64,000 nucleotides of DNA from Ilumatobacteraceae bacterium (GTDB lineage: Bacteria > Actinomycetota > Acidimicrobiia > Acidimicrobiales > Ilumatobacteraceae), in assembly GCA_022425725.1 (NCBI GenBank), contig JAKMEY010000059.1, forward strand, positions 1 to 64,000, read 5' to 3'. The position numbers and the translations under genes were made by a program. Positions 1-64,000 of this stretch are shown here, one piece after another. The notes beneath the pieces are model-generated. The model saw only the letters and a program-made list of their open reading frames with translations. It did not search any database and was not told where the DNA came from. The first letter of the stretch is position 1. Every line of letters begins with the position of its first letter.

Positions 1-3000
1 GAACGGCATCAAAGTCAGCAGCGAACGACTTATTGCCTTCCTCATCTTGGGTGTAACACGATCCACCGAACGAATACTCGCAATCGTCAAGTTTGCCACC
101 GGCAATGACAACAGCGAGTTCCATCTCCCTCGTCTGTTTCACATCCCAGTTCGGGAACACACGAAGCGTGTATGTTCCGTCATCCAGTGCCATTCGAAGG
201 GCGGCAGGTCGAGTTGCGGTGTTTTCTTCTGTGTTGCCCCAATCGACCCAGTCGCATTCCCAGGGCTGATCTCCCTCATCACACACGACGGCTTCGGCGT
301 GCGCATACGGCATCCGAGTTGCACAGTCTGCCGACTCGCAATCTTCTTCTCGGTAGAGCACCGGCCCGTCGATCGCCGGTGTGCGTAGACAGGTGTCTTG
401 ATTGGTCACGTCGGTACCTTCAGGGCATCCTCCGACATATGAACCACCGCCGGAGGTCATGTTTGCGACGCCGTCGGTAACGGTGACCGCAACGACATTG
501 CGCACGCCTGATTCGAGGTCGTCCCATGATGGCCAGAACTCAACCTCATAGGAGCCATCGTCAAGGCTGATTGCGAAGCGACCCTTTCGTGAGCCGTCCC
601 AGCCAGTTCCCGTGCCGTCAACCCATTTTCCAGTGTTTGCCTCGTGAACCGAGAGCCATCCACCACGAACTGCGGTCGTGCCCTCTTGGTCATACAGGGT
701 GCCGTAGAGCGTTGGTGTCGGGTAGATCGCGACAAATCTTTGGGTCTCTGCGTCGTACGTCCACGTGTTTTCTGCACTGATTCCTGACACATCACATGCT
801 TCAGGGTCAGTGTTTCCTGCAACACAGTCACCGGACGCTTCGATGGTGAAGTCAACTCTGAACGGCGCGACCTCAACGTTGCCGCTCCAGTTCCACGGTG
901 CCTCTACCCGTAGGCGATAGGTGCCAGGTTCAACAATTGAGATTGCAAACGCGCCCTTGTTGTCACCCCTTTGCAAAGTATTTGAACCGCCGAGCCATTC
1001 CGACCATTCACCCATACACCAGTCAGGAATGTCGCCGTTTTCATCGCGTTCATCTTCTCCGCACCAGTTCTGCTCAGTGATCCGCTCCAAACCGATATGC
1101 GCATCACCAACAGGCGTTTCGCCATCGGGCGCATACAACGTGCCTCGGATGTTGGCGTCGACAAGCCGGGCGGTCAACCCATTGACAGCATCGCTGGCAT
1201 TGTCGTTCGAGCCGTCAGGTGTACACGACTGGCTGTACGGAGACGCAGACGACCTCGGATCTTCTGCGATCGATGCGAGGTCATCTGCGCTCATCTGACA
1301 CCAATTGCCGTCAGAGTTCACGGCCACCACGACAGTGCGCTTCGCATATCCGGCTGTGTTATCCCAGCTTGGGTTGGCGGTCACCCGGTAGTAATCGAGG
1401 GCATCTCCCTCAGAAGGTGGCAGGTCAATGTTGAAATTACCAATGCGGTCAACATTTCCCCAACCGAAGGTGTTGCTGCCGTAGTCGGTCCACTCCCAGC
1501 CATACTCGCTTGCGTTCCATGAGAACGCCTGCCATTGCTGGACCTCGACCCAACCGTCACCGATGCCAGGGCAACTATTTGCGTCGACCGCTGACGAACA
1601 ATCTGCATCGGGCGTGACAACACGGCCAGGCATGTTGCCTGCCTTCATCGTGAGCGTCACCGGGGTATCTGCACCGTAGAGCGCACCCTCCGCACAGGTT
1701 GGCACTCCGTCTGGTTCTGAATAGTTCGATGCGCCAAGGCACCATGACCTTCCATCAGCCCAACCCGAATAGACGTAAACGTCGTAGCGTGCTCGCACAA
1801 CTCCAGCGTCAGTCGGTGGAGGGTTCAAGTTCATCTCGTACTTCGTTGAGGCTGTGTCGGTGGTGTCTTTATCGGCGAGCGCACCACCGAAGGTACCGTT
1901 CAATTCAGAATCAGGATTTCCCCACACCCGACGAGAATTCATGCCCGTTTCCCACTGGCAACCACCGTCATCGGTGCAGTACTGGAAGTCGATCCACACG
2001 TCAGCCAGAGGGCCTCCCTCGTACACCACTTGACCCACAACGTTTGCTCCGTCGAGTTCGATGTTGTCAGACAACGTTGTCGACATCGCAGTGGTTGGGT
2101 TCGCGCAGTCCCAAGCGGTCGCAACCGACTGCGACGAGGCGTATGCCACTGCACTGCCGTTACTGCAGACAACCAGATATTTCGTTGTGCGAGCGTATTC
2201 AGTTGAGTCCCACGGGGGTTCAAAGTTGAGTTTGTAGGCCCCGTTGGATTCCAACTTTGACGCAAAACGACCGTCTTCGTCGGTATTCATCCAAGAGCCT
2301 GACCACTGCCAGTGCTCGTTGTCAGAGTTCCAACTTTCGATGTTGACGTGTCCCCAGGCAACCGGATCAAGGCCTGCCAACAGCACACCTCGAACGTTCG
2401 GAAGTTCAAGTGTCATCCCGTAAAACGTTGCGGCACTACTGCACGTAAACCCGTCAGTTGGGGCCAAGCCAAGTTCGTTCAGATCACTTTCGGCGAGCTC
2501 GCCAACACAGGCTTTGCTTGCCGAGTCAACGTGCACATACAGGGTGCGAGTGGCGTAGCCGTCTTGGGCTTGGAATCGCACTCGGTAGTCGCCAGCGGGT
2601 AACGCAAGAGCGAATTCGCCATCTCTTTCGATGTGAGTACCCTCAACTTCAGAGTTCCACTCATAGCGCCCGATCTCGGAGTCCCACTGAGTAACTTCCA
2701 CCCACGTGTGCTCAACCGGGGTTCCTGCAAGGTCACTTCCATCTTCGGGGTACAGCAAAGTGCCGACAACGTTCGGACTGTTAAACCGCATCACATAGCG
2801 GCCAGAAAGGTTCGCAGAAACTCCAGAAACACTCAATGCACCAGACCCGCTTACCACGATCTCCACATTTATTACCGTCGTCGCAATTGCAGGACCGCTG
2901 TAGTCCCACGAGGGAGAAACTCGGAAACGGTACGTACCCGACTCTTCGATGAACAAGGAACCATGCCCGTCCTCGTCCGCGTCAGCACCACCAACCCATC

Positions 3001-4126
3001 TGCATTGGACGTCGCCATACTCTTCGTCAACTGCGCATAGTTCGTAGCTAATCCACGCAGCAACCGGGGCGCAACCAGCACCCGAGCCCGGCAGACACAC
3101 CTGCATCTTGAAGTTAGGGGTATCCATTGGCAGCACGAAGCGGCCACCTGATGACGCGAGACTTCCTGAGCAGGAAGGCTCGGCAGATTCCGGCCCGTTG
3201 TCAGTCCACGTGCAGAGCGACGCAGATGTGATGTTTCCGCTGCCAGGCACCTCGGTCACTTCAACGATGTAGCGCGTTGAGGCAACGTCATAGCCGCCAT
3301 CCCAGGGCTTGTTGATGTTGATCATGTAGTAGGTCGCTTCAGAGAACGGCAACGTCACAAGTCCAGGGACTGACGTTTCGTCTCCGCCCCATTCAGGGTC
3401 ATTCGTCTGTGTTTCAACTCCAGCGACGGAAGCCCAAGGGTAAGAACCTCCCGAACTGCCACCCGGACTCCACTGATCGACGTTGACCCACGCCCGTTCG
3501 ACTGGCGTTCCCGATCCATCCACCACGATCGCTTCGAAGTTCGCGCTCAAAAGGGGAATCACTATTGTGCTCGCACATGCCTGATCGGCATCGGCGCCAC
3601 AGAGCGGCTGGCCACTCGAGTAGATCGCCTCGACACCCCCACTGATGAGAACGTCGATATCGCGGCTCACGTACGACGAGCCTGACGGGGGATTCAAGCG
3701 ACCGCCCCACTCACCATCGGGCAAGGTTGTTGAGAATGTTCCATCGTCCGCAAAAAGATCTCGGTAGCAATAGTCCGGTGGCTGAGTTTGCAATTCCCCC
3801 CAGTCTTGATCGCATTCATCGATCTGGTTCCAGAGATTGATTGAGACCCCGGAGACAAGAGCTCCAGACTGGTCGGTCACGCGACCTGAGAAAGTTGTCA
3901 CCGACGGCGCCGATGGCACTCGGGTTCTCTGTAGTGCATCAATTTCAGCATCACTTAGCGATCGACTGTTCTCTGACTGAGCCACTACTTGTTCCGGACC
4001 AGACGAAGAAACTGATTCACTCCCGGAATCATCTGCTGCTTCCGCGACGTGACCAAGCGACGCCACGCTAAGGGCGGAAACCAGCGACATCGTGACAAAT
4101 CGCCGAGCAGGATGAAACTTACGCAT
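1..4126 (-). CDS. Very large secreted modular repeat protein (partial, C-terminus outside window)
   Basis: I read this frame by hand without a stop from the ATG at 4126 to the left edge, giving about 1,375 residues. The start follows an AAAGGGG ribosome site. Residues 1-30 form a signal peptide (MRKFHPARR, hydrophobic core, cleavage near AEA-AD), so the product is exported. After an acidic Ser-rich stretch come about ten modules of roughly 105-160 residues, starting near residues 78, 190, 335, 446, 575, 692, 830, 990, 1137 and 1252. A typical module opens with [PA]N[VIM]xG, continues with AWVxVxxW, then DGxFAxxL, GxYxLxF and PPWD/PSWD. Linkers carry a pair of cysteines, suggesting one disulfide per module. 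The pattern resembles carboxypeptidase-regulatory-like (Ig/transthyretin-type) beta-sandwich domains. No enzyme motif is visible; a surface adhesin or matrix role is inference. It is divergent from a lipoprotein gene across 201 bp. Confidence 0.85.
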   Translation of the reverse strand, partial: MRKFHPARRFVTMSLVSALSVASLGHVAEAADDSGSESVSSSGPEQVVAQSENSRSLSDAEIDALQRTRVPSAPSVTTFSGRVTDQSGALVSGVSINLWNQIDECDQDWGELQTQPPDYCYRDLFADDGTFSTTLPDGEWGGRLNPPSGSSYVSRDIDVLISGGVEAIYSSGQPLCGADADQACASTIVIPLLSANFEAIVVDGSGTPVERAWVNVDQWSPGGSSGGSYPWASVAGVETQTNDPEWGGDETSVPGLVTLPFSEATYYMININKPWDGGYDVASTRYIVEVTEVPGSGNITSASLCTWTDNGPESAEPSCSGSLASSGGRFVLPMDTPNFKMQVCLPGSGAGCAPVAAWISYELCAVDEEYGDVQCRWVGGADADEDGHGSLFIEESGTYRFRVSPSWDYSGPAIATTVINVEIVVSGSGALSVSGVSANLSGRYVMRFNSPNVVGTLLYPEDGSDLAGTPVEHTWVEVTQWDSEIGRYEWNSEVEGTHIERDGEFALALPAGDYRVRFQAQDGYATRTLYVHVDSASKACVGELAESDLNELGLAPTDGFTCSSAATFYGMTLELPNVRGVLLAGLDPVAWGHVNIESWNSDNEHWQWSGSWMNTDEDGRFASKLESNGAYKLNFEPPWDSTEYARTTKYLVVCSNGSAVAYASSQSVATAWDCANPTTAMSTTLSDNIELDGANVVGQVVYEGGPLADVWIDFQYCTDDGGCQWETGMNSRRVWGNPDSELNGTFGGALADKDTTDTASTKYEMNLNPPPTDAGVVRARYDVYVYSGWADGRSWCLGASNYSEPDGVPTCAEGALYGADTPVTLTMKAGNMPGRVVTPDADCSSAVDANSCPGIGDGWVEVQQWQAFSWNASEYGWEWTDYGSNTFGWGNVDRIGNFNIDLPPSEGDALDYYRVTANPSWDNTAGYAKRTVVVAVNSDGNWCQMSADDLASIAEDPRSSASPYSQSCTPDGSNDNASDAVNGLTARLVDANIRGTLYAPDGETPVGDAHIGLERITEQNWCGEDERDENGDIPDWCMGEWSEWLGGSNTLQRGDNKGAFAISIVEPGTYRLRVEAPWNWSGNVEVAPFRVDFTIEASGDCVAGNTDPEACDVSGISAENTWTYDAETQRFVAIYPTPTLYGTLYDQEGTTAVRGGWLSVHEANTGKWVDGTGTGWDGSRKGRFAISLDDGSYEVEFWPSWDDLESGVRNVVAVTVTDGVANMTSGGGSYVGGCPEGTDVTNQDTCLRTPAIDGPVLYREEDCESADCATRMPYAHAEAVVCDEGDQPWECDWVDWGNTEENTATRPAALRMALDDGTYTLRVFPNWDVKQTREMELAVVIAGGKLDDCEYSFGGSCYTQDEEGNKSFAADFDAV

Positions 4127-4327
4127 GAGATCCCCTTTCGAGGGAGAACCGGTTGGGTTTGAAGAAGACCTTAACCGGATCAAATTGCCCGAACGAGCCG
4201 GATATGTATTTCGAACTCTTTGTTAACCTGCTATTCACACAACGCTCTTCAGTTCACACAGTGCTGAGCCGCGCATTCACAAGTGCGCCAAATTAGGTAA
4301 CGCGACTGCAAAAGGTACGCTGAAACA

Positions 4328-5002
4328 ATGGCGAGGCAACGGGCGGGTCTACTCACCATCACGCTAGTTTCAATACTTACCTTGCAGTCGTGCGGTTCCA
4401 CTGATTCGTCGCAGGGTGAGACCCCTTCGACGGCGTCTGTGCCCGCACAAGATGACGACACAGACCTCACGACCGAGACGACTCCCCCGACAGTCACGTC
4501 AACGTCAACCACCACACCACAAGCGTCAACAACATCATCATCGATCGCTGAGCAACACACCTCAACATCGCTGCCAGCAGATTCAACGACGACAACAACC
4601 ATCGAAGATCTCGACCAAGCGCAGGATCAACCATCCACGACACTCCCGACGACAACAACATCTGTTGCGGCGTCGACCACAACGTTCACTGGCTCGGGCA
4701 GTTCATATACGGCTTCTCCCGACGACCCCTTCGAATGCACCATCACGGTGATATCCGCGTCACCAGCCCCCGATGGCGAACGACAGTTTGATCTGCGTAT
4801 TGAAAGCACCTCAATACGGGGAACCGCCTATGTTCGCGTGAGTTGGGGGAATCAGCTGCGTAACCACCTCATCCCTCTCTCATTGGGGGGCGTCGGTATG
4901 ACGAGGGTCGCAGCAGGACTGCAGGGCGAGGTTGAGGCAGTCGTGTTTTCGGCCGCAGATTTCAGACCATCCTCTGAGCGTTGCTCAGCTTCGGCACCGT
5001 GA
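4328..5002 (+). CDS. Ser/Thr-rich lipoprotein of unknown function
   Basis: 224 residues. The N-terminus is a lipoprotein signal (MARQRAGLLT, hydrophobic stretch, then L-Q-S-C with Cys22 as the lipidation site), so it should be anchored to the outer face of the membrane. Residues about 25-130 are a low-complexity linker dominated by Thr, Ser, Pro and Gln, as expected for a flexible and possibly glycosylated wall-spanning stalk. The remaining 90 residues look like one small beta-rich domain (ECTITVISASPAPDG ... YVRVSWGN) with a cysteine near each end that could form a disulfide. I do not recognise the family. The start is the ATG after an AAAGG-like site. It is divergent from the large secreted repeat protein, so the two may share an upstream region and an envelope role; that is inference. 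Confidence 0.75.
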   Translation: MARQRAGLLTITLVSILTLQSCGSTDSSQGETPSTASVPAQDDDTDLTTETTPPTVTSTSTTTPQASTTSSSIAEQHTSTSLPADSTTTTTIEDLDQAQDQPSTTLPTTTTSVAASTTTFTGSGSSYTASPDDPFECTITVISASPAPDGERQFDLRIESTSIRGTAYVRVSWGNQLRNHLIPLSLGGVGMTRVAAGLQGEVEAVVFSAADFRPSSERCSASAP

Positions 5003-5080
5003 AGTTTGAAATCCTGAGCTGACGGTTGCGCCCGACTAGATCCTCATCTGCGACGCAACAACTTCGATAGAGAGCCTCTG

Positions 5081-5153
<73 letters not shown>

Positions 5154-5158
5154 TAACG

Positions 5159-5188
5159 ACGGACGGGGCCCCGAAGGACCCCGTCCGT
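5159..5188 (-). other. 13-bp hairpin with UUCG tetraloop between two tRNAs
   Basis: On the transcribed strand the arms ACGGACGGGGUCC and GGGCCCCGUCCGU pair over 13 bp with one G-U pair, closed by a C-UUCG-G tetraloop, the most stable class of RNA loop. The first base coincides with the final A of the encoded CCA of the upstream tRNA-Asn. No U-tract follows, so it is not a canonical intrinsic terminator. It may be a processing signal, an attenuator between the tRNAs, or a GC-rich terminator of the U-less type described in Actinobacteria. Confidence 0.8.
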
Positions 5189-5263
5189 GGCTCCGGGAGC
5201 AGGGCTCGAACCTGCGACCCGCTGATTAACAGTCAGCTGCTCTGCCAACTGAGCTATCCCGGA
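5188..5263 (-). tRNA. tRNA-Asn (GTT)
   Basis: Cloverleaf with acceptor TCCGGGA/TCCCGGA, D arm GCTC..GAGC, anticodon stem CTGAC/ (loop TGTTAAT) with anticodon GTT, T arm GCAGG-TTCGAGC-CCTGC and discriminator G. The 3' CCA is encoded (5188-5190), unlike in the neighbouring CAT tRNA. Transcribed first in a two-tRNA unit downstream of rpoD, with its own promoter-like sequence just upstream. Confidence 0.95.
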
Positions 5264-5276
5264 ATAACCGTGGAGA

Positions 5277-5305
5277 ATCTTATCGCTCTCGCGCCTCACT
5301 GTCAC
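5277..5305 (-). promoter_or_regulatory. Predicted sigma-70-type promoter of the tRNA pair
   Basis: On the minus strand, GTGACA (5300-5305) and TAAGAT (5277-5282) are separated by exactly 17 bases. The expected start of transcription lies about 7 bases before the tRNA-Asn 5' end, which suits a tRNA precursor. It sits in the short gap after the rpoD stop. Confidence 0.55.
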
Positions 5306-5347
5306 CAAGGGTCACCTCTGGTGCTGTGTTTTGTTGAGCCAACTCGA

Positions 5348-6586
5348 CTACTGCAGAAACTCGCGAAGACGTTCGGCCATCAGCGGTGAGCGCAACCTCG
5401 CAAGAGTCTTCGCCTCGATCTGTCGAATGCGCTCACGGGTGACACCCAGTTCGGCACCGACCTCTTCAAGCGTGCGAGGTCGATCGAGCCCGAGACCGAA
5501 GCGCATCTGCAAAATCTCCCGTTCACGTTCACCGAGGCTGTCGAGAAGCTCAACGATCTTTGACTCGAGGTCAAGTGCCTCAACTTGAGAGGCGGGACCA
5601 GCCACATCGTCGGCAACGAAGTCACCAAGTTCGGCATCATCTCCGTCACCCACTGGCGAATCAAGCGAAAGGGGCTCTTGCGACCAGCGCAACAATTCAG
5701 AGACCCGGTCTTCTGGCATGTGTAAGCGTTCAGCAAGCTCCGGCACCGTTGGTTCACGTCGGAACTCCTGAAGGAACTCTCGACGTCCTCTCAGCAGACG
5801 GTTGAGGTGCTCAACCATGTGCACCGGTATGCGGATAGTTCGAGATTGATCGGCGATCGACCGTGTGATCGCTTGGCGTATCCACCATGTCGCATACGTC
5901 GAGAATTTGAAGCCCTTTGCGTAATCAAACTTCTCGACTGCCTTCATCAAACCGAGGTTTCCCTCTTGAATGAGGTCAAGAAGTTGCACTCCCCTATTGG
6001 TGTAACGCTTCGCAATTGAGACCACCAAACGAAGGTTTGCTTGAGTCAATGCATGACGGGCACGCTGCCCTCGTGACACTTGCCGCAGCAACTGGCGACG
6101 CTCCGCATCGTCAACAGAGCCAGTATCAATCGTGGCTGCAGCCTCAATGCCCTCAGCTACTAGGCGCGCCAAGCGGCGCTCTTCGTCGACACTCAACAGG
6201 TCGACTCGCCCGATCTCTTGCAGATACATCCGCATTCCATCGCCCGCAGCAACATCGCCACCCGTCGCACGGCGCCCCCTGTTGACCCTGGGAATACCCG
6301 CCGTGTCATCCATCTGCCGGCGACGCCGACGCCCCAATGCCGGGGTTGCATCGTGGTCTGCTTCAACCTCGACGGCGTCATCAATTTCGATTCCCAGTTT
6401 GGCGAGTGCGTCACTCACCGAAATGAGCACATCAGGAGTGAGTTCGACATCTCGAACGACATGCGCAACATCTTCAGCGTGAACAACCCCTTGAGTTCGT
6501 CCCCGGGCAACTAACGCCTGCCAATCGTGATCAACCACTCCGGGTAACGCAAGAAAGACTGGAGCTTCATCCTCACGAGGCTCCAT
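5348..6586 (-). CDS. rpoD: Primary RNA polymerase sigma factor RpoD/SigA
   Basis: 412 residues from the ATG at 6586, which overlaps the end of dnaG by 14 bases; longer in-frame starts lie inside dnaG and were discarded. Directs core RNA polymerase to housekeeping promoters. A region 1.1-like segment ([16 protein letters not shown] .. LGIEIDD) is followed by a Gly/Arg/Asp-rich linker, region 1.2 ([19 protein letters not shown]), region 2 with core-binding ([19 protein letters not shown]) and the -10 reading helix ([14 protein letters not shown]), region 3 and region 4.2 with the -35 helix-turn-helix ([19 protein letters not shown]). The presence of 1.1 and the exact region 2.4 motif indicate the primary rather than an alternative sigma factor. 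It forms the classical macromolecular-synthesis pair with dnaG, translationally coupled by overlap. Confidence 0.95.
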
Positions 6587-8330
6587 CGGCAACCTCCTCA
6601 CGTTCAATAAGCCAACCCAATAACCACTCGGCTGCATCTTCGGCTCGATGTGGATCTTGCAAATCTTCGACAAGTCGACGCGCCTGCGCATCACTTGCGA
6701 TCCTTTCGGAGTCTGCACCTGGAATGACACGCCTCAACTCACGTCGCACTGCCGCCGCAATGAGAACACGAGCCTCCATCGGAGCGTCAACCACGACATC
6801 AACAATTGCAGCCCGCTCGACAACCTCTCGCGCCTGACCATCAAGTCGATCAAGCGCAATCTCAAGATCACCATCTGACTCGACCAAGGTGTCAAAGGCC
6901 TGCCGATTCGCCCTGTCAGAAAACAGTGGCCCCGCCAGCCATGGCGCCACTGCATCCCAATCTTGAACGAGCACCGCAAGCACGACGAACTCTGCGTTAT
7001 CGCGAGGAGCATTTCGTCGACGAGCCGAAGGCACGGTGAGCGCGGGCGCACGACCGCCCTGCTCGGCGACGAGCACCAAGTCATGAACCGGCAGGTCAAG
7101 ACGCGTCGCCACTTCACCTGCATACAACTTGCGAACATTGACGTTGGAATGCTCATTCACGACCGCCATTGCGCTCTCGGCTGCTCGAGTTCGGTGTTCA
7201 GGAGTATCTGACGGCATTGTTGCGAGCACCCTGTCGATTCGGAAGGCAAGGAAGGGAGATGCCTGCTCGATCGCTAACGGAAGCGACTCAGGGTCTGACT
7301 GAGCGAGATCCCCGGGATCTTTGCCACCCAACAGCTTCGCAACGGAAACCTCGACGTCGTACTTTCGCTCCCACTCGTAAAAACGCTCAGCTGCCCCTTG
7401 ACCTGCTGCGTCGGCATCAAATGCGAGCACGACACGCGAGGTGTAGCGCTTCAACAACTTCACATGCTCTTCGGTGAACGCCGTCCCGCAAGTCGCGACC
7501 GCAGTTGGTACCCCGCTGCGATGAAAGCCGATCACGTCGGTATACCCCTCACAAACCACCGCGAGGTTCTGACGAACGATTTCACCTTTCGCCCAGTTGA
7601 GGCCGTACAGCACGCGCGACTTCGTATAGATCGGTGTCTCAGGTGAGTTCTTGTACTTCGCGGGGTCGGTTGAACCCGGCAAAATGCGTCCCCCGACAGC
7701 CACCGGGTCACCACCATCGTTCATGATCGGAAATACAACGCGTCCGCGCAGCGCATCTTGCATACGGTTACGTCGATTCCGAAATGCAAGACCGACATCA
7801 TCGAGAACTTTCTCTTCGACGCCGGCCTGAGACGCCAATGCGTCCCATTCATCGGGTGCCCAGCCGATGCGAAACTGGCGAGCAATCTCACCGTCGATAC
7901 CGCGAGAGCGAAGGTAATCTCGCGCGGGCCGAGCGTCGGGTGCGGTGAGTAATCGTTGGTGGTACCACTCGACAGCGGTCTCCATGCCCTCAACTAAGCG
8001 TTTGCGGCGAGCCCGATCTTTCGACTGTCCGGTCGACGTGTAATTGAGTTGAATGCCGGCTTTCGCGGCGAGAAATTCGACTGACCCAATGAAATCGACA
8101 TGCTCGGTTTGCTGCACAAATGTGAATACGTCTCCCGACGCGTCGCACCCAAAGCACTTATAACGGCCGGTCTCTTCACGAACATTGAACGAAGGGGTCT
8201 TTTCTCCGTGAAACGGGCAAAGGCCGACCCAGTTGCGACCGGTGCGACGCAGCTGCACATGCTGGCCGACAACATCGACGATCGAGACCGTTGCGCGAAC
8301 GCGGTCGATGTCATCGTCGGAAATAGCCAC
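6573..8330 (-). CDS. dnaG: DNA primase
   Basis: 585 residues from GTG at 8330, chosen because the family begins just before [20 protein letters not shown]; a GTG at 8369 would add 13 residues. Synthesises RNA primers at the replication fork together with DnaB helicase. A CHC2 zinc ribbon is visible (C38, H41, C59, C62). The TOPRIM domain has its catalytic Glu in [12 protein letters not shown] (about residue 261) and the metal-binding AFDADAAGQ (Asp305, Asp307). The less conserved C-terminal third should be the helicase-binding domain. Length is normal. It lies 78 bases downstream of ppdK and overlaps rpoD by 14 bases, so it is probably co-transcribed with both. Confidence 0.95.
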
Positions 8331-8408
8331 ACTGAGGAATCTAGTTGTCGGCGCATGCCGAGATACCACAGCGAGGCATCACCCCTGCAGACGGATCGTG
8401 CGCCTAGA

Positions 8409-11063
8409 TCACTTTTGGCTGTCGCTTGCACCGATGATCGCTTGCGCAGCAGCAAGACGAGCAATGGGCACGCGGAATGGCGAGCAGCTCACATAGTCGA
8501 GCCCGACCCGTGAGAAGAGTTCAATCGACTCCGGATCGCCACCGTGCTCACCACACACACCGAGTTTGAGCGCAGGTTTGACCGAGCGTCCACGCTCGGC
8601 ACCCATCCTGACGAGATCACCAACACCGCTTTGGTCGATGGTGTCAAACGGATTGCGCTTCAACAGGCCCTGTTCGAGGTATGCCGGCATCATTCGACTC
8701 TCAACATCGTCTCGGCTGAAACCGAACGCGAGCTGAGTGAGGTCGTTCGTACCGAATGAGAAGAAATCAGCTTCCTCAGCAATCTCATCTGCCCGCACCG
8801 CAGCACGAGGAGTTTCAATCATGGTGCCAATCGTGATCTTTGGCTTACCTCTCATTCCCTTAAGGGCGGCATCGATCTCCGCTTGCACCCACGAGCGGGC
8901 AAGCCCAAGCTCTTCACGAGTAACCGTCAGCGGGATCATGACCTCAACGACTGGGTTTCCGCCCTTGGCGCGAAGCTTCTTGGCTGCGTCAAGAAGGGCA
9001 CGCACCTGCATTGCATACAGGCCAGGTTTGATCACTCCCAACCGAACACCACGGGTTCCGATCATCGGGTTGTGCTCAGCCCAACTCTCGGCGGCGTCGA
9101 GCAACTCGCGCTCGCGCTTTGAAAGCCCCTTCTTAGCTTCCTTCACTCTGAGCTCTTCAACCGATGGCAAGAACTCGTGAAGCGGAGGATCGAGAAGGCG
9201 AATCGTTACTGGGAGCCCATCCATCGCTTTCAAGATGTCCTCGAAGTCGGCCTGCTGGGCGATACGCAATCGCTCGAGCGCAGCCGCCTCCTTCTTTGGC
9301 GTATTCGCAAGGATCATCGCGCGAACGATCGGCAAGCGATCTGGAGCAAGGAACATGTGCTCGGTACGGCACAGTCCGATGCCCTCAGCACCGTTGCCAC
9401 GGGCAACCTTCGCGTCAGCACCAGTGTCAGCATTCGCGCGGACCGCCATCTTGCCTTTACGAATGGTGTCGGCCCACTTCAGCACTATCTCGTACTCGGC
9501 TGGCGGCTTCGCAGCAGCAAGTTCAAGCGCGCCAACCATGACCTCACCAGACGTGCCATCAATCGAAATGACGTCGCCCTGCGAAATCGTTGTCGATCCG
9601 ACAGAAAATGACTTCCCGGAGATCTTGACGGCGTCAGCGCCAACGACCGCCGGCGTTCCCCAACCACGGGCCACCACGGCAGCGTGGCTGACAAGTCCAC
9701 CGCGGGCGGTGAGGATGCCTTGGGCGACCATCATGCCGTGCACGTCTTCAGGGCTCGTCTCACTACGAACCAAGACGACCTTTTCACCCTTCTTTGCTGC
9801 AGCCTCAGCATCATCAGCGGTGAAATATGCCCGACCGACAGCTGCACCAGGAGATGCAGCAAGGCCCTTTGCGATCGAAGCACCCTTCTTTTTGAACTGC
9901 GGGTGAAGCACCGAATCGAGATGCTCAGCCGTCACTCGCATCACGGCTTCTTCACGGGAAATCTTCCACTTACGGCCTCGGGTACCTGCGGTGCCTTTCG
10001 TCATATCGACCGCCATCTTCAACGCGGCTGCGCCAGTGCGTTTGCCGACCCGTGTCTGCAACATCCATAGACGTCCCTGCTCAATAGTGAACTCCGTATC
10101 GCACATATCGGTGTAGTGCTCTTCGAGTCGAACAAAAATCTGTAACAACTCAGAGTGAATTGACGGGAAGATCTTCTTCATGTGATCAAGAGTCAACGTG
10201 TTCCGAATACCGGCGACGACATCTTCACCTTGGGCATTCACCAAGAAGTCGCCATAGGGCCGGTTCTCTCCGGTAGCGGCGTTCCGAGTGAAGCCGACTC
10301 CGGTACCTGAATTGTCATCACGGTTACCGAACACCATGGCCTGAACGTTGACAGCAGTACCGAGTTCATGGCTGATCTTTTCACGAACTCGATAGGCGAT
10401 CGCCCGCGCACCATTCCATGATTTGAAGACCGCTTCGATTGCGCCGTCAAGCTGCGCCCGAGGATCCTGCGGGAACGACGAGCCGGTGGCCTTACGAACC
10501 GCTGCGAGATATGTCTTGACGAGTTGCTGGAGCGCCTTTGCATCAAGATCAGCATCGTTGTCGGTGCCAGCTTTCGCCTTCGCCGCCTCGAGTGGATGTT
10601 CAAAAAGGTCGCCATCAACGTCGAGCACAATTCGTGCGTACATGGCGATGAAACGACGGTATGAGTCATAGGCGAAGCGTTCGTCACCGGTGACATTCGC
10701 CAAACCGATCACACTTGCGTCATTAAGACCAAGGTTGAGAACCGTGTCCATCATTCCCGGCATGGAAAACTTTGCACCCGAGCGCACACTCACCAGCAGA
10801 GGATCGTTAGCGTCGCCCAGTTTGCGACCCATCAACTTTTCGAGCTTGGCGACATGTCGGGTCACCTCAGCGTCGAGACTCGATGGCCAGCCACCATGCA
10901 TATAGTCACGACAGGCGTCGGTCGACACCGTAAACCCTGGAGGGACGGGCAGGTTCAGCACCGTCGTCATTTCAGCGAGGTTTGCCCCCTTGCCGCCAAG
11001 AAGGTCCTTATAGGACATCGGCGGTTTGCGGTGCTTATGGTCGAATGCATAGACGTAGGCCAC
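8409..11063 (-). CDS. ppdK: Pyruvate, phosphate dikinase
   Basis: 884 residues from GTG at 11063, giving the family-typical N-terminus AYVYAFDHKHRKPPM; a GTG at 11087 would add eight residues. Interconverts pyruvate + ATP + Pi and phosphoenolpyruvate + AMP + PPi. The N-terminal ATP-grasp domain starts at LLGGKGANLAEMT. The phosphohistidine domain carries GGLVSHAAVVARG with the catalytic His at residue 460. The C-terminal TIM barrel binds pyruvate and has the catalytic Cys in LGVCGEHGG (residue 837). The Thr two residues before the catalytic His, which regulatory PDRP kinases phosphorylate in many homologues, is Val458 here, so that control should be absent. Lies between ygfZ and dnaG on the same strand. 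Confidence 0.95.
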   Translation of the reverse strand: MAYVYAFDHKHRKPPMSYKDLLGGKGANLAEMTTVLNLPVPPGFTVSTDACRDYMHGGWPSSLDAEVTRHVAKLEKLMGRKLGDANDPLLVSVRSGAKFSMPGMMDTVLNLGLNDASVIGLANVTGDERFAYDSYRRFIAMYARIVLDVDGDLFEHPLEAAKAKAGTDNDADLDAKALQQLVKTYLAAVRKATGSSFPQDPRAQLDGAIEAVFKSWNGARAIAYRVREKISHELGTAVNVQAMVFGNRDDNSGTGVGFTRNAATGENRPYGDFLVNAQGEDVVAGIRNTLTLDHMKKIFPSIHSELLQIFVRLEEHYTDMCDTEFTIEQGRLWMLQTRVGKRTGAAALKMAVDMTKGTAGTRGRKWKISREEAVMRVTAEHLDSVLHPQFKKKGASIAKGLAASPGAAVGRAYFTADDAEAAAKKGEKVVLVRSETSPEDVHGMMVAQGILTARGGLVSHAAVVARGWGTPAVVGADAVKISGKSFSVGSTTISQGDVISIDGTSGEVMVGALELAAAKPPAEYEIVLKWADTIRKGKMAVRANADTGADAKVARGNGAEGIGLCRTEHMFLAPDRLPIVRAMILANTPKKEAAALERLRIAQQADFEDILKAMDGLPVTIRLLDPPLHEFLPSVEELRVKEAKKGLSKRERELLDAAESWAEHNPMIGTRGVRLGVIKPGLYAMQVRALLDAAKKLRAKGGNPVVEVMIPLTVTREELGLARSWVQAEIDAALKGMRGKPKITIGTMIETPRAAVRADEIAEEADFFSFGTNDLTQLAFGFSRDDVESRMMPAYLEQGLLKRNPFDTIDQSGVGDLVRMGAERGRSVKPALKLGVCGEHGGDPESIELFSRVGLDYVSCSPFRVPIARLAAAQAIIGASDSQK

Positions 11064-11122
11064 GGGCAAAAAGTCTACGCCCGCCACCCCAAGACCGAAC
11101 AGAAGCTCCGACAGACGACGCG

Positions 11123-11767
11123 TCAGGAATTACGACGACGTCGGGCCCGAACCAGCATCGCGCCGCCATCCGATGAGGTCACAACCCCCACTGCCACGTC
11201 ATCGACAATGATCTCTTCACCGACGTCGAGGTCGCCGGCCATCTGAATGATCTCAAACGGTGAAGACGATTGCCGGGCATCCATTCGCTCGACGAGTTCT
11301 TGACCGGGATAACAGCCCTTCGTCAATGACACGAGCTCTTCCAACATCGGAAGCTCTGCGGGAATCGTCTCTCCGGCGATGATCTCGTGTCCACCTCGGG
11401 GCCAACCTTGAGCAACTCGTGAGCGCTCGACATCGTCGGGAGTAGCGGCGTCAGCGGGAACCAGCGTGAGCGCAACGTCGACTCGCAACAGAAAGCGCTG
11501 CAGCCGGGCAAGCACGTGCTCACCATCTCCCGGGTCACAATCGATGGCGAACTGATCGGCGCTGTGGCGAAGCACGCCAATAAGAGCGATGACCTTGCCT
11601 GTTGGTTCGAGGAGCAACGACAGCACACGGTCTCCATCGCTCAAACCTTCGATCTGCTGCGATAACTGAGAATGCAGGTATCGCTCAGCGTCGACCCCAA
11701 CGGCTGAGATCACATCACGAGGGGCAACTGCCCACACCCCCTGTTCCCATTCGATCGAATCGTTCAT
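11123..11767 (-). CDS. ygfZ: YgfZ/GcvT-like folate-binding protein
   Basis: 214 residues, starting at an ATG one base after the trpE stop and preceded by an AGGAG site. Members of this family bind tetrahydrofolate and help maintain or repair certain iron-sulfur enzymes such as MiaB. The signature motif is visible as LTKGCYPGQELVERM (KGCYxGQE, with the conserved Cys), together with GVDAERYLHSQLSQQI near the N-terminus and LLLEPTGKVIA, as in GcvT-fold proteins. It is shorter than the E. coli protein (about 326 residues) but similar to many actinobacterial versions. Probably translated as part of hisI-trpE-ygfZ. Confidence 0.85.
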   Translation of the reverse strand: MNDSIEWEQGVWAVAPRDVISAVGVDAERYLHSQLSQQIEGLSDGDRVLSLLLEPTGKVIALIGVLRHSADQFAIDCDPGDGEHVLARLQRFLLRVDVALTLVPADAATPDDVERSRVAQGWPRGGHEIIAGETIPAELPMLEELVSLTKGCYPGQELVERMDARQSSSPFEIIQMAGDLDVGEEIIVDDVAVGVVTSSDGGAMLVRARRRRNS

Positions 11768-11768
11768 T

Positions 11769-13304
11769 TCAACTCTCCTGCGATCTTCGGGTCGCTGTCA
11801 TTCGTCGCGCGGCCGGAATGGCTGCGAGAAGCGCCGCTGCTTTATTACGACATTCCAAATCTTCATCCTCTGGGTCTGAGTCGGCGACGATACCGGCACC
11901 CGCTTGCAGTGAAGCTGTCACACCATCTGCACGAACAAACATGGTGCGAATGCAGATTGCAGTGTCGAGGTTGCCCGACCAGTCGAGATACCCGACAACG
12001 CCGGCGTAAGGGCCTCGCCGTACTGGCTCCAACTCATCAATGATCTCCATCGCCCGCACCTTCGGGGCCCCACTCACGGTGCCCGCGGGCAACGTTGCTT
12101 TGAGCACGTCGATAGGGCCCAGCCCGGGACGAATCGTTCCAGTGACTTGAGAGGTGAGGTGCATCACATGGCTGTAGCGCTCAAGCGTCATGAACTCTTC
12201 GGGCTCCACTGAACCAAATTCGGCAACGCGCCCAACATCATTTCGGGCCAAATCGACGAGCATCACATGCTCGGCACGCTCTTTTGGATGTTCGAGTAAC
12301 TCTGCGGCGAGGCGACGGTCGTGTTCTTCGTCGAGACCGCGCTTACGAGTGCCGGCAATCGGACGGCTCACAATGTGATCACCACGCAACTGCACCATTG
12401 GTTCGGGCGACGAACCAACGAGCGTTGCCTCATCGTGCCGAATGAAGTACATGTACGGGCTCGGATTCACCTGTCGTAGCACCCGGTAGACGTCAAACGG
12501 ATCTGCCTGCAACTCGATGTCGTACCGCTGTGCAAGCACCACTTGGAAGATGTCACCCGCAAGGATGTGCTCTTTCGCGGTCACGACAGCAGCGAGATAT
12601 TGCCCGTTGCTCATCGATGATGGAACGTCTTCGTGCCGCTCACCGGGCACAGGGGGCTCGACAACCGTTGCCTCTGATGGGGCCGCCAAGCGTTGCGCCG
12701 ATGTTTTCACCGCATCAATCGCTGCGTCTCGAGCGGCCAACAGCTCGGCTTCGCTCAGCGGATGACCCGCCTCATCGCGAGTCACAACTGACTCGATGAG
12801 GTAGATGCGTTGGCGCCAATGGTCGAACGCCGCAAGTGAGCCAATAATGCTCATTACTGCGTCAGGCATGCCGTGATCGTTGGGAGGAGCATCAGGAAGG
12901 TGCTCGACCTCACGGATGACGTCGTATCCGAGATAGCCAACGATGCCGCCATGCAGCGGAGGAAGGTCTGAAATATCGGGACTCGAATGCGAGTCGAGGA
13001 GAGCCTCTAACGCCCCGAGTATCCCCTCATCGGTCGGCACCATTGCGCCGAGGGTTCCTTCGATGTCGAGCGTCTCACCTCGAAGTACCAGCGTGGCAAC
13101 CGGATCGCGGCCAATGAAAGAGAACCTGCTCCAACGCTCACCGTTCTCGACCGATTCGAGTAAGAAACCTGGTCCGTCGTCTACGAGTTTTAAAAACGCA
13201 GAGACCGGCGTCTCAAGATCGCCAAGCACCTCTGTCCACACAGGAACAACACTGTGGTCAGCGGCATAGGCAAGAAACTCGTCAGCTTGAGGACGAATGT
13301 TCAT
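11769..13304 (-). CDS. trpE: Anthranilate synthase component I
   Basis: 511 residues from ATG 13304, which overlaps the hisI stop as ATGA. Converts chorismate to anthranilate using ammonia from the TrpG glutaminase, the first committed step of tryptophan synthesis. The N-terminal domain has the Trp feedback site motif LLES (GFLLESVENGERWSRF). The chorismate-binding domain has PSPYMYFI, SSPEPMVQLRG, RPIAGTRKRG, LVDLARNDVGRV and TVSGAPKVRAMEII, all in expected order. No trpG is in the window, so the partner subunit must lie elsewhere. No leader peptide or attenuator was seen because the gene starts inside hisI. Confidence 0.95.
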   Translation of the reverse strand: MNIRPQADEFLAYAADHSVVPVWTEVLGDLETPVSAFLKLVDDGPGFLLESVENGERWSRFSFIGRDPVATLVLRGETLDIEGTLGAMVPTDEGILGALEALLDSHSSPDISDLPPLHGGIVGYLGYDVIREVEHLPDAPPNDHGMPDAVMSIIGSLAAFDHWRQRIYLIESVVTRDEAGHPLSEAELLAARDAAIDAVKTSAQRLAAPSEATVVEPPVPGERHEDVPSSMSNGQYLAAVVTAKEHILAGDIFQVVLAQRYDIELQADPFDVYRVLRQVNPSPYMYFIRHDEATLVGSSPEPMVQLRGDHIVSRPIAGTRKRGLDEEHDRRLAAELLEHPKERAEHVMLVDLARNDVGRVAEFGSVEPEEFMTLERYSHVMHLTSQVTGTIRPGLGPIDVLKATLPAGTVSGAPKVRAMEIIDELEPVRRGPYAGVVGYLDWSGNLDTAICIRTMFVRADGVTASLQAGAGIVADSDPEDEDLECRNKAAALLAAIPAARRMTATRRSQES

Positions 13305-13675
13305 CCGGCCTCGCCAAGGGACCGGTAAAAACATGTCCGTTCACCGGTGTGACAGGCGCCGCCGCCGTGCTGCACCACCTTGAAGAGCAGCGTGTCGCCA
13401 TCACAGTCGTAGTACGCCTCACGAACCGACTGGTGATCGCCACTCGTATCGCCCTTGCGCCACAATTCTTGACGACTCCGAGACCAATACACCATGCGGC
13501 CTTCAGCCAGCGTGCGATCGAGCGATTCCGCATTCATCCACGCCATCATCAGCACTTCCCCAGTTTCCACTTCTTGTGCAATGGCGGGCACGAGACCGTC
13601 AGCGTTGTAGGTGATCTGGTTCCTCACCTCATCAGCGAGATGAACCGGATTCCACTCTGACTGCGTTGAGTCCAT
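13301..13675 (-). CDS. hisI: Phosphoribosyl-AMP cyclohydrolase
   Basis: 124 residues. Opens the adenine ring of phosphoribosyl-AMP in the third step of histidine synthesis. The conserved stretch VLMMAWMNAESLDRTL is present, followed by YWSRSRQELWRKGDTSG, the metal-binding region YYDCDGDTLLFKV and the C-terminal GACHTGERTCFYR with its two cysteines. No fused HisE domain is present. It is the first gene of an apparent hisI-trpE-ygfZ unit, joined to trpE by an ATGA overlap; histidine and tryptophan genes are linked in several actinobacteria. Confidence 0.95.
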   Translation of the reverse strand: MDSTQSEWNPVHLADEVRNQITYNADGLVPAIAQEVETGEVLMMAWMNAESLDRTLAEGRMVYWSRSRQELWRKGDTSGDHQSVREAYYDCDGDTLLFKVVQHGGGACHTGERTCFYRSLGEAG

Positions 13676-13725
13676 ATGGTGATCCTACGCCGACGATCCG
13701 GCGCTCACCCAGAACACCGCTGTCG

Positions 13726-14052
13726 CTACAAATAGAGGCCGGTCGATGCCTCAATGCGCTCAGCCGCAACCGCATGGATATCCCGCTCGCGCAACATGAC
13801 GAGATCTTCGCCCTGTACCTCGACCTCGAAGCGATCTTCGGGGCTAAACAGAACACGGTCGCCGACTTCAGCTGAACGGACGTTTTGTCCGAGCGCAATA
13901 ACTTCAGCCCATACGAGACGCTTCGCCATCTGCGCAGTAGCTGGAATGAGGATGCCCCCTGAGCTCTTACGCTCACCTTCATCTTTGCCAATGCGAACAA
14001 GCAGCCTGTCGCTCAGCATTTTGATCGGCAGTTTGTCGTTTTCGGACACCAC
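13726..14052 (-). CDS. groES: GroES-type co-chaperonin
   Basis: 108 residues from GTG (14052 or 14049); an internal ATG at 14019 would give a shorter protein beginning MLSDRLLVRIG. GroES forms the heptameric lid of the GroEL folding chamber. The usual elements are present: DRLLVRI, a mobile-loop region with SSGGILIPATA, AEVIALGQN, VGDRVLFSPEDRFEVEVQGEDLVMLRERDI. The protein is slightly longer than standard GroES (about 97 residues) because of the N-terminal SENDKLPIK and a C-terminal tail. No groEL lies nearby, so this may be a second, stand-alone copy. No CIRCE-like repeat was noticed upstream. Confidence 0.85.
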   Translation of the reverse strand: MVSENDKLPIKMLSDRLLVRIGKDEGERKSSGGILIPATAQMAKRLVWAEVIALGQNVRSAEVGDRVLFSPEDRFEVEVQGEDLVMLRERDIHAVAAERIEASTGLYL

Positions 14053-14075
14053 GCTTCGAAGGGTACCGTGCTGCT

Positions 14076-14717
14076 ATGAGTTCTGACTCGCCGTCCGAAG
14101 ACTTCACATCATCAACCCTCGCAACTCTCGAAACCGTCGAACTCACGACAGACGATGGCATCACTATCAGCGCCGATGTTGAAACTCCAGCATCTCCGCG
14201 AGCGATTGCCGCCCTGCTACACCCCCACCCTCTCTTCGGCGGCCGGCGCGACCACCCTCTGCTTCTCTCCATCGCTCATGCTCTTCACCACAAACGCGTC
14301 ACCACTGCTCGCGGTGATTTCCGCCAGGCAAGCGGAAACACCATTGAAGAGATGCCAGATGCGATCGCATGCTGCCACGAATTACAGAGACGTCACCGCG
14401 AAGTACCCTTAGTGATTGTCGGCTACTCGTTTGGCTCGATTGTTGCGGCTCGAATCGCGTCTGTTGTCGGGGCGCAACACCTCATCATGATCGCACCACC
14501 ACTATCAACGGTGAGTCTTGCGATCCCTGCAACGCCTACGACGTTGATCATTGCCGAACACGATCAATTCTCTCCTCCAGCGACGATTTCAGATGACCCC
14601 ATCGTGAAAGACGCTGGCATGTCGATTGTTGCCGGAGCCGATCATTTCCTTAACGGCCACATCAGCACCGTGAGCGAACTCACCGTGGTCGCTGCTACCA
14701 ATGCCCTCGGTGAATGA
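14076..14717 (+). CDS. Alpha/beta hydrolase
   Basis: 213 residues. A small alpha/beta-hydrolase of the COG2945-like type. It has the oxyanion-region motif HPHPLFGGRRDHP, the nucleophile elbow GYSFGS (Ser in G-Y-S-F-G), an acid candidate in IIAEHDQFSPP and a C-terminal His in GADHFLNGH. The substrate cannot be read from the sequence; relatives are esterases or uncharacterised. Its start lies only 23 bases from the divergent groES start, and its last 23 bases overlap the convergent nitroreductase gene. Confidence 0.85.
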   Translation: MSSDSPSEDFTSSTLATLETVELTTDDGITISADVETPASPRAIAALLHPHPLFGGRRDHPLLLSIAHALHHKRVTTARGDFRQASGNTIEEMPDAIACCHELQRRHREVPLVIVGYSFGSIVAARIASVVGAQHLIMIAPPLSTVSLAIPATPTTLIIAEHDQFSPPATISDDPIVKDAGMSIVAGADHFLNGHISTVSELTVVAATNALGE

Positions 14718-15366
14718 CATCGTCTGCACCTCGACGAGGACGAGTTGCACTTCGCCCTACTCCGCGAGACTGAATATCGTCATCATTTCGATATCCAAGA
14801 GCGAGCACGCCAACGGTTGCCTGCGACTCGGGGACACCTAGCGCTGACCGAATGTCATCTTCGGGTTGAGGCACTGCGAAGAACAACGCACCCAGCTCAT
14901 AGGCCTGCGCAGCGAGAAGCATGGACATCGCCGCCATTCCCGCATCGACGAACCAAAATGGCGTTCGCCACTCCACTCTGCCATTCCCAAGGCCAGTGTG
15001 AGCCTTATCGGACTCTGCATAGCGCTCGACGTACGCGTCGGGGTCGACGAACAACAAAAGCAGCACCGGCGCTTCAATGAGACCTGGAAACGCAAACCCT
15101 TCTCGACGATCACCCGGTAAAGACCTCGACCACATCTGTTCTCGTTCATCACCCGTCAGTTGCACGACGTGTAGGCCTTGGGAGCGTCCTGCACTTGGTG
15201 CCCGCGTCCCCAGGTCGACAATTTCGCGAATGATGCTTGGGGCAACCGGGTCAGGGAGAAACGACCGGCACATTGCCCGAGAGCGAATCAGTGCCGACAG
15301 TGCGTCAACAGACCGTGGGTTATCTGGCTCCGAGCTTTGCAAGATCCTCAGCCATCGTCCAGCCAT
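14695..15366 (-). CDS. Nitroreductase family flavoprotein
   Basis: 223 residues from ATG 15366; a longer frame to 15558 lies inside the upstream gene and lacks family similarity. Nitroreductase-fold enzymes use FMN (in some actinobacteria related folds use F420) to reduce nitro, quinone or halogenated compounds. Visible motifs: MCRSFLPDPV, the flavin-binding GTRAPSAGRSQG, and AAMSMLLAAQAYELGALFFA before the C-terminal conserved region. The tail is Arg-rich. It overlaps the upstream gene by 47 bases, implying coupling, and the convergent hydrolase by 23 bases. The substrate is unknown. Confidence 0.8.
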   Translation of the reverse strand: MAGRWLRILQSSEPDNPRSVDALSALIRSRAMCRSFLPDPVAPSIIREIVDLGTRAPSAGRSQGLHVVQLTGDEREQMWSRSLPGDRREGFAFPGLIEAPVLLLLFVDPDAYVERYAESDKAHTGLGNGRVEWRTPFWFVDAGMAAMSMLLAAQAYELGALFFAVPQPEDDIRSALGVPESQATVGVLALGYRNDDDIQSRGVGRSATRPRRGADDVIHRGHW

Positions 15367-15976
15367 AAGCGATGAGAACTGCACCTGATGAGGCATCAAC
15401 CCCTTCAAAGAGGCCCTTTGTGCCGGCGGCAATCTTCTCAGGCTTTGCGGATTCAAAATCAACGAAACCGCCCGAGGGGTTTTTCGTCGACATGAACTGT
15501 TCGGCCACGTATGACCCATCAACACCGAAGCGTTTCGCAAGACGTCGACCCCACGCACGTTCTTCGCCTACCGCCCGAGAACCGGGAGCAGGGATCACGT
15601 CGTCAACTTCTTTGAGGGCTTGCAGAGCGTCAGGAAGAGCAAAACGTCCGCCGACTACAACATCTTCATCTGGAAATGCCATTAGCGCACGATGGAACGC
15701 TTCTTTCATGAGGCCCTTTAGGACGGTGTCACGCTTTGCGTTTCGACGAACGCTCATCACTCCCAGCAAGACGCATGGCGTTCCCCCAATGCGCTCAAGG
15801 GTAGAGAATGTATATCCATGAAGGGTGCCACCGTCACGAGCGGTGGTGGCAAGCACCCATGACTCACGGCAGCCTTCAAGGAACGCCAAGTCAAACGCCC
15901 CTTCGATTGCAATCATCTCTGCAAGGTCATCATCGGTCAGCGCGCTTGCGTCGTTGGTGAGTACTTCCAGTGCCAT
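15320..15976 (-). CDS. Uncharacterised protein with weak acetyltransferase-like features
   Basis: 218 residues. I do not recognise a named family. The first half (LAEMIAIEGAFDLAFLEG, WVLATTARDGGTLHGYTFST, then VLLGVMSVRRNAKRDTVLK) has the strand-helix pattern and basic segment seen in GNAT-fold acetyltransferases, but the pyrophosphate-loop motif is not clear. The second half contains GVDGSYVAEQFMSTKNPSGGFVD in pieces and ends in a helical segment. It is translated just ahead of, and overlapping, the nitroreductase gene, so the two may act together. A GNAT-like label is a guess from fold pattern only. Confidence 0.6.
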   Translation of the reverse strand: MALEVLTNDASALTDDDLAEMIAIEGAFDLAFLEGCRESWVLATTARDGGTLHGYTFSTLERIGGTPCVLLGVMSVRRNAKRDTVLKGLMKEAFHRALMAFPDEDVVVGGRFALPDALQALKEVDDVIPAPGSRAVGEERAWGRRLAKRFGVDGSYVAEQFMSTKNPSGGFVDFESAKPEKIAAGTKGLFEGVDASSGAVLIAYGWTMAEDLAKLGAR

Positions 15977-16051
15977 TACATGATCTCCAGCAAAACTTCT
16001 TCCCTCTATTCTGCCATTTTTGATGCGAACTCCAGTAGGCGGGAGCGTGAA

Positions 16052-19000
16052 TCAGGGGGCAACCGCCTCGTGGCCGAACGCAACCCGCAATTCGCCAACC
16101 GCACGAGAGGGATCAACTTGGAAGCCATCACCAAGCCTGAGAACCTGCCCTTTGGCCACTTCGATCTCAACAGGCGTATCACCCTGATGCTCTTCGATAA
16201 TGGCTTTCAATCGCTCTAAAACATGCCGATCAGGCATACCTCCGGGAAGGCGTAAACGAACAGGGCGCGAGCCACCACTTTCAAGCCCGGTGAGGGTCTC
16301 TATCTCCATTGCGATGAGACCGAGACGGCTTTCATCTCGTCGATCAAGTCGCGCTTTCACGGCAACAATGCGGTCGTCGACAATCGACTGTTGCAATGCG
16401 GCAAGCGTTCGTGGAAAGACTGTGACCTCAACTGCGGCATCAAGATCTTCAAGGGTGAAGACAGCCATTTGGTCACCCTTTTTTGTGAACTTCCTGGCGG
16501 AGGCGGTGATGATTCCGCCTACTTTCACGTGCGATCCATCTTCCATATCACTGAGGTCGACAATTGCGTGCTCGGCTCGGCGTCGAAGTGCCGACTCAAC
16601 ACCCAATAGTGGATGATCAGAAACATACAAGCCGAGCATTTCTTTCTCGGCTTTCAGACGCTCGGCTTTCGGGTATTCAACATCAGGGATGTCAATGCGT
16701 TCAACTCGACCGATCTCTGCCGAATCGTCACCGTTCCAGTCACCAAACAAACTCAACACACCCTGATCGCGTTCGCGTCGACGACTCAATGTCGACTCGA
16801 TGATGCTCTCGTGGACTGACACCAAACCGAGGCGCGGGTGCTCAAGACGGTCGAAGGCCCCGCCGTTGATGAGCGACTCCACTGTTCGTTTATGCAAGAC
16901 GGGTTCGGGAACTCGCTCAGCAAATTCGTAGAACGTGGCATACGAGCCGTTCTCATCACGCTCTTCAACGAGCTGAGAGACGAGCCCTTCACCAACATTT
17001 CTCACCGCCGACATTCCGAACAAAATTGCCCCTGGGGAGCCCACCGGAAGATCAACGTCGTCAGGGACATCTTCGCGCCGCAGTGGAGCAAAGTCAGAGA
17101 GCGACCGGTTGATGTCAGGCGGAAGCACCTTGATGCCACTCGCACGACAGTCAGCTAAATAGATCGCCGCTTTATCGAGATTGTGTTTGACGCTTGTCAG
17201 CAACGCAGAGAAGTACTCAACCGGGTAGTGCGCCTTCAAATACGCAGTCTGATAGGTGATCAGCCCATAGCCGAATGTGTGGCTCTTGTTAAATGCATAG
17301 TCAGCGAACTTTTCAATAATGTCGAACAACTGCTTGCCGAGGGCGATGCCGTAGCCAGTTGTTTCGCAGCCTTCTTCGAATTTTTGGCGCTCGGCCACCA
17401 TCAAATCGCGCTGCTTCTTACCGCACGCCTTCCGAAGGTTGTCAGCCTGGGCAAGCGAGTAGCCAGCGAATTGCTGTGCAACGCGCATCACGCTCTCTTG
17501 ATAGATCATGAGACCGAAGGTGTCGTCGAGAACCTCGCGGGCATCTTCATGGAAAAAATCGACTGGCTTTCGACCATTTTTTCGATCGGCGTAGTCGTTG
17601 TGCATGTTCTCACTCATCGGACCTGGCCGGTAGAGCGCGAGCACAGCAGAGACATCTTCAAACGAGTTCGGCGCCATCCGCCGAAGTAGCTGTCGCATCG
17701 GCGGCGACTCAAGCTGGAACACGCCGATCGTGTCACCGCTAGCGAGAAGCTCGAAGGTCTCGGCATCGTCAAGTGGGACCGAGTCGATATCAAATGATGA
17801 GTCAATCGTCGATTGAATCATCGCCTGTGTATCGGTGATCACGTCAAGGTTCCGAAGACCAAGAAAGTCCATCTTCAGCAAACCGAGATCTTCAACCCCG
17901 TGCATTTCGTATTGGGTGACCACCGGTGCGTCTTCGGGGGGCTTCCCACTCTCAGGTTTGCGTTGAATTGGCAGATACTCAGTCACCGGCTCTTTGGTGA
18001 TGACGACAGCAGCAGCGTGAATGCCATCGGAACGCTTCAAACCTTCAAGACCTTTGGCCACATCGACAACACTTTTCACGTCATCGTCCGACTCATACAT
18101 GGCCCGAAGCTCAGACGCCGCCTTGTAGCCATCCGCGTATTTCTCGTTCTCCTCAAAACAGTACTTCAGCGGAGTGTCGCGCCCCATGACAAGCGGTGGC
18201 ATCGCCTTTGCCACGCGGTCTCCGACGGCATACGGATAGCCGAGCACTCGCGCTGCGTCGCGAACCGCGTTCCTCGCCTTGATCGTCCCGAAGGTGATGA
18301 TCTGCGCAACGTGATCTCGGCCGTACTTTTCAGCCGCATAGCGGATCATTTCGTCTCGGTATCTGGAGTCGAAGTCCATGTCGATGTCGGGCATTGAAAT
18401 GCGGGAGGGGTTCAAAAACCGCTCAAACAGCAAGTCGTACTTGATCGGGTCAAGATCGGTGATCCACAGGCAATATGCAACGGCGCAACCGGCGGCTGAT
18501 CCACGGCCAGGGCCAACTCGAATTCCTGTATCGCGGGCATGCCGAATGAGATCCCACGTCACAAGAAAATACGATGAGAACCCCATCGTTGCAATGACTT
18601 CGAGTTCGTACGACACCCGCTCAACAACGCTGTTGGGCAAGCTTGCTCCCCAGCGCCGCTTTGCCCCTTCCCATGTGAGGTGTTCGAGGTAGGCGCGGTC
18701 ATCGTCGAAACCGTCTGGGAGCGGGAAGTTCGGCAGCAATGCCTCTCCAAAGGTGATCTCGACATCAGCTCGTTCTGCGATCCACAACGTGTTGTCGCAA
18801 GCCTCGGGAACCTCCCGGAACTGTTCACGCATTTCTGCGGCTGGTTTCAAATAGTGCTCGTGCCCTTCAAACCTGAATCGATTTGCGTCGCTCATAAGCG
18901 AGCCGGTTTGCACGCAGAGCAAGGCGTCGTGAGCCGCATGATCTTCACGATGCGTGTAGTGAGAATCATTTGTGGCGAGCAGCGGAGCACCAATTCGTTT

Positions 19001-19624
19001 TCCGATGTCGATGAGTTGAGGATTTGTGCGCTTTTGGTCTGCAAGACCGTGATCTTGCAATTCGATAAAGAGATTGTCTTTGCCGAAAATGTCCTGCAGA
19101 CGCGCCGCTTTCTCTAGAGCCCCAGACTCATCGCCGCGCAACAGTGACTGCAACACGTGGCCTCCGAGGCAGCCAGTCGTCGCAATCAGCCCATCGGAGT
19201 ATCTCTCGAGGAGTTCCCAGTCAATTCTCGGCTTGTAGTAATAGCCCTCGAGAAACGCAAGGCTTGAAAGCTGAATGAGATTGCGGTAACCGGTTTGGTT
19301 CTCTGCAAGCAATGTCAGGTGGTAGTAGAGCTTCTGACCCGCCTCGGTATCACCACCTGAATCGTCGAGTCGGCCTCGACGAGTCGGCCGCTCGTACCGG
19401 CTGTCGTGAGCCATGTAAGCCTCGGTGCCGATGATCGGTTTGATGCCGCGATTCCGGCATTCTTTGTAAAACTCGAGCGTTCCGTACATGTTGCCGTGAT
19501 CGGTAATTCCGATTGCTGGCTGACCGTCTGCAACGGCGGTCGCCACGAGTTCATCGAGCCGCGCTGCCCCATCGAGCATCGAAAATTCTGTGTGGACGTG
19601 GAGGTGGGTAAATGAATCGGTCAC
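16052..19624 (-). CDS. dnaE: DNA polymerase III alpha subunit (DnaE1 type)
   Basis: 1,190 residues from GTG 19624. The replicative polymerase. The N-terminal PHP domain opens with HLHVHTEFSMLDGAA and keeps the metal-binding residues seen in actinobacterial DnaE1 (His/His/Asp at the start, ITDHGNMYG, GTEAYMA, YYHLTLLAEN, TTGCLGG, NDSHYTHRE), so the intrinsic PHP proofreading exonuclease is probably active. The catalytic aspartates lie in MPDIDMDFD near residue 412. Further on are GPGRGSAAG, the helix-hairpin-helix region and a C-terminal OB fold (HVKVGGIITASARKFTKKG, about residue 1045). Full length for DnaE1 and longer than the error-prone DnaE2 type would suggest. Confidence 0.95.
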   Translation of the reverse strand: MTDSFTHLHVHTEFSMLDGAARLDELVATAVADGQPAIGITDHGNMYGTLEFYKECRNRGIKPIIGTEAYMAHDSRYERPTRRGRLDDSGGDTEAGQKLYYHLTLLAENQTGYRNLIQLSSLAFLEGYYYKPRIDWELLERYSDGLIATTGCLGGHVLQSLLRGDESGALEKAARLQDIFGKDNLFIELQDHGLADQKRTNPQLIDIGKRIGAPLLATNDSHYTHREDHAAHDALLCVQTGSLMSDANRFRFEGHEHYLKPAAEMREQFREVPEACDNTLWIAERADVEITFGEALLPNFPLPDGFDDDRAYLEHLTWEGAKRRWGASLPNSVVERVSYELEVIATMGFSSYFLVTWDLIRHARDTGIRVGPGRGSAAGCAVAYCLWITDLDPIKYDLLFERFLNPSRISMPDIDMDFDSRYRDEMIRYAAEKYGRDHVAQIITFGTIKARNAVRDAARVLGYPYAVGDRVAKAMPPLVMGRDTPLKYCFEENEKYADGYKAASELRAMYESDDDVKSVVDVAKGLEGLKRSDGIHAAAVVITKEPVTEYLPIQRKPESGKPPEDAPVVTQYEMHGVEDLGLLKMDFLGLRNLDVITDTQAMIQSTIDSSFDIDSVPLDDAETFELLASGDTIGVFQLESPPMRQLLRRMAPNSFEDVSAVLALYRPGPMSENMHNDYADRKNGRKPVDFFHEDAREVLDDTFGLMIYQESVMRVAQQFAGYSLAQADNLRKACGKKQRDLMVAERQKFEEGCETTGYGIALGKQLFDIIEKFADYAFNKSHTFGYGLITYQTAYLKAHYPVEYFSALLTSVKHNLDKAAIYLADCRASGIKVLPPDINRSLSDFAPLRREDVPDDVDLPVGSPGAILFGMSAVRNVGEGLVSQLVEERDENGSYATFYEFAERVPEPVLHKRTVESLINGGAFDRLEHPRLGLVSVHESIIESTLSRRRERDQGVLSLFGDWNGDDSAEIGRVERIDIPDVEYPKAERLKAEKEMLGLYVSDHPLLGVESALRRRAEHAIVDLSDMEDGSHVKVGGIITASARKFTKKGDQMAVFTLEDLDAAVEVTVFPRTLAALQQSIVDDRIVAVKARLDRRDESRLGLIAMEIETLTGLESGGSRPVRLRLPGGMPDRHVLERLKAIIEEHQGDTPVEIEVAKGQVLRLGDGFQVDPSRAVGELRVAFGHEAVAP

Positions 19625-19738
19625 GTAGTTGGCACGAAGGTCTCAGTGGGTCGGCAATAAATGGTTTCTCACGCCCGAATTACAGGTGTGTGATCTATCG
19701 ACTGTACCAGAGCGCCTACTGCGCATTGCCATAGACAT

Positions 19739-20212
19739 TTACAGGTACGTACCATTGCGCTCAGCAGGATCCGCACCATTCGATGGCAACTGCCGCATCT
19801 GTTCAAACTGCTGTTTTGCTGCCACCTGCTGCGCAAATAGTGCCGCCTGAATGCCGTGAAAGAGACCCTCAAGCCAACCCACAAGTTGCGCTTGAGCGAC
19901 CCGAAGTTCAGCCTCGCTAGGAATGTCATCTCCGTTGAATGGAAGAGCGATCATCTTCAACTCTTCTTGAAGGTCGGGTGAAAGTGCCTCGGACAGCTCG
20001 ATCACTGACCGCTCGTAAATCTCGGCAAGCCGCTCGCGGCTCGCCTCGTCAAGTGGAGCTTGCCGAACCTCTTCGAGCAGCTGTTTCACCATCGAACCAA
20101 TGCGAAGCACCTTTCCAGGCTCAGTGATTGACTCTTCTGCATTAACGAGTTCGTCTTCTGATTTCTCGCCGTCAGAAACAATCTCGGGATACTCAACGCC
20201 ACTTTCAGTCAT
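19739..20212 (-). CDS. bpa: Bacterial proteasome activator Bpa/PafE-like (DUF2587)
   Basis: 157 residues. Strongly resembles mycobacterial Bpa (Rv3780), an ATP-independent ring that opens the gate of the 20S proteasome. The match covers GKVLRIGSMVKQLLEEVR, APLDEASRERL, IPSEAELRVAQAQLVGW and LEGLFHGIQAALFAQQ. The acidic, variable N-terminus is as expected. The C-terminus here is NGTYL, against the GQYL gate-opening tail known from mycobacteria; the penultimate Tyr-Leu is kept. No proteasome genes (prcA, prcB, mpa, pup) are in the window. Begins after a GGACGGAG-like ribosome site and is followed by dnaE after 114 bases. Confidence 0.9.
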   Translation of the reverse strand: MTESGVEYPEIVSDGEKSEDELVNAEESITEPGKVLRIGSMVKQLLEEVRQAPLDEASRERLAEIYERSVIELSEALSPDLQEELKMIALPFNGDDIPSEAELRVAQAQLVGWLEGLFHGIQAALFAQQVAAKQQFEQMRQLPSNGADPAERNGTYL

Positions 20213-20274
20213 ACAGGCTCCGTCCTTTCAATGAACGCCAACTTTGCTCATTCGGATGAACGATCACCCAAAGT

Positions 20275-21429
20275 TTACCCGCGGCCCTGACCAGCAATCA
20301 GCGGAACGAGTACTTCGTCTTCGGTGAGCGACCCGTGTCGACAGATGAGATTGAACGGACCTGAATCTGCTTCTTCAAACAAGCTCACCGGCGCGAACGG
20401 AGCGATCACCACATCACCAAGACGTCCGTTCATTGGCGCAGGAAAATGTGGACCAAACCAGCATTCTTCGATCACCTCTGATCGACGGCGCACCCATGCG
20501 AAATCACCAAACTCCTCACACGCGGCCTCAAAAAGTTCGTCCTCCGCCCCTGGGCGGGCATGCATCCACCGCATTCGGCCCTCCCCTGACTGCAGTTCAA
20601 CCACTCGAAGCACATCATCACTCGGGTAGACAAGTCGGTCGCCGACCTCCACTTGGCCATGGTCTGCAGTGACGAGCACGACCGCATCACGCGGTAGACG
20701 GTTGAGCAAGTCGTCAACCATTCGGTCGGCAGATGCGAGCTCGGCGTCATAAAACTCTCCGAACCCTCGCTCATGAGCAATTTTGTCGACGCCCGGGTAG
20801 TAGGCATGCACAAACGTCGCGCCACTCTTGACGAGCTCAGAAACGACCACCGGCAGAGATGACAGCGCCCGATACCCATGCGCAACACCTCCGAAGAGGT
20901 GCGCATCTGAAAACGATGACCCGATGAGTTCCTGGCTCGTCACATACGGAACACGCTGGCCGCAGAATGCTCTCGCCGGCTGCAGCTCGCGGGGTGATAC
21001 ATCATGTCGACGAACGCCCTCATCGGTTGCCCAGCGCAACATATTCGTCACAGCTCCTCGCATGAGCATCCGATAGCCGAGAATTCCGTGTTCCGCCGGG
21101 GTGAGTCCCGTTGCTATCGATGACAGCGCAGTGGCGGTCGTACTCGGAGCGACCGTGGAAATCGGCCCTCCTGCGAGGGAATTCAACACCGGCGCAACAT
21201 CGGCGCGCTCTCCGAGCTGCCGCCAGCCGAGTCCGTCGAGCACGAGGACGACAACTGCAGAGGCATCGGCAACAGCCGAAGGCATCCAATCGGGCAAGTC
21301 GGCGCCACCGAGTACCCCAGGGATGATGCCACAGACGTTTGCACCGCCGTACTCAGGAATACATGGAGTCGGATCACCATTCCGCTCAATCGGAGAGCTG
21401 GAGAAAGGTTGAACATCGCTCACCACCAC
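20275..21429 (-). CDS. Type I phosphodiesterase/nucleotide pyrophosphatase family protein
   Basis: 384 residues from the first of three consecutive GTG codons (21429). An alkaline-phosphatase-superfamily enzyme of the PF01663 type. The metal and nucleophile sites are visible: VLVLDGLGWRQL (metal Asp), APSTTATALSSIATG (nucleophile Thr and TA-TS-type helix), AEHGILGYRML, YYPGVDKIAHERG (Asp/His pair) and VVLVTADHGQVEVG (D-H-G). No signal peptide or membrane segment is evident, so it is probably cytosolic. The substrate (nucleotide or phospholipid phosphodiester) cannot be told from sequence. Divergent from the Rrf2 regulator, which might control it. Confidence 0.85.
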   Translation of the reverse strand: MVVSDVQPFSSSPIERNGDPTPCIPEYGGANVCGIIPGVLGGADLPDWMPSAVADASAVVVLVLDGLGWRQLGERADVAPVLNSLAGGPISTVAPSTTATALSSIATGLTPAEHGILGYRMLMRGAVTNMLRWATDEGVRRHDVSPRELQPARAFCGQRVPYVTSQELIGSSFSDAHLFGGVAHGYRALSSLPVVVSELVKSGATFVHAYYPGVDKIAHERGFGEFYDAELASADRMVDDLLNRLPRDAVVLVTADHGQVEVGDRLVYPSDDVLRVVELQSGEGRMRWMHARPGAEDELFEAACEEFGDFAWVRRRSEVIEECWFGPHFPAPMNGRLGDVVIAPFAPVSLFEEADSGPFNLICRHGSLTEDEVLVPLIAGQGRG

Positions 21430-21526
21430 AGTCCATCAGCGCAGATCGTCAACGTCAACTCGATGACCAGATGCTCGAATTGTCTGCCCGCTGTGCTGCA
21501 AGGCCACGAACCACCGAGCCGTCGCC

Positions 21527-21532
21527 TACTAT
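21527..21532 (+). promoter_or_regulatory. Predicted -10 element giving a leaderless Rrf2 mRNA
   Basis: TACTAT, close to the TATAAT consensus, ends six bases before the GTG start of the Rrf2 gene, so transcription would begin at or next to the start codon. No convincing -35 hexamer is seen at 16-18 bases upstream, which is common in actinobacteria. There is no Shine-Dalgarno sequence, in keeping with leaderless translation. Confidence 0.4.
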
Positions 21533-21538
21533 GAGGGC

Positions 21539-21985
21539 GTGCGGGTTTCAACAAGGGGTGACTATGCCTGTCGGGCATTGCTCTCCCTTGCTCTTCGGGC
21601 CGACGACTCCGGCCCGACCTCAGTTCGAGACATTGCCGAGCGCACCGCACTCCCCCAGCCATACCTCGAGCAAATCTTGCTTGCGCTCAAAGGCGCAGGG
21701 ATTGTTCGTTCCAAACGAGGTGTGGGAGGCGGTTACGTTCTCGCTCGCAAACCTGCCGACATTCGCCTGTCGGAGATCCTCTCGGCAGTTGATGGCCCCA
21801 TCACACTCGGAGATTTCGGCGAACCTCACACCGACGGGGCATGTGACCATGAGGGCCAGTGTGTCCTGCTCTCTATTTGGAATGCGGCCGGTGATGTCAT
21901 GCGCTCACATCTCGACGGCTACACCCTCGACGCAATCGTTGATATGGCATCAGGGGATGCACCCTGGCCGTCAGTCTCCGAGTGA
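21539..21985 (+). CDS. Rrf2 family transcriptional regulator
   Basis: 148 residues from GTG. Rrf2 proteins are small dimeric winged-helix regulators, many sensing iron-sulfur status, nitric oxide or redox state. The N-terminus RVSTRGDYACRALLSLAL, the recognition region SVRDIAERTALPQPYLEQIL and the wing SKRGVGGGYVLAR are characteristic. The sensor region has only two cysteines (GACDHEGQC, C-x5-C), where IscR and NsrR have three, so a complete [Fe-S] ligand set of that type is not visible; other residues could substitute. Divergent from the phosphodiesterase gene, and its 3' end overlaps the convergent rluD gene by 15 bases. Confidence 0.9.
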   Translation: MRVSTRGDYACRALLSLALRADDSGPTSVRDIAERTALPQPYLEQILLALKGAGIVRSKRGVGGGYVLARKPADIRLSEILSAVDGPITLGDFGEPHTDGACDHEGQCVLLSIWNAAGDVMRSHLDGYTLDAIVDMASGDAPWPSVSE

Positions 21986-22912
21986 TTCGACGTCGATCGG
22001 CTCAAGCTCGGACAGCATCTCTCGGAGATCTGCTGCAAGTTCACTCGAGAAAGCCACCCGGCCCTCACCATTTGGGTGGTCAAACTCAAGTCGCGCTGCG
22101 TGAAGAAACGGACGTTCCATACCCAGTGTGGGACGACGTTGGCCATACCACGGGTCACCAATGAGCGGGTGCCCAATCGACGAGAGATGTACTCGAATTT
22201 GATGGGTTCGGCCGGTTTCCAATGAACATTCAAGTAACGCGCAATCGACCGGAGACACGTAGCGGGAGACAATTTCGTACTCGGTGCGTGAATCACGGCC
22301 GTCGGCGACTACTGCCATCTTGAGCGGGTCGCGTCGAGATCGCCCAATTGGTGCGTCAATCACACCATGCAACGCTGTTGGGTGCCCCCACACGAGTGCC
22401 TTGTACATGCGTGTTGCCGAGTGGTCCGCAAACTGGGGAACAAGCTCGTCGTACGCATGTTGGGTTCGTGCAACGACGAGCAAACCCGTGCTGCCGGCGT
22501 CAAGACGATGCACTATGCCCGGTCGATGTGGTTCACCAACTTCAGCAATTTCAGGGAACTCCGCGAGCAAGCCGTTAACGAGCGTCTTCGAGTCATTTCC
22601 CGCACCAGGGTGAACGACCAGCCCTGCATGCTTGTCGACGACGATGACATGCTCATCAACATGGATAATGGAGACTTCGACCGTGTGGTCTGCTTCTGGG
22701 AAGGTTTCGCCCGGCACCTGTGAAGGATCTACCGATACTTCTTGACCCTCAACTAAACGGACCTTTCCACTTGTTTCGACGCTGCCATCGACGTGCACGG
22801 CACCTCGCTCAACAAGACCAGAGGCGACAGACCTGGAGACGTCAAGAATGAATGCGACGATTCGGTCAACTCGTTCACCATGCAGTGCGCTCGGAACGAT
22901 CTCAACGATCAT
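21971..22912 (-). CDS. rluD: RluD-type 23S rRNA pseudouridine synthase
   Basis: 313 residues from ATG 22912, which overlaps the lspA end by 11 bases. Converts uridines of large-subunit rRNA to pseudouridine. An S4-like RNA-binding domain (ERVDRIVAFILDVSRS) precedes the catalytic domain with HRPGIVHRLDAGSTGLLV (catalytic Asp in HRLD), the strand YKALVWG and the C-terminal TGRTHQIRVHLSSIGHPL and FLHAARLEF. Position directly after lspA is the standard actinobacterial order. Which uridines are modified cannot be read here. Confidence 0.93.
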   Translation of the reverse strand: MIVEIVPSALHGERVDRIVAFILDVSRSVASGLVERGAVHVDGSVETSGKVRLVEGQEVSVDPSQVPGETFPEADHTVEVSIIHVDEHVIVVDKHAGLVVHPGAGNDSKTLVNGLLAEFPEIAEVGEPHRPGIVHRLDAGSTGLLVVARTQHAYDELVPQFADHSATRMYKALVWGHPTALHGVIDAPIGRSRRDPLKMAVVADGRDSRTEYEIVSRYVSPVDCALLECSLETGRTHQIRVHLSSIGHPLIGDPWYGQRRPTLGMERPFLHAARLEFDHPNGEGRVAFSSELAADLREMLSELEPIDVESLGD

Positions 22913-23411
22913 CGGTGACACTCCTGCCACTGGAGCGACTGCGCCGAGAATCGAGGAACACGGTCAAGATCAGTAGACCGGCGCCAAAATTGATCGCTAT
23001 ATCTGCGACGTTAAAGACGGGAAACCAACCAAAATCGATGAAGTCGACCACGGCGCCCCTCAACACGCCTGGTGAACGGAAAATTCGGTCGAGAAGGTTG
23101 CCGGTGGCACCTCCAACGAGGGTGCCAATTGCAATTCGATAGACGAGCCGTGGTTGTCGCGAAACCGACCGGGCAAGCACCAGGACGATGAGGAATGCGC
23201 CGACCGCAATCACCGGCCCAATTGATGAGCCAGCCCCAAATGCCATACCTGTGTTGTAGGTCAAGCGGAACTTCAACGTCCAGACCACATCGACTGAACT
23301 GTCGGACAGGCGGCTTACCGCCAGCGATTTCGTGAGTTGGTCAACTGCGGTAACGGCCGCTGCGAGGACCCAAGCGACAAGCAGCTCGGGTCGCCGCACC
23401 GAGTTTGTCAT
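22902..23411 (-). CDS. lspA: Lipoprotein signal peptidase (signal peptidase II)
   Basis: 169 residues with four predicted membrane spans. Cleaves the signal peptide of prolipoproteins after lipidation at the Cys; the two lipoproteins in this window would be substrates. The N-terminal span contains AVDQLTKSLAV, followed by the conserved YNTGMAFG. The two catalytic aspartates of this aspartyl protease are in GNLLDRI and VFNVADIAI. The start overlaps the stop of the DksA-like gene (ATGA), and its own end overlaps rluD, so the three genes are translationally coupled. Confidence 0.95.
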   Translation of the reverse strand: MTNSVRRPELLVAWVLAAAVTAVDQLTKSLAVSRLSDSSVDVVWTLKFRLTYNTGMAFGAGSSIGPVIAVGAFLIVLVLARSVSRQPRLVYRIAIGTLVGGATGNLLDRIFRSPGVLRGAVVDFIDFGWFPVFNVADIAINFGAGLLILTVFLDSRRSRSSGRSVTDDR

Positions 23412-24046
23412 CGTCGACCAATCCCTCCAACCTTCTCCTCGACGAGCTCACTAGCCCATGGGATGGCCTCAAGCCGAGGACGAGGAATCGGTTGCATCGA
23501 CAGAACTGAGTAGCCGTAGGTGCCGGCCTCCATGCGAGCGAGTGCTTCTTCGATCTCGACGACCGACTCGCGAGCCTGTGCGCTCAGCGCAAGATCACGC
23601 TCACGTTCGACCACCATGGTGTCGCCCTCTCCTCCCTCGTCATCGAATTGCACATCGCCCATCTCGGCTTCTTCGATGAGGCTTGTCGCCTCTGCATCAA
23701 GTTGGTCGGCTTGGCCGATGAGGCGCGCTCGCTCTGCGATGAGGAGCGCTCGCTGAGACTTCAAGAACTTGACATCAAAGTCCTTCGTGTAGGCAATTCC
23801 ATCTTTTGTCCGACCACGAACCTTCGGTAGCTCAGGTGCTGACGAGACCGCTTTCTTCGCTGGTGCAGCCTTCTTCGCTGGTGCAGGCTTCTTCGCTGGT
23901 GCAGCCTTCTTCGCCGGGGCTTTCTTCGCTGGCGCAGCCTTCTTCGCTGGCGCAGCCTTCTTCGCTGGCGCAGCCTTCTTCGCGGGGGCTTTCTTCGCCG
24001 GCGCAGCCTTCTTCGGCGGTGCTTTCTTACTTGATGATGAAGCCAT
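23408..24046 (-). CDS. DksA/TraR-fold protein with Lys/Ala/Pro-rich tail and no zinc cysteines
   Basis: 212 residues. Residues about 1-70 are a repetitive basic tail of KKAAPA and KKAPA units with 11 KK pairs, like C-terminal tails of mycobacterial HupB and histone H1. Residues about 80-205 match the TraR/DksA family: a coiled coil (FLKSQRALLIAERARLIGQA .. VVEIEEALARMEAGTYGY) and the family end-motif QPIPRPRLEAIPWA. In classical members GTYGYC-xx-C begins a zinc finger; here it reads GYSVLS, and the second Cys pair is also missing, so no zinc finger can form. A role as an RNA polymerase or nucleic-acid binding protein is inference. It sits between ileS and lspA in a coupled operon. Confidence 0.85.
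   Translation of the reverse strand: MASSSSKKAPPKKAAPAKKAPAKKAAPAKKAAPAKKAAPAKKAPAKKAAPAKKPAPAKKAAPAKKAVSSAPELPKVRGRTKDGIAYTKDFDVKFLKSQRALLIAERARLIGQADQLDAEATSLIEEAEMGDVQFDDEGGEGDTMVVERERDLALSAQARESVVEIEEALARMEAGTYGYSVLSMQPIPRPRLEAIPWASELVEEKVGGIGRR
23851..24025 (-). repeat. 15/18-bp tandem coding repeats for KKAPA and KKAAPA
   Basis: Imperfect tandem copies of an 18-bp unit (plus-strand gcagccttcttcgctggc) interspersed with 15-bp versions. They encode the Lys/Ala/Pro-rich tail of the DksA-like protein. Such runs are prone to length change by slippage, so copy number may differ between strains. Frame is maintained throughout. Confidence 0.85.
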
Positions 24047-24085
24047 AACTCTCTCCCTTACAGCAGCCCCAGAAGTTACCTGTTT

Positions 24086-27000
24086 CTAGCGGCGATCGGT
24101 TGCAACAACATGAATTACTTCGTCGCCGCTCACAATCTGCATCGAGCTTTCAACTGCAAGCGTTTCATTTTCAACCATCGTTTGATGAGCAGTGAACGCA
24201 TCTGCAACCACTTCGGAAATCTCCAATGTGAGTGAAATGCGGTCGCTCACATCAAGTTCCGCCTCTCGGCGAGCAGTCTGGATTCGACGAATAAGATCGC
24301 GACCAACACCCTCACGCTCCAACTCAGGAGTGACCACAGTGTCGAGCACAACGATCCCGCCCTTACCAGGCAAAGTTGCCGCAGCACCTTCTGCATCAGA
24401 CACTAATCGGAACTCAAACTCACCTTCGACGAGGTCAATACCGCCAACGGTGACCACCCCATCGTCAAATGACCAGTCACCCGCTTTATGAGCACCGATT
24501 ACTTTCTGAGTATCGCCTCCCAAACGCGGCCCAAGCGCCTTCGGCAGCAGCACCAACTCCTCAGTTCCGTGGTCGGCAACTCGATCGGTGAGGTCAACCG
24601 ATTTCACATTGACCTCATCACGCAAAATATCGATATGCGGTTGGACGAGAGCAACATCGGGCGTCGCAAGCGTCGCCGAGGCGAGCGGCAAACGCACGCG
24701 CAGTCCCTCTGACTTACGAAGCGACAGCAGCGTCGAACAGGCATCTCGCACACGGCGCATCCCAATCGCTAATTCGCGATCTCGTGGAAGGTCTTCAGAC
24801 GACGGCCAATCTTGATGATGAACACTTCCTTCACCGGTAAGCCCAGAGTGAACTTGCTCCGCCACCATTGGCAACAACGGTGCAGCAACCCTCGTAAACA
24901 GAACAAGAGCGGTATGCAACGTATCGATTGCATCTTGGTCGCCCTCCCAGAACCGGTCTCGGCTGCGGCGAATGAACCAGTTGGTCAATGTGTCGAGAAA
25001 CCCCTGCACCTGCTCGCAGGCCCCATAGAGGTCGTAAGCATCCATCGACGCGGTCACGGCATCGATTAACTCGGCGAGTTCACCAAGCAGGTATCGGTCG
25101 AGAACGTCCTCTTGATCGGTTCGGAACGAGCCGGTGGTTCCCGCTGCGCCCGCATACAGCGTCAAGAAGTAGTAGGCGTTCCATAGCGGCAACACCACTT
25201 GCCGAACAGTGTCACGCATTCCGGTTTCAGTGACCGAGAAATCTGATCCTCTCAGGATCGGCGATGACAGCAGATACCAGCGCATCGCGTCTGAGCCGTA
25301 GACCTCGAACATCTGATTTGGGTCTGGGTAGTTCTTCAGCGACTTCGACATTTTTGCCCCATCGTCACCGAGGACGATGCCGTGGCTGACACAGTTTGAG
25401 AAGGCAGGGCGGTCAAAGAGAGCGGTTGCGAGCACGTGCATCGTGTAGAACCAGCCTCTGGTTTGACCTAAGTATTCAACGATGAAGTCACCCGGGTAGT
25501 GATGCTCAAACCATTCGGCATTCTCAAACGGGTAATGCACTTGGGCGAACGGCATCGACCCTGATTCAAACCAGCAGTCAAGAACCTCTGGGACACGACG
25601 CATCATCGATGTCCCGGACGGATCATCGGGGTTGGGTCGGACGAGTTCATCGATGACTGGCCGGTGCAAATCTGCTACTCGGACTCCAAAATCAGCTTCA
25701 AGTTCTGCGACCGAGCCATAGACATCGATGCGAGGGAACTCAGGGTTGTCGCTCACCCACACCGGGATCGGCGAACCCCAGAACCGGTTTCGACTGATCG
25801 ACCAATCTCGGGCATTCTCTAGCCACTTTCCAAAACTGCCGTCTTTCACATGCGAGGGAACCCAGTTGATCTGCTGGTTGAGTTCAACCATGCGATCTTT
25901 CACGTCGGTTACCTTCACAAACCACGACGAAATCGCTCGGTATACGAGGGGCTCAGCGCAACGCCAGCAGTGCGGGTACGAGTGCATGTACGAGTCGTGT
26001 CGAACGAGACGGCCTGAATCTTTGAGCGAACGGATAATGAGAGGGTTTGCGTCGAACACGTGCTGTCCAACCCAGTCTGAGATTTCTGCCGTGTACTGAC
26101 CGTGTTCGTCCATCGGGCAGACCGTCTCGATACCAGCTGCGTTACACGCGTTTTGGTCTTCTTCACCGAAGCCAGGTGCCATGTGAACAATTCCTGTGCC
26201 GTCTTCCGTTGAGACAAAATCAGCCGACAACACCTGAAACGCGTTCGGCATTTCCTCGAAGTAATCGAATAGAGGCGAGTAACGACGGCCGACCAGATCA
26301 GACCCCTTCAATGACCCCACCTGCACTGCCTCGCCTAGTTGTGCCTCGTAGGCACCGAGTCGAGATTCGGCAATGATCCAACGCTCACCTTCGGCTTCAA
26401 GAACTGCGTAGTCAATGTCTGGGCCGACTGCGAGGGCGAGGTTTGATGGAAGTGTCCATGGCGTCGTCGTCCACGCAAGGATGCGCTCCCCTGTTTCCAA
26501 CTGGAACCAGACGGTCACCGCAGGGTCTTGACGATCTCGGTAAACGTCGTCCATGCGGGTCTCCGTGTTCGACAGCGGTGTCTCGCATCGCCAGCAATAC
26601 GCGAGAACACGGAACCCCTCGTAGATCAGGCCCTTGTCCCACAGTGTCTTGAACGCCCACATGACACTTTCCATGTAGTCGAGATCAAGCGTCTTGTAAT
26701 CATTGTCAAAATCAACCCAGCGAGCTTGACGGGTGACGTAATCACGCCATTCTTCGGTGAACTGCAGCACACTTGAACGACAGGCATCGTTGAATTTGTC
26801 AACTCCGAACGCGCTGATTTCAGGGTGGCCAGATATGCCGAGCTCTTTCTCGGCTTGGACCTCGGCCGGTAAGCCATGACAATCCCAACCGAATCGACGC
26901 TCAACTCGACGGCCTCGCATCGTCTGGTAGCGCGGAATTGCGTCTTTGACGTATCCGGTGAGCAAATGACCATAATGCGGTAACCCATTCGCAAAAGGTG

Positions 27001-27151
27001 GGCCGTCATAGAAGACAAATTCATTTGACCCGTCGGTACCGGCATCTCGCATGTCGATTGACTGCTGGAATGAGTGCTCACGAGCCCACCGGGCAAGCAC
27101 CTCATTTTCCAGAGCAGGCAGATTAGGTTGCGAGGAGACAGGGGGGTACAT
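24086..27151 (-). CDS. ileS: Isoleucyl-tRNA synthetase
   Basis: 1,021 residues. Charges tRNA-Ile with isoleucine in the cytoplasm and edits mischarged valine. The class I signature HIGH appears as HYGH (residues 59-62) and KMSKS as KMSKSLKN (about residue 600). The CP1 editing domain contains [16 protein letters not shown]. The sequence [20 protein letters not shown] and the overall length place it with the eukaryote-like class of IleRS found in mycobacteria and other actinobacteria, a class often naturally mupirocin-tolerant. I looked for a T-box leader in the 72-base gap upstream and saw none. Confidence 0.95.
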
Positions 27152-27223
27152 ACGACGTCCAGTGAGAGTGAATTGGCCTTGGTAATGCTACCGAGGGAGC
27201 CGGTATGCCGTACGGCCGCCAGT

Positions 27224-27742
27224 TCAGCCGTCTGCGTGAGGTCCGCCTGTTGGTCTCAACAGGTAGACGCCATTTGCGACTTTCTCCATCGATCCGTCAA
27301 GCGCATAACACAACCCACTTGCGAAGTCGATCAACCGACGCGCAACATCGCGTTCACATGCATCGAGATTCATGATGACCGGCTGTCCCCGCTTCAGCGT
27401 GTCGGCGACCTCTTGAGCCTGATCAAATCGGGCAGGGCGAATCGCTTGAGGTTCGCCAGATCCCGCTCTTGACGCTTTCTGGGAGCGCACCATCACCCCG
27501 GAGTCATCGCTCGATGACTGACGTCGCGAAGGAGAGGCATCAAAGTCACGGCTCGGGAACACCGGTCGACCGCTACCTGTGTTGTCGGGCTGCTCGATAT
27601 CGTCATCGGCAGATGGCCCAGGCCGAGAAGCGACTTCACCACGACGTTGACGAGGTTCGTACTCTTCGTCGAATTCGTCGTCGTAATAGGCTTCGTCGGG
27701 ACCAAGACCCAAGTAGTCCATTGTGCGCTTCCACAGAGACAT
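27224..27742 (-). CDS. sepF: Cell division protein SepF
   Basis: 172 residues. SepF is a membrane-binding partner of FtsZ that tethers the Z ring; in actinobacteria, which lack FtsA, it is the main anchor. The N-terminus MSLWKRTMDYLGLG is the amphipathic membrane-targeting helix, followed by an acidic, Arg/Ser-rich disordered linker (about residues 20-90). The folded domain (RPARFDQAQEVADTLKRGQP, VIMNLDACERDVARRLIDFA, SGLCYALDGSMEKVANGVYL) is intact. Lies between yggS and ileS in the division cluster, two genes downstream of ftsZ. Confidence 0.95.
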   Translation of the reverse strand: MSLWKRTMDYLGLGPDEAYYDDEFDEEYEPRQRRGEVASRPGPSADDDIEQPDNTGSGRPVFPSRDFDASPSRRQSSSDDSGVMVRSQKASRAGSGEPQAIRPARFDQAQEVADTLKRGQPVIMNLDACERDVARRLIDFASGLCYALDGSMEKVANGVYLLRPTGGPHADG

Positions 27743-27805
27743 ACCGATTTCCTCCTCAGTTCCACAGGCTAACTCACCGAAACGTTGCCGTCGCGGAGGG
27801 TCTCA

Positions 27806-28462
27806 CTAGTTTCTGTTGCCCAGAATTGCACTTCCAAGACGAATCATCGTGGAGCCTTGTTCGATCGCAATGTTGAGGTCGCCCGACATTCCGTAATTTC
27901 TGATCTGAAGGCCATGTTCAGATGCGAGCTCGTCGACACACCGGAACGCCGCCCGGGTCTCATCTTCTCGGGCTGAGGTTGGCCCGACAGCCATAAGACC
28001 CTCAACATGGAGTCCTTGGTCAAGCGCACGGGTGATCAGTTCTGGTAGAGCGTCGGGCAGGCATCCCCCCTTTGACGTTTCGCCGGTGGCGTTGACCTGC
28101 AGGTGTATCCGCGTCGAAGGCATACGTTTTGAGATTTCGTCAATGAGCGACGCTCTGTCAACGCTCGCTACACAGTCGACAAGGCCTGCGATCATCCGAA
28201 CTTTGTTCGTCTGCAGTTGCCCGATGAACTGAACGCTGACCCCACTGGCTCTCACAGCCTCAATTGCTGAGGCTTTGTCACGGACTTCTTGAGCGTAATT
28301 TTCTCCAACGAATTGAGCGCCCGCCTCGGCCACGGCAAGCACCACCTCTTGCGGGTGAGTTTTTGTGACGACGACAAGATCAATCGGACGCGATGTCGCT
28401 GATGCGATCTGCTGGGAAACGGCAGCAATCCGCTCTCGAATCGCCGACACCGAAAGGTCCAT
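27806..28462 (-). CDS. yggS: YggS-type pyridoxal-phosphate homeostasis protein
   Basis: 218 residues. A single-domain PLP-binding TIM-barrel protein that buffers pyridoxal phosphate and influences amino-acid pools; no enzyme reaction is established for the family. The PLP Lys is in LVVVTKTHPQEVV. Other conserved stretches are FVGENYAQEVRDKA, FIGQLQTNKVRMI (usually HFIGxLQxNK), VNATGETSKGGC and the phosphate-binding end SGDLNIAIEQGSTMIRLGSAI (split by the family's usual MSGDL motif). It stands between ftsZ and sepF, the common gram-positive order. The multicopper-oxidase-like pgeF often found beside it is absent. Confidence 0.95.
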   Translation of the reverse strand: MDLSVSAIRERIAAVSQQIASATSRPIDLVVVTKTHPQEVVLAVAEAGAQFVGENYAQEVRDKASAIEAVRASGVSVQFIGQLQTNKVRMIAGLVDCVASVDRASLIDEISKRMPSTRIHLQVNATGETSKGGCLPDALPELITRALDQGLHVEGLMAVGPTSAREDETRAAFRCVDELASEHGLQIRNYGMSGDLNIAIEQGSTMIRLGSAILGNRN

Positions 28463-28482
28463 ACAACGGACTCTGAGTGGGT

Positions 28483-29556
28483 TTACTTCAAGAACGACGG
28501 CACGTCGAAGCCGTCGTCTTCTTCGTCTTCAGACTCGTCATCGGTAAACAACTCTGAGAGGCGTGATGCGCCAGATGTCGGGGCACTTTCGACTCCAGAG
28601 ATCGAATCAACACGATCGAAACCGGCAGCAACCACGGTGATCTTTACCTCGTCACCCATCTCATCATCGATGACCGTTCCGAAAATGAGGTTGACGTCGG
28701 GGTGCGCAACCGCATGGATGATCTCCGCAGCTGCATTCATTTCAAAGAGACCCATGCTGGACGGCCCGGTGATATTGAGAAGCACACCGCGTGCGCCATC
28801 GATAGCCGATTCGAGCAGTGGACTCGAGATCGCCGCTTTCGCTGCGGCTACCGCACGCTCGTCACCGCCTGCTTGGCCAATACCCATGAGGGCAGAGCCA
28901 GCCTCTGACAGCACCATGCGAACATCGGCGAAGTCGGTGTTGATAAGGCCAGGAATCGTCAAAAGGTTGGTGATACCCGAGACTCCGTCGAGTAAGACGT
29001 CATCTGCCATCTTGAACGCACTCAGCACGCTCGTCTTTTCATTTGCCACCGACAGGAGACGGTCGTTTGGAATAACGATCAACGTGTCAACTTTTTCTTT
29101 CAACCGCTGAATGCCTGACTCGGCCTGCACCGCACGGCGACGCCCTTCGAAGGCGAACGGCCGCGTCACAACGCCGATGGTCAGCGCTCCGACATTTCGA
29201 GCAATTTCTGCAATGACAGGTGCTGCGCCTGTGCCGGTGCCACCCCCTTCACCCGCAGTGATGAACACCATGTCGGCGCCCTTCACGAGCTCAGTAATTT
29301 CAGATTCGTGCGCCTCGGCCGCGCTGCGACCGACATCTGGATCGCTGCCTGCACCCAATCCTCGAGTGAGCTCACGGCCGATATCGAGTTTGATATCGGC
29401 ATCGCTCATCAGCAGCGCCTGAGCATCGGTGTTCACAGCAATAAATTCGACGCCTCGAAGACCGGCGTCGATCATACGGTTAACTGCGTTGACGCCACCG
29501 CCGCCAACACCAATCACCTTGATCACTGCGAGATAGTTCTGCGGTGAGCCAGCCAT
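28483..29556 (-). CDS. ftsZ: Cell division GTPase FtsZ
   Basis: 357 residues from ATG 29556, chosen because a GAGAGGAA ribosome site lies just ahead; the frame extends seven codons further upstream. Tubulin homologue that polymerises into the Z ring. It has [20 protein letters not shown], the GTP-binding tubulin signature [18 protein letters not shown], the T7-loop region and a conserved C-terminal peptide [11 protein letters not shown] that binds SepF and other partners. The acidic linker before it ([10 protein letters not shown]) is short. The 187 bases between ftsQ and ftsZ are the longest internal gap in this part of the cluster, suggesting an additional promoter. Confidence 0.96.
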
Positions 29557-29668
29557 TACACGTTCCTCTCTGAACAACCCCTGCTACTTGCCCTGTGTAG
29601 CACAGCCACAGTGGGCGGCGAGCAAGCGAGTCGAGGTTCACGTTTCATCATCAGATTTTCTGCCAGCC

Positions 29669-29699
29669 TGAGGTCATACGAGTTTTGTCGTAGGTCTCA
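29669..29699 (-). other. Imperfect inverted repeat in the ftsQ-ftsZ gap
   Basis: Outer arms TGAG/CTCA and inner arms TACGA/TCGTA flank the loop CAAAAC, with a small mismatched internal bulge between the two stem segments. It may be a weak terminator of ftsQ, an operator, or a leader structure of ftsZ. No clear -35/-10 pair could be fixed in this gap. Confidence 0.3.
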
Positions 29700-29743
29700 G
29701 CAACACGGTGATGTTACCGCAGAGGCACCCCTCCATTCACGAA

Positions 29744-30700
29744 TCACTCACCAAGAATGACTTCGTCGGTTGAAACGTCGACCGTTGCTCCTGGAAGCAA
29801 TTCCCCAGCCGACAAGACCGTTTCAAGGCGAACTAACTTCGGAAAGAGCTCACGCGCAGCTCCGAATTTGATGAGCGTGCCGTCGTCGAGGGTGACACGA
29901 AGGTCGGTGCCGGCCGCATCGACCTCGATGAGACTCACACGATCGCGGATACCAGCGGTGAGAACCGCACCGAGCGCTGCCGCTCCCGTCGGGCCGGGTG
30001 GGGCGAATTCACCTACCCCGAGGTTTGAGGTGTCATCTGAGGTGAGGAGCAAATATTCAAATGGCCACCCATCGATGACATCAAGCACACGACCGTCTGC
30101 ATCGAGTACGCGGAAGAGGCCATCGGGTCCGGGAATAGACAACACTGGCTCACGCTCTCGTATATCGATGACCAACCCGAATGGCCAATCGGTGCGAACC
30201 GAAGACTCAGCAACCCAGGCAATTGCGTCGATTTGCTCCTCAATCGCATCGGTGTCAACGAGAACAACCGGCGTACCCAGCACTTCGTCAATGATGGCAT
30301 CGAGTTGCACCGGGTTTGTGTAGACGTTTCCGGTAACCCGAACATCCCCTGAACGCACCCCAAACCATGAAGACCCCAGCACGGCAAGAACTGCAATTGC
30401 GAGGACGAGCACGACAAGCGCCCCAATGGCACGAACGAGCCGTCGCCGGCCAAGCGCTCGGCGCACCGCTGCTCGACGAGCCCGAACTCGCCCGTCCATC
30501 GACCGACGAGGAGCAGGGTTTGCTGCCGGCCTGCGGCGTTCATCTTCGTCGAAGATGAGCACTTTGCGGCGAGATCCACCCTTTCCAGTGAGGTCGCCGT
30601 CGACGTATACCGAGTCTGGTGGCCCGTCATCAGAGATGGAGATCTTGCGTCGAAAGCCTGGGTCTATCGACCGACCCGAACGCTCATCTTTGGAGACCAT
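29744..30700 (-). CDS. ftsQ: Cell division protein FtsQ
   Basis: 318 residues. A bitopic division protein that links FtsL and other periplasmic-side components to the ring. A long basic, disordered cytoplasmic N-terminus (about residues 1-85) is followed by one membrane span (AIGALVVLVLAIAVLAVLG). The extracellular POTRA domain begins at GVRSGDVRVTGNVYTNPVQL, followed by the beta domain (WVAESSVRTDWPFGLVIDIR, VLDVIDGWPFEYLLL). Position between murB and ftsZ is canonical. Confidence 0.93.
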   Translation of the reverse strand: MVSKDERSGRSIDPGFRRKISISDDGPPDSVYVDGDLTGKGGSRRKVLIFDEDERRRPAANPAPRRSMDGRVRARRAAVRRALGRRRLVRAIGALVVLVLAIAVLAVLGSSWFGVRSGDVRVTGNVYTNPVQLDAIIDEVLGTPVVLVDTDAIEEQIDAIAWVAESSVRTDWPFGLVIDIREREPVLSIPGPDGLFRVLDADGRVLDVIDGWPFEYLLLTSDDTSNLGVGEFAPPGPTGAAALGAVLTAGIRDRVSLIEVDAAGTDLRVTLDDGTLIKFGAARELFPKLVRLETVLSAGELLPGATVDVSTDEVILGE

Positions 30701-30728
30701 CGTCGTTGACGCTAGCGATCACATACCG

Positions 30729-31727
30729 TCAGACCGTGTCACCCACATGACCACCGGCTGCAACATCATCAAAACCAAAGAGTCGAACTTCTGACCTCAG
30801 GTCATACCCGGTGGCGTCGAACACTTGTCGGCGAACACTCTTCATCACTGCGCACACGTCATCGGCTTGCCCGTCGCTATCGGCTTGGATGAAATTCGCG
30901 TGCTTCGTCGACACCTCTGCAGATCCGATACGAAAACCTCGAAGCCCGAGTCCATCGATGAGCGCGCCTGCGCTCACCTCTCCTGGCACCGGGTTCACGA
31001 AGACTGATCCGCAGTTTTGTCCACCAGGTTGATGCTCCCTCCGCCATCGAACGATGTCCTCAACCCGCGTTGAGACGAGATCAGGGTCGCTCATCGAACC
31101 TCTAAATCGCGCTGAGAGGACCACATGGTGGTTGCTAAGAGCCGACGACCGAAAGTCAAGCTCTAATCGGTCGAGGCGCCAACGTTCTTGCTCACCTCGG
31201 CGGAGATCAACGATGTCGGCGTCAACGATGGCATCTGAAAGCTCAGCACCATGTCCTCCAGCATTCATTCGAACGGCTCCACCGATAGACCCAGGCACAC
31301 CGACCATCCACTCGAGCCCCGTCACTCCTATTGAGGCCATCCTCCTTGAGAGCACGGGCATCGCAACCGCCCCACCAACCTCGATGATGAGATCCTCTCC
31401 GGTTTTAAGGCCAGCGGTATCGGCTTTGATCCAATCTGAAAATGGCCCGAGGGTGATAACAACACCATGCCAACCCAAATCAGACACCAAAGTGTTCGAC
31501 CCTCTACCGAGCACAGCGAGGGGTGCGCCACGCGACGTTGCAGCGTTCCCAATCATGAGTAACTCGGCAACAGAGCTCACTTCAACTGCGCAAGTTGCGT
31601 AGCCGCCTACTCGGTAGGTCGTGTGACGCCCGAAGGGTGCATCACATTCGATTTTTTCTGCAAGATCTGAAGATTCTGCGCTGACGGTGTTGACGATGTC
31701 GTCGGCGTGCCACTCGCTTGCGCTCAC
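30729..31727 (-). CDS. murB: UDP-N-acetylenolpyruvoylglucosamine reductase
   Basis: 332 residues, starting with GTG that overlaps the murC stop (GTGA). Reduces the enolpyruvyl group to give UDP-MurNAc using NADPH and FAD. FAD-binding signatures are TTYRVGGYA, LGRGSNTLVSD, WMVGVPGSIGGAVRMNAGGHG and the catalytic-region NCGSVFVNPV with C-terminal ISTKHANF-like sequence (EVSTKHANFIQ). The Ser/acid pair expected in type I enzymes is compatible with NCGSVF. Lies between murC and ftsQ. Confidence 0.95.
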   Translation of the reverse strand: MSASEWHADDIVNTVSAESSDLAEKIECDAPFGRHTTYRVGGYATCAVEVSSVAELLMIGNAATSRGAPLAVLGRGSNTLVSDLGWHGVVITLGPFSDWIKADTAGLKTGEDLIIEVGGAVAMPVLSRRMASIGVTGLEWMVGVPGSIGGAVRMNAGGHGAELSDAIVDADIVDLRRGEQERWRLDRLELDFRSSALSNHHVVLSARFRGSMSDPDLVSTRVEDIVRWRREHQPGGQNCGSVFVNPVPGEVSAGALIDGLGLRGFRIGSAEVSTKHANFIQADSDGQADDVCAVMKSVRRQVFDATGYDLRSEVRLFGFDDVAAGGHVGDTV

Positions 31728-33175
31728 TGAGCAATGCCTTGCTCTCGGTTGCCTCGTGCCATCAGAAGCTCATCCGGCAATGTTGCGATATCACCACAAC
31801 CCATCGACAGGCAGAGATCACCAGGCCGCAATTCGCCTGCAAGAAACTTGACGAGTGATTCTCTTTTCGGCATCCACACCACTCGCAATTGAGGATGCGC
31901 CTCCAAGATGGCATTTACGACAAGTTTTCCGGTGACTCCCGGTATCGGTTGCGTTCCCGAGGAGTAAATGTCGGTGATCACGATGAGATCCGCATCGGAA
32001 AAACTCGAAGCGTACTGATCTGAAATCTCCGACATTCGGTTGAAACGATTCGGTTGAAATACCGCAACAACCCTCGACCAATCAGATGTCGATTCCCGAG
32101 TCGAAGCGAGCACTGCCTCAATCTCGGCTGGAAGGTGGGCGTAATCATCGACGAGCGTGGCTCCATCGGTGACGCCACGAACATCAAATCGCCGGGCAAC
32201 TCCGCCAAATGTTTCCAACGCTTCGGCCGCGACCGAAGGCTCAACGCCGAGTTCAACAGCAAGAGCAAGAGCGCCCAACGCATTGAGCACGTTGTGACGG
32301 CCCCGCATGGGAAGGTCGGCATCGGCGATGGTCTCTCCGTCACGCACCACGGAAAAGCGATTACCGTTCCGCTGAGGTTCAATGTGTACTGCCCGGTAGG
32401 AGGCGTCTTCGGCCGTCCCAAAGGTCACGACATTTCGGCCGCCAATCAGTCGTCGAGCAACAACACAGTCCACCCCAACGACGACAGGACCCTCAACCGC
32501 ATCGATATAACGCTCAAAACCTTCGATAACAGCATCAAAGGTGCCGTAATTGTCGAGATGATCGACATCCACGTTCGTGAGCACGGTGCCTGCAAGGGGA
32601 AGCCGCAGGTGGGTTCCATCGCTTTCATCTGCCTCAACAACAAACGTTCCAGAGTCTGACCACCTTGCACCGGTGCCAACATCGGCTACATCTCCCCCAA
32701 TAACGAAGCCTGGTTCGCGGCCTGCAGCCGCAAGCATCAGCATCAACATCGATGATGACGTCGTCTTGCCGTGTGTGCCGGCCACACCGTACGCATTCGT
32801 TCGGCGACAGATCGCTCCAAGAACTTCCGAGCGATGCACGGTTGGGATACCTCGCTTACGGGCCTCGTCGAGTTCATTGATATCGGCAGGAATTGCCGTC
32901 GAATATGTCACGACGTCAGCGTCATGCACATAACGCCGATCGTGGCCAATGTGCACCGTGACACCGCTTGCGCGCAAACGATCAAGCAACTGTCGTTCTC
33001 GAATATCGCTTCCCGAGACCGTATGACCCATCTCTGCAAGTGCGATCGCGATCGCACTCATTCCCGGACCACCAACACCAACGAGATGCACCCGTCGAGG
33101 CTGATCGAGTTCCCACGCAACCGCTTGACGGGGAAACACCTCGGCAAGCGGGTCAGGACTACTCAACATTGACAC
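31724..33175 (-). CDS. murC: UDP-N-acetylmuramate--L-alanine ligase
   Basis: 483 residues from GTG 33175 (an ATG lies two codons later). Adds L-alanine to UDP-MurNAc with ATP. The N-terminal Rossmann domain begins HLVGVGGPGMSAIAIALAEM, the ATP loop is AGTHGKTTSSSMLM, the central domain has VVEADESDGTHL and NVDVDHLDNYG, and the C-terminal domain DDYAHLPAEIEAVL and VFQPNRFNRM. In most MurC the motif is DYAHHPTE; here the second His is Leu (YAHLPAE), a minor variation. Fifty-two bases separate it from murG. Confidence 0.95.
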   Translation of the reverse strand: MSMLSSPDPLAEVFPRQAVAWELDQPRRVHLVGVGGPGMSAIAIALAEMGHTVSGSDIRERQLLDRLRASGVTVHIGHDRRYVHDADVVTYSTAIPADINELDEARKRGIPTVHRSEVLGAICRRTNAYGVAGTHGKTTSSSMLMLMLAAAGREPGFVIGGDVADVGTGARWSDSGTFVVEADESDGTHLRLPLAGTVLTNVDVDHLDNYGTFDAVIEGFERYIDAVEGPVVVGVDCVVARRLIGGRNVVTFGTAEDASYRAVHIEPQRNGNRFSVVRDGETIADADLPMRGRHNVLNALGALALAVELGVEPSVAAEALETFGGVARRFDVRGVTDGATLVDDYAHLPAEIEAVLASTRESTSDWSRVVAVFQPNRFNRMSEISDQYASSFSDADLIVITDIYSSGTQPIPGVTGKLVVNAILEAHPQLRVVWMPKRESLVKFLAGELRPGDLCLSMGCGDIATLPDELLMARGNREQGIAQ

Positions 33176-33227
33176 GTCGTCAGGCTACGACGCCCAGACC
33201 TGTCGAAGAGGGCACCACCGCCGCCCA

Positions 33228-34334
33228 TCACCTAATGGCATCGAGAATCTGTCGGGAAATTTCACCACTGTGGTGCACCTCGCCTATCTCTCTTGCACGA
33301 GATCCGACCGCAGATCGTTGTTCTTCATCATCGAGTAACGCCGAGAGCGCGGCGACCACCGCGGCCACGTCCTTATCGGGAACGAGAATGGCTCCTCCAG
33401 AATCAGATAGCCAGCGGACGTTCGCCACTTGATGATCTTCTGACGCCCCCGACCACGGAACAAGAACCGCCGGCGTACCAGTTGCTGCCACCTCATGGAC
33501 AGTGCTCGCCCCACCTCGACCAACGAACACGTCTGCGGCGGCGTATAAATCTTCTGCTTGTGCAACAAACTCCCTGCGCTGATACCAGACCGACCGGTCG
33601 CCATCTCGTTCACTCGGCCCGCTCACCCGTTGTTTGCCAGCGATGTGCAGAACAGCGAGGTCATCCCGGGAGGAATGGGTTTCGAGAAATTCATGGACCG
33701 CATCATTGAGTATCCCTGAGCCGAGCGAACCGCCCATCACCACAACAAGCATTCGGCCATCAGGCACCCCAAGTTGCTGGCGTGCCTCATCGGCATCAAC
33801 TGATCGATCAACCGAAAGTATCGAGCGCCTCAGCGGGGCACCAGCGACCACAGCCCTTCGAAGCGGGGACTCCTCGAACGCCACCAAGGTGACGGTTGAC
33901 CAGCGAGCTGCTAACCGGCTCGCCCGGCCAGGGGTCCGGTCGTAGCTCACCACAATGATCGGTCGACGTGCGACGACCGCGGCAATCACCGCCGGCAAGC
34001 TGGCATACCCACCTACCGAGACGACTGCTCTCACGTTCCAACGTCGAAACAGCGTCAACGACCGCATCGTTGCCAGAAACTGCTGAGTCACAAATTTCAG
34101 GGTTCGAGGCGACAGTTTCCGACTGATCCCGGTCACCGAAACAAAGGTTCCTTCGAACCCGCTTTGAGGAATAAGCGACGTTTCAACACCACGCTTTGCG
34201 CCCATGTAATGCAGACGCGAGCGATCAACACCAGCATCGACGAGCCCTTGCATCACTGCGATTGCAGGAAACACGTGACCTGCCGTTCCACCACCGGCAA
34301 CCACGATTCCTGCGGTGGCCGACTGAGCGCTCAT
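33228..34334 (-). CDS. murG: Lipid II-forming GlcNAc transferase MurG
   Basis: 368 residues from ATG 34334. The open frame extends to 34754, but that part lies inside ftsW and lacks similarity. MurG adds GlcNAc to lipid I at the inner face of the membrane. The glycine-rich GIVVAGGGTAGHVFPAIAVM is the family signature, followed by HYMGAKRGVETSLIPQSGF, VSVGGYASLPAVIAAV (often GxGGYxSxP), VMGGSLGSGILNDAV and, in the donor site, DVFVGRGGASTVHEVAATG. Starts five bases after ftsW. Confidence 0.95.
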   Translation of the reverse strand: MSAQSATAGIVVAGGGTAGHVFPAIAVMQGLVDAGVDRSRLHYMGAKRGVETSLIPQSGFEGTFVSVTGISRKLSPRTLKFVTQQFLATMRSLTLFRRWNVRAVVSVGGYASLPAVIAAVVARRPIIVVSYDRTPGRASRLAARWSTVTLVAFEESPLRRAVVAGAPLRRSILSVDRSVDADEARQQLGVPDGRMLVVVMGGSLGSGILNDAVHEFLETHSSRDDLAVLHIAGKQRVSGPSERDGDRSVWYQRREFVAQAEDLYAAADVFVGRGGASTVHEVAATGTPAVLVPWSGASEDHQVANVRWLSDSGGAILVPDKDVAAVVAALSALLDDEEQRSAVGSRAREIGEVHHSGEISRQILDAIR

Positions 34335-34339
34335 CACAC

Positions 34340-35593
34340 CTACGACTTTACGGGTCGGCGCGAGATGTTGAGGAGCAGGCCAATTCCTACGAGACAGGAC
34401 AGCAGAGAGGTTCCGCCATGAGAGAAGAATGGAAGCGTGAGACCGGTAACCGGCAGAACTCCTGCAACTCCACCGACGTTGATAATCGCCTGAATTGCGA
34501 TCCACGATGTCACCCCGGCAGCGACGAGCATGCCAAAGCGATCTGGCGCCCGAAGTGCCGTTTGCATCCCGAGAATGGTGAGCAAGGTGAAACCACCGAG
34601 CACGGTGATGACACCGAGAAGGCCGAGTTCGTCTGCGATGATCGCAAAAATGAAGTCGCTGTGCGCGAGCGGCAAGTAACCAAGTTTTGAACGGCTCCCC
34701 CCGATTCCTGAACCGGTAAGGCCGCCGTTGGCAATACTCAACATTCCCTGCCACACCTGATAGGCGTAATGCTCCTTGTTGCCTTCGATGTCAAAGAATG
34801 CAGTAATGCGGCCGAATCGGCGTGGCGATGCGAACACCATGATCGCACCGATAAACCCTCCGACACCGACCACCGTTCCGATGTGCATCCATGGAATTCC
34901 GGCAATGAATGACATGGCCATCACGATGAGCACCAACACAACAGCAGAACCAAAGTCGCCTTGAATAAGGCTGAACACGAAGGCGACCCCCGTCACCGCC
35001 CCAATCGGCACAATCGTGCGCCGCCAGTCGTTCAAGACATCTTTTCGTCGGGTGAGAATGTCAGCAACACCGAGGATGACAGACAACTTAAAGACCTCTG
35101 ACGGCTGGAAGGTCATGCCTCCAACCGAGACCCACGAGTTTGCGTCGTTGACCTCATGGCTCCAACCAGGAACAAACGGAAGCGCCATCATGCAGATGCC
35201 GACAGCCCAGATGAGAGAAATGAGGCGACGGAAGAGCTGGTAGCGAACACGGATAACAACTGCCATAAGCCCGAGTCCGGCGATTGCGAAAATCGACTGT
35301 CTGATCACCATGGAATATGGAGATCCATCACCTGCGGCACGGAGTGGGCCTGATGCCGAAAGCAACATGACCAAGCCGAGCAGCACCATAATTGCCACCA
35401 CGGCGATGATGGCGAAATAGGTCCGGGAGGCCTCTACCGCTCGGTCGCGCTGCAGGGCCTCACGAATCGAAAGCCGATCGTGACGCTCATGACGCTTGCC
35501 TCCGGCACCGCTCTCGCGTTTACGTTTCGCAGCCGCAAGGGCTTGCTTACGACGATCGTCAATGTTTCCTCCGTGCTTGATTGCGATAGTCAC
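34340..35593 (-). CDS. ftsW: SEDS family peptidoglycan glycosyltransferase FtsW
   Basis: 417 residues from GTG 35593 (GTGA overlap with murD). Polymerises lipid II at the septum with its partner FtsI. About ten membrane spans follow a 55-residue basic cytoplasmic N-terminus. Signatures visible: SWVSVGGMTFQPSEVFKLSV, the long extracellular loop with YQVWQGMLSIANGGLTGSGI, GYLPLAHSDFIFAIIADELG and the C-terminal LPFFSHGGTSLLSCLVGIG. The basic N-terminal extension is longer than in E. coli, as is common in actinobacteria. Confidence 0.95.
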   Translation of the reverse strand: MTIAIKHGGNIDDRRKQALAAAKRKRESGAGGKRHERHDRLSIREALQRDRAVEASRTYFAIIAVVAIMVLLGLVMLLSASGPLRAAGDGSPYSMVIRQSIFAIAGLGLMAVVIRVRYQLFRRLISLIWAVGICMMALPFVPGWSHEVNDANSWVSVGGMTFQPSEVFKLSVILGVADILTRRKDVLNDWRRTIVPIGAVTGVAFVFSLIQGDFGSAVVLVLIVMAMSFIAGIPWMHIGTVVGVGGFIGAIMVFASPRRFGRITAFFDIEGNKEHYAYQVWQGMLSIANGGLTGSGIGGSRSKLGYLPLAHSDFIFAIIADELGLLGVITVLGGFTLLTILGMQTALRAPDRFGMLVAAGVTSWIAIQAIINVGGVAGVLPVTGLTLPFFSHGGTSLLSCLVGIGLLLNISRRPVKS

Positions 35594-36960
35594 GTTGCCC
35601 CTCCAGACAGTTCAGAAACCTCTTGGTTCATGCGTTCTTTAACGAGACGGATGTAGTGATCACCTCGTGCCGGATACCCTCCCGATGGATACCAGTCGAA
35701 ACTTGCGCAGCCAGGTGAGAGCACGACGTCTCCATGTCCGTCTGCGAGACGAGCGGCAAGGTCGACTGCAGTCTCCATCGAACCTGCGGTCACGACCTCA
35801 ACCATCCCGCTGAAAACGTCGGAAATTTCGGGGGCTGCTTCGCCAATGGCGACGACGCCGCGAAGCGATCCCCCTGCAACAGCCATCGGCGTGAGGTCAA
35901 GATCTTTGTTACGCCCACCGGCAATGAGGACCGATGTCGGAAATGCCCGGATAGCCGCCGACGCAGCGTGTGGCGTTGTTGCTTTTGAATCGTTAAACCA
36001 ACGAACGCCGCTCACTTCGGCGACGAATTGCAGGCGGTGTACCGGAGCTTCAAAATCACGGAGCGCTGCGGCAACCGATTCCGCTCCGACGAGGCCGCTC
36101 TCCATCACCAGCGCCGCAGCAGCCAGAGCATTAGTGATGTCGTGAGGAAGCGATCGCGTCATCTCTGAAGCGGAAATGATCGGGCCTCTTGGCGACATCA
36201 ACACGCCATTACTGAAGTGATAATCACCTTCAAATCCAAAAGTGATCTGGCGACTCGGCGCGGCTTGGAGATGCGTCATCACAATCGGGTCATGAGAGCC
36301 ACCGATTGCGATATCTGACCGATGCTGTTGAGCAAAAATTTTTGCTTTTGCAGCCTCATACGACGACATATCTCTGTGCCAGTTGAGGTGATCAGGGGCG
36401 AGGTTCAACCACACCGCCGCATCAGCTCGAAACTTGTCTGACCATGCGAGCCGGAAACTGGTGCATTCGACGACATACGCATCGAGAGGTTGCTCGAGAG
36501 CTTCGATGAAGGGCACATCTGTGTTGCCGACGGCGAGCGAACGAACGCCACCTGCTCGCAACATGGCAACGGCGAGTTCACAGGTCGTGGTCTTGCCGTC
36601 GGTGCCTGTCACCGCAAGGATCCGTCGGGGCCCTCCGTCACGTTGCTGCTCCGATGCGTATGCGATTTCGATCTCGCTCGAAATGGTCACTTCCTCTCGC
36701 TGTGCGCATTCGATGAGGCGGTGATGCTCCGGCACACCGGGGGCGGGAACGATGAGGTCAAATTGGCGAACGAATGCATCGAGCGCGTCACCGTCAGGCA
36801 GGGAGCCGAGCGAGAAACCCGCGTTAACAGCACGACGCTCTTTTGCCGAATCGATGGCATCGTCGGTAACGGTGACCTCGTGGCCATATCGCCGCAGGGC
36901 CACTGCAGTTGACTCACCCGCAATCGCAAAGCCATGCACTAGTGATCGCATTTCAGTCAC
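35590..36960 (-). CDS. murD: UDP-N-acetylmuramoylalanine--D-glutamate ligase
   Basis: 456 residues from GTG 36960 (overlapping the mraY stop) or ATG 36951. Adds D-glutamate to UDP-MurNAc-L-Ala. The N-terminal domain has HGFAIAGESTAVALRRYGH, the ATP loop is AVTGTDGKTTTCELAVAML, the middle domain has LNLAPDHLNWHRDM and the carbamate-region YEAAKAKIF. The C-terminal domain shows RWFNDSKATTPHAA and LIAGGRNKDLDL, then SPGCASFDWYPSGGYPARGD, all diagnostic for MurD. Confidence 0.95.
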   Translation of the reverse strand: MTEMRSLVHGFAIAGESTAVALRRYGHEVTVTDDAIDSAKERRAVNAGFSLGSLPDGDALDAFVRQFDLIVPAPGVPEHHRLIECAQREEVTISSEIEIAYASEQQRDGGPRRILAVTGTDGKTTTCELAVAMLRAGGVRSLAVGNTDVPFIEALEQPLDAYVVECTSFRLAWSDKFRADAAVWLNLAPDHLNWHRDMSSYEAAKAKIFAQQHRSDIAIGGSHDPIVMTHLQAAPSRQITFGFEGDYHFSNGVLMSPRGPIISASEMTRSLPHDITNALAAAALVMESGLVGAESVAAALRDFEAPVHRLQFVAEVSGVRWFNDSKATTPHAASAAIRAFPTSVLIAGGRNKDLDLTPMAVAGGSLRGVVAIGEAAPEISDVFSGMVEVVTAGSMETAVDLAARLADGHGDVVLSPGCASFDWYPSGGYPARGDHYIRLVKERMNQEVSELSGGAT

Positions 36961-37996
36961 CTACCACCGCAGTGAAGTCACCGATGAAGATCGCAAGGGC
37001 AAGCGCCACCAGTACACCTGATAGCAGCCAGAAACGAATGATCACCGTTGTCTCTGGCCAACCACTGAGCTCGAAGTGGTGATGAATCGGTGACATCTTG
37101 AACAAGCGGCGCTTTCGACCCGACAGTTTGAACACGCCCATCTGAATTGCGACCGATCCTGCTTCGACAACGTTGATTCCGCAGATCAAGATGAGCAACA
37201 GATGAGTGTTCAACGTGAGGGCAAGAGAGGCCAATGCCGCTCCAATGGCAAGCGCTCCGACATCGCCCATGAAGATGCGGGCCGGAGCTGCGTTCCACCA
37301 CAGGAAGCCAAGGCATGCTCCCGCGAATGATGCAGCCAGCACACCCATATCGAGGGGGTTGACGACTGAGTAGATCTCTGGGTTTCGAAATGTCCAGTAG
37401 GAAATAATCATGAATGCGCCAAAACCCATGAGGGCCGATCCGCCGGCGAGGCCATCGAGCCCGTCGGTCACATTGACCGCATTCGTTGTTGCCCAAATGA
37501 TGAGTCCTGCCCAGAGGACCCACACCACTTGCGGTACTTCAAGCCCGAGGTCACCCGCTCGGGTGATGGAAATTGACTCTTCAATCCCGGTCGCTGCAAC
37601 AAGCCACCATGCGATTCCGAAACTCATCAACATCGTGATGTAGTTCTTCTGCTTCCAGAAGATGCCTCGGTTGTGACGTTTCCTGACTTTGATCCAATCG
37701 TCGAGGAAACCCATAAATGACATGCCGAGAATGCCGACCCAGACGATCATTGCCTGGTCAGAAAATGCGATGTCTCTCATGTGGGCAACAAGCCACCCGA
37801 TGAGCGCAGAGGCAACGATGGCGAGACCACCCATCGTTGGTGTTCCTTGTTTGCCCATGTGGTGCTCGGGTCCGAGATCTTCCTTACCGAGAATTGGCTG
37901 CCCTTGGCCACGAGCGGAGAACCACTTGATAAGAAAGCGTGTGCCAAGTAGAGAACACAACGCAGCGACAGCCCCCGCGAGCATGATGGCGATCAT
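36953..37996 (-). CDS. mraY: Phospho-N-acetylmuramoyl-pentapeptide transferase
   Basis: 347 residues with about ten membrane spans. Transfers phospho-MurNAc-pentapeptide to undecaprenyl phosphate, giving lipid I. Conserved elements: HMGKQGTPTMGGLAIVAS, GFLDDWIKVRKRHNRG (DDxxK with catalytic aspartates), TNAVNVTDGLDGLAGG, FMGDVGALAIGAALA and the final SPIHHHFELSGWPE. It begins inside the murE stop (ATGA), the position where murF is usually found in other bacteria. Confidence 0.96.
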   Translation of the reverse strand: MIAIMLAGAVAALCSLLGTRFLIKWFSARGQGQPILGKEDLGPEHHMGKQGTPTMGGLAIVASALIGWLVAHMRDIAFSDQAMIVWVGILGMSFMGFLDDWIKVRKRHNRGIFWKQKNYITMLMSFGIAWWLVAATGIEESISITRAGDLGLEVPQVVWVLWAGLIIWATTNAVNVTDGLDGLAGGSALMGFGAFMIISYWTFRNPEIYSVVNPLDMGVLAASFAGACLGFLWWNAAPARIFMGDVGALAIGAALASLALTLNTHLLLILICGINVVEAGSVAIQMGVFKLSGRKRRLFKMSPIHHHFELSGWPETTVIIRFWLLSGVLVALALAIFIGDFTAVVGD

Positions 37997-39438
37997 CGGC
38001 GTGCCTCCATCGCTGCTCGAATGTGGGCAACATCATCAAATTCAACTTTTCCTGATGCGAATTCTTGGTAGCGCTCGTGCCCCTTGCCAGCAACGATCAC
38101 AATGTCGCCAGCCTTGGCATCCACAATCGCCTGGCGAATTGCCGCCGCTCGATCAACCTCTGCGCTCCACTCTGCCGTAGTCGCCTCAGAGAAGCCATGA
38201 CAAATCTCAGCAATGATCTCATCGGGATCTTCGTTGCGCGGATTATCTGACGTCACAATGACCGCATCGGCACACTTCCCGGCAACCGCTGCCATGTCAG
38301 GACGCTTGAGACGGTCCCGCCCTCCCCCACAACCGAACACGACGACCAATCGGCGCGATGGAGCGATTTCACGGCATGTGCGAAGAAGCGCTTCAAGGGC
38401 CTCTGGGGTGTGAGCGAAGTCGACTACTGCATCGAACTCGTCATGAGTGATCAATTCCATTCGGCCGGGAACCGTCTGCAGAGACTCGAGCCCATCGGCG
38501 ATGACGTCGTCGGTTACGCCAACGGCACGTGCACACGCAATCACCGCGAGAGCGTTTTCAACGTTGTGGCGGCCCGGAAGATGAACATGGAATGAACTTC
38601 CGTCGAGAACGAATGCAGACCCGCTCAGAGCCATCTGAGGATTCTTGATATCAGACATTGAGAAGCGATACACATCACCAATGTCAGAGGAAAGATCACC
38701 CAGCAGACGTCCGTGGACATCATCGTCATTAATGATCATTTGCTTCACACCATGAGAAGTAAACAGCAGTGATTTCGCTCTGAAATATTCCTCTTGAGTG
38801 CCGTGGAGATCAAGGTGATCTCGCCCAAGGTTGGTGAAAACTGCAGCCGCAAACGTCGTCCCCTGAACACGCTGCTGGACGAGCGAATGTGATGACACTT
38901 CCATGGCCACCACCGAAACTCCGTCTTCATGGAGTTCACGCAATTTCCGCTGCAGCACTGGTGCTTCTGGAGTTGTCATGTCTCCTTCGAGAGTTCCAAT
39001 CACCGCCGACTTCTGTCCATCGACGTTGAAGACAGCAGCAAGCATTTGAGCGACCGTGGTTTTCCCATTGGTGCCCGTCACCCCGATCACCTTCATTGCG
39101 TCAGAGGGCCTTCCCGAGACCAACGCAGCTACTTCTCCGAGTGCCGAACGAACGTCGTCAACAATGATCTGCGGGGTGGCGATCGGCAACTCGCGATCAA
39201 CAAGGAGCGCGGTTGCCCCGCTCTCAACCGCCTCTTGCGCGAAGTCGTGTCCATCGAAGTGTTCGCCAACGACACATGCGAAGAGCGAACCCTCAACAAT
39301 TTGGCGCGAGTCCATGATCACCGCGCTGATCTCCACTCGAGCCGTGTCTGTCGATACCCGGACCTCTGAGTTCAGTCGCTGCGAAAGATCGCTGATGACG
39401 GCGTCGTCAATGACCAGCGTCTCGCGTTGCAGCATCAC
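37993..39438 (-). CDS. murE: UDP-MurNAc-tripeptide synthetase
   Basis: 481 residues from GTG 39438 or the adjacent ATG. Adds the third residue of the stem peptide. ATP loop GVTGTNGKTTVAQML near residue 120, then TTPEAPVLQRKLRELHEDGV, VAMEVSSHSL, FTNLGRDHLDLHGTQEEYF and the carbamylated-Lys region. The specificity motif DNPRNEDP (about residue 399) is that of meso-diaminopimelate-adding enzymes, so the peptidoglycan should be of the DAP type. The next gene is mraY, with no murF between. Confidence 0.95.
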   Translation of the reverse strand: MMLQRETLVIDDAVISDLSQRLNSEVRVSTDTARVEISAVIMDSRQIVEGSLFACVVGEHFDGHDFAQEAVESGATALLVDRELPIATPQIIVDDVRSALGEVAALVSGRPSDAMKVIGVTGTNGKTTVAQMLAAVFNVDGQKSAVIGTLEGDMTTPEAPVLQRKLRELHEDGVSVVAMEVSSHSLVQQRVQGTTFAAAVFTNLGRDHLDLHGTQEEYFRAKSLLFTSHGVKQMIINDDDVHGRLLGDLSSDIGDVYRFSMSDIKNPQMALSGSAFVLDGSSFHVHLPGRHNVENALAVIACARAVGVTDDVIADGLESLQTVPGRMELITHDEFDAVVDFAHTPEALEALLRTCREIAPSRRLVVVFGCGGGRDRLKRPDMAAVAGKCADAVIVTSDNPRNEDPDEIIAEICHGFSEATTAEWSAEVDRAAAIRQAIVDAKAGDIVIVAGKGHERYQEFASGKVEFDDVAHIRAAMEARR

Positions 39439-39442
39439 AACG

Positions 39443-41362
39443 TCACCCGGCGCACGCCGCGCCGTTGTTGGGCGGCTGGATTCCTAGTTCGTGGGCGATT
39501 GTCGGAACAAGCCGGGCGAAGACCGGAGCTGCTGCGGTTCCACCAAAGCGGTTGATCGTGCCTGCTGGGGGTTCATCGATGCTGATGAGCACGGTGATCT
39601 GTGGATCCTCAGCGGGGAAGAACCCGACGAAACTTGCGTAATACGATCGCACGCCAAACTCGTCCTCGTATCCCCCATTAGGTTGCGCTTTCAGCCCGGT
39701 TCCGGTCTTACCAGCAACATTAAATGACGAAACCTGGGCGCGGGTGGCGGTACCCGAGCAGACAACATCGGTCATGATCGACTGCATGACCTCAGCCGCG
39801 TTCGGTGAGATGACTTCCTGCGTCGCCGATGGCACTGTTGGACTGATATCTCCATCGTCACCAACAAACCCACGCACTAACTTCGGAGCGACGTACAAGC
39901 CGTCATTGGCAATTGCGTTCACCGCAGAGATGAGTTGAATTGGTGTACTGGCAAGCCCTTGACCGTACGAGACGGTGTACTTCTCTGATCCGTGGAGGTC
40001 GTTCCACTCTTTGAAGATGCCGGCCGATTCGTTCGGGAAGTCGAGGGCTGTTCGCTCACCGAGGCCGAAGGCTCGCATGAAATCCCAGTGACGCCGTAAC
40101 TGCACTTCCTCTTGCACTTTGATGGTGCCGATGTTTGATGAGTCGACGAGAATCTGTCGAACCGTCATGTCTTCGTCAGGGTGTTCATGAGAGTCACGAA
40201 GGAAGTCGTCGCCATATTGAGCTCGCCATGGCACGTTGAACACTGTGTTCGGGCCAACGACACCAGTTTCTAAACCAGCGGCAATCGTGATCACTTTCGC
40301 AACCGAGCCCGGCTCATACGCATCAACGGCTGCATGGTTACCGGAGGTGATGCGCACTTCGTTGCTCTCGGTGTCTCGTTTGACCGAGGCCATTGCGTAC
40401 AGTTCGCCGGACTGAGCGTCCATCACGATGCAGGTTCCAGCTTTCGAACTCGTGTTTTCAACACGCTCGAGAAGCGCCTGCTCGCAGGTGAACTGAATTG
40501 ACCGGTCGATTGTGAGGATGAGGTCGTCACCCGGAACTGCGCCCTCTATACCGTTTTCGCTGCCTGCGATCGATCGTCCACCCGGGGCTACTTGACGGGT
40601 GACGCTGCCGTTCTGCCCAGAGAGAATGTCGTCGTATTGAAGCTCGAGCCCTGCAATACCGATGCCATCGATGTCGGTGCGACCGATTACTGACCGGCCA
40701 GTGTCGCCACCTGGGAGCAGACGGGTGGGTTCGGCGTCGACATTCACACCGGAGAGCTGTAACGCCGCTATTTGGTCTCCGAGGTCAGCGTCAATTTGTC
40801 GGCGAACGTAGACGAATCCCTTTTCTTTGCGAACCATCTCGTCGTACAGCCGTTGCTGTTCTTCAACGTTGAGGTTCAACATTGTCGCAAGCATGTTGAG
40901 CGTTGCTTCCTCGTTGTCGACGAGTTTCGGATTGATGCTGATAGTTGCTGCAGGAATCGATACTGCGAGTTCTTCACCGTTGCGATCGAAAATCGTGCCT
41001 CGGTCAGCAATAACCGTGGTTGTTCTGGTCCATTGATTTGTTGCTTCGGCGCGCATCGCATCGCCGCCCGCTGTCTGTAAGCCGACGACCTTTGTCGTTA
41101 CGACGATGAGCATCACGAGAACGAACGCGACGATGATTTGAATTCGCCTGCGCTGGTTTCCGATCTTGAAGCGCCCGGTTGCGGGTTTCGCGGAAATGGC
41201 TCGCAGTTTGCGCTGAGGGGAAGCACTCCGAGGAGTACTCATCTGTTTCGATGTTGAACCTGAGCGGGTTGATCGAGCCGTCGAGGCCGAGCGACGTGAT
41301 TGCTTCCGAACCGCTGGTGCAGTGCGTCGGACCGACCGCTGAGGAACTTCACGACGACTCAT
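39443..41362 (-). CDS. ftsI: Septal peptidoglycan transpeptidase FtsI (class B PBP)
   Basis: 639 residues. Cross-links septal peptidoglycan with FtsW. A long, basic Ser/Arg-rich cytoplasmic tail (about residues 1-70) precedes one membrane span (IQIIVAFVLVMLIVVTTKVV). The pedestal domain begins RGTIFDRNGEELAVS. The transpeptidase domain has SxxK in EPGSVAKV (about residue 354), SxN in VDSSNIGT and KTG in VAGKTGTGLKA (about residue 551). No C-terminal PASTA domains are present. Starts at the TGATG junction with ftsL. Confidence 0.95.
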   Translation of the reverse strand: MSRREVPQRSVRRTAPAVRKQSRRSASTARSTRSGSTSKQMSTPRSASPQRKLRAISAKPATGRFKIGNQRRRIQIIVAFVLVMLIVVTTKVVGLQTAGGDAMRAEATNQWTRTTTVIADRGTIFDRNGEELAVSIPAATISINPKLVDNEEATLNMLATMLNLNVEEQQRLYDEMVRKEKGFVYVRRQIDADLGDQIAALQLSGVNVDAEPTRLLPGGDTGRSVIGRTDIDGIGIAGLELQYDDILSGQNGSVTRQVAPGGRSIAGSENGIEGAVPGDDLILTIDRSIQFTCEQALLERVENTSSKAGTCIVMDAQSGELYAMASVKRDTESNEVRITSGNHAAVDAYEPGSVAKVITIAAGLETGVVGPNTVFNVPWRAQYGDDFLRDSHEHPDEDMTVRQILVDSSNIGTIKVQEEVQLRRHWDFMRAFGLGERTALDFPNESAGIFKEWNDLHGSEKYTVSYGQGLASTPIQLISAVNAIANDGLYVAPKLVRGFVGDDGDISPTVPSATQEVISPNAAEVMQSIMTDVVCSGTATRAQVSSFNVAGKTGTGLKAQPNGGYEDEFGVRSYYASFVGFFPAEDPQITVLISIDEPPAGTINRFGGTAAAPVFARLVPTIAHELGIQPPNNGAACAG

Positions 41363-41820
41363 CAGTCCATTCCATTCATGATTTTGACCATTCGGAATTG
41401 GTCGAGCGGGTCGAGATAGTCGGGAACATCGACAACGTCTCCATCGGTGCTTGTCGCCGCCATCGCCATCGCCAGCACCAACGGGTCTACGGCCAGAAAA
41501 CTGCTGTCCATTGCCGGAGCCATTCCGAGTTCACGTGCTCGCTGATCGAGTCGAGCGGGTGCCCGAAGTTCTGCTCGCACTGCTCTCAGCGTGTCAAAAC
41601 GATCATTTGCTTCAGCGATGTGTCTGTCGATCTGATCGATCACCGCCTGCCGAGAAGCGATCTGGGTGTGAATAACTGCGAGGCTTCCGAGGCCGAGCGC
41701 AACCAGTGTTGCGGTGAAGACAACAACACGGGTGGTTCGGCGACGAACTTCAACGACCCTCAGAGCTGGCCGGCGGTTCGGTGCGGGCCTTGTTGCCGGT
41801 CTGCGGAGGGCGATGGCCAT
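41362..41820 (-). CDS. ftsL: FtsL-like cell division protein
   Basis: 152 residues from ATG 41820, which shares one base with the rsmH stop (TGATG) and follows a GAGGAG site; longer frames lie inside rsmH. A small bitopic protein: basic proline-rich N-terminus, one membrane span (TTRVVVFTATLVALGLGSLA), then a heptad-like helix (QAVIDQIDRHIAEANDRFDT) and a tail with RELGMAPA. Sequence is poorly conserved in the family, so the call rests on layout and on its place between rsmH and ftsI. Confidence 0.85.
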   Translation of the reverse strand: MAIALRRPATRPAPNRRPALRVVEVRRRTTRVVVFTATLVALGLGSLAVIHTQIASRQAVIDQIDRHIAEANDRFDTLRAVRAELRAPARLDQRARELGMAPAMDSSFLAVDPLVLAMAMAATSTDGDVVDVPDYLDPLDQFRMVKIMNGMD

Positions 41821-42776
41821 CAGGACTCCTCCGCAATTCGTTCCGCAACCCGCAACCGAGCTGACGTTGACCGACGGTTGCGTTCGATTTCTGCAGCTGA
41901 CGGCTTTTTCGCAACCTTTCGAACGATCCGGACGGTCTGTACCGCACCGCACACGCACGGAAGCTCTGGCGGACATTCACAACGGTTCGTTGCCGCCATC
42001 ATTCGCTGCTTGACGATCCGGTCTTCTCCTGAGTGGTACGACAGCACTGCCACCCTGCCACCTGGGACTACGCGGTCGATCGCCTTGTCAATCGCAGTCG
42101 GGAGCGCGTCGAGCTCTCCGTTGACCTCGATGCGAATTGCTTGGAAGGTGCGCTTGGCTGGATGGCCGCCGGTGCGACGTGCGGGTGCTGGTATTGCGGC
42201 GACAACAACTTCAGCTAACTGGTTCGTTGTTTCGATTGGACGGGCCGCCACGATCGCATTCGCAATGCGTGAGGCGAACCGCTCTTCGCCATAGCGTCGA
42301 ATGATGTCGGCGAGGCGGCGAACGTCGTACCCGTTCACGACGTCGTCAGCGGTCCAGTTCGCATCAGGGCCCATCCGCATGTCGAGAGGTCCGTCATTTC
42401 GATAACTGAACCCACGACTGCCCTCATCGAGTTGGTGGGAGGAAACGCCTAGATCGAAGATTGCTCCGCTGAGTGCCTCGACCCCATGCTCGGCAAGGGC
42501 TTCATCGATGTCATCAAATCGACGCATGGTCGTGCGAAATCGCGACCCAAAGTGTTCGAGGCGCTGTCCCGCCGCGTGCAGGGCCTCGGGGTCGCGGTCG
42601 AGACCGATGACATCGACATCATCGCGGGCCTCCAGCAACGCCTCGGAGTGGCCGCCACCACCGAGGGTTGCATCGAGAATCGTCCCCGAAGGAACTTCGG
42701 CAAACACGTCAACGATTTCGTCTCTCATCACGGGGTCGTGAGAGAACGAGGTCTGCTGACCGTCTGCCATCGTCAT
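41820..42776 (-). CDS. rsmH: 16S rRNA (cytosine-1402-N4)-methyltransferase
   Basis: 318 residues from ATG 42776, overlapping the mraZ stop as TGATG; an extended frame to 42851 lies inside mraZ. Methylates C1402 in the decoding centre using S-adenosylmethionine. Signatures: SHDPVMRDEIVDVF, the SAM site ILDATLGGGGHSEALL, GLDRDPEALHAAGQR, ILDLGVSSHQLDEGSRGFSY (here IFDLGVSSHQLDE) and the C-terminal VLSYHSGEDRIVKQRM. The conserved HSLEDR is HSGEDR here. The Cys-rich stretch NRCECPPELPCVCG near the end resembles that in other actinobacterial copies. Confidence 0.95.
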   Translation of the reverse strand: MTMADGQQTSFSHDPVMRDEIVDVFAEVPSGTILDATLGGGGHSEALLEARDDVDVIGLDRDPEALHAAGQRLEHFGSRFRTTMRRFDDIDEALAEHGVEALSGAIFDLGVSSHQLDEGSRGFSYRNDGPLDMRMGPDANWTADDVVNGYDVRRLADIIRRYGEERFASRIANAIVAARPIETTNQLAEVVVAAIPAPARRTGGHPAKRTFQAIRIEVNGELDALPTAIDKAIDRVVPGGRVAVLSYHSGEDRIVKQRMMAATNRCECPPELPCVCGAVQTVRIVRKVAKKPSAAEIERNRRSTSARLRVAERIAEES

Positions 42777-43198
42777 CAGTCCTGCCACACCCGAGGATTC
42801 GTTGCGTGTAAGTCTTCCGCTTCGATGGTTTCGTAGCGGGATCGTCTCCACACCTCGATCGAGTTGAGGTTGCCAACGATCACCGCCTGATCGCCGCCGG
42901 TGAGGCCGGCAAACTCGCGAGCTTTTTCGTCAAGGGTGAGACGTCCCTGCTTGTCAACCGAAACTGACACCGTTTGGGTCGCAACCGAACGTCGCTGCCT
43001 TGCGGTGGCGGTACCAGATTTCACCGCATCGATGACATCGTTTGCCTCGGCTTCGAATACGGCGACCGTCCGGAGGGTGATGCATCCCTGTGGATCGAGG
43101 GTTGCGTAACAACGGTCACCGAGTTCACCACGGAAGGGTGCAGGAAGGCCAAGACGACCATTGTCGTCGATGCTGCGGTCGTACACGCCGACGAACAT
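42776..43198 (-). CDS. mraZ: Transcriptional regulator MraZ
   Basis: 140 residues, first gene of the division cluster, preceded by a strong AAAGGGGGG ribosome site. MraZ is a ring-forming, AbrB-fold DNA-binding protein that represses its own cluster in E. coli and activates it in some mollicutes. Two swapped-hairpin repeats are visible: GVYDRSIDDNGRLGLPAPFR and VSVSVDKQGRLTLDEKAREF, each with the DxxGRLxLP-type DNA-contact loop. The predicted binding boxes lie 71-115 bases upstream of its start. The spacer SGTATARQRRSVATQT is typical. Confidence 0.95.
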   Translation of the reverse strand: MFVGVYDRSIDDNGRLGLPAPFRGELGDRCYATLDPQGCITLRTVAVFEAEANDVIDAVKSGTATARQRRSVATQTVSVSVDKQGRLTLDEKAREFAGLTGGDQAVIVGNLNSIEVWRRSRYETIEAEDLHATNPRVWQD

Positions 43199-43227
43199 CT
43201 TTCCCCCCTTTCATCCCGCTCCGCCTC

Positions 43228-43256
43228 GGCTCACAAGTTGCGGTTTCTTGTGAGCC
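43228..43256 (-). promoter_or_regulatory. Perfect 10-bp inverted repeat in the mraZ leader
   Basis: On the minus strand GGCTCACAAG and CTTGTGAGCC flank the 9-base loop AAACCGCAA. It lies between the MraZ-like boxes and the mraZ ribosome site, about 20 bases ahead of the latter. It could be a repressor operator (10-bp half sites) or an RNA stem controlling translation or mRNA stability. No U-tract follows, so it is not an ordinary intrinsic terminator. Confidence 0.6.
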
Positions 43257-43268
43257 CAAAAAGTATTT

Positions 43269-43313
43269 CACCTATTTGCACCAAAATCAACCATTTCCAG
43301 CCAATAATCACCA
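43269..43313 (-). promoter_or_regulatory. Five 10-bp-phased TGGTG-like repeats, putative MraZ boxes
   Basis: Read on the minus strand, the units TGGTG, TGGCT, TGGTT, TGGTG and AGGTG start exactly 10 bases apart with A/T-rich 5-base spacers. MraZ is known to bind short direct repeats with one-turn spacing upstream of its own gene (three TGGGN repeats in E. coli). Five units in perfect phase here fit several subunits of a MraZ ring contacting one DNA face. Confidence 0.75.
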
Positions 43314-43335
43314 AACCCGTGAAATGCAGTGTCAA
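43305..43335 (-). promoter_or_regulatory. Candidate mraZ promoter overlapping the MraZ boxes
   Basis: A perfect -35 hexamer TTGACA (43330-43335) lies ahead of the boxes. The best -10 (TGATTA, 43305-43310) needs a 19-base spacer, so the match is imperfect. A second option is TTGATT with TACTTT (43260-43265), also 19 bases apart. In either case the boxes overlap or follow the promoter. Confidence 0.35.
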
Positions 43336-43455
43336 CGTCTTTGGCACGGTGGTGATGCTCGAAGGCATCTACATGGGATGACGCAAGGGGGTGTGCAGGC
43401 AGAACCAGTTGGTCAACAATGGCGCGCAGTAGCGAAAATGCTGGAGGTACGACCG

Positions 43456-44136
43456 CTACCGGCCGCTGAATGAAGCGCCCACCACCGATGTCAGCGCATC
43501 AAGGAATCTGTCGTTGAGCACATCTCGAACCTGCTCATCAACAATCGCAGGCCTTCGAAGCAGTCCCGGGGCTTCCTCAACAAGGAGAGCAAGAATCTCA
43601 TCTGTCGGATCAATAAAATGCAACTGGCCCTGAACCCGAGCACCATCGCTCGTTCTTCGTTGGCTCAGACCTACAAGCTTTGACTGCTCCACCATGAGTT
43701 CGCCATGGGAACTCCCAGCAAAACAAACAAGTTCGCCATTCGCATCGCTACCCGTCTGGCCAACGAACTGCCGTATGCGAGGAAGAGCGCAGTCGAGAGA
43801 TGTAAGGGCGGCGAGCCACCAACGGCCGACCTGCTCCATCATTCCGAGGGGCTCAGCAACATACCGAGGGTCGTCACCACCAATCTCGATATCAATCCAC
43901 AACGATCGATGAGGGTCAACGAGAACTATTCCCCCACCTGATCGGCGACGAACCACCTCAATGTTTCGCTGCGCTGCACGTTCGAGGTCAATGAGGTGTT
44001 CTGACTGCCGAGACCCGAGCACCAGCGCCGTCGATTCTGGAATGCACCGCACCAGGCGAACCCCATCACGACGAATCGGCGTCACCGCATGCAACTCTTC
44101 AGCGGTTGCCGTGCGGCTGAGAGATTCAGTGTTCAA
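43456..44136 (-). CDS. Lipoate-protein ligase A family protein
   Basis: 226 residues if started at TTG 44136, which overlaps the upstream stop (TTGA); an ATG at 44199 would add 21 residues. The biotin/lipoyl ligase fold attaches or transfers lipoyl or octanoyl groups. The key motif EVVRRRSGGGIVLVDPHRSL matches the RRxSGGG lipoyl-AMP site of LplA-type proteins, and SKLVGLSQRRT holds the conserved Lys that binds the carboxyl group. Whether it acts as ligase, octanoyltransferase or amidotransferase cannot be told. It is read immediately after the HNH gene; its end is 257 bases from the mraZ start. Confidence 0.8.
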   Translation of the reverse strand: MNTESLSRTATAEELHAVTPIRRDGVRLVRCIPESTALVLGSRQSEHLIDLERAAQRNIEVVRRRSGGGIVLVDPHRSLWIDIEIGGDDPRYVAEPLGMMEQVGRWWLAALTSLDCALPRIRQFVGQTGSDANGELVCFAGSSHGELMVEQSKLVGLSQRRTSDGARVQGQLHFIDPTDEILALLVEEAPGLLRRPAIVDEQVRDVLNDRFLDALTSVVGASFSGR

Positions 44137-44630
44137 CTTGCGACCGGAAGGTACGCACGCCAGGCAGAAGGCATTCGCGATACACCGATCACTACCCACG
44201 CCGGGGACTTCGGTGCGACCGATGGACGCAGAAGCACCATCCCTGCCTCTTCTGGAGTTCGATCACGTTTTGAAAGGTTGCAGGGTTTGCAGGCAGCGAC
44301 GAGGTTTTCCCAACTGTGATGGCCCCCACGGGAGCGCGGCATAATGTGATCGATCGAGTCAGCATGGGCCCCGCAGTACTGGCACTGGTAGTCGTCTCGA
44401 GCAAAAACCGCTCGGCGAGACAGCACGGCCCGTCGTTGTCGAGGGGCTTTCACCATGTATCGCAACCTGACGACGAGAGGGACGTTCATTGCGAAGGAGG
44501 GCGAACGCACGAGTTCGTCACTCGACTCAATAATCTCGGCCTTATCAGCAAGAACAAGGCATGTCGCCCTTCGGGCGGAAACCACACTTAGCGGCTCGAA
44601 ACTTGCGTTAAGTACGAGCACATTTCTCAT
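44133..44630 (-). CDS. HNH endonuclease family protein
   Basis: 165 residues. A stand-alone HNH protein of a type widely conserved in actinobacteria. The N-terminus VLVLNASFEPLSVVSARRA is characteristic, and the nuclease core has the zinc-holding C-x2-C pair YQCQYCGAHADSIDHIMPRS (His-Asp-His region), GGHHSWENLVAACKPCN, the second C-x2-C. Its biological role is not established; its chromosomal setting argues against a homing or restriction element. Overlaps the lipoate-ligase-like gene by four bases. Confidence 0.9.
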   Translation of the reverse strand: MRNVLVLNASFEPLSVVSARRATCLVLADKAEIIESSDELVRSPSFAMNVPLVVRLRYMVKAPRQRRAVLSRRAVFARDDYQCQYCGAHADSIDHIMPRSRGGHHSWENLVAACKPCNLSKRDRTPEEAGMVLLRPSVAPKSPAWVVIGVSRMPSAWRAYLPVAS

Positions 44631-44656
44631 CGCTTAAACCCTAAAGCTCTCGAACA

Positions 44657-44932
44657 TCATTGCTGCGCTAGCCGGCGCATCTCGCCACACCACATGAGGT
44701 ATTCCACCACATCGCGACTTGTTGGAGGGTGATCATCTGATCCGTACTGGGTCAGGGTTCGAAACGCGAGATAGTCAGCGGCCGGCACAGGTAGAAACGG
44801 AGTTCGAGTGAGCCACCCCTTTGGCGCAAGCAACGCAATCTGGCGAAAAGCCGTGACCCACAAACGAGGGCGACGGGAAACAGCGATGACAACGGCGAGA
44901 ACAAATTTTGATCTCGCAATCAGTCGTTTCAC
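44657..44932 (-). CDS. Small uncharacterised protein with hydrophobic N-terminus
   Basis: 91 residues, starting inside the acyl-CoA dehydrogenase stop (ATGA), so it is translated with that gene. The N-terminal half (FVLAVVIAVSRRPRLWVTAF) is hydrophobic and basic and could contact the membrane. The C-terminal half (DYLAFRTLTQYGSDD, DVVEYLMWCGEMRRL) looks like a soluble helical segment. I do not recognise the family. Coupling suggests a function linked to the dehydrogenase. Confidence 0.7.
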   Translation of the reverse strand: MKRLIARSKFVLAVVIAVSRRPRLWVTAFRQIALLAPKGWLTRTPFLPVPAADYLAFRTLTQYGSDDHPPTSRDVVEYLMWCGEMRRLAQQ

Positions 44933-46155
44933 GCCGGACGGGGCTCCTTTGGCAATCCGAGCACCATTTCACCAATGATGTTTCGTTGCACCTGTGAGGA
45001 GCCGGCGTAAATCGTGCCGGCTCGGGCCGACAGGAAGGTGTTGCTCCACGATGCCGAGGAATTTGGCGCCCCGGCATCATCTGCTCCAAACGAAGATGAT
45101 GGAGGTCGGCCAGATGGGACCATCGCATCTGCACCGAGAATCTTCGTCGCGAGTTCAGTGACCGTGAGATGGTATTCGCTCCAGTACAACTTGGAGATGG
45201 CGCCATCTGGACCAGGGTGATGCCCCTTCAAGAACTGGGTGAGCACGCGCATGCCGCTATACCGCATGATCTGCACTTTGGCGTAGGCCTTCATGAGCTC
45301 CTGCCTTATAACAGGGTCTTTTGTCAGTCCTCGTTCTGCTGCGAGCACCAACAAACGGTCAATTTCCGCTTGGAAGCGGATCGGCATTGTCGCCGCAGCC
45401 TCGCCTCGTTCGAACCCAAGCAATGTCATTGCAACGGCCCATCCGTTGTTCACACCACCGACAACATTGTCTTTCGGACAGAGAGCATCGGTGTAAAAGA
45501 CCTCGTTGAACTCTGAGTCGCCGTTGATCATTTTGATTGGCCGAACTTCGACGCCTGGCTGACGCATATCGACAAGCAAGAAAGAAATTCCCTTGTGCTT
45601 CGGAGCATCCGGGTCGGTACGAGCGAGGGTGAAGATGTGATCAGCGAGATGTCCTGATGAGGTCCAGATCTTCTGTCCATTCAAGACCCACTGGTCACCG
45701 TCAAGTTGAGCTTTCAATCCGACATTGCCGAGGTCGGAGCCGGCGTTCGGCTCGGAATAGCCCTGACACCATGTGTCTTCACCAGAGAGAACCCTCGGCA
45801 GGTAATACTCTCGCTGCTCCTCACTGCCCATGAGAAGCAACGTGTTGCCAAGCATCTGAATGCCAAACACGTCATTAGGCCCTCCGGTGGGAACACCAGC
45901 GATCGCAAACTCCTCGGCGAGGATCACTTGCTCGAGTGCCGACAGTCCCGCTCCGCCGTACTTCTGTGGCCAACCAGGAGCAAGGTAACCCGACTCAAAG
46001 AGAGTCTGTCGCCATTCCGAAACAAACTCGATGATCTCGTCGCCCTCTAACGATCCGATGCCGGTGAAACCGCTCGGCAATTTGTCAGCAAGGAAGGACT
46101 TCACCTTCCCTCGATAGGCGTCAGCATCTACGTCATACACAGGGAGCATGCTCAA
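44929..46155 (-). CDS. Acyl-CoA dehydrogenase
   Basis: 408 residues. An FAD enzyme of beta-oxidation or a related degradation route that introduces the alpha-beta double bond into an acyl-CoA. The N-terminal helical domain is followed by the FAD-binding strand GYSEPNAGSDLGNVGLKA, then NGQKIWTSSGHLADHIFTLA and the C-terminal motif GTIYAGSSQVQRNIIGEMVL. The C-terminal pattern resembles mycobacterial FadE proteins working on sterol or branched substrates. The acyl chain specificity is not readable. Followed by a coupled small protein. Confidence 0.92.
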   Translation of the reverse strand: MSMLPVYDVDADAYRGKVKSFLADKLPSGFTGIGSLEGDEIIEFVSEWRQTLFESGYLAPGWPQKYGGAGLSALEQVILAEEFAIAGVPTGGPNDVFGIQMLGNTLLLMGSEEQREYYLPRVLSGEDTWCQGYSEPNAGSDLGNVGLKAQLDGDQWVLNGQKIWTSSGHLADHIFTLARTDPDAPKHKGISFLLVDMRQPGVEVRPIKMINGDSEFNEVFYTDALCPKDNVVGGVNNGWAVAMTLLGFERGEAAATMPIRFQAEIDRLLVLAAERGLTKDPVIRQELMKAYAKVQIMRYSGMRVLTQFLKGHHPGPDGAISKLYWSEYHLTVTELATKILGADAMVPSGRPPSSSFGADDAGAPNSSASWSNTFLSARAGTIYAGSSQVQRNIIGEMVLGLPKEPRPA

Positions 46156-46203
46156 AGCGTAGCGAGTGACGATGCCTCGAAAGTAGTGGAGCGCTCGAAA
46201 TCC

Positions 46204-47079
46204 TCAGGCAGTATCGAGACGCGATGACTCTGCCGCCAAGGCGACTGCAGATGCACCGGCGAGAACATGAAGCTGGGCAACACCGATATCTAGTTGCTTG
46301 AGGTGGGTGAGGCGTGTTCGTTCGCCAAGCTCGTCTCGAATCGACTCAATAAACGTCTCGCGAAATGCTTCAACCACAACGCCTCCAATTCGAATGCGTT
46401 GAATGTCCAGCATCGCAGCGAGCGACGCACATGCCCTTGCAACCATCATCCCTGACTGAGTGATGAGTGAGCTCGGGGTTGAAACAAGCCCTCTGCCGGT
46501 CGTTGCTTCGATGCCGCGCACGCTGGCATACGAATCGAGGCATCCCGACTTTCCGCAAAGACATGGCCTACCTTCGACATCGACTGCAAGATGAGCAAAC
46601 GCTCCCGCTGATCCCCGCTCGCCCTGCAAGAGCCGACCTCCCACGACGACACCACCATCGACGTCATCACCGAGGTGCAGCCCAATTACCGACGAACCCT
46701 CAGAAGATGCGAGGGCGTATGCGCGTCCCGTGCTTTCCAGAATTGTTGGGCAGCCGACCACCTCTGTGATCGAGTCGCGAATGGGTAATCCACTCCAATC
46801 GTTGTCGCCGATCGGTGCAAAGCAGCCGAGTTCTTCATCAACGGGGCCGGGTCCGGTGGCTGCGCAAAGGATTGGGTTCTGCTCGGCCGGAGTCGCAGCC
46901 AGTACCCGCTGGACGAGCCTTGTCAGCGCAGTAAGCCGGTCTCGTGACGGGGTTACGACCCGGTCTCTCACGCCGACGTTTCCCTCCTGATCGATGATGC
47001 CCACCGCCAGGTGACGTTCGCCTAGGTCGACCACCATTCGAACGTCGACATGAAGAGAGCGCGACGGGTCGGCCGCCAT
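46204..47079 (-). CDS. Degenerate ROK-family protein, probably not a kinase
   Basis: 291 residues. The ROK fold is clear from VIGLHLGDDVDGGVVVGGRL, GAFAHLAVDVEGRPC and the zinc-site motif CLCGKSGCLDSYASV. The ATP phosphate-binding loop, usually DxGGTK, reads VVDLGERHLAVG, and the catalytic Asp of the usual GNDxxxA motif is replaced (LESTGRAYALA). Catalysis as a sugar kinase is therefore unlikely; a sugar-binding or regulatory role is inference. No DNA-binding domain is attached. Compare the intact ROK glucokinase at 56.8-57.8 kb. Confidence 0.8.
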   Translation of the reverse strand: MAADPSRSLHVDVRMVVDLGERHLAVGIIDQEGNVGVRDRVVTPSRDRLTALTRLVQRVLAATPAEQNPILCAATGPGPVDEELGCFAPIGDNDWSGLPIRDSITEVVGCPTILESTGRAYALASSEGSSVIGLHLGDDVDGGVVVGGRLLQGERGSAGAFAHLAVDVEGRPCLCGKSGCLDSYASVRGIEATTGRGLVSTPSSLITQSGMMVARACASLAAMLDIQRIRIGGVVVEAFRETFIESIRDELGERTRLTHLKQLDIGVAQLHVLAGASAVALAAESSRLDTA

Positions 47080-47085
47080 GTGATC

Positions 47086-47403
47086 TCAGCCTTGACGACG
47101 AGCACGAGCCGACGCAGCCCAGGCCGACATAGACGCCCCGCTCAACTGCTCACGGCCAATGACTGCAATTTCGTTCGCAACCACAATGCTCAGCGCGACG
47201 ACGCCGACAAAAATAAGAAATGCAACGAGGTAACTCACCGCAAGCGCCAGAACGGTTGCGATAACACCAACTACGGCTCCGAACACCGAAACGAAAAGGC
47301 GACGTCTCGACACGGCAACCCCGCGTTCTGAAAACGACGGATCTTGTTCGAGTTCTTGCTCGATTTGCCGCAAAATACGCTGTTCGTCTTCAGAGAGTGG
47401 CAT
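47086..47403 (-). CDS. DUF3040 family membrane protein
   Basis: 105 residues from ATG 47403; a longer frame overlaps dinB and lacks similarity. The N-terminus MPLSEDEQRILRQIEQELEQ is the hallmark of the actinobacterial DUF3040 family, followed by FSERGVAVSRRRLF and two adjacent membrane spans (about residues 37-75). Function unknown. In many actinobacteria the gene is found beside dinB, as here, or near mraZ. No further motif. Confidence 0.88.
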   Translation of the reverse strand: MPLSEDEQRILRQIEQELEQDPSFSERGVAVSRRRLFVSVFGAVVGVIATVLALAVSYLVAFLIFVGVVALSIVVANEIAVIGREQLSGASMSAWAASARARRQG

Positions 47404-47470
47404 TGGTTTCCATTTCAATAATCTGCAAGCAGATGGCCTCTTAATAGTTTCGCACGTAACGGGCCTCGAC

Positions 47471-48763
47471 TCAACGTTTGCTCGAGGGATTCTCATCTCT
47501 TTCGGGGCGCAACGACCCGGCAAGACGAAGCGCACCACCACCAAAACGGTCCCTCACACGGTCGATCGCATCATCTCTGCGACCTTGTTCAACATTTGCA
47601 GTCGAAAAGAGATCGAGTTGCTGCACTGCGGAGCCGAATCCCGATGCACTCACCCCGAGCAATCTGACCGAACGGCTATTCACTGCGCTCACTAAGAGTT
47701 TGTCGAGCACTCCGATCACCTCCGAGGTTGACGCAATCGGGGTCGACCACGTGTGTGAGCGCGTCAGGGTGGTGAAGTCAGAAAGCCGGACCTTGATTGA
47801 CCATGTCTTTGCTCCACCAACCCCTGACCGAATTCGGCTCGTAACAATGTCGGTCATGCGCACAAGTTCAGCATGAAGCACCTCAGCGTCGGCGAGATCT
47901 GAACCAAAGGTCTCCTCGTGGCCAATCGACTTTGCTTCACGGTCTGGAACAACAGGTCGCTCATCTCGCCCGTGCGTCAGGTCAATCAACTGCGTTGTCA
48001 GCGCTTCACCGAGTTGGGCCCTCAGGACCTCCTCGGGCATCGCCGAAAGCTCCGGAACAGTTCTCACCCCAATCTTTTCTAGTTTTGCTCTCGACTTCGG
48101 GCCAACCCCCCACAGGCGACCAACATCGAGTCGTTGCACGTAGTCATACTCAGTTCCTGCATCCACGATGACAACGCCAGGGCCGGGCTGAATCCCTGAC
48201 GGGGATGCCACAGGCTTCGCATCAACTGATGCCAATTTCGCAATGAACTTGTTGGTGGCAACGCCCACTGAACTGCCGAGTCCAAGTTCGGACGAAATCT
48301 GTTGGCGAATCGATTGGGCAAGTCGAGCGGCAGCGTCAAGCCCGGGGGCCGGCACCGTCACGTCGAGGAATGCTTCGTCGAGTGCCAACGGTTCGACAAG
48401 TGAGGTTTGCTCATCAAAGATCTTTCGAACGCGAGCGCTCATGGCACTGTATTTCCGGTGGTCCGGCGGTAACGCAACAAGATGCGGACAACGACGTTTT
48501 GCCTCGGCTCCTGACATTGCTGACCGAACACCAAATCGCCGAGCTTCATACGAAGCCGCGGCCACGACCCCTCGATCTGAACTTGCTCCCACTACGACTG
48601 GCTTGCCGACAAGGTCAGGTCGGTCGAGCAACTCAACTGAAACAAAAAATGCGTTCATATCGATATGAAGAATCGAACGTCGGGGTTTCTCATTTCGCGC
48701 TGTTTCGAAGGTATTGATGCGTTCAGTATCGCACCGATCCGCTCCACACGACAGCCACCACAC
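47471..48763 (-). CDS. dinB: DNA polymerase IV (Y family)
   Basis: 430 residues from GTG 48763, the only plausible start ahead of the conserved SILHIDMNAFFVSVELL; it abuts the divergent membrane-protein gene. A translesion polymerase. The catalytic carboxylates are in ILHIDMNAFF and in PLALDEAFLDVT. The thumb (GVGPKSRAKLEKIGV) and little-finger domains are present. It ends with the beta-clamp-binding motif QLDLF inside AVQQLDLFSTA. No LexA box was recognised in the immediate upstream region, which is occupied by the divergent coding sequence. Confidence 0.93.
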   Translation of the reverse strand: MWWLSCGADRCDTERINTFETARNEKPRRSILHIDMNAFFVSVELLDRPDLVGKPVVVGASSDRGVVAAASYEARRFGVRSAMSGAEAKRRCPHLVALPPDHRKYSAMSARVRKIFDEQTSLVEPLALDEAFLDVTVPAPGLDAAARLAQSIRQQISSELGLGSSVGVATNKFIAKLASVDAKPVASPSGIQPGPGVVIVDAGTEYDYVQRLDVGRLWGVGPKSRAKLEKIGVRTVPELSAMPEEVLRAQLGEALTTQLIDLTHGRDERPVVPDREAKSIGHEETFGSDLADAEVLHAELVRMTDIVTSRIRSGVGGAKTWSIKVRLSDFTTLTRSHTWSTPIASTSEVIGVLDKLLVSAVNSRSVRLLGVSASGFGSAVQQLDLFSTANVEQGRRDDAIDRVRDRFGGGALRLAGSLRPERDENPSSKR

Positions 48764-49081
48764 ATGTACGGTGAGGGGGTGTCCAATCTGCCACAGCCGG
48801 TCTCACAGCCCCGTGAACTTTCGGCACTGCCGCCCCAAATCGCCCGCGCTATTGCGTTCGCAATGATTGTGATCGTCGGGGTGCTCGGAGCAATTCTTGG
48901 CTACGCATTAGGAAATGCAACCTGCACCGATGACTGCTCGCTGAAGGCGGGATCGTTCCTCCTCATTGGAGCCGTCGCTGGTGCGCTCGGAAGTGCAATC
49001 ATGTCAGTTCTTGCCCTTCGAGCGATGGGCGAATGGAACGAGATTCGCGACCGAGAACGTGCCGGCCATGCCCCACAATGA
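48764..49081 (+). CDS. Small membrane protein of unknown function
   Basis: 105 residues from ATG 48764, or 100 from GTG 48779. A proline-rich N-terminus (LPQPVSQPRELSALPPQ) is followed by two membrane spans (AFAMIVIVGVLGAILGYALG and SFLLIGAVAGALGSAIMSVL) separated by a short loop with two Cys (CTDDC), then a charged tail. No family recognised. Its end overlaps the inositol-phosphatase gene start by 14 bases, so the two are coupled. Confidence 0.65.
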   Translation: MYGEGVSNLPQPVSQPRELSALPPQIARAIAFAMIVIVGVLGAILGYALGNATCTDDCSLKAGSFLLIGAVAGALGSAIMSVLALRAMGEWNEIRDRERAGHAPQ

Positions 49082-49862
49082 TGACGACCCCACCGCTGAT
49101 CTGAGCGAACTCTGCATTGAACTCGCAGTGGAAGCCGCATCGACCGCAGCGTCTGGCCGCTCCCATCAGCCAACATTCACATCGGCGACCAAGTCATCGG
49201 CCACCGACCTCGTCACACCATTTGACCAAGCCGCCGAACGTTTCATTCGTGCTCAACTCTCCACCCAACGCCCGCACGACGGAATTATCGGTGAAGAAGA
49301 AAATGACCTCACCGGAACAAGCGGATTGACATGGATAGTCGACCCCATCGACGGAACAACCAACTTCGTGTTCGGACTGCCCGCTTGGGGCTGCTCGATT
49401 GCGGTTGCACGTGGCGATCAACTACTTGCGGGAGCAGTACATATCCCAGCGTTGTCAGAGACGTACTCGGCAACCTCCGGCCAAGGGGCGAGGTGCAACG
49501 GCAGTGTGATCGCAGCATCGGCCACCTCGTCATTCGAGACAGCTCTTATCGCAACTGGTTTTTCGTACCACCCGCACCGCCGGGCCCAGCAAGGGATCAC
49601 CGTTGCTCGCCTCCTCCCACAAGTAAGAGATATCCGACGATCGGGCTCCGCCGCATACGACCTGTGTTGTGTTGCAGCCGGAACCGTTGATGCCTACTAC
49701 GAAGAAGGCCTCTCACTGTGGGATATCGCAGCCGGAGCGCTCATCGCTCGCGAGGCGGGCGCCAGGGTTGAGTATTCGCCCTCCAGAGCTCGGACGGACA
49801 TTGCAGTTATCGGCTCTTCGCCGGACATCTTCGAATTATTACGGTCTGTTGTCGACGACTGA
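49068..49862 (+). CDS. Inositol monophosphatase family protein
   Basis: 264 residues from ATG 49068 (the frame extends further upstream inside the previous gene). A Mg-dependent sugar/inositol phosphatase. The metal-binding motifs are present: GEEEND, WIVDPIDGTTNFVFGLP (D-P-I-D-G-T) and LWDIAAGALIAREAGA (W-D). The substrate may be inositol-1-phosphate, needed in actinobacteria for phosphatidylinositol and mycothiol, or histidinol-phosphate as in some actinobacterial HisN proteins. Sequence alone does not decide. Confidence 0.9.
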   Translation: MPHNDDDPTADLSELCIELAVEAASTAASGRSHQPTFTSATKSSATDLVTPFDQAAERFIRAQLSTQRPHDGIIGEEENDLTGTSGLTWIVDPIDGTTNFVFGLPAWGCSIAVARGDQLLAGAVHIPALSETYSATSGQGARCNGSVIAASATSSFETALIATGFSYHPHRRAQQGITVARLLPQVRDIRRSGSAAYDLCCVAAGTVDAYYEEGLSLWDIAAGALIAREAGARVEYSPSRARTDIAVIGSSPDIFELLRSVVDD

Positions 49863-49921
49863 GGAAAGCCGCAAAACCTCCGTGTGCACGCGTTACGACC
49901 TAATTACGGCACAATACAGAT

Positions 49922-50602
49922 GTGGGAACTCGCATTCTGAGCGTGGAAGACGACGAGCGCATTCGCCAAGCCGTCAAACTTGCCCTCGAAGATGAGGGCT
50001 GGATTGTCGACGAAGCAGAAAGCGGCGAAGTGGCGATTGACATCTTTCAGCGTCACCCCTCCGATGTTGTACTTATCGACATCATGCTTCCAGGTATCGA
50101 CGGGTTTGAGTTGTGCCGAACCATCCGTCGGACAAGTGACGTGCCCGTCGTGATGGTGACTGCCAGAAACGACACGCACGACATCGTGGCCGGTTTGGAA
50201 GCAGGCGCTGATGACTACCTGACCAAGCCGTTCGCTCCCAAGGAGTTATCAGCACGCATTCGTGCGCTCCTGCGGCGAACACGGCCATCGTCTACTCCTC
50301 ATGCCCGCATTTCGCTTGGCGACCTCGAGATCGTCCCCGATGAGGGCAAAGTTTCACGCGGCGGTGAAGAGGTACATCTCACCAAGACTGAATTCAGACT
50401 GCTCTGCGAACTTGCGGACAACCCTGGCAAGGTGTTCAGTCGTGAAGCGCTTCTCGACAAAGTGTGGGGTTATGACTATTTCGGAGATGGCCGGCTTGTT
50501 GACGTTCACATCCGTCGACTTCGCACCAAAGTCGAGGCTGACCCTGCAAATCCTCGGCACGTCGTAACCGTTCGCGGACTCGGATATCGCTTACAGACGT
50601 GA
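49922..50602 (+). CDS. OmpR/PhoB-type response regulator (MtrA-like)
   Basis: 226 residues from GTG 49922. Receiver domain with acidic pocket ILSVEDDERI, phosphoacceptor Asp in VVLIDIMLPGIDG (about residue 54) and the conserved Lys in YLTKPFAPKE. The C-terminal winged helix contains HLTKTEFRLLCELADNPGKV and RLVDVHIRRLRTKVEADP. Its stop overlaps the kinase start (GTGA). Order regulator-kinase-GerMN lipoprotein mirrors mtrA-mtrB-lpqB, which governs cell-wall and division genes in mycobacteria. A CACAAT sequence six bases ahead of the start could be a -10 for leaderless mRNA, but no -35 is clear. Confidence 0.9.
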   Translation: MGTRILSVEDDERIRQAVKLALEDEGWIVDEAESGEVAIDIFQRHPSDVVLIDIMLPGIDGFELCRTIRRTSDVPVVMVTARNDTHDIVAGLEAGADDYLTKPFAPKELSARIRALLRRTRPSSTPHARISLGDLEIVPDEGKVSRGGEEVHLTKTEFRLLCELADNPGKVFSREALLDKVWGYDYFGDGRLVDVHIRRLRTKVEADPANPRHVVTVRGLGYRLQT

Positions 50603-52056
50603 GCCTCGCCGATCTTCCGAGCGACGAGCAGTCGACGGTAGAGCAACCTCAGCAACGCCGCAATCGATGGAGCCTCCGCCGTCGAATCCTCGTCACGTTC
50701 GCTACTGGCGCAATCTTCATGGCGGTTCTTCTTGCCGTCACCACCTATGGGCTTGCGAGCTCAAATGTGGTGCAGCAGCGCGACCAAACCAGCGTCGAGA
50801 CCACCAAGCGAAATGCACAGATCACCCAGACCGCTCTCAGGGGGCCTTCCGCAACGGCTCAACCCGCACTCGACGCTCTTGCGGCATTCGGAGTGAACAA
50901 TGCCCTGGTGTGGTACGCCAACGGGTGGCACGCGACCGGAAACTACAAACCCGTTGCTCTTCCTCAAACACTTGTCGACCGGGTCATCGAAGATGCCGTG
51001 CCCGCCCGCATGGTCTCAGATGTCGATGACAACCCTCACATCGTCGTTGGGTGGCCTCTCGCCAATAATGGTGCCTTCTTCGAGTTCTTCAGCCTTGCCG
51101 AGGTTGACTCAGCGCTGTCGAGCGTACGTCTTTCGCTATACATCGCAGGTGGCCTAACTCTGGGTCTCAGCGTGATCGCTGGGGCATTTGCCGCTCGTCG
51201 GGCAGTACGCCCGGTTGCAGATGCTGCTCGGGCTGCAAAGTCGATCGCAGGTGGCCGACTCGATACCCGGTTGAACCCCGAGAAAGATCCTGATCTTGGG
51301 GTTCTCGCTGAGTCGTTTAACGATATGGCTGAAGCGCTGGAGCAACGAGTTGAGCGAGATGCGCGCTTTGCCTCTGATGTGAGCCATGAACTCCGCTCCC
51401 CGCTCATGACGCTTGAAGCGTCCATTGAGGTGATGGAAAGCCGCAGGTCAGAAATGCCTGAACGGGCCCGAGCGGCAGTGGACCTGCTGAGGAGTGACGT
51501 CACCCGCTTTCGAACCCTCGTAGAAGACCTCCTTGAAATTTCACGATTTGATGCTGGTGCAGTACCCCTCAACCTCGACGATCTCAGAGCGCTCCAATTT
51601 GTAGAGCAAGCGATTGGCGTGAGCAGTGCTCCAGACACGCTTCTTATAAGCGAGGCCCGTGTTGCTGGTCTCATCATTCAGGGTGACCGCCGCCGACTCG
51701 CACGAGTGATCGCCAACCTCATTGACAATGCGCGAATCCACGGTGACGGCGAGGCGAAGATTTCACTTGAGGTACCTACCCACGCAGGGCACGCTGAGCA
51801 ACTGCTCCACATTGCGGTCGAAGATCATGGTCCAGGTGTTCCCGAACCCGAGCGAGCTCTAGTGTTCGAGCGGTTCGCCCGGGGTGCTGCTGCCGGGCGA
51901 CGTTCATCTGGTGATGGTTCCGGGCTCGGCCTTGCCCTCGTCGCTGAGCACGTTCGACTTCATAAGGGCATCGTCTGGGTTGAAGACCGACGCGACGGTC
52001 AACCGGGAGCAAGGTTCGTCATCGAATTGCCTGCAGAGGAGGTCGAAGTCGAATGA
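50599..52056 (+). CDS. Sensor histidine kinase (MtrB-like)
   Basis: 485 residues from GTG. A membrane kinase: first span (ILVTFATGAIFMAVLLAVTT, about residues 30-50), an extracytoplasmic sensor of about 125 residues, a second span (LYIAGGLTLGLSVIAGAFAA), a HAMP linker (RPVADAARAAKSIAGG), the H box FASDVSHELRSPLMTLEASI with phospho-His near residue 264, and an ATPase domain with N (LIDNARIHG), G1 (DHGPGVPEPE) and G2 (GSGLGLALVAEH) boxes. Coupled on both sides to its regulator and to the lipoprotein gene. The signal is not known. Confidence 0.92.
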   Translation: MSLADLPSDEQSTVEQPQQRRNRWSLRRRILVTFATGAIFMAVLLAVTTYGLASSNVVQQRDQTSVETTKRNAQITQTALRGPSATAQPALDALAAFGVNNALVWYANGWHATGNYKPVALPQTLVDRVIEDAVPARMVSDVDDNPHIVVGWPLANNGAFFEFFSLAEVDSALSSVRLSLYIAGGLTLGLSVIAGAFAARRAVRPVADAARAAKSIAGGRLDTRLNPEKDPDLGVLAESFNDMAEALEQRVERDARFASDVSHELRSPLMTLEASIEVMESRRSEMPERARAAVDLLRSDVTRFRTLVEDLLEISRFDAGAVPLNLDDLRALQFVEQAIGVSSAPDTLLISEARVAGLIIQGDRRRLARVIANLIDNARIHGDGEAKISLEVPTHAGHAEQLLHIAVEDHGPGVPEPERALVFERFARGAAAGRRSSGDGSGLGLALVAEHVRLHKGIVWVEDRRDGQPGARFVIELPAEEVEVE

Positions 52057-52649
52057 AACGAAGCCGCCTCGGACCCTCCGCTCTTCTGCTGTTGCCGATA
52101 CTGATGTCCTGCGGTATTGCGATGGACGCAACACCGAGAGATATCCCAGCCTCTCAGCGTTTACTGCCGCTTGAAAACGATGTAACTGCGTTTGACTCGA
52201 CCGGATCAAGCCTCATCTACCTCGTCTCTGCGGGCGATGATCGATCATTGAAGTCCGTCCGACGTGGTAGCGACACTCAGGCCGACCTGCTCGACATCCT
52301 TCTCGCTGGCCCGACCGAAGACGAATCGGTTGCCCAACTCAGCACTTCTCTCCCACCAGATCTCGAAATTTTGTCAACACGAAGTGTCGGTTCAGTCGCC
52401 TACATCGACCTCTCGGACGCAGTGACGGCACTCAGCGAGGAAGCCCTTCTCAGAGGTGCCGCCCAACTGGTGCTCACGACTGTCGAACTCCCCGGAATTG
52501 AAGCTGTCCAACTCACCGTCGCCGGTGAACGCTTCCCTTGGCTTACGTCGCATGGCGACACGACCTCAGGCTTGCTCCGTATTTTCGACTTCGCCGGAAC
52601 CTTTGAGAGCTCTCAGCCAGATTTTCCATCGCTGCCGCCGAGCGCCTAA
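52053..52649 (+). CDS. GerMN-domain lipoprotein, short LpqB-like
   Basis: 198 residues. Lipoprotein signal with Cys20 in LPILMSCG. One GerMN domain spans about residues 50-175 (IYLVSAGDDRSLKSVRR, LDILLAGPTEDESV, VAYIDLSDAVTALSEE, AAQLVLTTVELPGIEAVQL). In mycobacteria LpqB binds the sensor part of MtrB; that protein is about 580 residues with a C-terminal beta-propeller, absent here. Its ATGA overlap with the kinase stop shows coupling. A role as modulator of the kinase is inferred from gene order. Confidence 0.85.
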   Translation: MKRSRLGPSALLLLPILMSCGIAMDATPRDIPASQRLLPLENDVTAFDSTGSSLIYLVSAGDDRSLKSVRRGSDTQADLLDILLAGPTEDESVAQLSTSLPPDLEILSTRSVGSVAYIDLSDAVTALSEEALLRGAAQLVLTTVELPGIEAVQLTVAGERFPWLTSHGDTTSGLLRIFDFAGTFESSQPDFPSLPPSA

Positions 52650-52658
52650 TGCGTTTAT

Positions 52659-53693
52659 CTATGCGAAAAACATTTCTGCGACGTTGCTGACGAGATCAAG
52701 GTCGACCGTTCGGGATCGGCCCGCTGCTTCAGCGAGGGGGACGGTAACGATGTTGTTGTCTCGAAGGGCGACCATTGATCCCCATTTTCCCTCTCGTGCC
52801 GCGTCAACTGCGGCGACGCCAAAACGGGTTGAGAGCACTCTGTCGAATGCCGTTGGGGTCCCACCGCGCTGCACGTGACCGAGAAGAACTGGTCGGGTCT
52901 CAAAGCCAGTTCGAAGACCGATTTCGGCGGCAACGATGCTTCCGATTCCTCCCAAACGAATGTGCCCGTACTCATCTCGGGTCTGATCGGGGACGTCAAT
53001 GGTTCCTTCTGCTGGTTGAGATCCCTCTGCGACGACCACGATTGATGCAAATCTGCCGCGGGAATGTCGGCGAACCAGACGCTCACAGACTTCGACGATA
53101 TCGAACGGCCGTTCAGGGATGAGTGCAACCGCTGCCCCACCGGCAAGACCTGCATGTGTCGCAATCCAACCACTGTGGCGGCCCATGACTTCCACCACCA
53201 TCACACGATCATGAGATTCAGCGGTGGTGTGCAACCGGTCGATTGCGTCAGTTGCAATCTGAACGGCCGTGTTGAATCCGAATGTGAGGTCGGTGCCTTC
53301 GATGTCATTGTCGATGGTTTTTGGAACTCCAAGCACCGGGATTCCATGTTCCCGAAACAGGATTTCACCAACGGTGAGCGATCCATTTCCGCCGATGATG
53401 ATGAGTCCGTCAATCCCCATTTCGGAAATGGTTGACCGCACACGATCAACACCGTCGGGGCTATCGAGAGGGCTTCCACGGGTGGTGCCGAGCACCGTCC
53501 CACCTCGCGGAAGGGTGCCCCGCATCGTCTCGACGGTAATCGGGAGTGTTCGACGGCTCATCACGCCCTCCCACGCGTCGACAAAGCCGATGATTTCATC
53601 ACCGAATACGCGCTCACCTTTGCGAATAATGGCTCGAATTACCGCATTTAGCCCGGGGCAATCGCCACCCCCAGTGAGAACTCCGAATCGCAC
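52659..53693 (-). CDS. pfkA: 6-phosphofructokinase (group III type, ATP or PPi dependent)
   Basis: 344 residues from GTG 53693; the upstream 124 codons of the open frame overlap a plus-strand gene and are not family-like. Phosphorylates fructose 6-phosphate. GVLTGGGDCPGLNAVIRAII, GTTRGSPLDSPDG, GGNGSLTVGE, PKTIDNDIEGTDLTFGF, VMGRHSGWIATHAGLAGGA and GHVQRGGTPTAFDRV are all present. At the donor-deciding positions it has Gly (GGNGS) as in ATP enzymes and Lys125 (PKTIDND) as in PPi enzymes, the mixture seen in actinobacterial group III. The donor cannot be fixed from this. Confidence 0.93.
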   Translation of the reverse strand: MRFGVLTGGGDCPGLNAVIRAIIRKGERVFGDEIIGFVDAWEGVMSRRTLPITVETMRGTLPRGGTVLGTTRGSPLDSPDGVDRVRSTISEMGIDGLIIIGGNGSLTVGEILFREHGIPVLGVPKTIDNDIEGTDLTFGFNTAVQIATDAIDRLHTTAESHDRVMVVEVMGRHSGWIATHAGLAGGAAVALIPERPFDIVEVCERLVRRHSRGRFASIVVVAEGSQPAEGTIDVPDQTRDEYGHIRLGGIGSIVAAEIGLRTGFETRPVLLGHVQRGGTPTAFDRVLSTRFGVAAVDAAREGKWGSMVALRDNNIVTVPLAEAAGRSRTVDLDLVSNVAEMFFA

Positions 53694-53732
53694 CTTTCGA
53701 AGGATATGCCGATCGACTGATAGAACGAACCC

Positions 53733-54053
53733 ATGGCGTGGGACAGCAGTCGACCGGTTCCTTGGCAACGACTCATTCGGGAATGGCTCATTTACGTCGC
53801 AATCATGGTGGTGATCGTCTTTGTTGCGGTGCAGCCATCGAGCAGGGTTGGAGCGTTTGCAGGTCTGTTCATCAGTGGACCTGCATACCTTGCTTTTGGT
53901 GCCGTGCTTGCAAAGTTTGGATACAGCCGTGACCGGTTGCGGCGAGCAACCCCGAAACCGTCTACTCGTAGTGCCGACGCGAGCGAGCCCTCGGCCCGGC
54001 CTCGACCCGCCCCCACCAAACGAACTGGCGGCGGCATGCCGCGCAAACGCTAA
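53733..54053 (+). CDS. Small membrane protein with basic C-terminal tail
   Basis: 106 residues. Two hydrophobic segments (LIYVAIMVVIVFVAV, then FAGLFISGPAYLAFGAVLAK) followed by a 45-residue disordered tail rich in Arg, Pro and Ser ending GGGMPRKR. I do not recognise the family. It lies 39 bases from the divergent pfkA start and 38 bases ahead of glpK, with which it may be transcribed. Confidence 0.65.
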   Translation: MAWDSSRPVPWQRLIREWLIYVAIMVVIVFVAVQPSSRVGAFAGLFISGPAYLAFGAVLAKFGYSRDRLRRATPKPSTRSADASEPSARPRPAPTKRTGGGMPRKR

Positions 54054-54091
54054 ACGGCAATGCATTCACGTCACCCGGTTACCATCGCTGC

Positions 54092-55576
54092 ATGTCTACG
54101 GGTACGTGTGTAATTGCGATCGACGCCGGCACCACCGGTGTCCGAGCCCGCTCAGTGCATCTTGATGGCCGAGCTCCCGAGTCTGAGTATCGGGAGTTCA
54201 CTCAATTTTTTCCCGAGCCAGGCTTGGTTGAGCATGATGTCGACGAAATCTGGTCAGCCGTTGTTGCAACCGTGAACGCGGTCATTGAACGCGTTGGTCG
54301 TGACAACGTTGCTGCCATTGGCATCACGAACCAGCGAGAAACAGTTGTCGCGTGGTCTCGATCGACAGGAGAGCCTCATGGTCGAGCGATTGTCTGGCAA
54401 GACCGGCGCACTGCCGATGAGTGTGCTCAACTTGAACGCGATGGGCTTCTTCCGATGGTTCGAGAGCGCACCGGGCTTGTTCTTGACCCCTATTTCAGTG
54501 GCACAAAGTTTGCTCGCATGCTGCGCGATCGGTTGGTTGCTATCGATGGCGACCTTGCACTCGGCACGATCGACAGTTGGATTATCTGGAAGCTCACCAA
54601 CGGTGAGGTGCACGTCACCGATCCAACAAATGCAAGCAGAACCATGCTGTACAACATTGTTGAGCATCGATGGGATGACGACCTCTGTAATGCTCTGAAC
54701 GTGCCGATCGGCGCCCTTCCTGAGGTTCGCCCGTCATCTGGGCGTTTCGGGTTGACGTCGAGCAGCTCAGGAATTCCTGATGGAATTCCGATCAGCGGAG
54801 TTGCCGGCGACCAGCAAGCGGCGCTGTTCGGGCAGGCCTGCTTCGACCAAGGAATGGCCAAGAACACCTATGGCACAGGCAGTTTTGTTCTTCTCAACGT
54901 GGGAACAGAGTGTCCGCCCGTCACCGATGGAATGCTCACGACGATTGCGTGGGACCTTGGCGCGGGCTCACCGACTTACGCTCTTGAGGGCTCAATTTTC
55001 GTCACTGGTGCTGCAATTCAGTGGCTGAGAGACGGACTCGGCATCATCTCATCGGCGCCCGAGGTTGGTCCTCTTGCGGCAACGGTCGCAGATAGCGGTG
55101 GCGTTGTCATCGTTCCTGCGTTCACCGGCCTTGGCTCACCGTGGTGGGACCCGCACGCTCGGGGCACCATCTGTGGTCTCACCCGGGGTTCGACCGCTGC
55201 CCATCTCGCTCGCGCAACCGTCGAGTCGATGGCGTTTCAGACCAGGGATGTGATCGACGCGATGGCATCTGCATCGGGTACTGCCATTGAAGACCTGAGG
55301 GTTGATGGTGGCGCGTCAGTCATGGATCTTCTTCTTCAATTTCAGGCAGATCAACTTGGGGTGACCGTCCGGCGGCCGGTTGACCATGAAACAACTGCTC
55401 TCGGAGCCGCTCGACTCGCTGGTCTCGCCGAGGGGGTCTGGACTTCGCTCGATGAGTTGGCGGCAGATTGGCAACTCGATGCAGAGTTCTCCCCTGAGCC
55501 CGACCGCACGATGACAGATCTCGCTCACCAGCAATGGAGGCGAGCGGTTGAGCGGTCACTCAACTGGGCCGGGTAG
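54092..55576 (+). CDS. glpK: Glycerol kinase
   Basis: 494 residues. Phosphorylates glycerol to glycerol 3-phosphate. FGGY-family features: IDAGTTGVRARSVHLDG, GITNQRETVVAWSRSTGEP, AIVWQDRRTADECAQL, GIPISGVAGDQQAALFGQ, MAKNTYGTGSFVLLN, and the C-terminal signature region RVDGGASVMDLLLQFQADQL. The usual FGGY residues are kept. The HPr-phosphorylated His of Firmicutes enzymes is not present at the expected site. No glpF or glpD is adjacent. Converges on the aminotransferase gene with a 10-base gap. Confidence 0.95.
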   Translation: MSTGTCVIAIDAGTTGVRARSVHLDGRAPESEYREFTQFFPEPGLVEHDVDEIWSAVVATVNAVIERVGRDNVAAIGITNQRETVVAWSRSTGEPHGRAIVWQDRRTADECAQLERDGLLPMVRERTGLVLDPYFSGTKFARMLRDRLVAIDGDLALGTIDSWIIWKLTNGEVHVTDPTNASRTMLYNIVEHRWDDDLCNALNVPIGALPEVRPSSGRFGLTSSSSGIPDGIPISGVAGDQQAALFGQACFDQGMAKNTYGTGSFVLLNVGTECPPVTDGMLTTIAWDLGAGSPTYALEGSIFVTGAAIQWLRDGLGIISSAPEVGPLAATVADSGGVVIVPAFTGLGSPWWDPHARGTICGLTRGSTAAHLARATVESMAFQTRDVIDAMASASGTAIEDLRVDGGASVMDLLLQFQADQLGVTVRRPVDHETTALGAARLAGLAEGVWTSLDELAADWQLDAEFSPEPDRTMTDLAHQQWRRAVERSLNWAG

Positions 55577-55586
55577 GCCTGCTGAG

Positions 55587-56804
55587 TTACTCTCCAGCGA
55601 GCTTGGTGAGACCGCGCCGCAGGTTACGCATCGCTTGTGCAATACGTTGTTCATTTTCAATGAGGGCAAAGCGGGCGTAGCCCTCTCCCCCGGGCCCGAA
55701 ACCCACTCCAGGTGAAAGCGCAACGTCGCATTCTTTTACGAGCATTGAGCAGAACTCGACAGAGTCGAGATCGCTGTATGCCTCGGGAATCGGAGCCCAT
55801 ACGAACATGGAGCCTCCAGGTTTCGGCACTTCCCAACCAATCTTCGAGAGGCCATCGATAAGTGCGTCACAGCGTGATTCGTAAATTGAACAGATTTCTT
55901 TCGGATAGTCAGCGGCCTCTCTGAATGCCACTGTTGCTGCTATTTGCACTGGTTGGAACATTCCGTAGTCGAGGTAACTCTTCAACTTCACCAGTGCTTG
56001 CACAACTTCGGCACTCCCGACCATGAATGCGCTTCGCCATCCGGCCATCGAGAAGCTCTTCGTCATCGAGTACTGCTCTACGGCAACTTCTTTTGCGCCC
56101 TCCGCTTGCAGAATGCTTGGCGGTCGAACCCCATCGAACCCGATATCTGCGTAGGCAAAGTCGTGAACGACAATCATTTCTCGTTCTCGACAAAAGTCGA
56201 CGACGCGCTGCATAAAGTCAAGATCGACGCACGCCCCAGTCGGGTTATGAGGAAATGAAATGACGAGCACTCGTGGCTTTGGCCAGCCGATGTCATATGC
56301 CCGGTAAAGGTTGTCGAAGAACTCCTCTGAGAAGTTTGCCCGCTCGTCGGGGTGAGAGAGCCCACGCATAGGGAGCTGACGCAGGTCGGCTCCAGCGAAC
56401 AAGGGGCCATACATATGAATCGGATAGCTCGGGGTCGGAACGATCGCTGCGTCACCGCGTTCGAGCAACACCCACATCAAATGGGAAAACCCCTCTTTCG
56501 AACCAATGGTATTGGTGACCTCCAACTCGGGGTCCAGTTGCACGCCCCAAGTGCGCTCGTAATATTTCGCAACTTCTTCTCGGAGGCGGGGTAAGCCTCG
56601 ACTCAGTGAGTACCGATGATTTCTTGGGTTTTTCGCCGATTCGGCAAGTTTTGCAACCGCAACGTCTGGTGATGGAAGGTCAGGGTTTCCGAACCCAAGG
56701 TCGATGACATCTGCACCGCGCTGACGCGCCTCAATCTTCAGCCCGTTGATGATGGTGAACACATATGGCGGGAGGTTCGTGATACGGCGAAATTCCATAT
56801 GCAT
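55587..56804 (-). CDS. AlaC-like class I aminotransferase
   Basis: 405 residues. PLP aminotransferase resembling glutamate-pyruvate aminotransferase AlaC and LL-DAP aminotransferases. N-terminus MEFRRITNLPPYVFTIINGL and IDLGFGNPDLPSPD are characteristic. The PLP Lys is in EQYSMTKSFSMAGWRSAFMV; SFPHNPTGACVD and FAYADIGFDG hold the Asn and Asp/Tyr ring contacts; FALIENEQRI near the end carries the substrate-binding Arg region. Alanine formation is the first guess; other amino acids remain possible. Confidence 0.9.
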   Translation of the reverse strand: MHMEFRRITNLPPYVFTIINGLKIEARQRGADVIDLGFGNPDLPSPDVAVAKLAESAKNPRNHRYSLSRGLPRLREEVAKYYERTWGVQLDPELEVTNTIGSKEGFSHLMWVLLERGDAAIVPTPSYPIHMYGPLFAGADLRQLPMRGLSHPDERANFSEEFFDNLYRAYDIGWPKPRVLVISFPHNPTGACVDLDFMQRVVDFCREREMIVVHDFAYADIGFDGVRPPSILQAEGAKEVAVEQYSMTKSFSMAGWRSAFMVGSAEVVQALVKLKSYLDYGMFQPVQIAATVAFREAADYPKEICSIYESRCDALIDGLSKIGWEVPKPGGSMFVWAPIPEAYSDLDSVEFCSMLVKECDVALSPGVGFGPGGEGYARFALIENEQRIAQAMRNLRRGLTKLAGE

Positions 56805-56837
56805 CGACGCTACCGGCGGGTCGGCGAACGGCCGACG

Positions 56838-57788
56838 TTACTCAACCTCATGAAGCAGTGAGGCTCCTACTGCTCCCGCCCGCTCGCCCAAATGAGCAAA
56901 CGCAACTTCTGGGATAGTTCTCAAATGCGGCTGGTACAGCAATTCTTCAAACCAACGCTTGATCGGATCAAGGTAAAGGTCCGATCCCACAGCAAGACCG
57001 CCCCCGAGAACAAAGCATTGAGGGTCGAGAACGTTGGTGAGATTCACAAGGCCCAAGGCGACCCAGCGCCCGAACGCGTCGATTACCTTCATCGAATCGG
57101 CATCTCCCTCGCGAGCAGCCTGTTGCACATGTTCACCTCGGACAGCTTCTGCATCTCCTCCAGCGAGTTCGATCACCCGACTCACACGACGGCCGATTGC
57201 GTACTCACGCGCAAGACGTGCGAGGCCACTTCCGGAGGCGTAGCGTTCCCAGCATCCTCGACGACCACATGGGCACGGTGGACCGTCCGGGTCGACCACC
57301 ATGTGGCCGTACTCGCCAGCGAACCCGTGGGCGCCCTGTTGTAATTTGCCGCCGGCGACAACACCTCCGCCGATGCCGGTTCCGAGAGTGACGAGCATCA
57401 TGTCTCGTGTACCCGAAGCAGCGCCCAATTTCCATTCAGCTAGCGCTCCGCACGTTGCGTCATTCCCTACCTTCACCGGCTGGCGAATTGCCGAGCCGAG
57501 CTCTCCAGCGATGTCGAAATCGGCCACCCCGTCAAGATTTGGTGCAGCGCGCAGTACGCCCTCGTAGGTAACAAGCCCAGGCACTCCGACACCTACTGTG
57601 TCGATCGCGCCGCATTCCGCTTCGAACGCTGTCACCATTTCAGTCAGCGTCGTGATGAGCATCGGCAGACTGCCCTCACCCCGAGGGGTGGGTCGTTTGA
57701 GCGCTGTCACCACTGCACCAGCGGGAGACAGCACTACGCCAAGGCACTTTGTGCCCCCGACATCAATTCCGAGACGCAACCCCGACAT
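56838..57788 (-). CDS. ROK-family glucokinase
   Basis: 316 residues from ATG 57788; a TTG at 57806 that overlaps the upstream stop would add six. Phosphorylates glucose or a related hexose with ATP. Phosphate loop GIDVGGTKCLGVVL, sugar-binding GVGVPGLVTYEG, catalytic Asp in KVGNDATCGALAEW, TLGTGIGGGVVAGG, EYGHMVVDPDG and the zinc motif CPCGRRGCWERYASG are all intact. In streptomycetes a glkA-type gene lies beside an SRPBCC gene as here. No N-terminal DNA-binding domain, so an enzyme and not a repressor. Confidence 0.93.
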   Translation of the reverse strand: MSGLRLGIDVGGTKCLGVVLSPAGAVVTALKRPTPRGEGSLPMLITTLTEMVTAFEAECGAIDTVGVGVPGLVTYEGVLRAAPNLDGVADFDIAGELGSAIRQPVKVGNDATCGALAEWKLGAASGTRDMMLVTLGTGIGGGVVAGGKLQQGAHGFAGEYGHMVVDPDGPPCPCGRRGCWERYASGSGLARLAREYAIGRRVSRVIELAGGDAEAVRGEHVQQAAREGDADSMKVIDAFGRWVALGLVNLTNVLDPQCFVLGGGLAVGSDLYLDPIKRWFEELLYQPHLRTIPEVAFAHLGERAGAVGASLLHEVE

Positions 57789-57802
57789 AGGGACAGAATC
57801 GC

Positions 57803-58237
57803 TCAAGCTTCGGCGACAGCCTTCATCTCATTGACAGCATTGAGGATGCGGCGTTCTGCCCGTCGCTTCACAAAACCTGGGAGGGGTACTGCGAGATCAA
57901 TGCTGAGGTCGTACCGCACCTCAGTCTGACCGTCACTCGGCGACGAGAGGGTGTACGCCCCATCGATCGATCGCTGAATGTCTCCGGACACCATCGACCA
58001 ACTCAACTTGTGAGGGGCACCGGAGTAGTCGTACCGGAGGGTGTAATGCGTCGTTCGCCCCAACGCCGATGCTCGGAACTCGACGTCGAGGGGGCGTCCC
58101 TCATCGTCGCTTGACTGAACGTTCACCGATTTCACATCGTGGGCCCAACTTGGATAGGCAGCGACATCTGCTGCGATCTCCCAGACCCGATCGATCGGCG
58201 CCTGAATCGTGATTGTTTCCGATGCGCTGTCGGCCAT
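57803..58237 (-). CDS. SRPBCC (START-like) family protein
   Basis: 144 residues. A small helix-grip protein with a deep ligand cavity, the polyketide cyclase/dehydrase-like group. It begins SETITIQAPIDRVWEIAADV and continues YPSWAHDVKSVNV, with alternating beta strands and a long C-terminal helix (RRAERRILNAVNEMKAVAEA). The ligand is not known. A homologue neighbours pimB' in mycobacteria (Rv2185c near Rv2188c) and glkA in streptomycetes, consistent with the local order here. Confidence 0.88.
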   Translation of the reverse strand: MADSASETITIQAPIDRVWEIAADVAAYPSWAHDVKSVNVQSSDDEGRPLDVEFRASALGRTTHYTLRYDYSGAPHKLSWSMVSGDIQRSIDGAYTLSSPSDGQTEVRYDLSIDLAVPLPGFVKRRAERRILNAVNEMKAVAEA

Positions 58238-58251
58238 GGCTCTATTGTGCC

Positions 58252-58767
58252 TTATTCCGACTCGTCATTTGGTGACAGTCGTGAAGTGTCGATCACACGC
58301 TCGCCAAATGTTCCATGAGAACTTGCCCACAGACCGTTCATGCCGAGGCCCAACATCGGCACGAGGATTCCTAGCGCAAGCGAAGAGCCGGGGTTTCCAT
58401 CGGGTCCAGAAGATCGCCAGAACATTGTTGCGAATGCAGTGATCACCTGGATGATGAGTGCACTATTCATTTGCCAGCGCACCGACGTAGGAGCGCATCC
58501 TCCGGTGAGGAAGTACACCGATGTCACCGCAAGTTCTTCTGTCCGGCTGCGCTGGACAGCACTCCAAAAACCCCACAAAAACACGACGATGCCGATGCTG
58601 AACAAGACCATCGCAGTTACTGCGCCAACCCACTGCGCAGATGTGTCAAACACGATGGCGGCATAGAGCGCACTGATGACAAACAGCGCGGTCAGCACTT
58701 GATGCAGTCGAACGATTGCGGTTCCGGCGAAAGATGCCATCATGTCATCATGCCGACCGGCTGGCAC
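58252..58767 (-). CDS. Four-span membrane protein of unknown function
   Basis: 171 residues from GTG 58767, directly after the glycosyltransferase stop; ATG 58743 is an alternative start. Four hydrophobic segments are visible: VLTALFVISALYAAIVF, VGAVTAMVLFSIGIVVFLWG, a segment around ALIIQVITAFATMFW and LALGILVPMLGLGMNGLWA. The end is acidic. The layout resembles unnamed actinobacterial membrane proteins encoded next to PimB'-type genes. No catalytic motif. Confidence 0.7.
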   Translation of the reverse strand: MPAGRHDDMMASFAGTAIVRLHQVLTALFVISALYAAIVFDTSAQWVGAVTAMVLFSIGIVVFLWGFWSAVQRSRTEELAVTSVYFLTGGCAPTSVRWQMNSALIIQVITAFATMFWRSSGPDGNPGSSLALGILVPMLGLGMNGLWASSHGTFGERVIDTSRLSPNDESE

Positions 58768-59919
58768 TCAATCAACTCCTTCTTCACTGACTGTTCGAGG
58801 CTGAGAGAGAATGTCGGACAACCGTTGCGAGAGCGCGTCGTAGGTGAATTGATCGACGACTCGTGCTCGGGACCGTGCTGACATTTCATTTCGATGTTCT
58901 TGATTTGCCAGCAAGGTTCGCAGTGCATCTGCGACCTCACCAACGTCGGAGGGGCGTTCGACGACTTTGCCGGTACGTCCATCTTCAACAGCTTCATTAC
59001 TGCCTCCGCTGCGGCCTGCAAGTTGGGGCGTCCCGCAGGCTGCGGCTTCCAGAAAGACGATGCCGAAGCCTTCCTGTTCGAGTCCGAGCCAACGATCTCG
59101 GCAGAGCATGGCTCCGACATCAGCTGCGCCGTAGAGCAATGGTAACTCGTCATCGGAGACCCTTCCGAGAAGTTCAACGGGCGCATTTGTTGTATCGATG
59201 ATCTTCTGTAAACGCTTGCTATCTCTGCCCGACCCTGCAATCAGGACGCGTAGATGGGGAGACTCAGCACCAACGAGCGCGGCTGCTTTGATCAGCGTGT
59301 CGAAACCTTTCCGCGGCACCAACCGCGAAACCCCAACAACAAGTTGTGTTTCTTCAGAGAGTCCGTGCCGTGTCCGATACTCGTTTCGCACTTCTGGCTG
59401 AAGAGGCTGGAACCGTTCTGTGTCAACCCCCGGATACAGCACGACGCCAGGCAGTTTGCGACGAATCGATCGCTCAGCCTCTGCTAGTGCATATTCACCA
59501 CACGAAATGATCTGGCGGGCATGGCGCAGCGTTCGGTTAAGGAGTTGCTTCGTGACTGGGAGCCGCCCTGGGATAGTGACTTCAGCTCCGTGAAGAACGA
59601 CGTCGTAGGGGACATCAAGGTGTGGGCCGATCAAGCCGAGCGGCACTGCAGGGTCGAGAACTACGAGTTCAGCATCGGTTGCCTTCACGAGCGCGTTCAC
59701 TCGTTTCACCATTAGCGGGTGAGGCAGCAGTACTGGTTCACGGGTTCGAATCACCTCGAAGGGTTGTGCTGCATCGAATTGCTGTGCGTCACGATGCGGG
59801 CTCGTGAGAACGGTGAATGAATCTGGCGGTAGCCGGCGCCACCACTCCCACAGCACCGACTGAATCCCACCGACTTTTGGCGGGAAATCATTCGTGACCA
59901 ACAAGTGTTTGATCGTCAT
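58768..59919 (-). CDS. PimB'-like GT4 glycosyltransferase
   Basis: 383 residues from ATG 59919 (ATGA overlap with queG). A GT-B retaining glycosyltransferase. The opening HLLVTNDFPPKVGGIQSVL and the stretches VLHGAEVTIPGRLP, SCGEYALAEAERSIRR, LYPGVDTERFQPL, GVSRLVPRKGFDTLI and QEGFGIVFLEAAACGTPQLA (ExFG-type donor site) match mycobacterial PimB', which adds the second mannose to phosphatidylinositol mannosides. Donor GDP-mannose and lipid acceptor are inferred from that likeness. It would act on the inner membrane face. Confidence 0.85.
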   Translation of the reverse strand: MTIKHLLVTNDFPPKVGGIQSVLWEWWRRLPPDSFTVLTSPHRDAQQFDAAQPFEVIRTREPVLLPHPLMVKRVNALVKATDAELVVLDPAVPLGLIGPHLDVPYDVVLHGAEVTIPGRLPVTKQLLNRTLRHARQIISCGEYALAEAERSIRRKLPGVVLYPGVDTERFQPLQPEVRNEYRTRHGLSEETQLVVGVSRLVPRKGFDTLIKAAALVGAESPHLRVLIAGSGRDSKRLQKIIDTTNAPVELLGRVSDDELPLLYGAADVGAMLCRDRWLGLEQEGFGIVFLEAAACGTPQLAGRSGGSNEAVEDGRTGKVVERPSDVGEVADALRTLLANQEHRNEMSARSRARVVDQFTYDALSQRLSDILSQPRTVSEEGVD

Positions 59920-60971
59920 TGCGGCACCTGCAGAGCCCTGCGTGCAATTTCGTCGACCGCCCACTGTGCGTGCTCGGCAAGGACGACGTCTTTGCCGTCG
60001 ATCACGCGCTGGAGTGCGTCAAGCGCTTCGGAATCGTCGGGGTCTGTCGTGTTTCCCAGCACGATGATGGCGTTGCGACGAAGCCAACGGGGGTCTCGCT
60101 CAGCGATGTACCACAATCCATAGGTGTCAAGAAGTTCGTCGTCGCTCATCGTGAGCATGGCGAGCGGGTCGACCCACTCCCCCAGACCTGGAGCCGCGGT
60201 CGACATGGTGCGGCGACCGAGTCGAACTGTTGGCGGGCAGACCTCCTGACAATCGTCACACCCGTATATGCGATCGCCAAGGGCGGCCCTCATCTCGGTT
60301 GGAAATGTCCCGGATTTCTGCAACAGCCATGCGAGACATCGACGAGCATCGATGACGCCTGGCGCCACAATGGCGCCGGTTGGGCATCCGTCAAAACATC
60401 GTGTGCACGAGCCACAACCATCGTCGACCGGTTGCGAGGGCTCGTACATTGCGGTCGTGATAATGCTGCCAAGCACGAAGTAACTGCCTGCTCCTGGGAG
60501 GAGCAGGTTGGCGTTTTTTCCAAACCAGCCAATGCCGGCACGGTATGCGGCCTCGCGGTCGACAAGCGCATTGTCATCTGCAAATGCGACCGCGCGTTCG
60601 CCGGCCATTTTCAGATTTCGAGCGACAGAGCGCAGCGCAGTGCGAAGGATCGAATAATGGTCGGCACGCGCATATCGGGCGATGTGTGCTCGACGGCCAG
60701 TTGGTGGTGTGACGTCATCGGCAAGGTACGACAGCGCTGCGACAATGATTGATTGTGCTCCAGCGACAGAGGCCGTCGGGGTTGTTGAACGTTCAGGGTT
60801 TCGCCAGGTGAACGACATGTTGTCGGCGAAGCCTGAGGCTTTTCTTTCGGCAAGGGCTTCACGGGCGCGCAGCATGGGGGTTGCGGGAGCGACTCCGACG
60901 TGAGTGATTCCATGGGCTTCGAGTTCGACCCTGATTTCGTCGATCGTCGGTACTGGTGGTTTCGCTCGCAT
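59916..60971 (-). CDS. queG: Epoxyqueuosine reductase
   Basis: 351 residues. Cobalamin- and [4Fe-4S]-dependent reductase making queuosine in the tRNA wobble position from epoxyqueuosine. Two ferredoxin-like clusters are visible: CGSCTRCFDGCPTGAI with a following Cys, and GCDDCQEVCPP. The N-terminal region has ARYARADHYS and the DxNALVDR-like active-site stretch DDNALVDREAAYRAGIGWFG, with GKNANLLLPGAGSYFVLGSI. HEAT-like repeats form the C-terminus (RRNAIIVLGNTTDPDDSEAL). Its presence implies queuosine modification or salvage in this organism. Starts two bases after the NYN-protein stop. Confidence 0.94.
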   Translation of the reverse strand: MRAKPPVPTIDEIRVELEAHGITHVGVAPATPMLRAREALAERKASGFADNMSFTWRNPERSTTPTASVAGAQSIIVAALSYLADDVTPPTGRRAHIARYARADHYSILRTALRSVARNLKMAGERAVAFADDNALVDREAAYRAGIGWFGKNANLLLPGAGSYFVLGSIITTAMYEPSQPVDDGCGSCTRCFDGCPTGAIVAPGVIDARRCLAWLLQKSGTFPTEMRAALGDRIYGCDDCQEVCPPTVRLGRRTMSTAAPGLGEWVDPLAMLTMSDDELLDTYGLWYIAERDPRWLRRNAIIVLGNTTDPDDSEALDALQRVIDGKDVVLAEHAQWAVDEIARRALQVPQ

Positions 60972-60973
60972 GG

Positions 60974-62272
60974 TTACGAGTACAAGACCTGTGAGAAGTG
61001 TGCGCTGCTCACGATGTTTGCCCCTTCGCTACGCACGTCGCGTTGAATTGCTTGGTCGTCGGTGATGACCACAACCGGTCGGCTAAGTGGCAGGCGCCGG
61101 ACTTCTTCACGGATGACGTCATCTGCGGTGATTCCGTTGGGTGAGTACATCACTCGAATGAGTGAACGATTCTCTCGATAGGCGCCTGCGATGTTGGCCC
61201 CATCGAAGACGATGATGAGATGGGTGCCGAAGCGTGCTGCGAGTTGCTCGGTGGCGGCGATCAGCAGTTCTCGCTGTTGTTCGAGCGAGCGATCTGACCA
61301 TGTGCCCTTGGTGACGTTGTAGCCGTCGATGATCACCGTTGCTGTTGACTTCAGCAGGTGGATCGTCATCCCTTGCGGGTTGCCGTTCAGACGGCCGGGC
61401 GTTGGCAGTGGAAGCCGCTCCGCTGCGGCCTGCTCGTGAGGAAGTGCTGCTTCGAGCCGCTGACCGAGACTGCGAAGATCATGAAGAATGCCTCCAAGGT
61501 CACTGAGATTGGCGAGAGCCGATCGGCGGTCTTCGAGAGCAAGATCTCGAACGTGCTCCGCGTTTCGTTGAGCGTCAACCGACTGGTCTTCGGCTTCGGA
61601 TGACTTTGCAAGTCGGTCTTGAGCTGCTTGGAGCCGGTCGTTGGCGTGCCGAAGTTCTTGCCGTAAGGCAGCGATCGTCTCGTCGAGCTCTTGCTGTTTC
61701 GACTCGTAATGTACGAGTTCTTCGCGTAGTGCGTCATTTTCCGTTCGAAGCGACGTGATGTGTTCGAGACTTTCGTCTCTTGCGGTTTCTGCGGTCTGCG
61801 CACGTTGCTCTGCTGCACGACGTCGACGTTGCTCTCGGACGACATCGGCTGCTGCGTGGGCGTCTTCGGTCTGCCGAGCGCGTTCTTCTATTTCGGCGAG
61901 AATGAGATCCTCCCAACCTTCCGGGCGGGTGACCCACCATCGAACGATGAGATCGACATCACCTGGCATTGATGAGGCCATCAAGGCACGGAACTCCTCG
62001 TCACCGTCGACTGCTTTTCGTACTCGCCGCAGATCTGATTTCAACAGTCTTGGCCTTGCGAGCAGTTGACGGAGGTGAGCCGGGTACCGGAAACCGGGGT
62101 CACTCACACGGCCCTGCCGGACAAATTCGATGACGTACTCGAGGGCAGGCCGAATGGCGAGCTCTGAGATATCACCGGGGTTTGCCACAGTGTGATCGTA
62201 TCTAACGGTCATTGTGGTCTGGCCGGAGTTTGACCATCTGAGCGTGTACGGCTCATCTCTCGTGGTTGCCAT
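60974..62272 (-). CDS. Coiled-coil NYN-domain (YacP-like) RNA-binding or nuclease protein
   Basis: 432 residues; ATG 62212 is an alternative start. Residues about 1-130 are helical and charged. About 130-260 is a long coiled coil (EQRRRRAAEQRAQTAETARD .. LRQELRHANDRLQAAQDRLA). The C-terminal 165 residues are a PIN-like NYN domain: VIIDGYNVTKGTW, IIVFDGANIAGAY and SRPVVVITDDQAIQRDV hold the acidic residues of the metal site. YacP/Rae1 of Bacillus is a ribosome-associated mRNA endonuclease; the coiled coil here suggests oligomerisation or a different partner. Nuclease activity is inference. Confidence 0.85.
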   Translation of the reverse strand: MATTRDEPYTLRWSNSGQTTMTVRYDHTVANPGDISELAIRPALEYVIEFVRQGRVSDPGFRYPAHLRQLLARPRLLKSDLRRVRKAVDGDEEFRALMASSMPGDVDLIVRWWVTRPEGWEDLILAEIEERARQTEDAHAAADVVREQRRRRAAEQRAQTAETARDESLEHITSLRTENDALREELVHYESKQQELDETIAALRQELRHANDRLQAAQDRLAKSSEAEDQSVDAQRNAEHVRDLALEDRRSALANLSDLGGILHDLRSLGQRLEAALPHEQAAAERLPLPTPGRLNGNPQGMTIHLLKSTATVIIDGYNVTKGTWSDRSLEQQRELLIAATEQLAARFGTHLIIVFDGANIAGAYRENRSLIRVMYSPNGITADDVIREEVRRLPLSRPVVVITDDQAIQRDVRSEGANIVSSAHFSQVLYS

Positions 62273-62302
62273 TCACCAAAATTTCGGATCATGTCCCTGT
62301 CT

Positions 62303-62331
62303 TTGTCACACGTCTGTGGTACTTCTACAGA
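62303..62331 (+). promoter_or_regulatory. Predicted promoter of the DEDDh/GIY-YIG nuclease gene
   Basis: TTGTCA (62303-62308) and TACAGA (62326-62331) are exactly 17 bases apart in the 62-base gap between divergent genes. The -10 ends three bases before the GTG start, so the transcript would start at or just inside the annotated start codon, pointing to leaderless expression or a slightly later true start. Confidence 0.45.
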
Positions 62332-62334
62332 ATC

Positions 62335-64000
62335 GTGAATAGCAGAGCAGACACTTCTGAGGAACTTGGCTTTCAACTCAGCCTCGATGACCTCGGCCGC
62401 CCCCTGATCGACACAACGTTTTGTGTGCTCGACCTCGAAACGACGGGCACGAATTCACAACGCGACCTCATTTGCGAGATCGGTGCGGTCAAGGTGAAGG
62501 CGGGTGAAACGGTTGGCACCTTTCACACCCTCGTCAATCCGGGTGTCGTGCTTCCGCCACAGATCACGGTCATCACCGGACTGACCGACGCCGTGCTCGC
62601 ACCCGCCCCACGAATCGAGCAGGTCATTACGAGCCTCCGGCAGTTCATTGGTGATGCGGTCTTCGTTGCCCATAACGCGTCGTTTGATCTTGGGTTTGTC
62701 AAAGCTGCGTTTGAACGAGCGGGGATTGATGACTTCGCTCCAACCGTTGTCGACACCCTCACTCTGTCGCGACGACTCTTCCGAGATGAGGTGCGCAACT
62801 TCAAACTGGGCACTCTCGCTCAACGCTTCGGCATCGAAAACCGTCCGAGCCACCGAGCGCTAGACGACGCCCTCGCAACGCGTGATTTGCTCTATCTTCT
62901 AATTGAACGAGCAGCGGGTTGGGGGGTGACCGGCCTTGACGATCTTGTTGCCGTCGGCAAACTCACAGGACACCCCCAAGCGAAGAAGTTGCGGCTCACC
63001 GAGTCACTCCCCCGCTCGCCCGGCGTGTACCTCATGGTCGACGACCACGATGTCGTCACATACGTTGGCAAAGCAACAAACCTTCGGCAGCGGGTCAGAA
63101 GTTATTTCGGAAATGACGAACGCCGAAGTGTGATTCCGATGTTGAAGCATCTTTCCCGAATCGAACACATCGCAACCCCTGATGTGTTCACAGCAGAGGT
63201 TCTTGAGCGCCGCCTCATTAGTTCACTAGCACCACGGCACAATCGTGTCGGCAGAAAGAAGCGCCGTCCGATATTTGTTCGACTCGACACCAATGAGATG
63301 TGGCCGCGTTTGTCAATCGTGTACCAAACCCGGTCGCAGGGACAGTATTTGGGGCCTCTTGCCGGACGCCACCAGGCCGAGCAAGCCATTGAAGCACTTC
63401 AGACCGCGTACCCGATTCGTCGATGCACAACCCATATCGGACCTCGATACATCGTCGAACCCGATGCGGCTCCATGTTCTGCAGCCCAACTCGGTGTTGC
63501 CCCTTGCCCGTGCTCAGGATCTGCCGACCCTGCTGCGCATGCATCAGCAGTCGAGGGCGTTGCTCTTGCGATGCAGGGTGAAAGTGCGCATGTCATCGAT
63601 GCGCTCTCTGAGCGAATGCGAAGCCTCGCCGCGCAGCAAAGGTTCGAAGAGGCCGCTTCGGTGCGAGATCGCTTGTCGTCGTTGTTGTCCGCAACCATAA
63701 CTGCACGCCTCGTTGACGCCGTCACCTCTGCTGGACGCGCACGCTTCACGCTTGCCGGTATCGATCACAAAATTGATCAGGGGCTCGTTGATCTCGACCA
63801 TCTCGGCGTCATCCACCGATTTGATACAAGTGAGGCCGATACCGATGCAGAGCGGCTGCTCGTTGCCCGAACGATTCAGCGAGCCTCTGCGCAGTCTCGC
63901 ACGCTCAGCAATGTCGAGAGTTCCGGGCAGTGGCGGTTTCCTCTGAGCGAACCGACCGTTGAGCGTCTCGGTTCTTCAGAGCGAGATCACTCCATGCCGG
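62335..64000 (+). CDS. DEDDh exonuclease fused to GIY-YIG/UvrC-like domain (partial)
   Basis: 555 residues from GTG 62335 to the right edge with no stop; the 3' end is outside the window. The N-terminal DEDDh 3'-5' exonuclease domain, of the DnaQ type, has CVLDLETTGTNSQRD (Asp33, Glu35), FVAHNASFDLGFVKAAF and the HRALDDALAT ending. From about residue 229 a GIY-YIG nuclease domain follows (SPGVYLMVDDHDVVTYVGKA, NLRQRVRSYFGNDERRS), as in UvrC and Cho. Then comes a UvrC-like region with a Cys group (PCSAAQLGVAPCPCSG) and a UVR-like helix (AAQQRFEEAASVRDRL). This fusion is conserved in actinobacteria; a repair role is likely but unproven. Confidence 0.9.
   Translation, partial: MNSRADTSEELGFQLSLDDLGRPLIDTTFCVLDLETTGTNSQRDLICEIGAVKVKAGETVGTFHTLVNPGVVLPPQITVITGLTDAVLAPAPRIEQVITSLRQFIGDAVFVAHNASFDLGFVKAAFERAGIDDFAPTVVDTLTLSRRLFRDEVRNFKLGTLAQRFGIENRPSHRALDDALATRDLLYLLIERAAGWGVTGLDDLVAVGKLTGHPQAKKLRLTESLPRSPGVYLMVDDHDVVTYVGKATNLRQRVRSYFGNDERRSVIPMLKHLSRIEHIATPDVFTAEVLERRLISSLAPRHNRVGRKKRRPIFVRLDTNEMWPRLSIVYQTRSQGQYLGPLAGRHQAEQAIEALQTAYPIRRCTTHIGPRYIVEPDAAPCSAAQLGVAPCPCSGSADPAAHASAVEGVALAMQGESAHVIDALSERMRSLAAQQRFEEAASVRDRLSSLLSATITARLVDAVTSAGRARFTLAGIDHKIDQGLVDLDHLGVIHRFDTSEADTDAERLLVARTIQRASAQSRTLSNVESSGQWRFPLSEPTVERLGSSERDHSMP

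Follow-up and report, generated by a model that had tools for sequence, protein, structure and literature searches.

A predicted exported array of cysteine-paired, transthyretin-like modules in a member of the Ilumatobacteraceae

Introduction

The window (the entire 64,000-nucleotide stretch analyzed in this work; its genome is G000) starts within a gene for a giant protein of cysteine-paired, tryptophan-rich repeats; the question raised by this locus is what kind of protein this is and what it might do for the cell. We examined its modules and their predicted fold, the pairing of its cysteines, and its genome neighborhood in related genomes, and then weighed the functions that these suggest.

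Results

The gene and its modules

The original prediction described an uninterrupted frame of about 1,375 residues with a signal peptide. We found a single open frame of exactly that length on the minus strand, with its ATG at 4126 (AGGGG lies just 5' of it), no stop codon to base 2, and an N-terminus that by eye resembles a signal peptide (Table 1). The left edge of the window is the start of contig G000:C49, so the 3' end of the gene is missing; a homologue from the same genus has 1,516 residues, from which we conclude that about one module (an eleventh) has been lost from the window protein. A search of the window's genome with the last 240 residues of the homologue did not find the eleventh module elsewhere. 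The protein is highly acidic (pI ~4). It has no relative on plasmids at E<=1e-5, no match by sequence to a solved structure at E<=1, and no enzyme family above its own cut-off in Pfam or NCBIfam; a dioxygenase-type enzyme (Dioxygenase_C, 14.5 vs 27.3 bits) and, specifically, chlorocatechol dioxygenase (the sole NCBIfam row, 11.6 vs 359) were rejected.

Table 1. Features of the repeat-protein locus in the window.
Feature	Coordinates	Strand	Basis
Exported repeat protein, 1,375 aa, 3'-truncated by contig end	2..4126	-	Frame and homologue L007:6572-11122 (1,516 aa)
Signal-peptide-like N-terminus, ~residues 1-30, MRKFHPARR...AEA	4037..4126	-	Read by eye from translation
Module 1, residues 76-192, 4 Cys, weakest profile match	3551..3901	-	
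Module 2, residues 193-334, linker Cys pair	3125..3550	-	
Module 3, residues 335-448, four core Cys, no linker Cys	2783..3124	-	
Module 4, residues 449-573, linker Cys pair, modelled	2408..2782	-	
Module 5, residues 574-691, best profile match, modelled	2054..2407	-	
Module 6, residues 692-827	1646..2053	-	
Module 7, residues 828-988	1163..1645	-	
Module 8, residues 989-1135	722..1162	-	
Module 9, residues 1136-1249	380..721	-	
Module 10, residues 1250-1375, 6 Cys, cut at contig end	2..379	-	
Divergent lipoprotein-like gene with a lipobox-like start, a stretch rich in S/T/P, and a small two-Cys domain at the C-terminus	4328..5002	+	

Searched with a repeat profile built solely from the protein of G036, a member of another genus, the window protein yields 261.8 bits, spread across ten stretches, against 7.9 for the highest-scoring of 200 shuffles. 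This agrees with the proposal of about ten recurrent modules; these are spaced 112-161 residues apart, and the weakest stretches are the first and the last (domain c-E-values of 1 and 0.0035). The pairwise identity among the ten modules is 12-29% (mean 21%), which bears out the proposal of an old, divergent repeat; with no tandem repeat found by TRF either, a recent slippage array is rejected. Each of the ten is nearest to the module at the same position in the same-genus homologue, and the identity between these partners tends to climb along the protein, from 35% at module 1 to 66% at module 10.

The motifs proposed to mark the modules are looser than claimed: in strict form, AWVxVxxW is found once, DGxFAxxL twice, and [PA]N[VIM]xG and P[PS]WD four times each. 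The unusual tryptophan signature, however, held up: Trp accounts for 51 of the 1,375 residues, is identical in the homologue at 39 of 50 aligned positions, and, where conserved, sits at W(VIL)xV and PxWD positions. The signature is less pronounced in the more distant protein of G322 (17 Trp in 1,910 aa).

Fold and family

The suspected likeness to carboxypeptidase-regulatory-like domains was borne out by PF13620 (CarboxypepD_reg), which matches two stretches of the window protein with 55.9 bits (cut-off 32.3) and is also above cut-off in the proteins of G004, G036, G140, G222, and G322; the partial protein of G507 falls below it (27.8 vs 32.3). A model of modules 4-5 (pLDDT 75, pTM 0.70) matches the transthyretin (TTR)-like domain of carboxypeptidase D (1qmu_A; Z 9.3, rmsd 1.6 Å over 77 residues); further matches are transthyretins and FbaB (2x5p, Z 8.7). 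As modelled, then, these modules are transthyretin-like beta-sandwiches, the kind of fold that structure prediction was to look for; they are the only two of the ten modelled with fair confidence, and the comparisons mostly test module 5. In Foldseek, the module pair finds surface proteins of Gram-positive bacteria first: its four best matches are SdrD, a streptococcal ancillary pilin, the SpaA shaft pilin, and GBS52, with E-values from 1.6e-5 to 1.8e-3 and TM-scores of only ~0.2. The model of 1,150 residues has a pLDDT of 41.8 and so lends no support to a straight rod.

Membership in an Ig-like family, the other relationship suggested for checking, was not found: Ig-like and FN3 families are under their Pfam cut-offs in the window protein (Big_1, 14.9/34.9; fn3_3, 15.6/24.4). 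The NOMO-type PF22898 is also under cut-off (21.2 vs 27 bits); only the protein of G322 passes a NOMO model (44.7 vs 27).

Cysteines and disulfides

The window protein contains 34 Cys, with an even number (2-6) in every module. A linker Cys pair is present in nine of the ten modules (C540-C562 in module 4 and C654-C674 in module 5, for example), as originally described, but one disulfide per module is too low a count. All 33 aligned Cys are identical in the same-genus homologue, at 50% overall identity. Across seven proteins, the count is even in 72 of 74 profile-drawn modules, the exceptions being the first segment of the G036 protein (7) and one module of the G140 protein (3). When Cys were placed at random 20,000 times, with the last module of each protein excluded, the observed parity was clear in five proteins (reached by 2 placements for G322, 15 for G222, 79 for G004, 83 for G000, and 245 for G036; G000 and G004 are not independent), weak in G140 (939), and absent in G507 (2,470). 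We infer that the Cys pairs form disulfides.

The oxidation machinery of the seven carriers counts against this reading. VKOR is present in one carrier and Thioredoxin_4 in none; PF01323 has 20 matches across the seven, but by eye 18 of these frames, including all three from the window's genome, have no signal-like start (the other two are L080 and L087). With no exported PF01323 frame recognized among these 18, the known actinobacterial route to disulfides is not recognized in the carriers, and six of the seven have no recognized known exported thiol oxidase. A strictly Cys-paired protein in such organisms is a testable puzzle.

Distribution and genome neighborhood

The repeat protein is rare: it occurs in 3 of 16 genomes of the genus, 6 of 221 of the family, and 8 of 397 of the order, and weak matches to the array were found in G078, G452, G762, and G773. 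In all seven close relatives, a gene for an exported fibronectin-III (FN3)-like protein lies directly downstream of the repeat gene, with a spacing from a short overlap up to 54 bases. In six this partner was identified with Pfam (G001, G004, G036, G140, G322, and G507); in G222 PF00041 has no match, and the gene is FN3-like by eye. PF00041 is found in the partner gene and not in the window protein; we attribute its lack of a match in the window's own genome to an assembly gap. In the more distant G078, no FN3 gene adjoins the array.

Divergently transcribed from the repeat gene is a lipoprotein-like gene (Table 1) that is probably its cassette partner: the same arrangement occurs at four of the six loci that reach upstream (the window, L007:5734-6483, L008:1943-2713, and L057:2776-3858). 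The lipoprotein-like gene has no Pfam match at E<=0.01; that of G222 is only weakly alike, and in G322 none lies divergently upstream. The window cassette adjoins tRNA-Met and tRNA-Asn; a tRNA-flanked island as a rule is unsupported, because among the seven other loci a tRNA is found only at L007 and L070.

Discussion

A possible role in surface attachment, and its alternatives

We hold with moderate confidence that the gene encodes a secreted, disulfide-stapled TTR-like rod that is made with an FN3 partner and has an adhesive or scaffolding role. The rod would be exported by the Sec route and consist of about eleven CarboxypepD_reg sandwiches in series, a Cys pair stapling the strap behind most of them and further pairs lying within several cores. 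It would be made from one operon with the exported FN3 protein, which probably keeps the C-terminal end near the cell, perhaps together with the divergent lipoprotein and its long S/T/P stalk; the less conserved N-terminal end would face outward to contact a surface, a particle, or another cell. Neither an LPxTG motif nor a membrane segment is found at the C-terminus of the homologues in G004, G036, G140, G222, G322, and G507 (the G222 protein has one hydrophobic stretch ~150 residues before its end; the C-terminus of the window protein is missing). The original guess of adhesion or matrix is consistent with export, with the presence of an FN3 partner gene, and with no enzyme domain reaching its cut-off, although these do not prove it; the rod shape, attachment, orientation, and role of the window protein are inferred.

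The conserved Trp could instead be sugar-stacking faces, that is, the array could gather glycans from algae or particles onto the cell surface in the manner of carbohydrate-binding modules. The abundance and conservation of Trp and two putative polysaccharide/carbohydrate-binding proteins among the weak Foldseek rows (3gf8 and 4iyk) favor this function, but no carbohydrate-binding family is above cut-off and Trp is scarce in the G322 protein, which has the same FN3 neighbor; we consider it unlikely. We attach a similarly small probability to a structural envelope component (S-layer-like, or a matrix lattice) that coats the cell with the FN3 partner and is not an adhesin: a protein with a cell-wall-binding-2 domain is encoded two genes upstream in G036 (L008:2-1861), the window protein is highly acidic, and an S-layer fragment is among the weak Foldseek rows, but most relatives should carry the protein if it were the main coat, and the distribution is patchy in both family and genus.

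More speculative, and somewhat less probable still, is that three genes form a mobile cassette for a surface filament or rod of a class new to actinobacteria. Its TTR-like modules would be stapled by disulfides, in place of the isopeptide bonds of other Gram-positive rods, and oxidized by an exported thiol oxidase of an unrecognized kind; the last element is proposed because most carriers show neither VKOR nor an exported MdbA/DsbA-type protein.

CnaB domains carry the isopeptide Lys in their first strand. Adhesin stalks of the sortase type (CnaB/SpaA), with their Lys-Asn isopeptide bonds, share the fold class, but such a stalk is very improbable here and, judged from sequence, largely refuted: Lys makes up just 17 of the 1,375 residues of the window protein, and 6 of these 17 are conserved; one of ten modules has a first-strand Lys, and module 1 has no Lys at all; the six homologues have no LPxTG-like motif at the C-terminus; and PF17802 is absent from the window protein at E<=1 (the G322 protein passes it, 29.7 vs 23.1).

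Comparison with known systems

The Cys-paired, Trp-rich TTR-like array is apparently an undescribed variant of a known building block; "undescribed" reflects solely our literature searches for this protein type. With PF13620 it shares a sequence match above cut-off and the carboxypeptidase D TTR-like fold; it differs in the 112-161 residue spacing of its modules, its long Cys-paired straps, and its conserved Trp, and no enzyme domain in it, peptidase or otherwise, reaches its cut-off. NOMO-type proteins are rods of transthyretin/Ig-like domains in the eukaryotic ER; a long array of TTR-like sandwiches is common to both, and matches to NOMO models were seen, but those of the window protein are below the Pfam cut-off and the protein is bacterial and apparently secreted. 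Giant uncharacterized proteins composed mainly of CarboxypepD_reg, alongside Big and Glucodextran_B, have been recorded (PMC11573180). The window protein and the CnaB/SpaA/SdrD-B stalks of Gram-positive surface proteins are both exported and line up prealbumin-like sandwiches in tandem; unlike those stalks, the window protein has Cys pairs and not Lys-Asn isopeptide bonds, its homologues lack an LPxTG anchor, and an FN3 operon partner is present. If our reading is correct, a disulfide-stapled design would join the known bacterial ways to build stiff extracellular TTR-like rods, and the locus would provide a defined, conserved gene set for studying how small-genome actinobacteria contact surfaces and particles.

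Modular architecture and fold of the repeat protein

The window protein is encoded by a single open frame that is preceded by a ribosome-binding-like AGGGG just 5′ of the ATG; residues 1–30 resemble a signal peptide by eye, and the protein looks exported. Contig C49 begins at window base 1, so the gene runs off the contig; the 2.13-Mb assembly is 92.7% complete, and a search with the last 240 residues of a homologue did not locate the missing tail elsewhere in it.

A 75-residue N-terminal part is followed by ten modules that share the rough, shortened consensus PNxxGxV...PV...WxxVExW...W...G.F..L...GxYRxxxxPxW...VxVxxxG. A profile built solely from the modules of P0003, a protein from another genus (genome G036), scores 261.8 bits against the window protein and 257.5 bits against P0002, the same-genus homologue of the window protein (genome G004), compared with 7.9 bits for the best of 200 shuffles. 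The modules of the window protein are only 12–29% identical to one another, yet for every one of them the nearest P0002 module is the one at the same position (BLAST agrees), with identities of 35, 43, 43, 48, 47, 46, 51, 60, 60, and 66% for modules 1 through 10; thus, judged from this one pair of sequences, the array is old and position-fixed within the genus. Between genera, module order is kept only loosely. The divergent, ancient repeat of the original prediction is therefore borne out, as is its proposed likeness to carboxypeptidase-regulatory domains: the Pfam CarboxypepD_reg model scores 55.9 bits (cut-off 32.3). No enzyme domain scores above cut-off in the window protein.

An AlphaFold2 model of modules 4–5 (eight-row alignment) has a pLDDT of 75 and a pTM of 0.70. 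Its best VIA-align rows, most of which bear on module 5 (model residues 127–252), include a Bacteroides transglutaminase-family fragment (Z 9.4, 1.9 Å, 79 residues) and duck carboxypeptidase D domain II (Z 9.3, 1.6 Å, 77 residues), as well as human carboxypeptidase N, 5-hydroxyisourate hydrolases, transthyretins, and the FbaB protein 2x5p (Z 8.7). The model of residues 76–1225 (two-row alignment) gave no usable arrangement of the modules along the chain.

The window protein contains 34 Cys (4, 2, 4, 2, 2, 4, 4, 4, 2, and 6 in modules 1 to 10). In nine of the ten modules a pair lies in the strap, the linker that follows the β-sandwich; the exception is module 3, with its four Cys in the sandwich core. 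The Cys count is even in all 32 modules drawn by hand in three proteins (P0003 covered over residues 1215–2491 only) and in 72 of the 74 drawn by profile in seven proteins. Of the 34 Cys of the window protein, 33 can be aligned with a P0002 residue, and every one of these is identical there (the 34th is opposite a gap); the same holds for 39 of 50 Trp and 6 of 17 Lys. Because Cys counts are nearly always even, the aligned Cys are conserved, and so few Lys are kept, intramodular disulfides are likely and isopeptide bonds are unlikely.

Coordinates of the repeat-protein gene, its neighbors and related loci
Feature	Location	Strand	Observation
Repeat-protein gene	window 2-4126	minus	1,375 codons
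Lipoprotein-like gene	window 4328-5002	plus	
tRNA-Met and tRNA-Asn genes	window 5080-5263		directly adjoin the lipoprotein gene
P0002 gene (G004)	L007:6572-11122		1,516 residues
C-terminal domain of FN3 partner (G004)	L007:12231-12626		
Branched-chain amino-acid permease (G004)	L007:13284-14654		exported-looking N-terminal stretch, weakly CarboxypepD_reg-like (19.7 bits, below cut-off)
Cut frame at end of contig C81 (G000)	L011:1492-1764		
...DVxGYF-type domain, alone and exported	L010:254-796		sole such case
Array in G078	L071:4404-6761		

Distribution and genome neighborhood

With the module alignment as profile (E≤1e-6; the genome of the window included in every count), matches were found in 6 of the 221 family genomes, in 8 of 397 genomes sampled from the order, and in 6 of 396 sampled from the phylum. 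Four of the genomes counted (G078, G452, G762, and G773) match weakly, one to three times each, and these may be other CarboxypepD_reg arrays. The array in G078 is different by eye: CarboxypepD_reg-like modules are followed by a Thr/Pro-rich stalk and then a C-terminal membrane segment. It has no fibronectin-III (FN3) gene as neighbor.

An exported, FN3-like gene lies downstream in all seven close relatives. In six (G001, G004, G036, G140, G322, and G507) it is confirmed by PF00041 and follows directly on the same strand, with an intergenic distance that ranges between a short overlap (G001) and 54 bases; in G222, the contig of which stops 327 bases downstream, the frame reads by eye as a signal peptide plus FN3, without a PF00041 match. 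The six genomes confirmed by PF00041 have about three to five FN3-coding frames each, so the adjacency is not due to chance, although the related loci do not count as independent cases. The FN3 partner ends in a domain of about 120 residues that closes with ...DVxGYF or alike; this domain matches 21 times in the genome of the window (G000) and, in four proteins that contain it, has no Pfam match at E≤0.001. At one contig end of G000, a cut 90-residue frame shares 84% identity with the final part of the FN3 partner in G004; it may lie on the opposite side of the gap that adjoins window base 1.

Upstream and divergent is a lipoprotein-like gene (G000, G004, G036, and G140; the contigs of G001 and G507 end too early to be counted) whose product combines a stretch rich in S/T/P with a small two-Cys domain; the counterpart in G222 is weaker, and in G322 a possible counterpart lies at the opposite end of the cassette. 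The genes flanking the cassette vary from genome to genome, so it occupies different places.

Proposed function and relation to known proteins

The simplest reading is that the protein would form a stiff extracellular rod, its sandwiches and straps locked by disulfides. No C-terminal anchor is present in the six homologues whose C-terminus was examined. Conservation that rises toward the C-terminus suggests that this end would be held by the conserved partners and that the N-terminal end would face the environment.

The search for a Cys oxidase took in VKOR, Thioredoxin_4, and PF01323 in seven carriers with incomplete genomes (G000, G004, G036, G140, G222, G322, and G507). VKOR was found only in G322 and Thioredoxin_4 in none; both searches were positive in Corynebacterium glutamicum. 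PF01323 has 20 matches spread over all seven, none of the 18 read by eye has a signal-like start, and they resemble cytoplasmic FrnE-like proteins.

Our literature searches found no description of the Trp signature, the strap Cys pairs, or the cassette. Its fold is a known one, and the literature already records large CarboxypepD_reg-rich proteins (PMC11573180); the window protein is a real, unusual member of this superfamily with a conserved operon partner.
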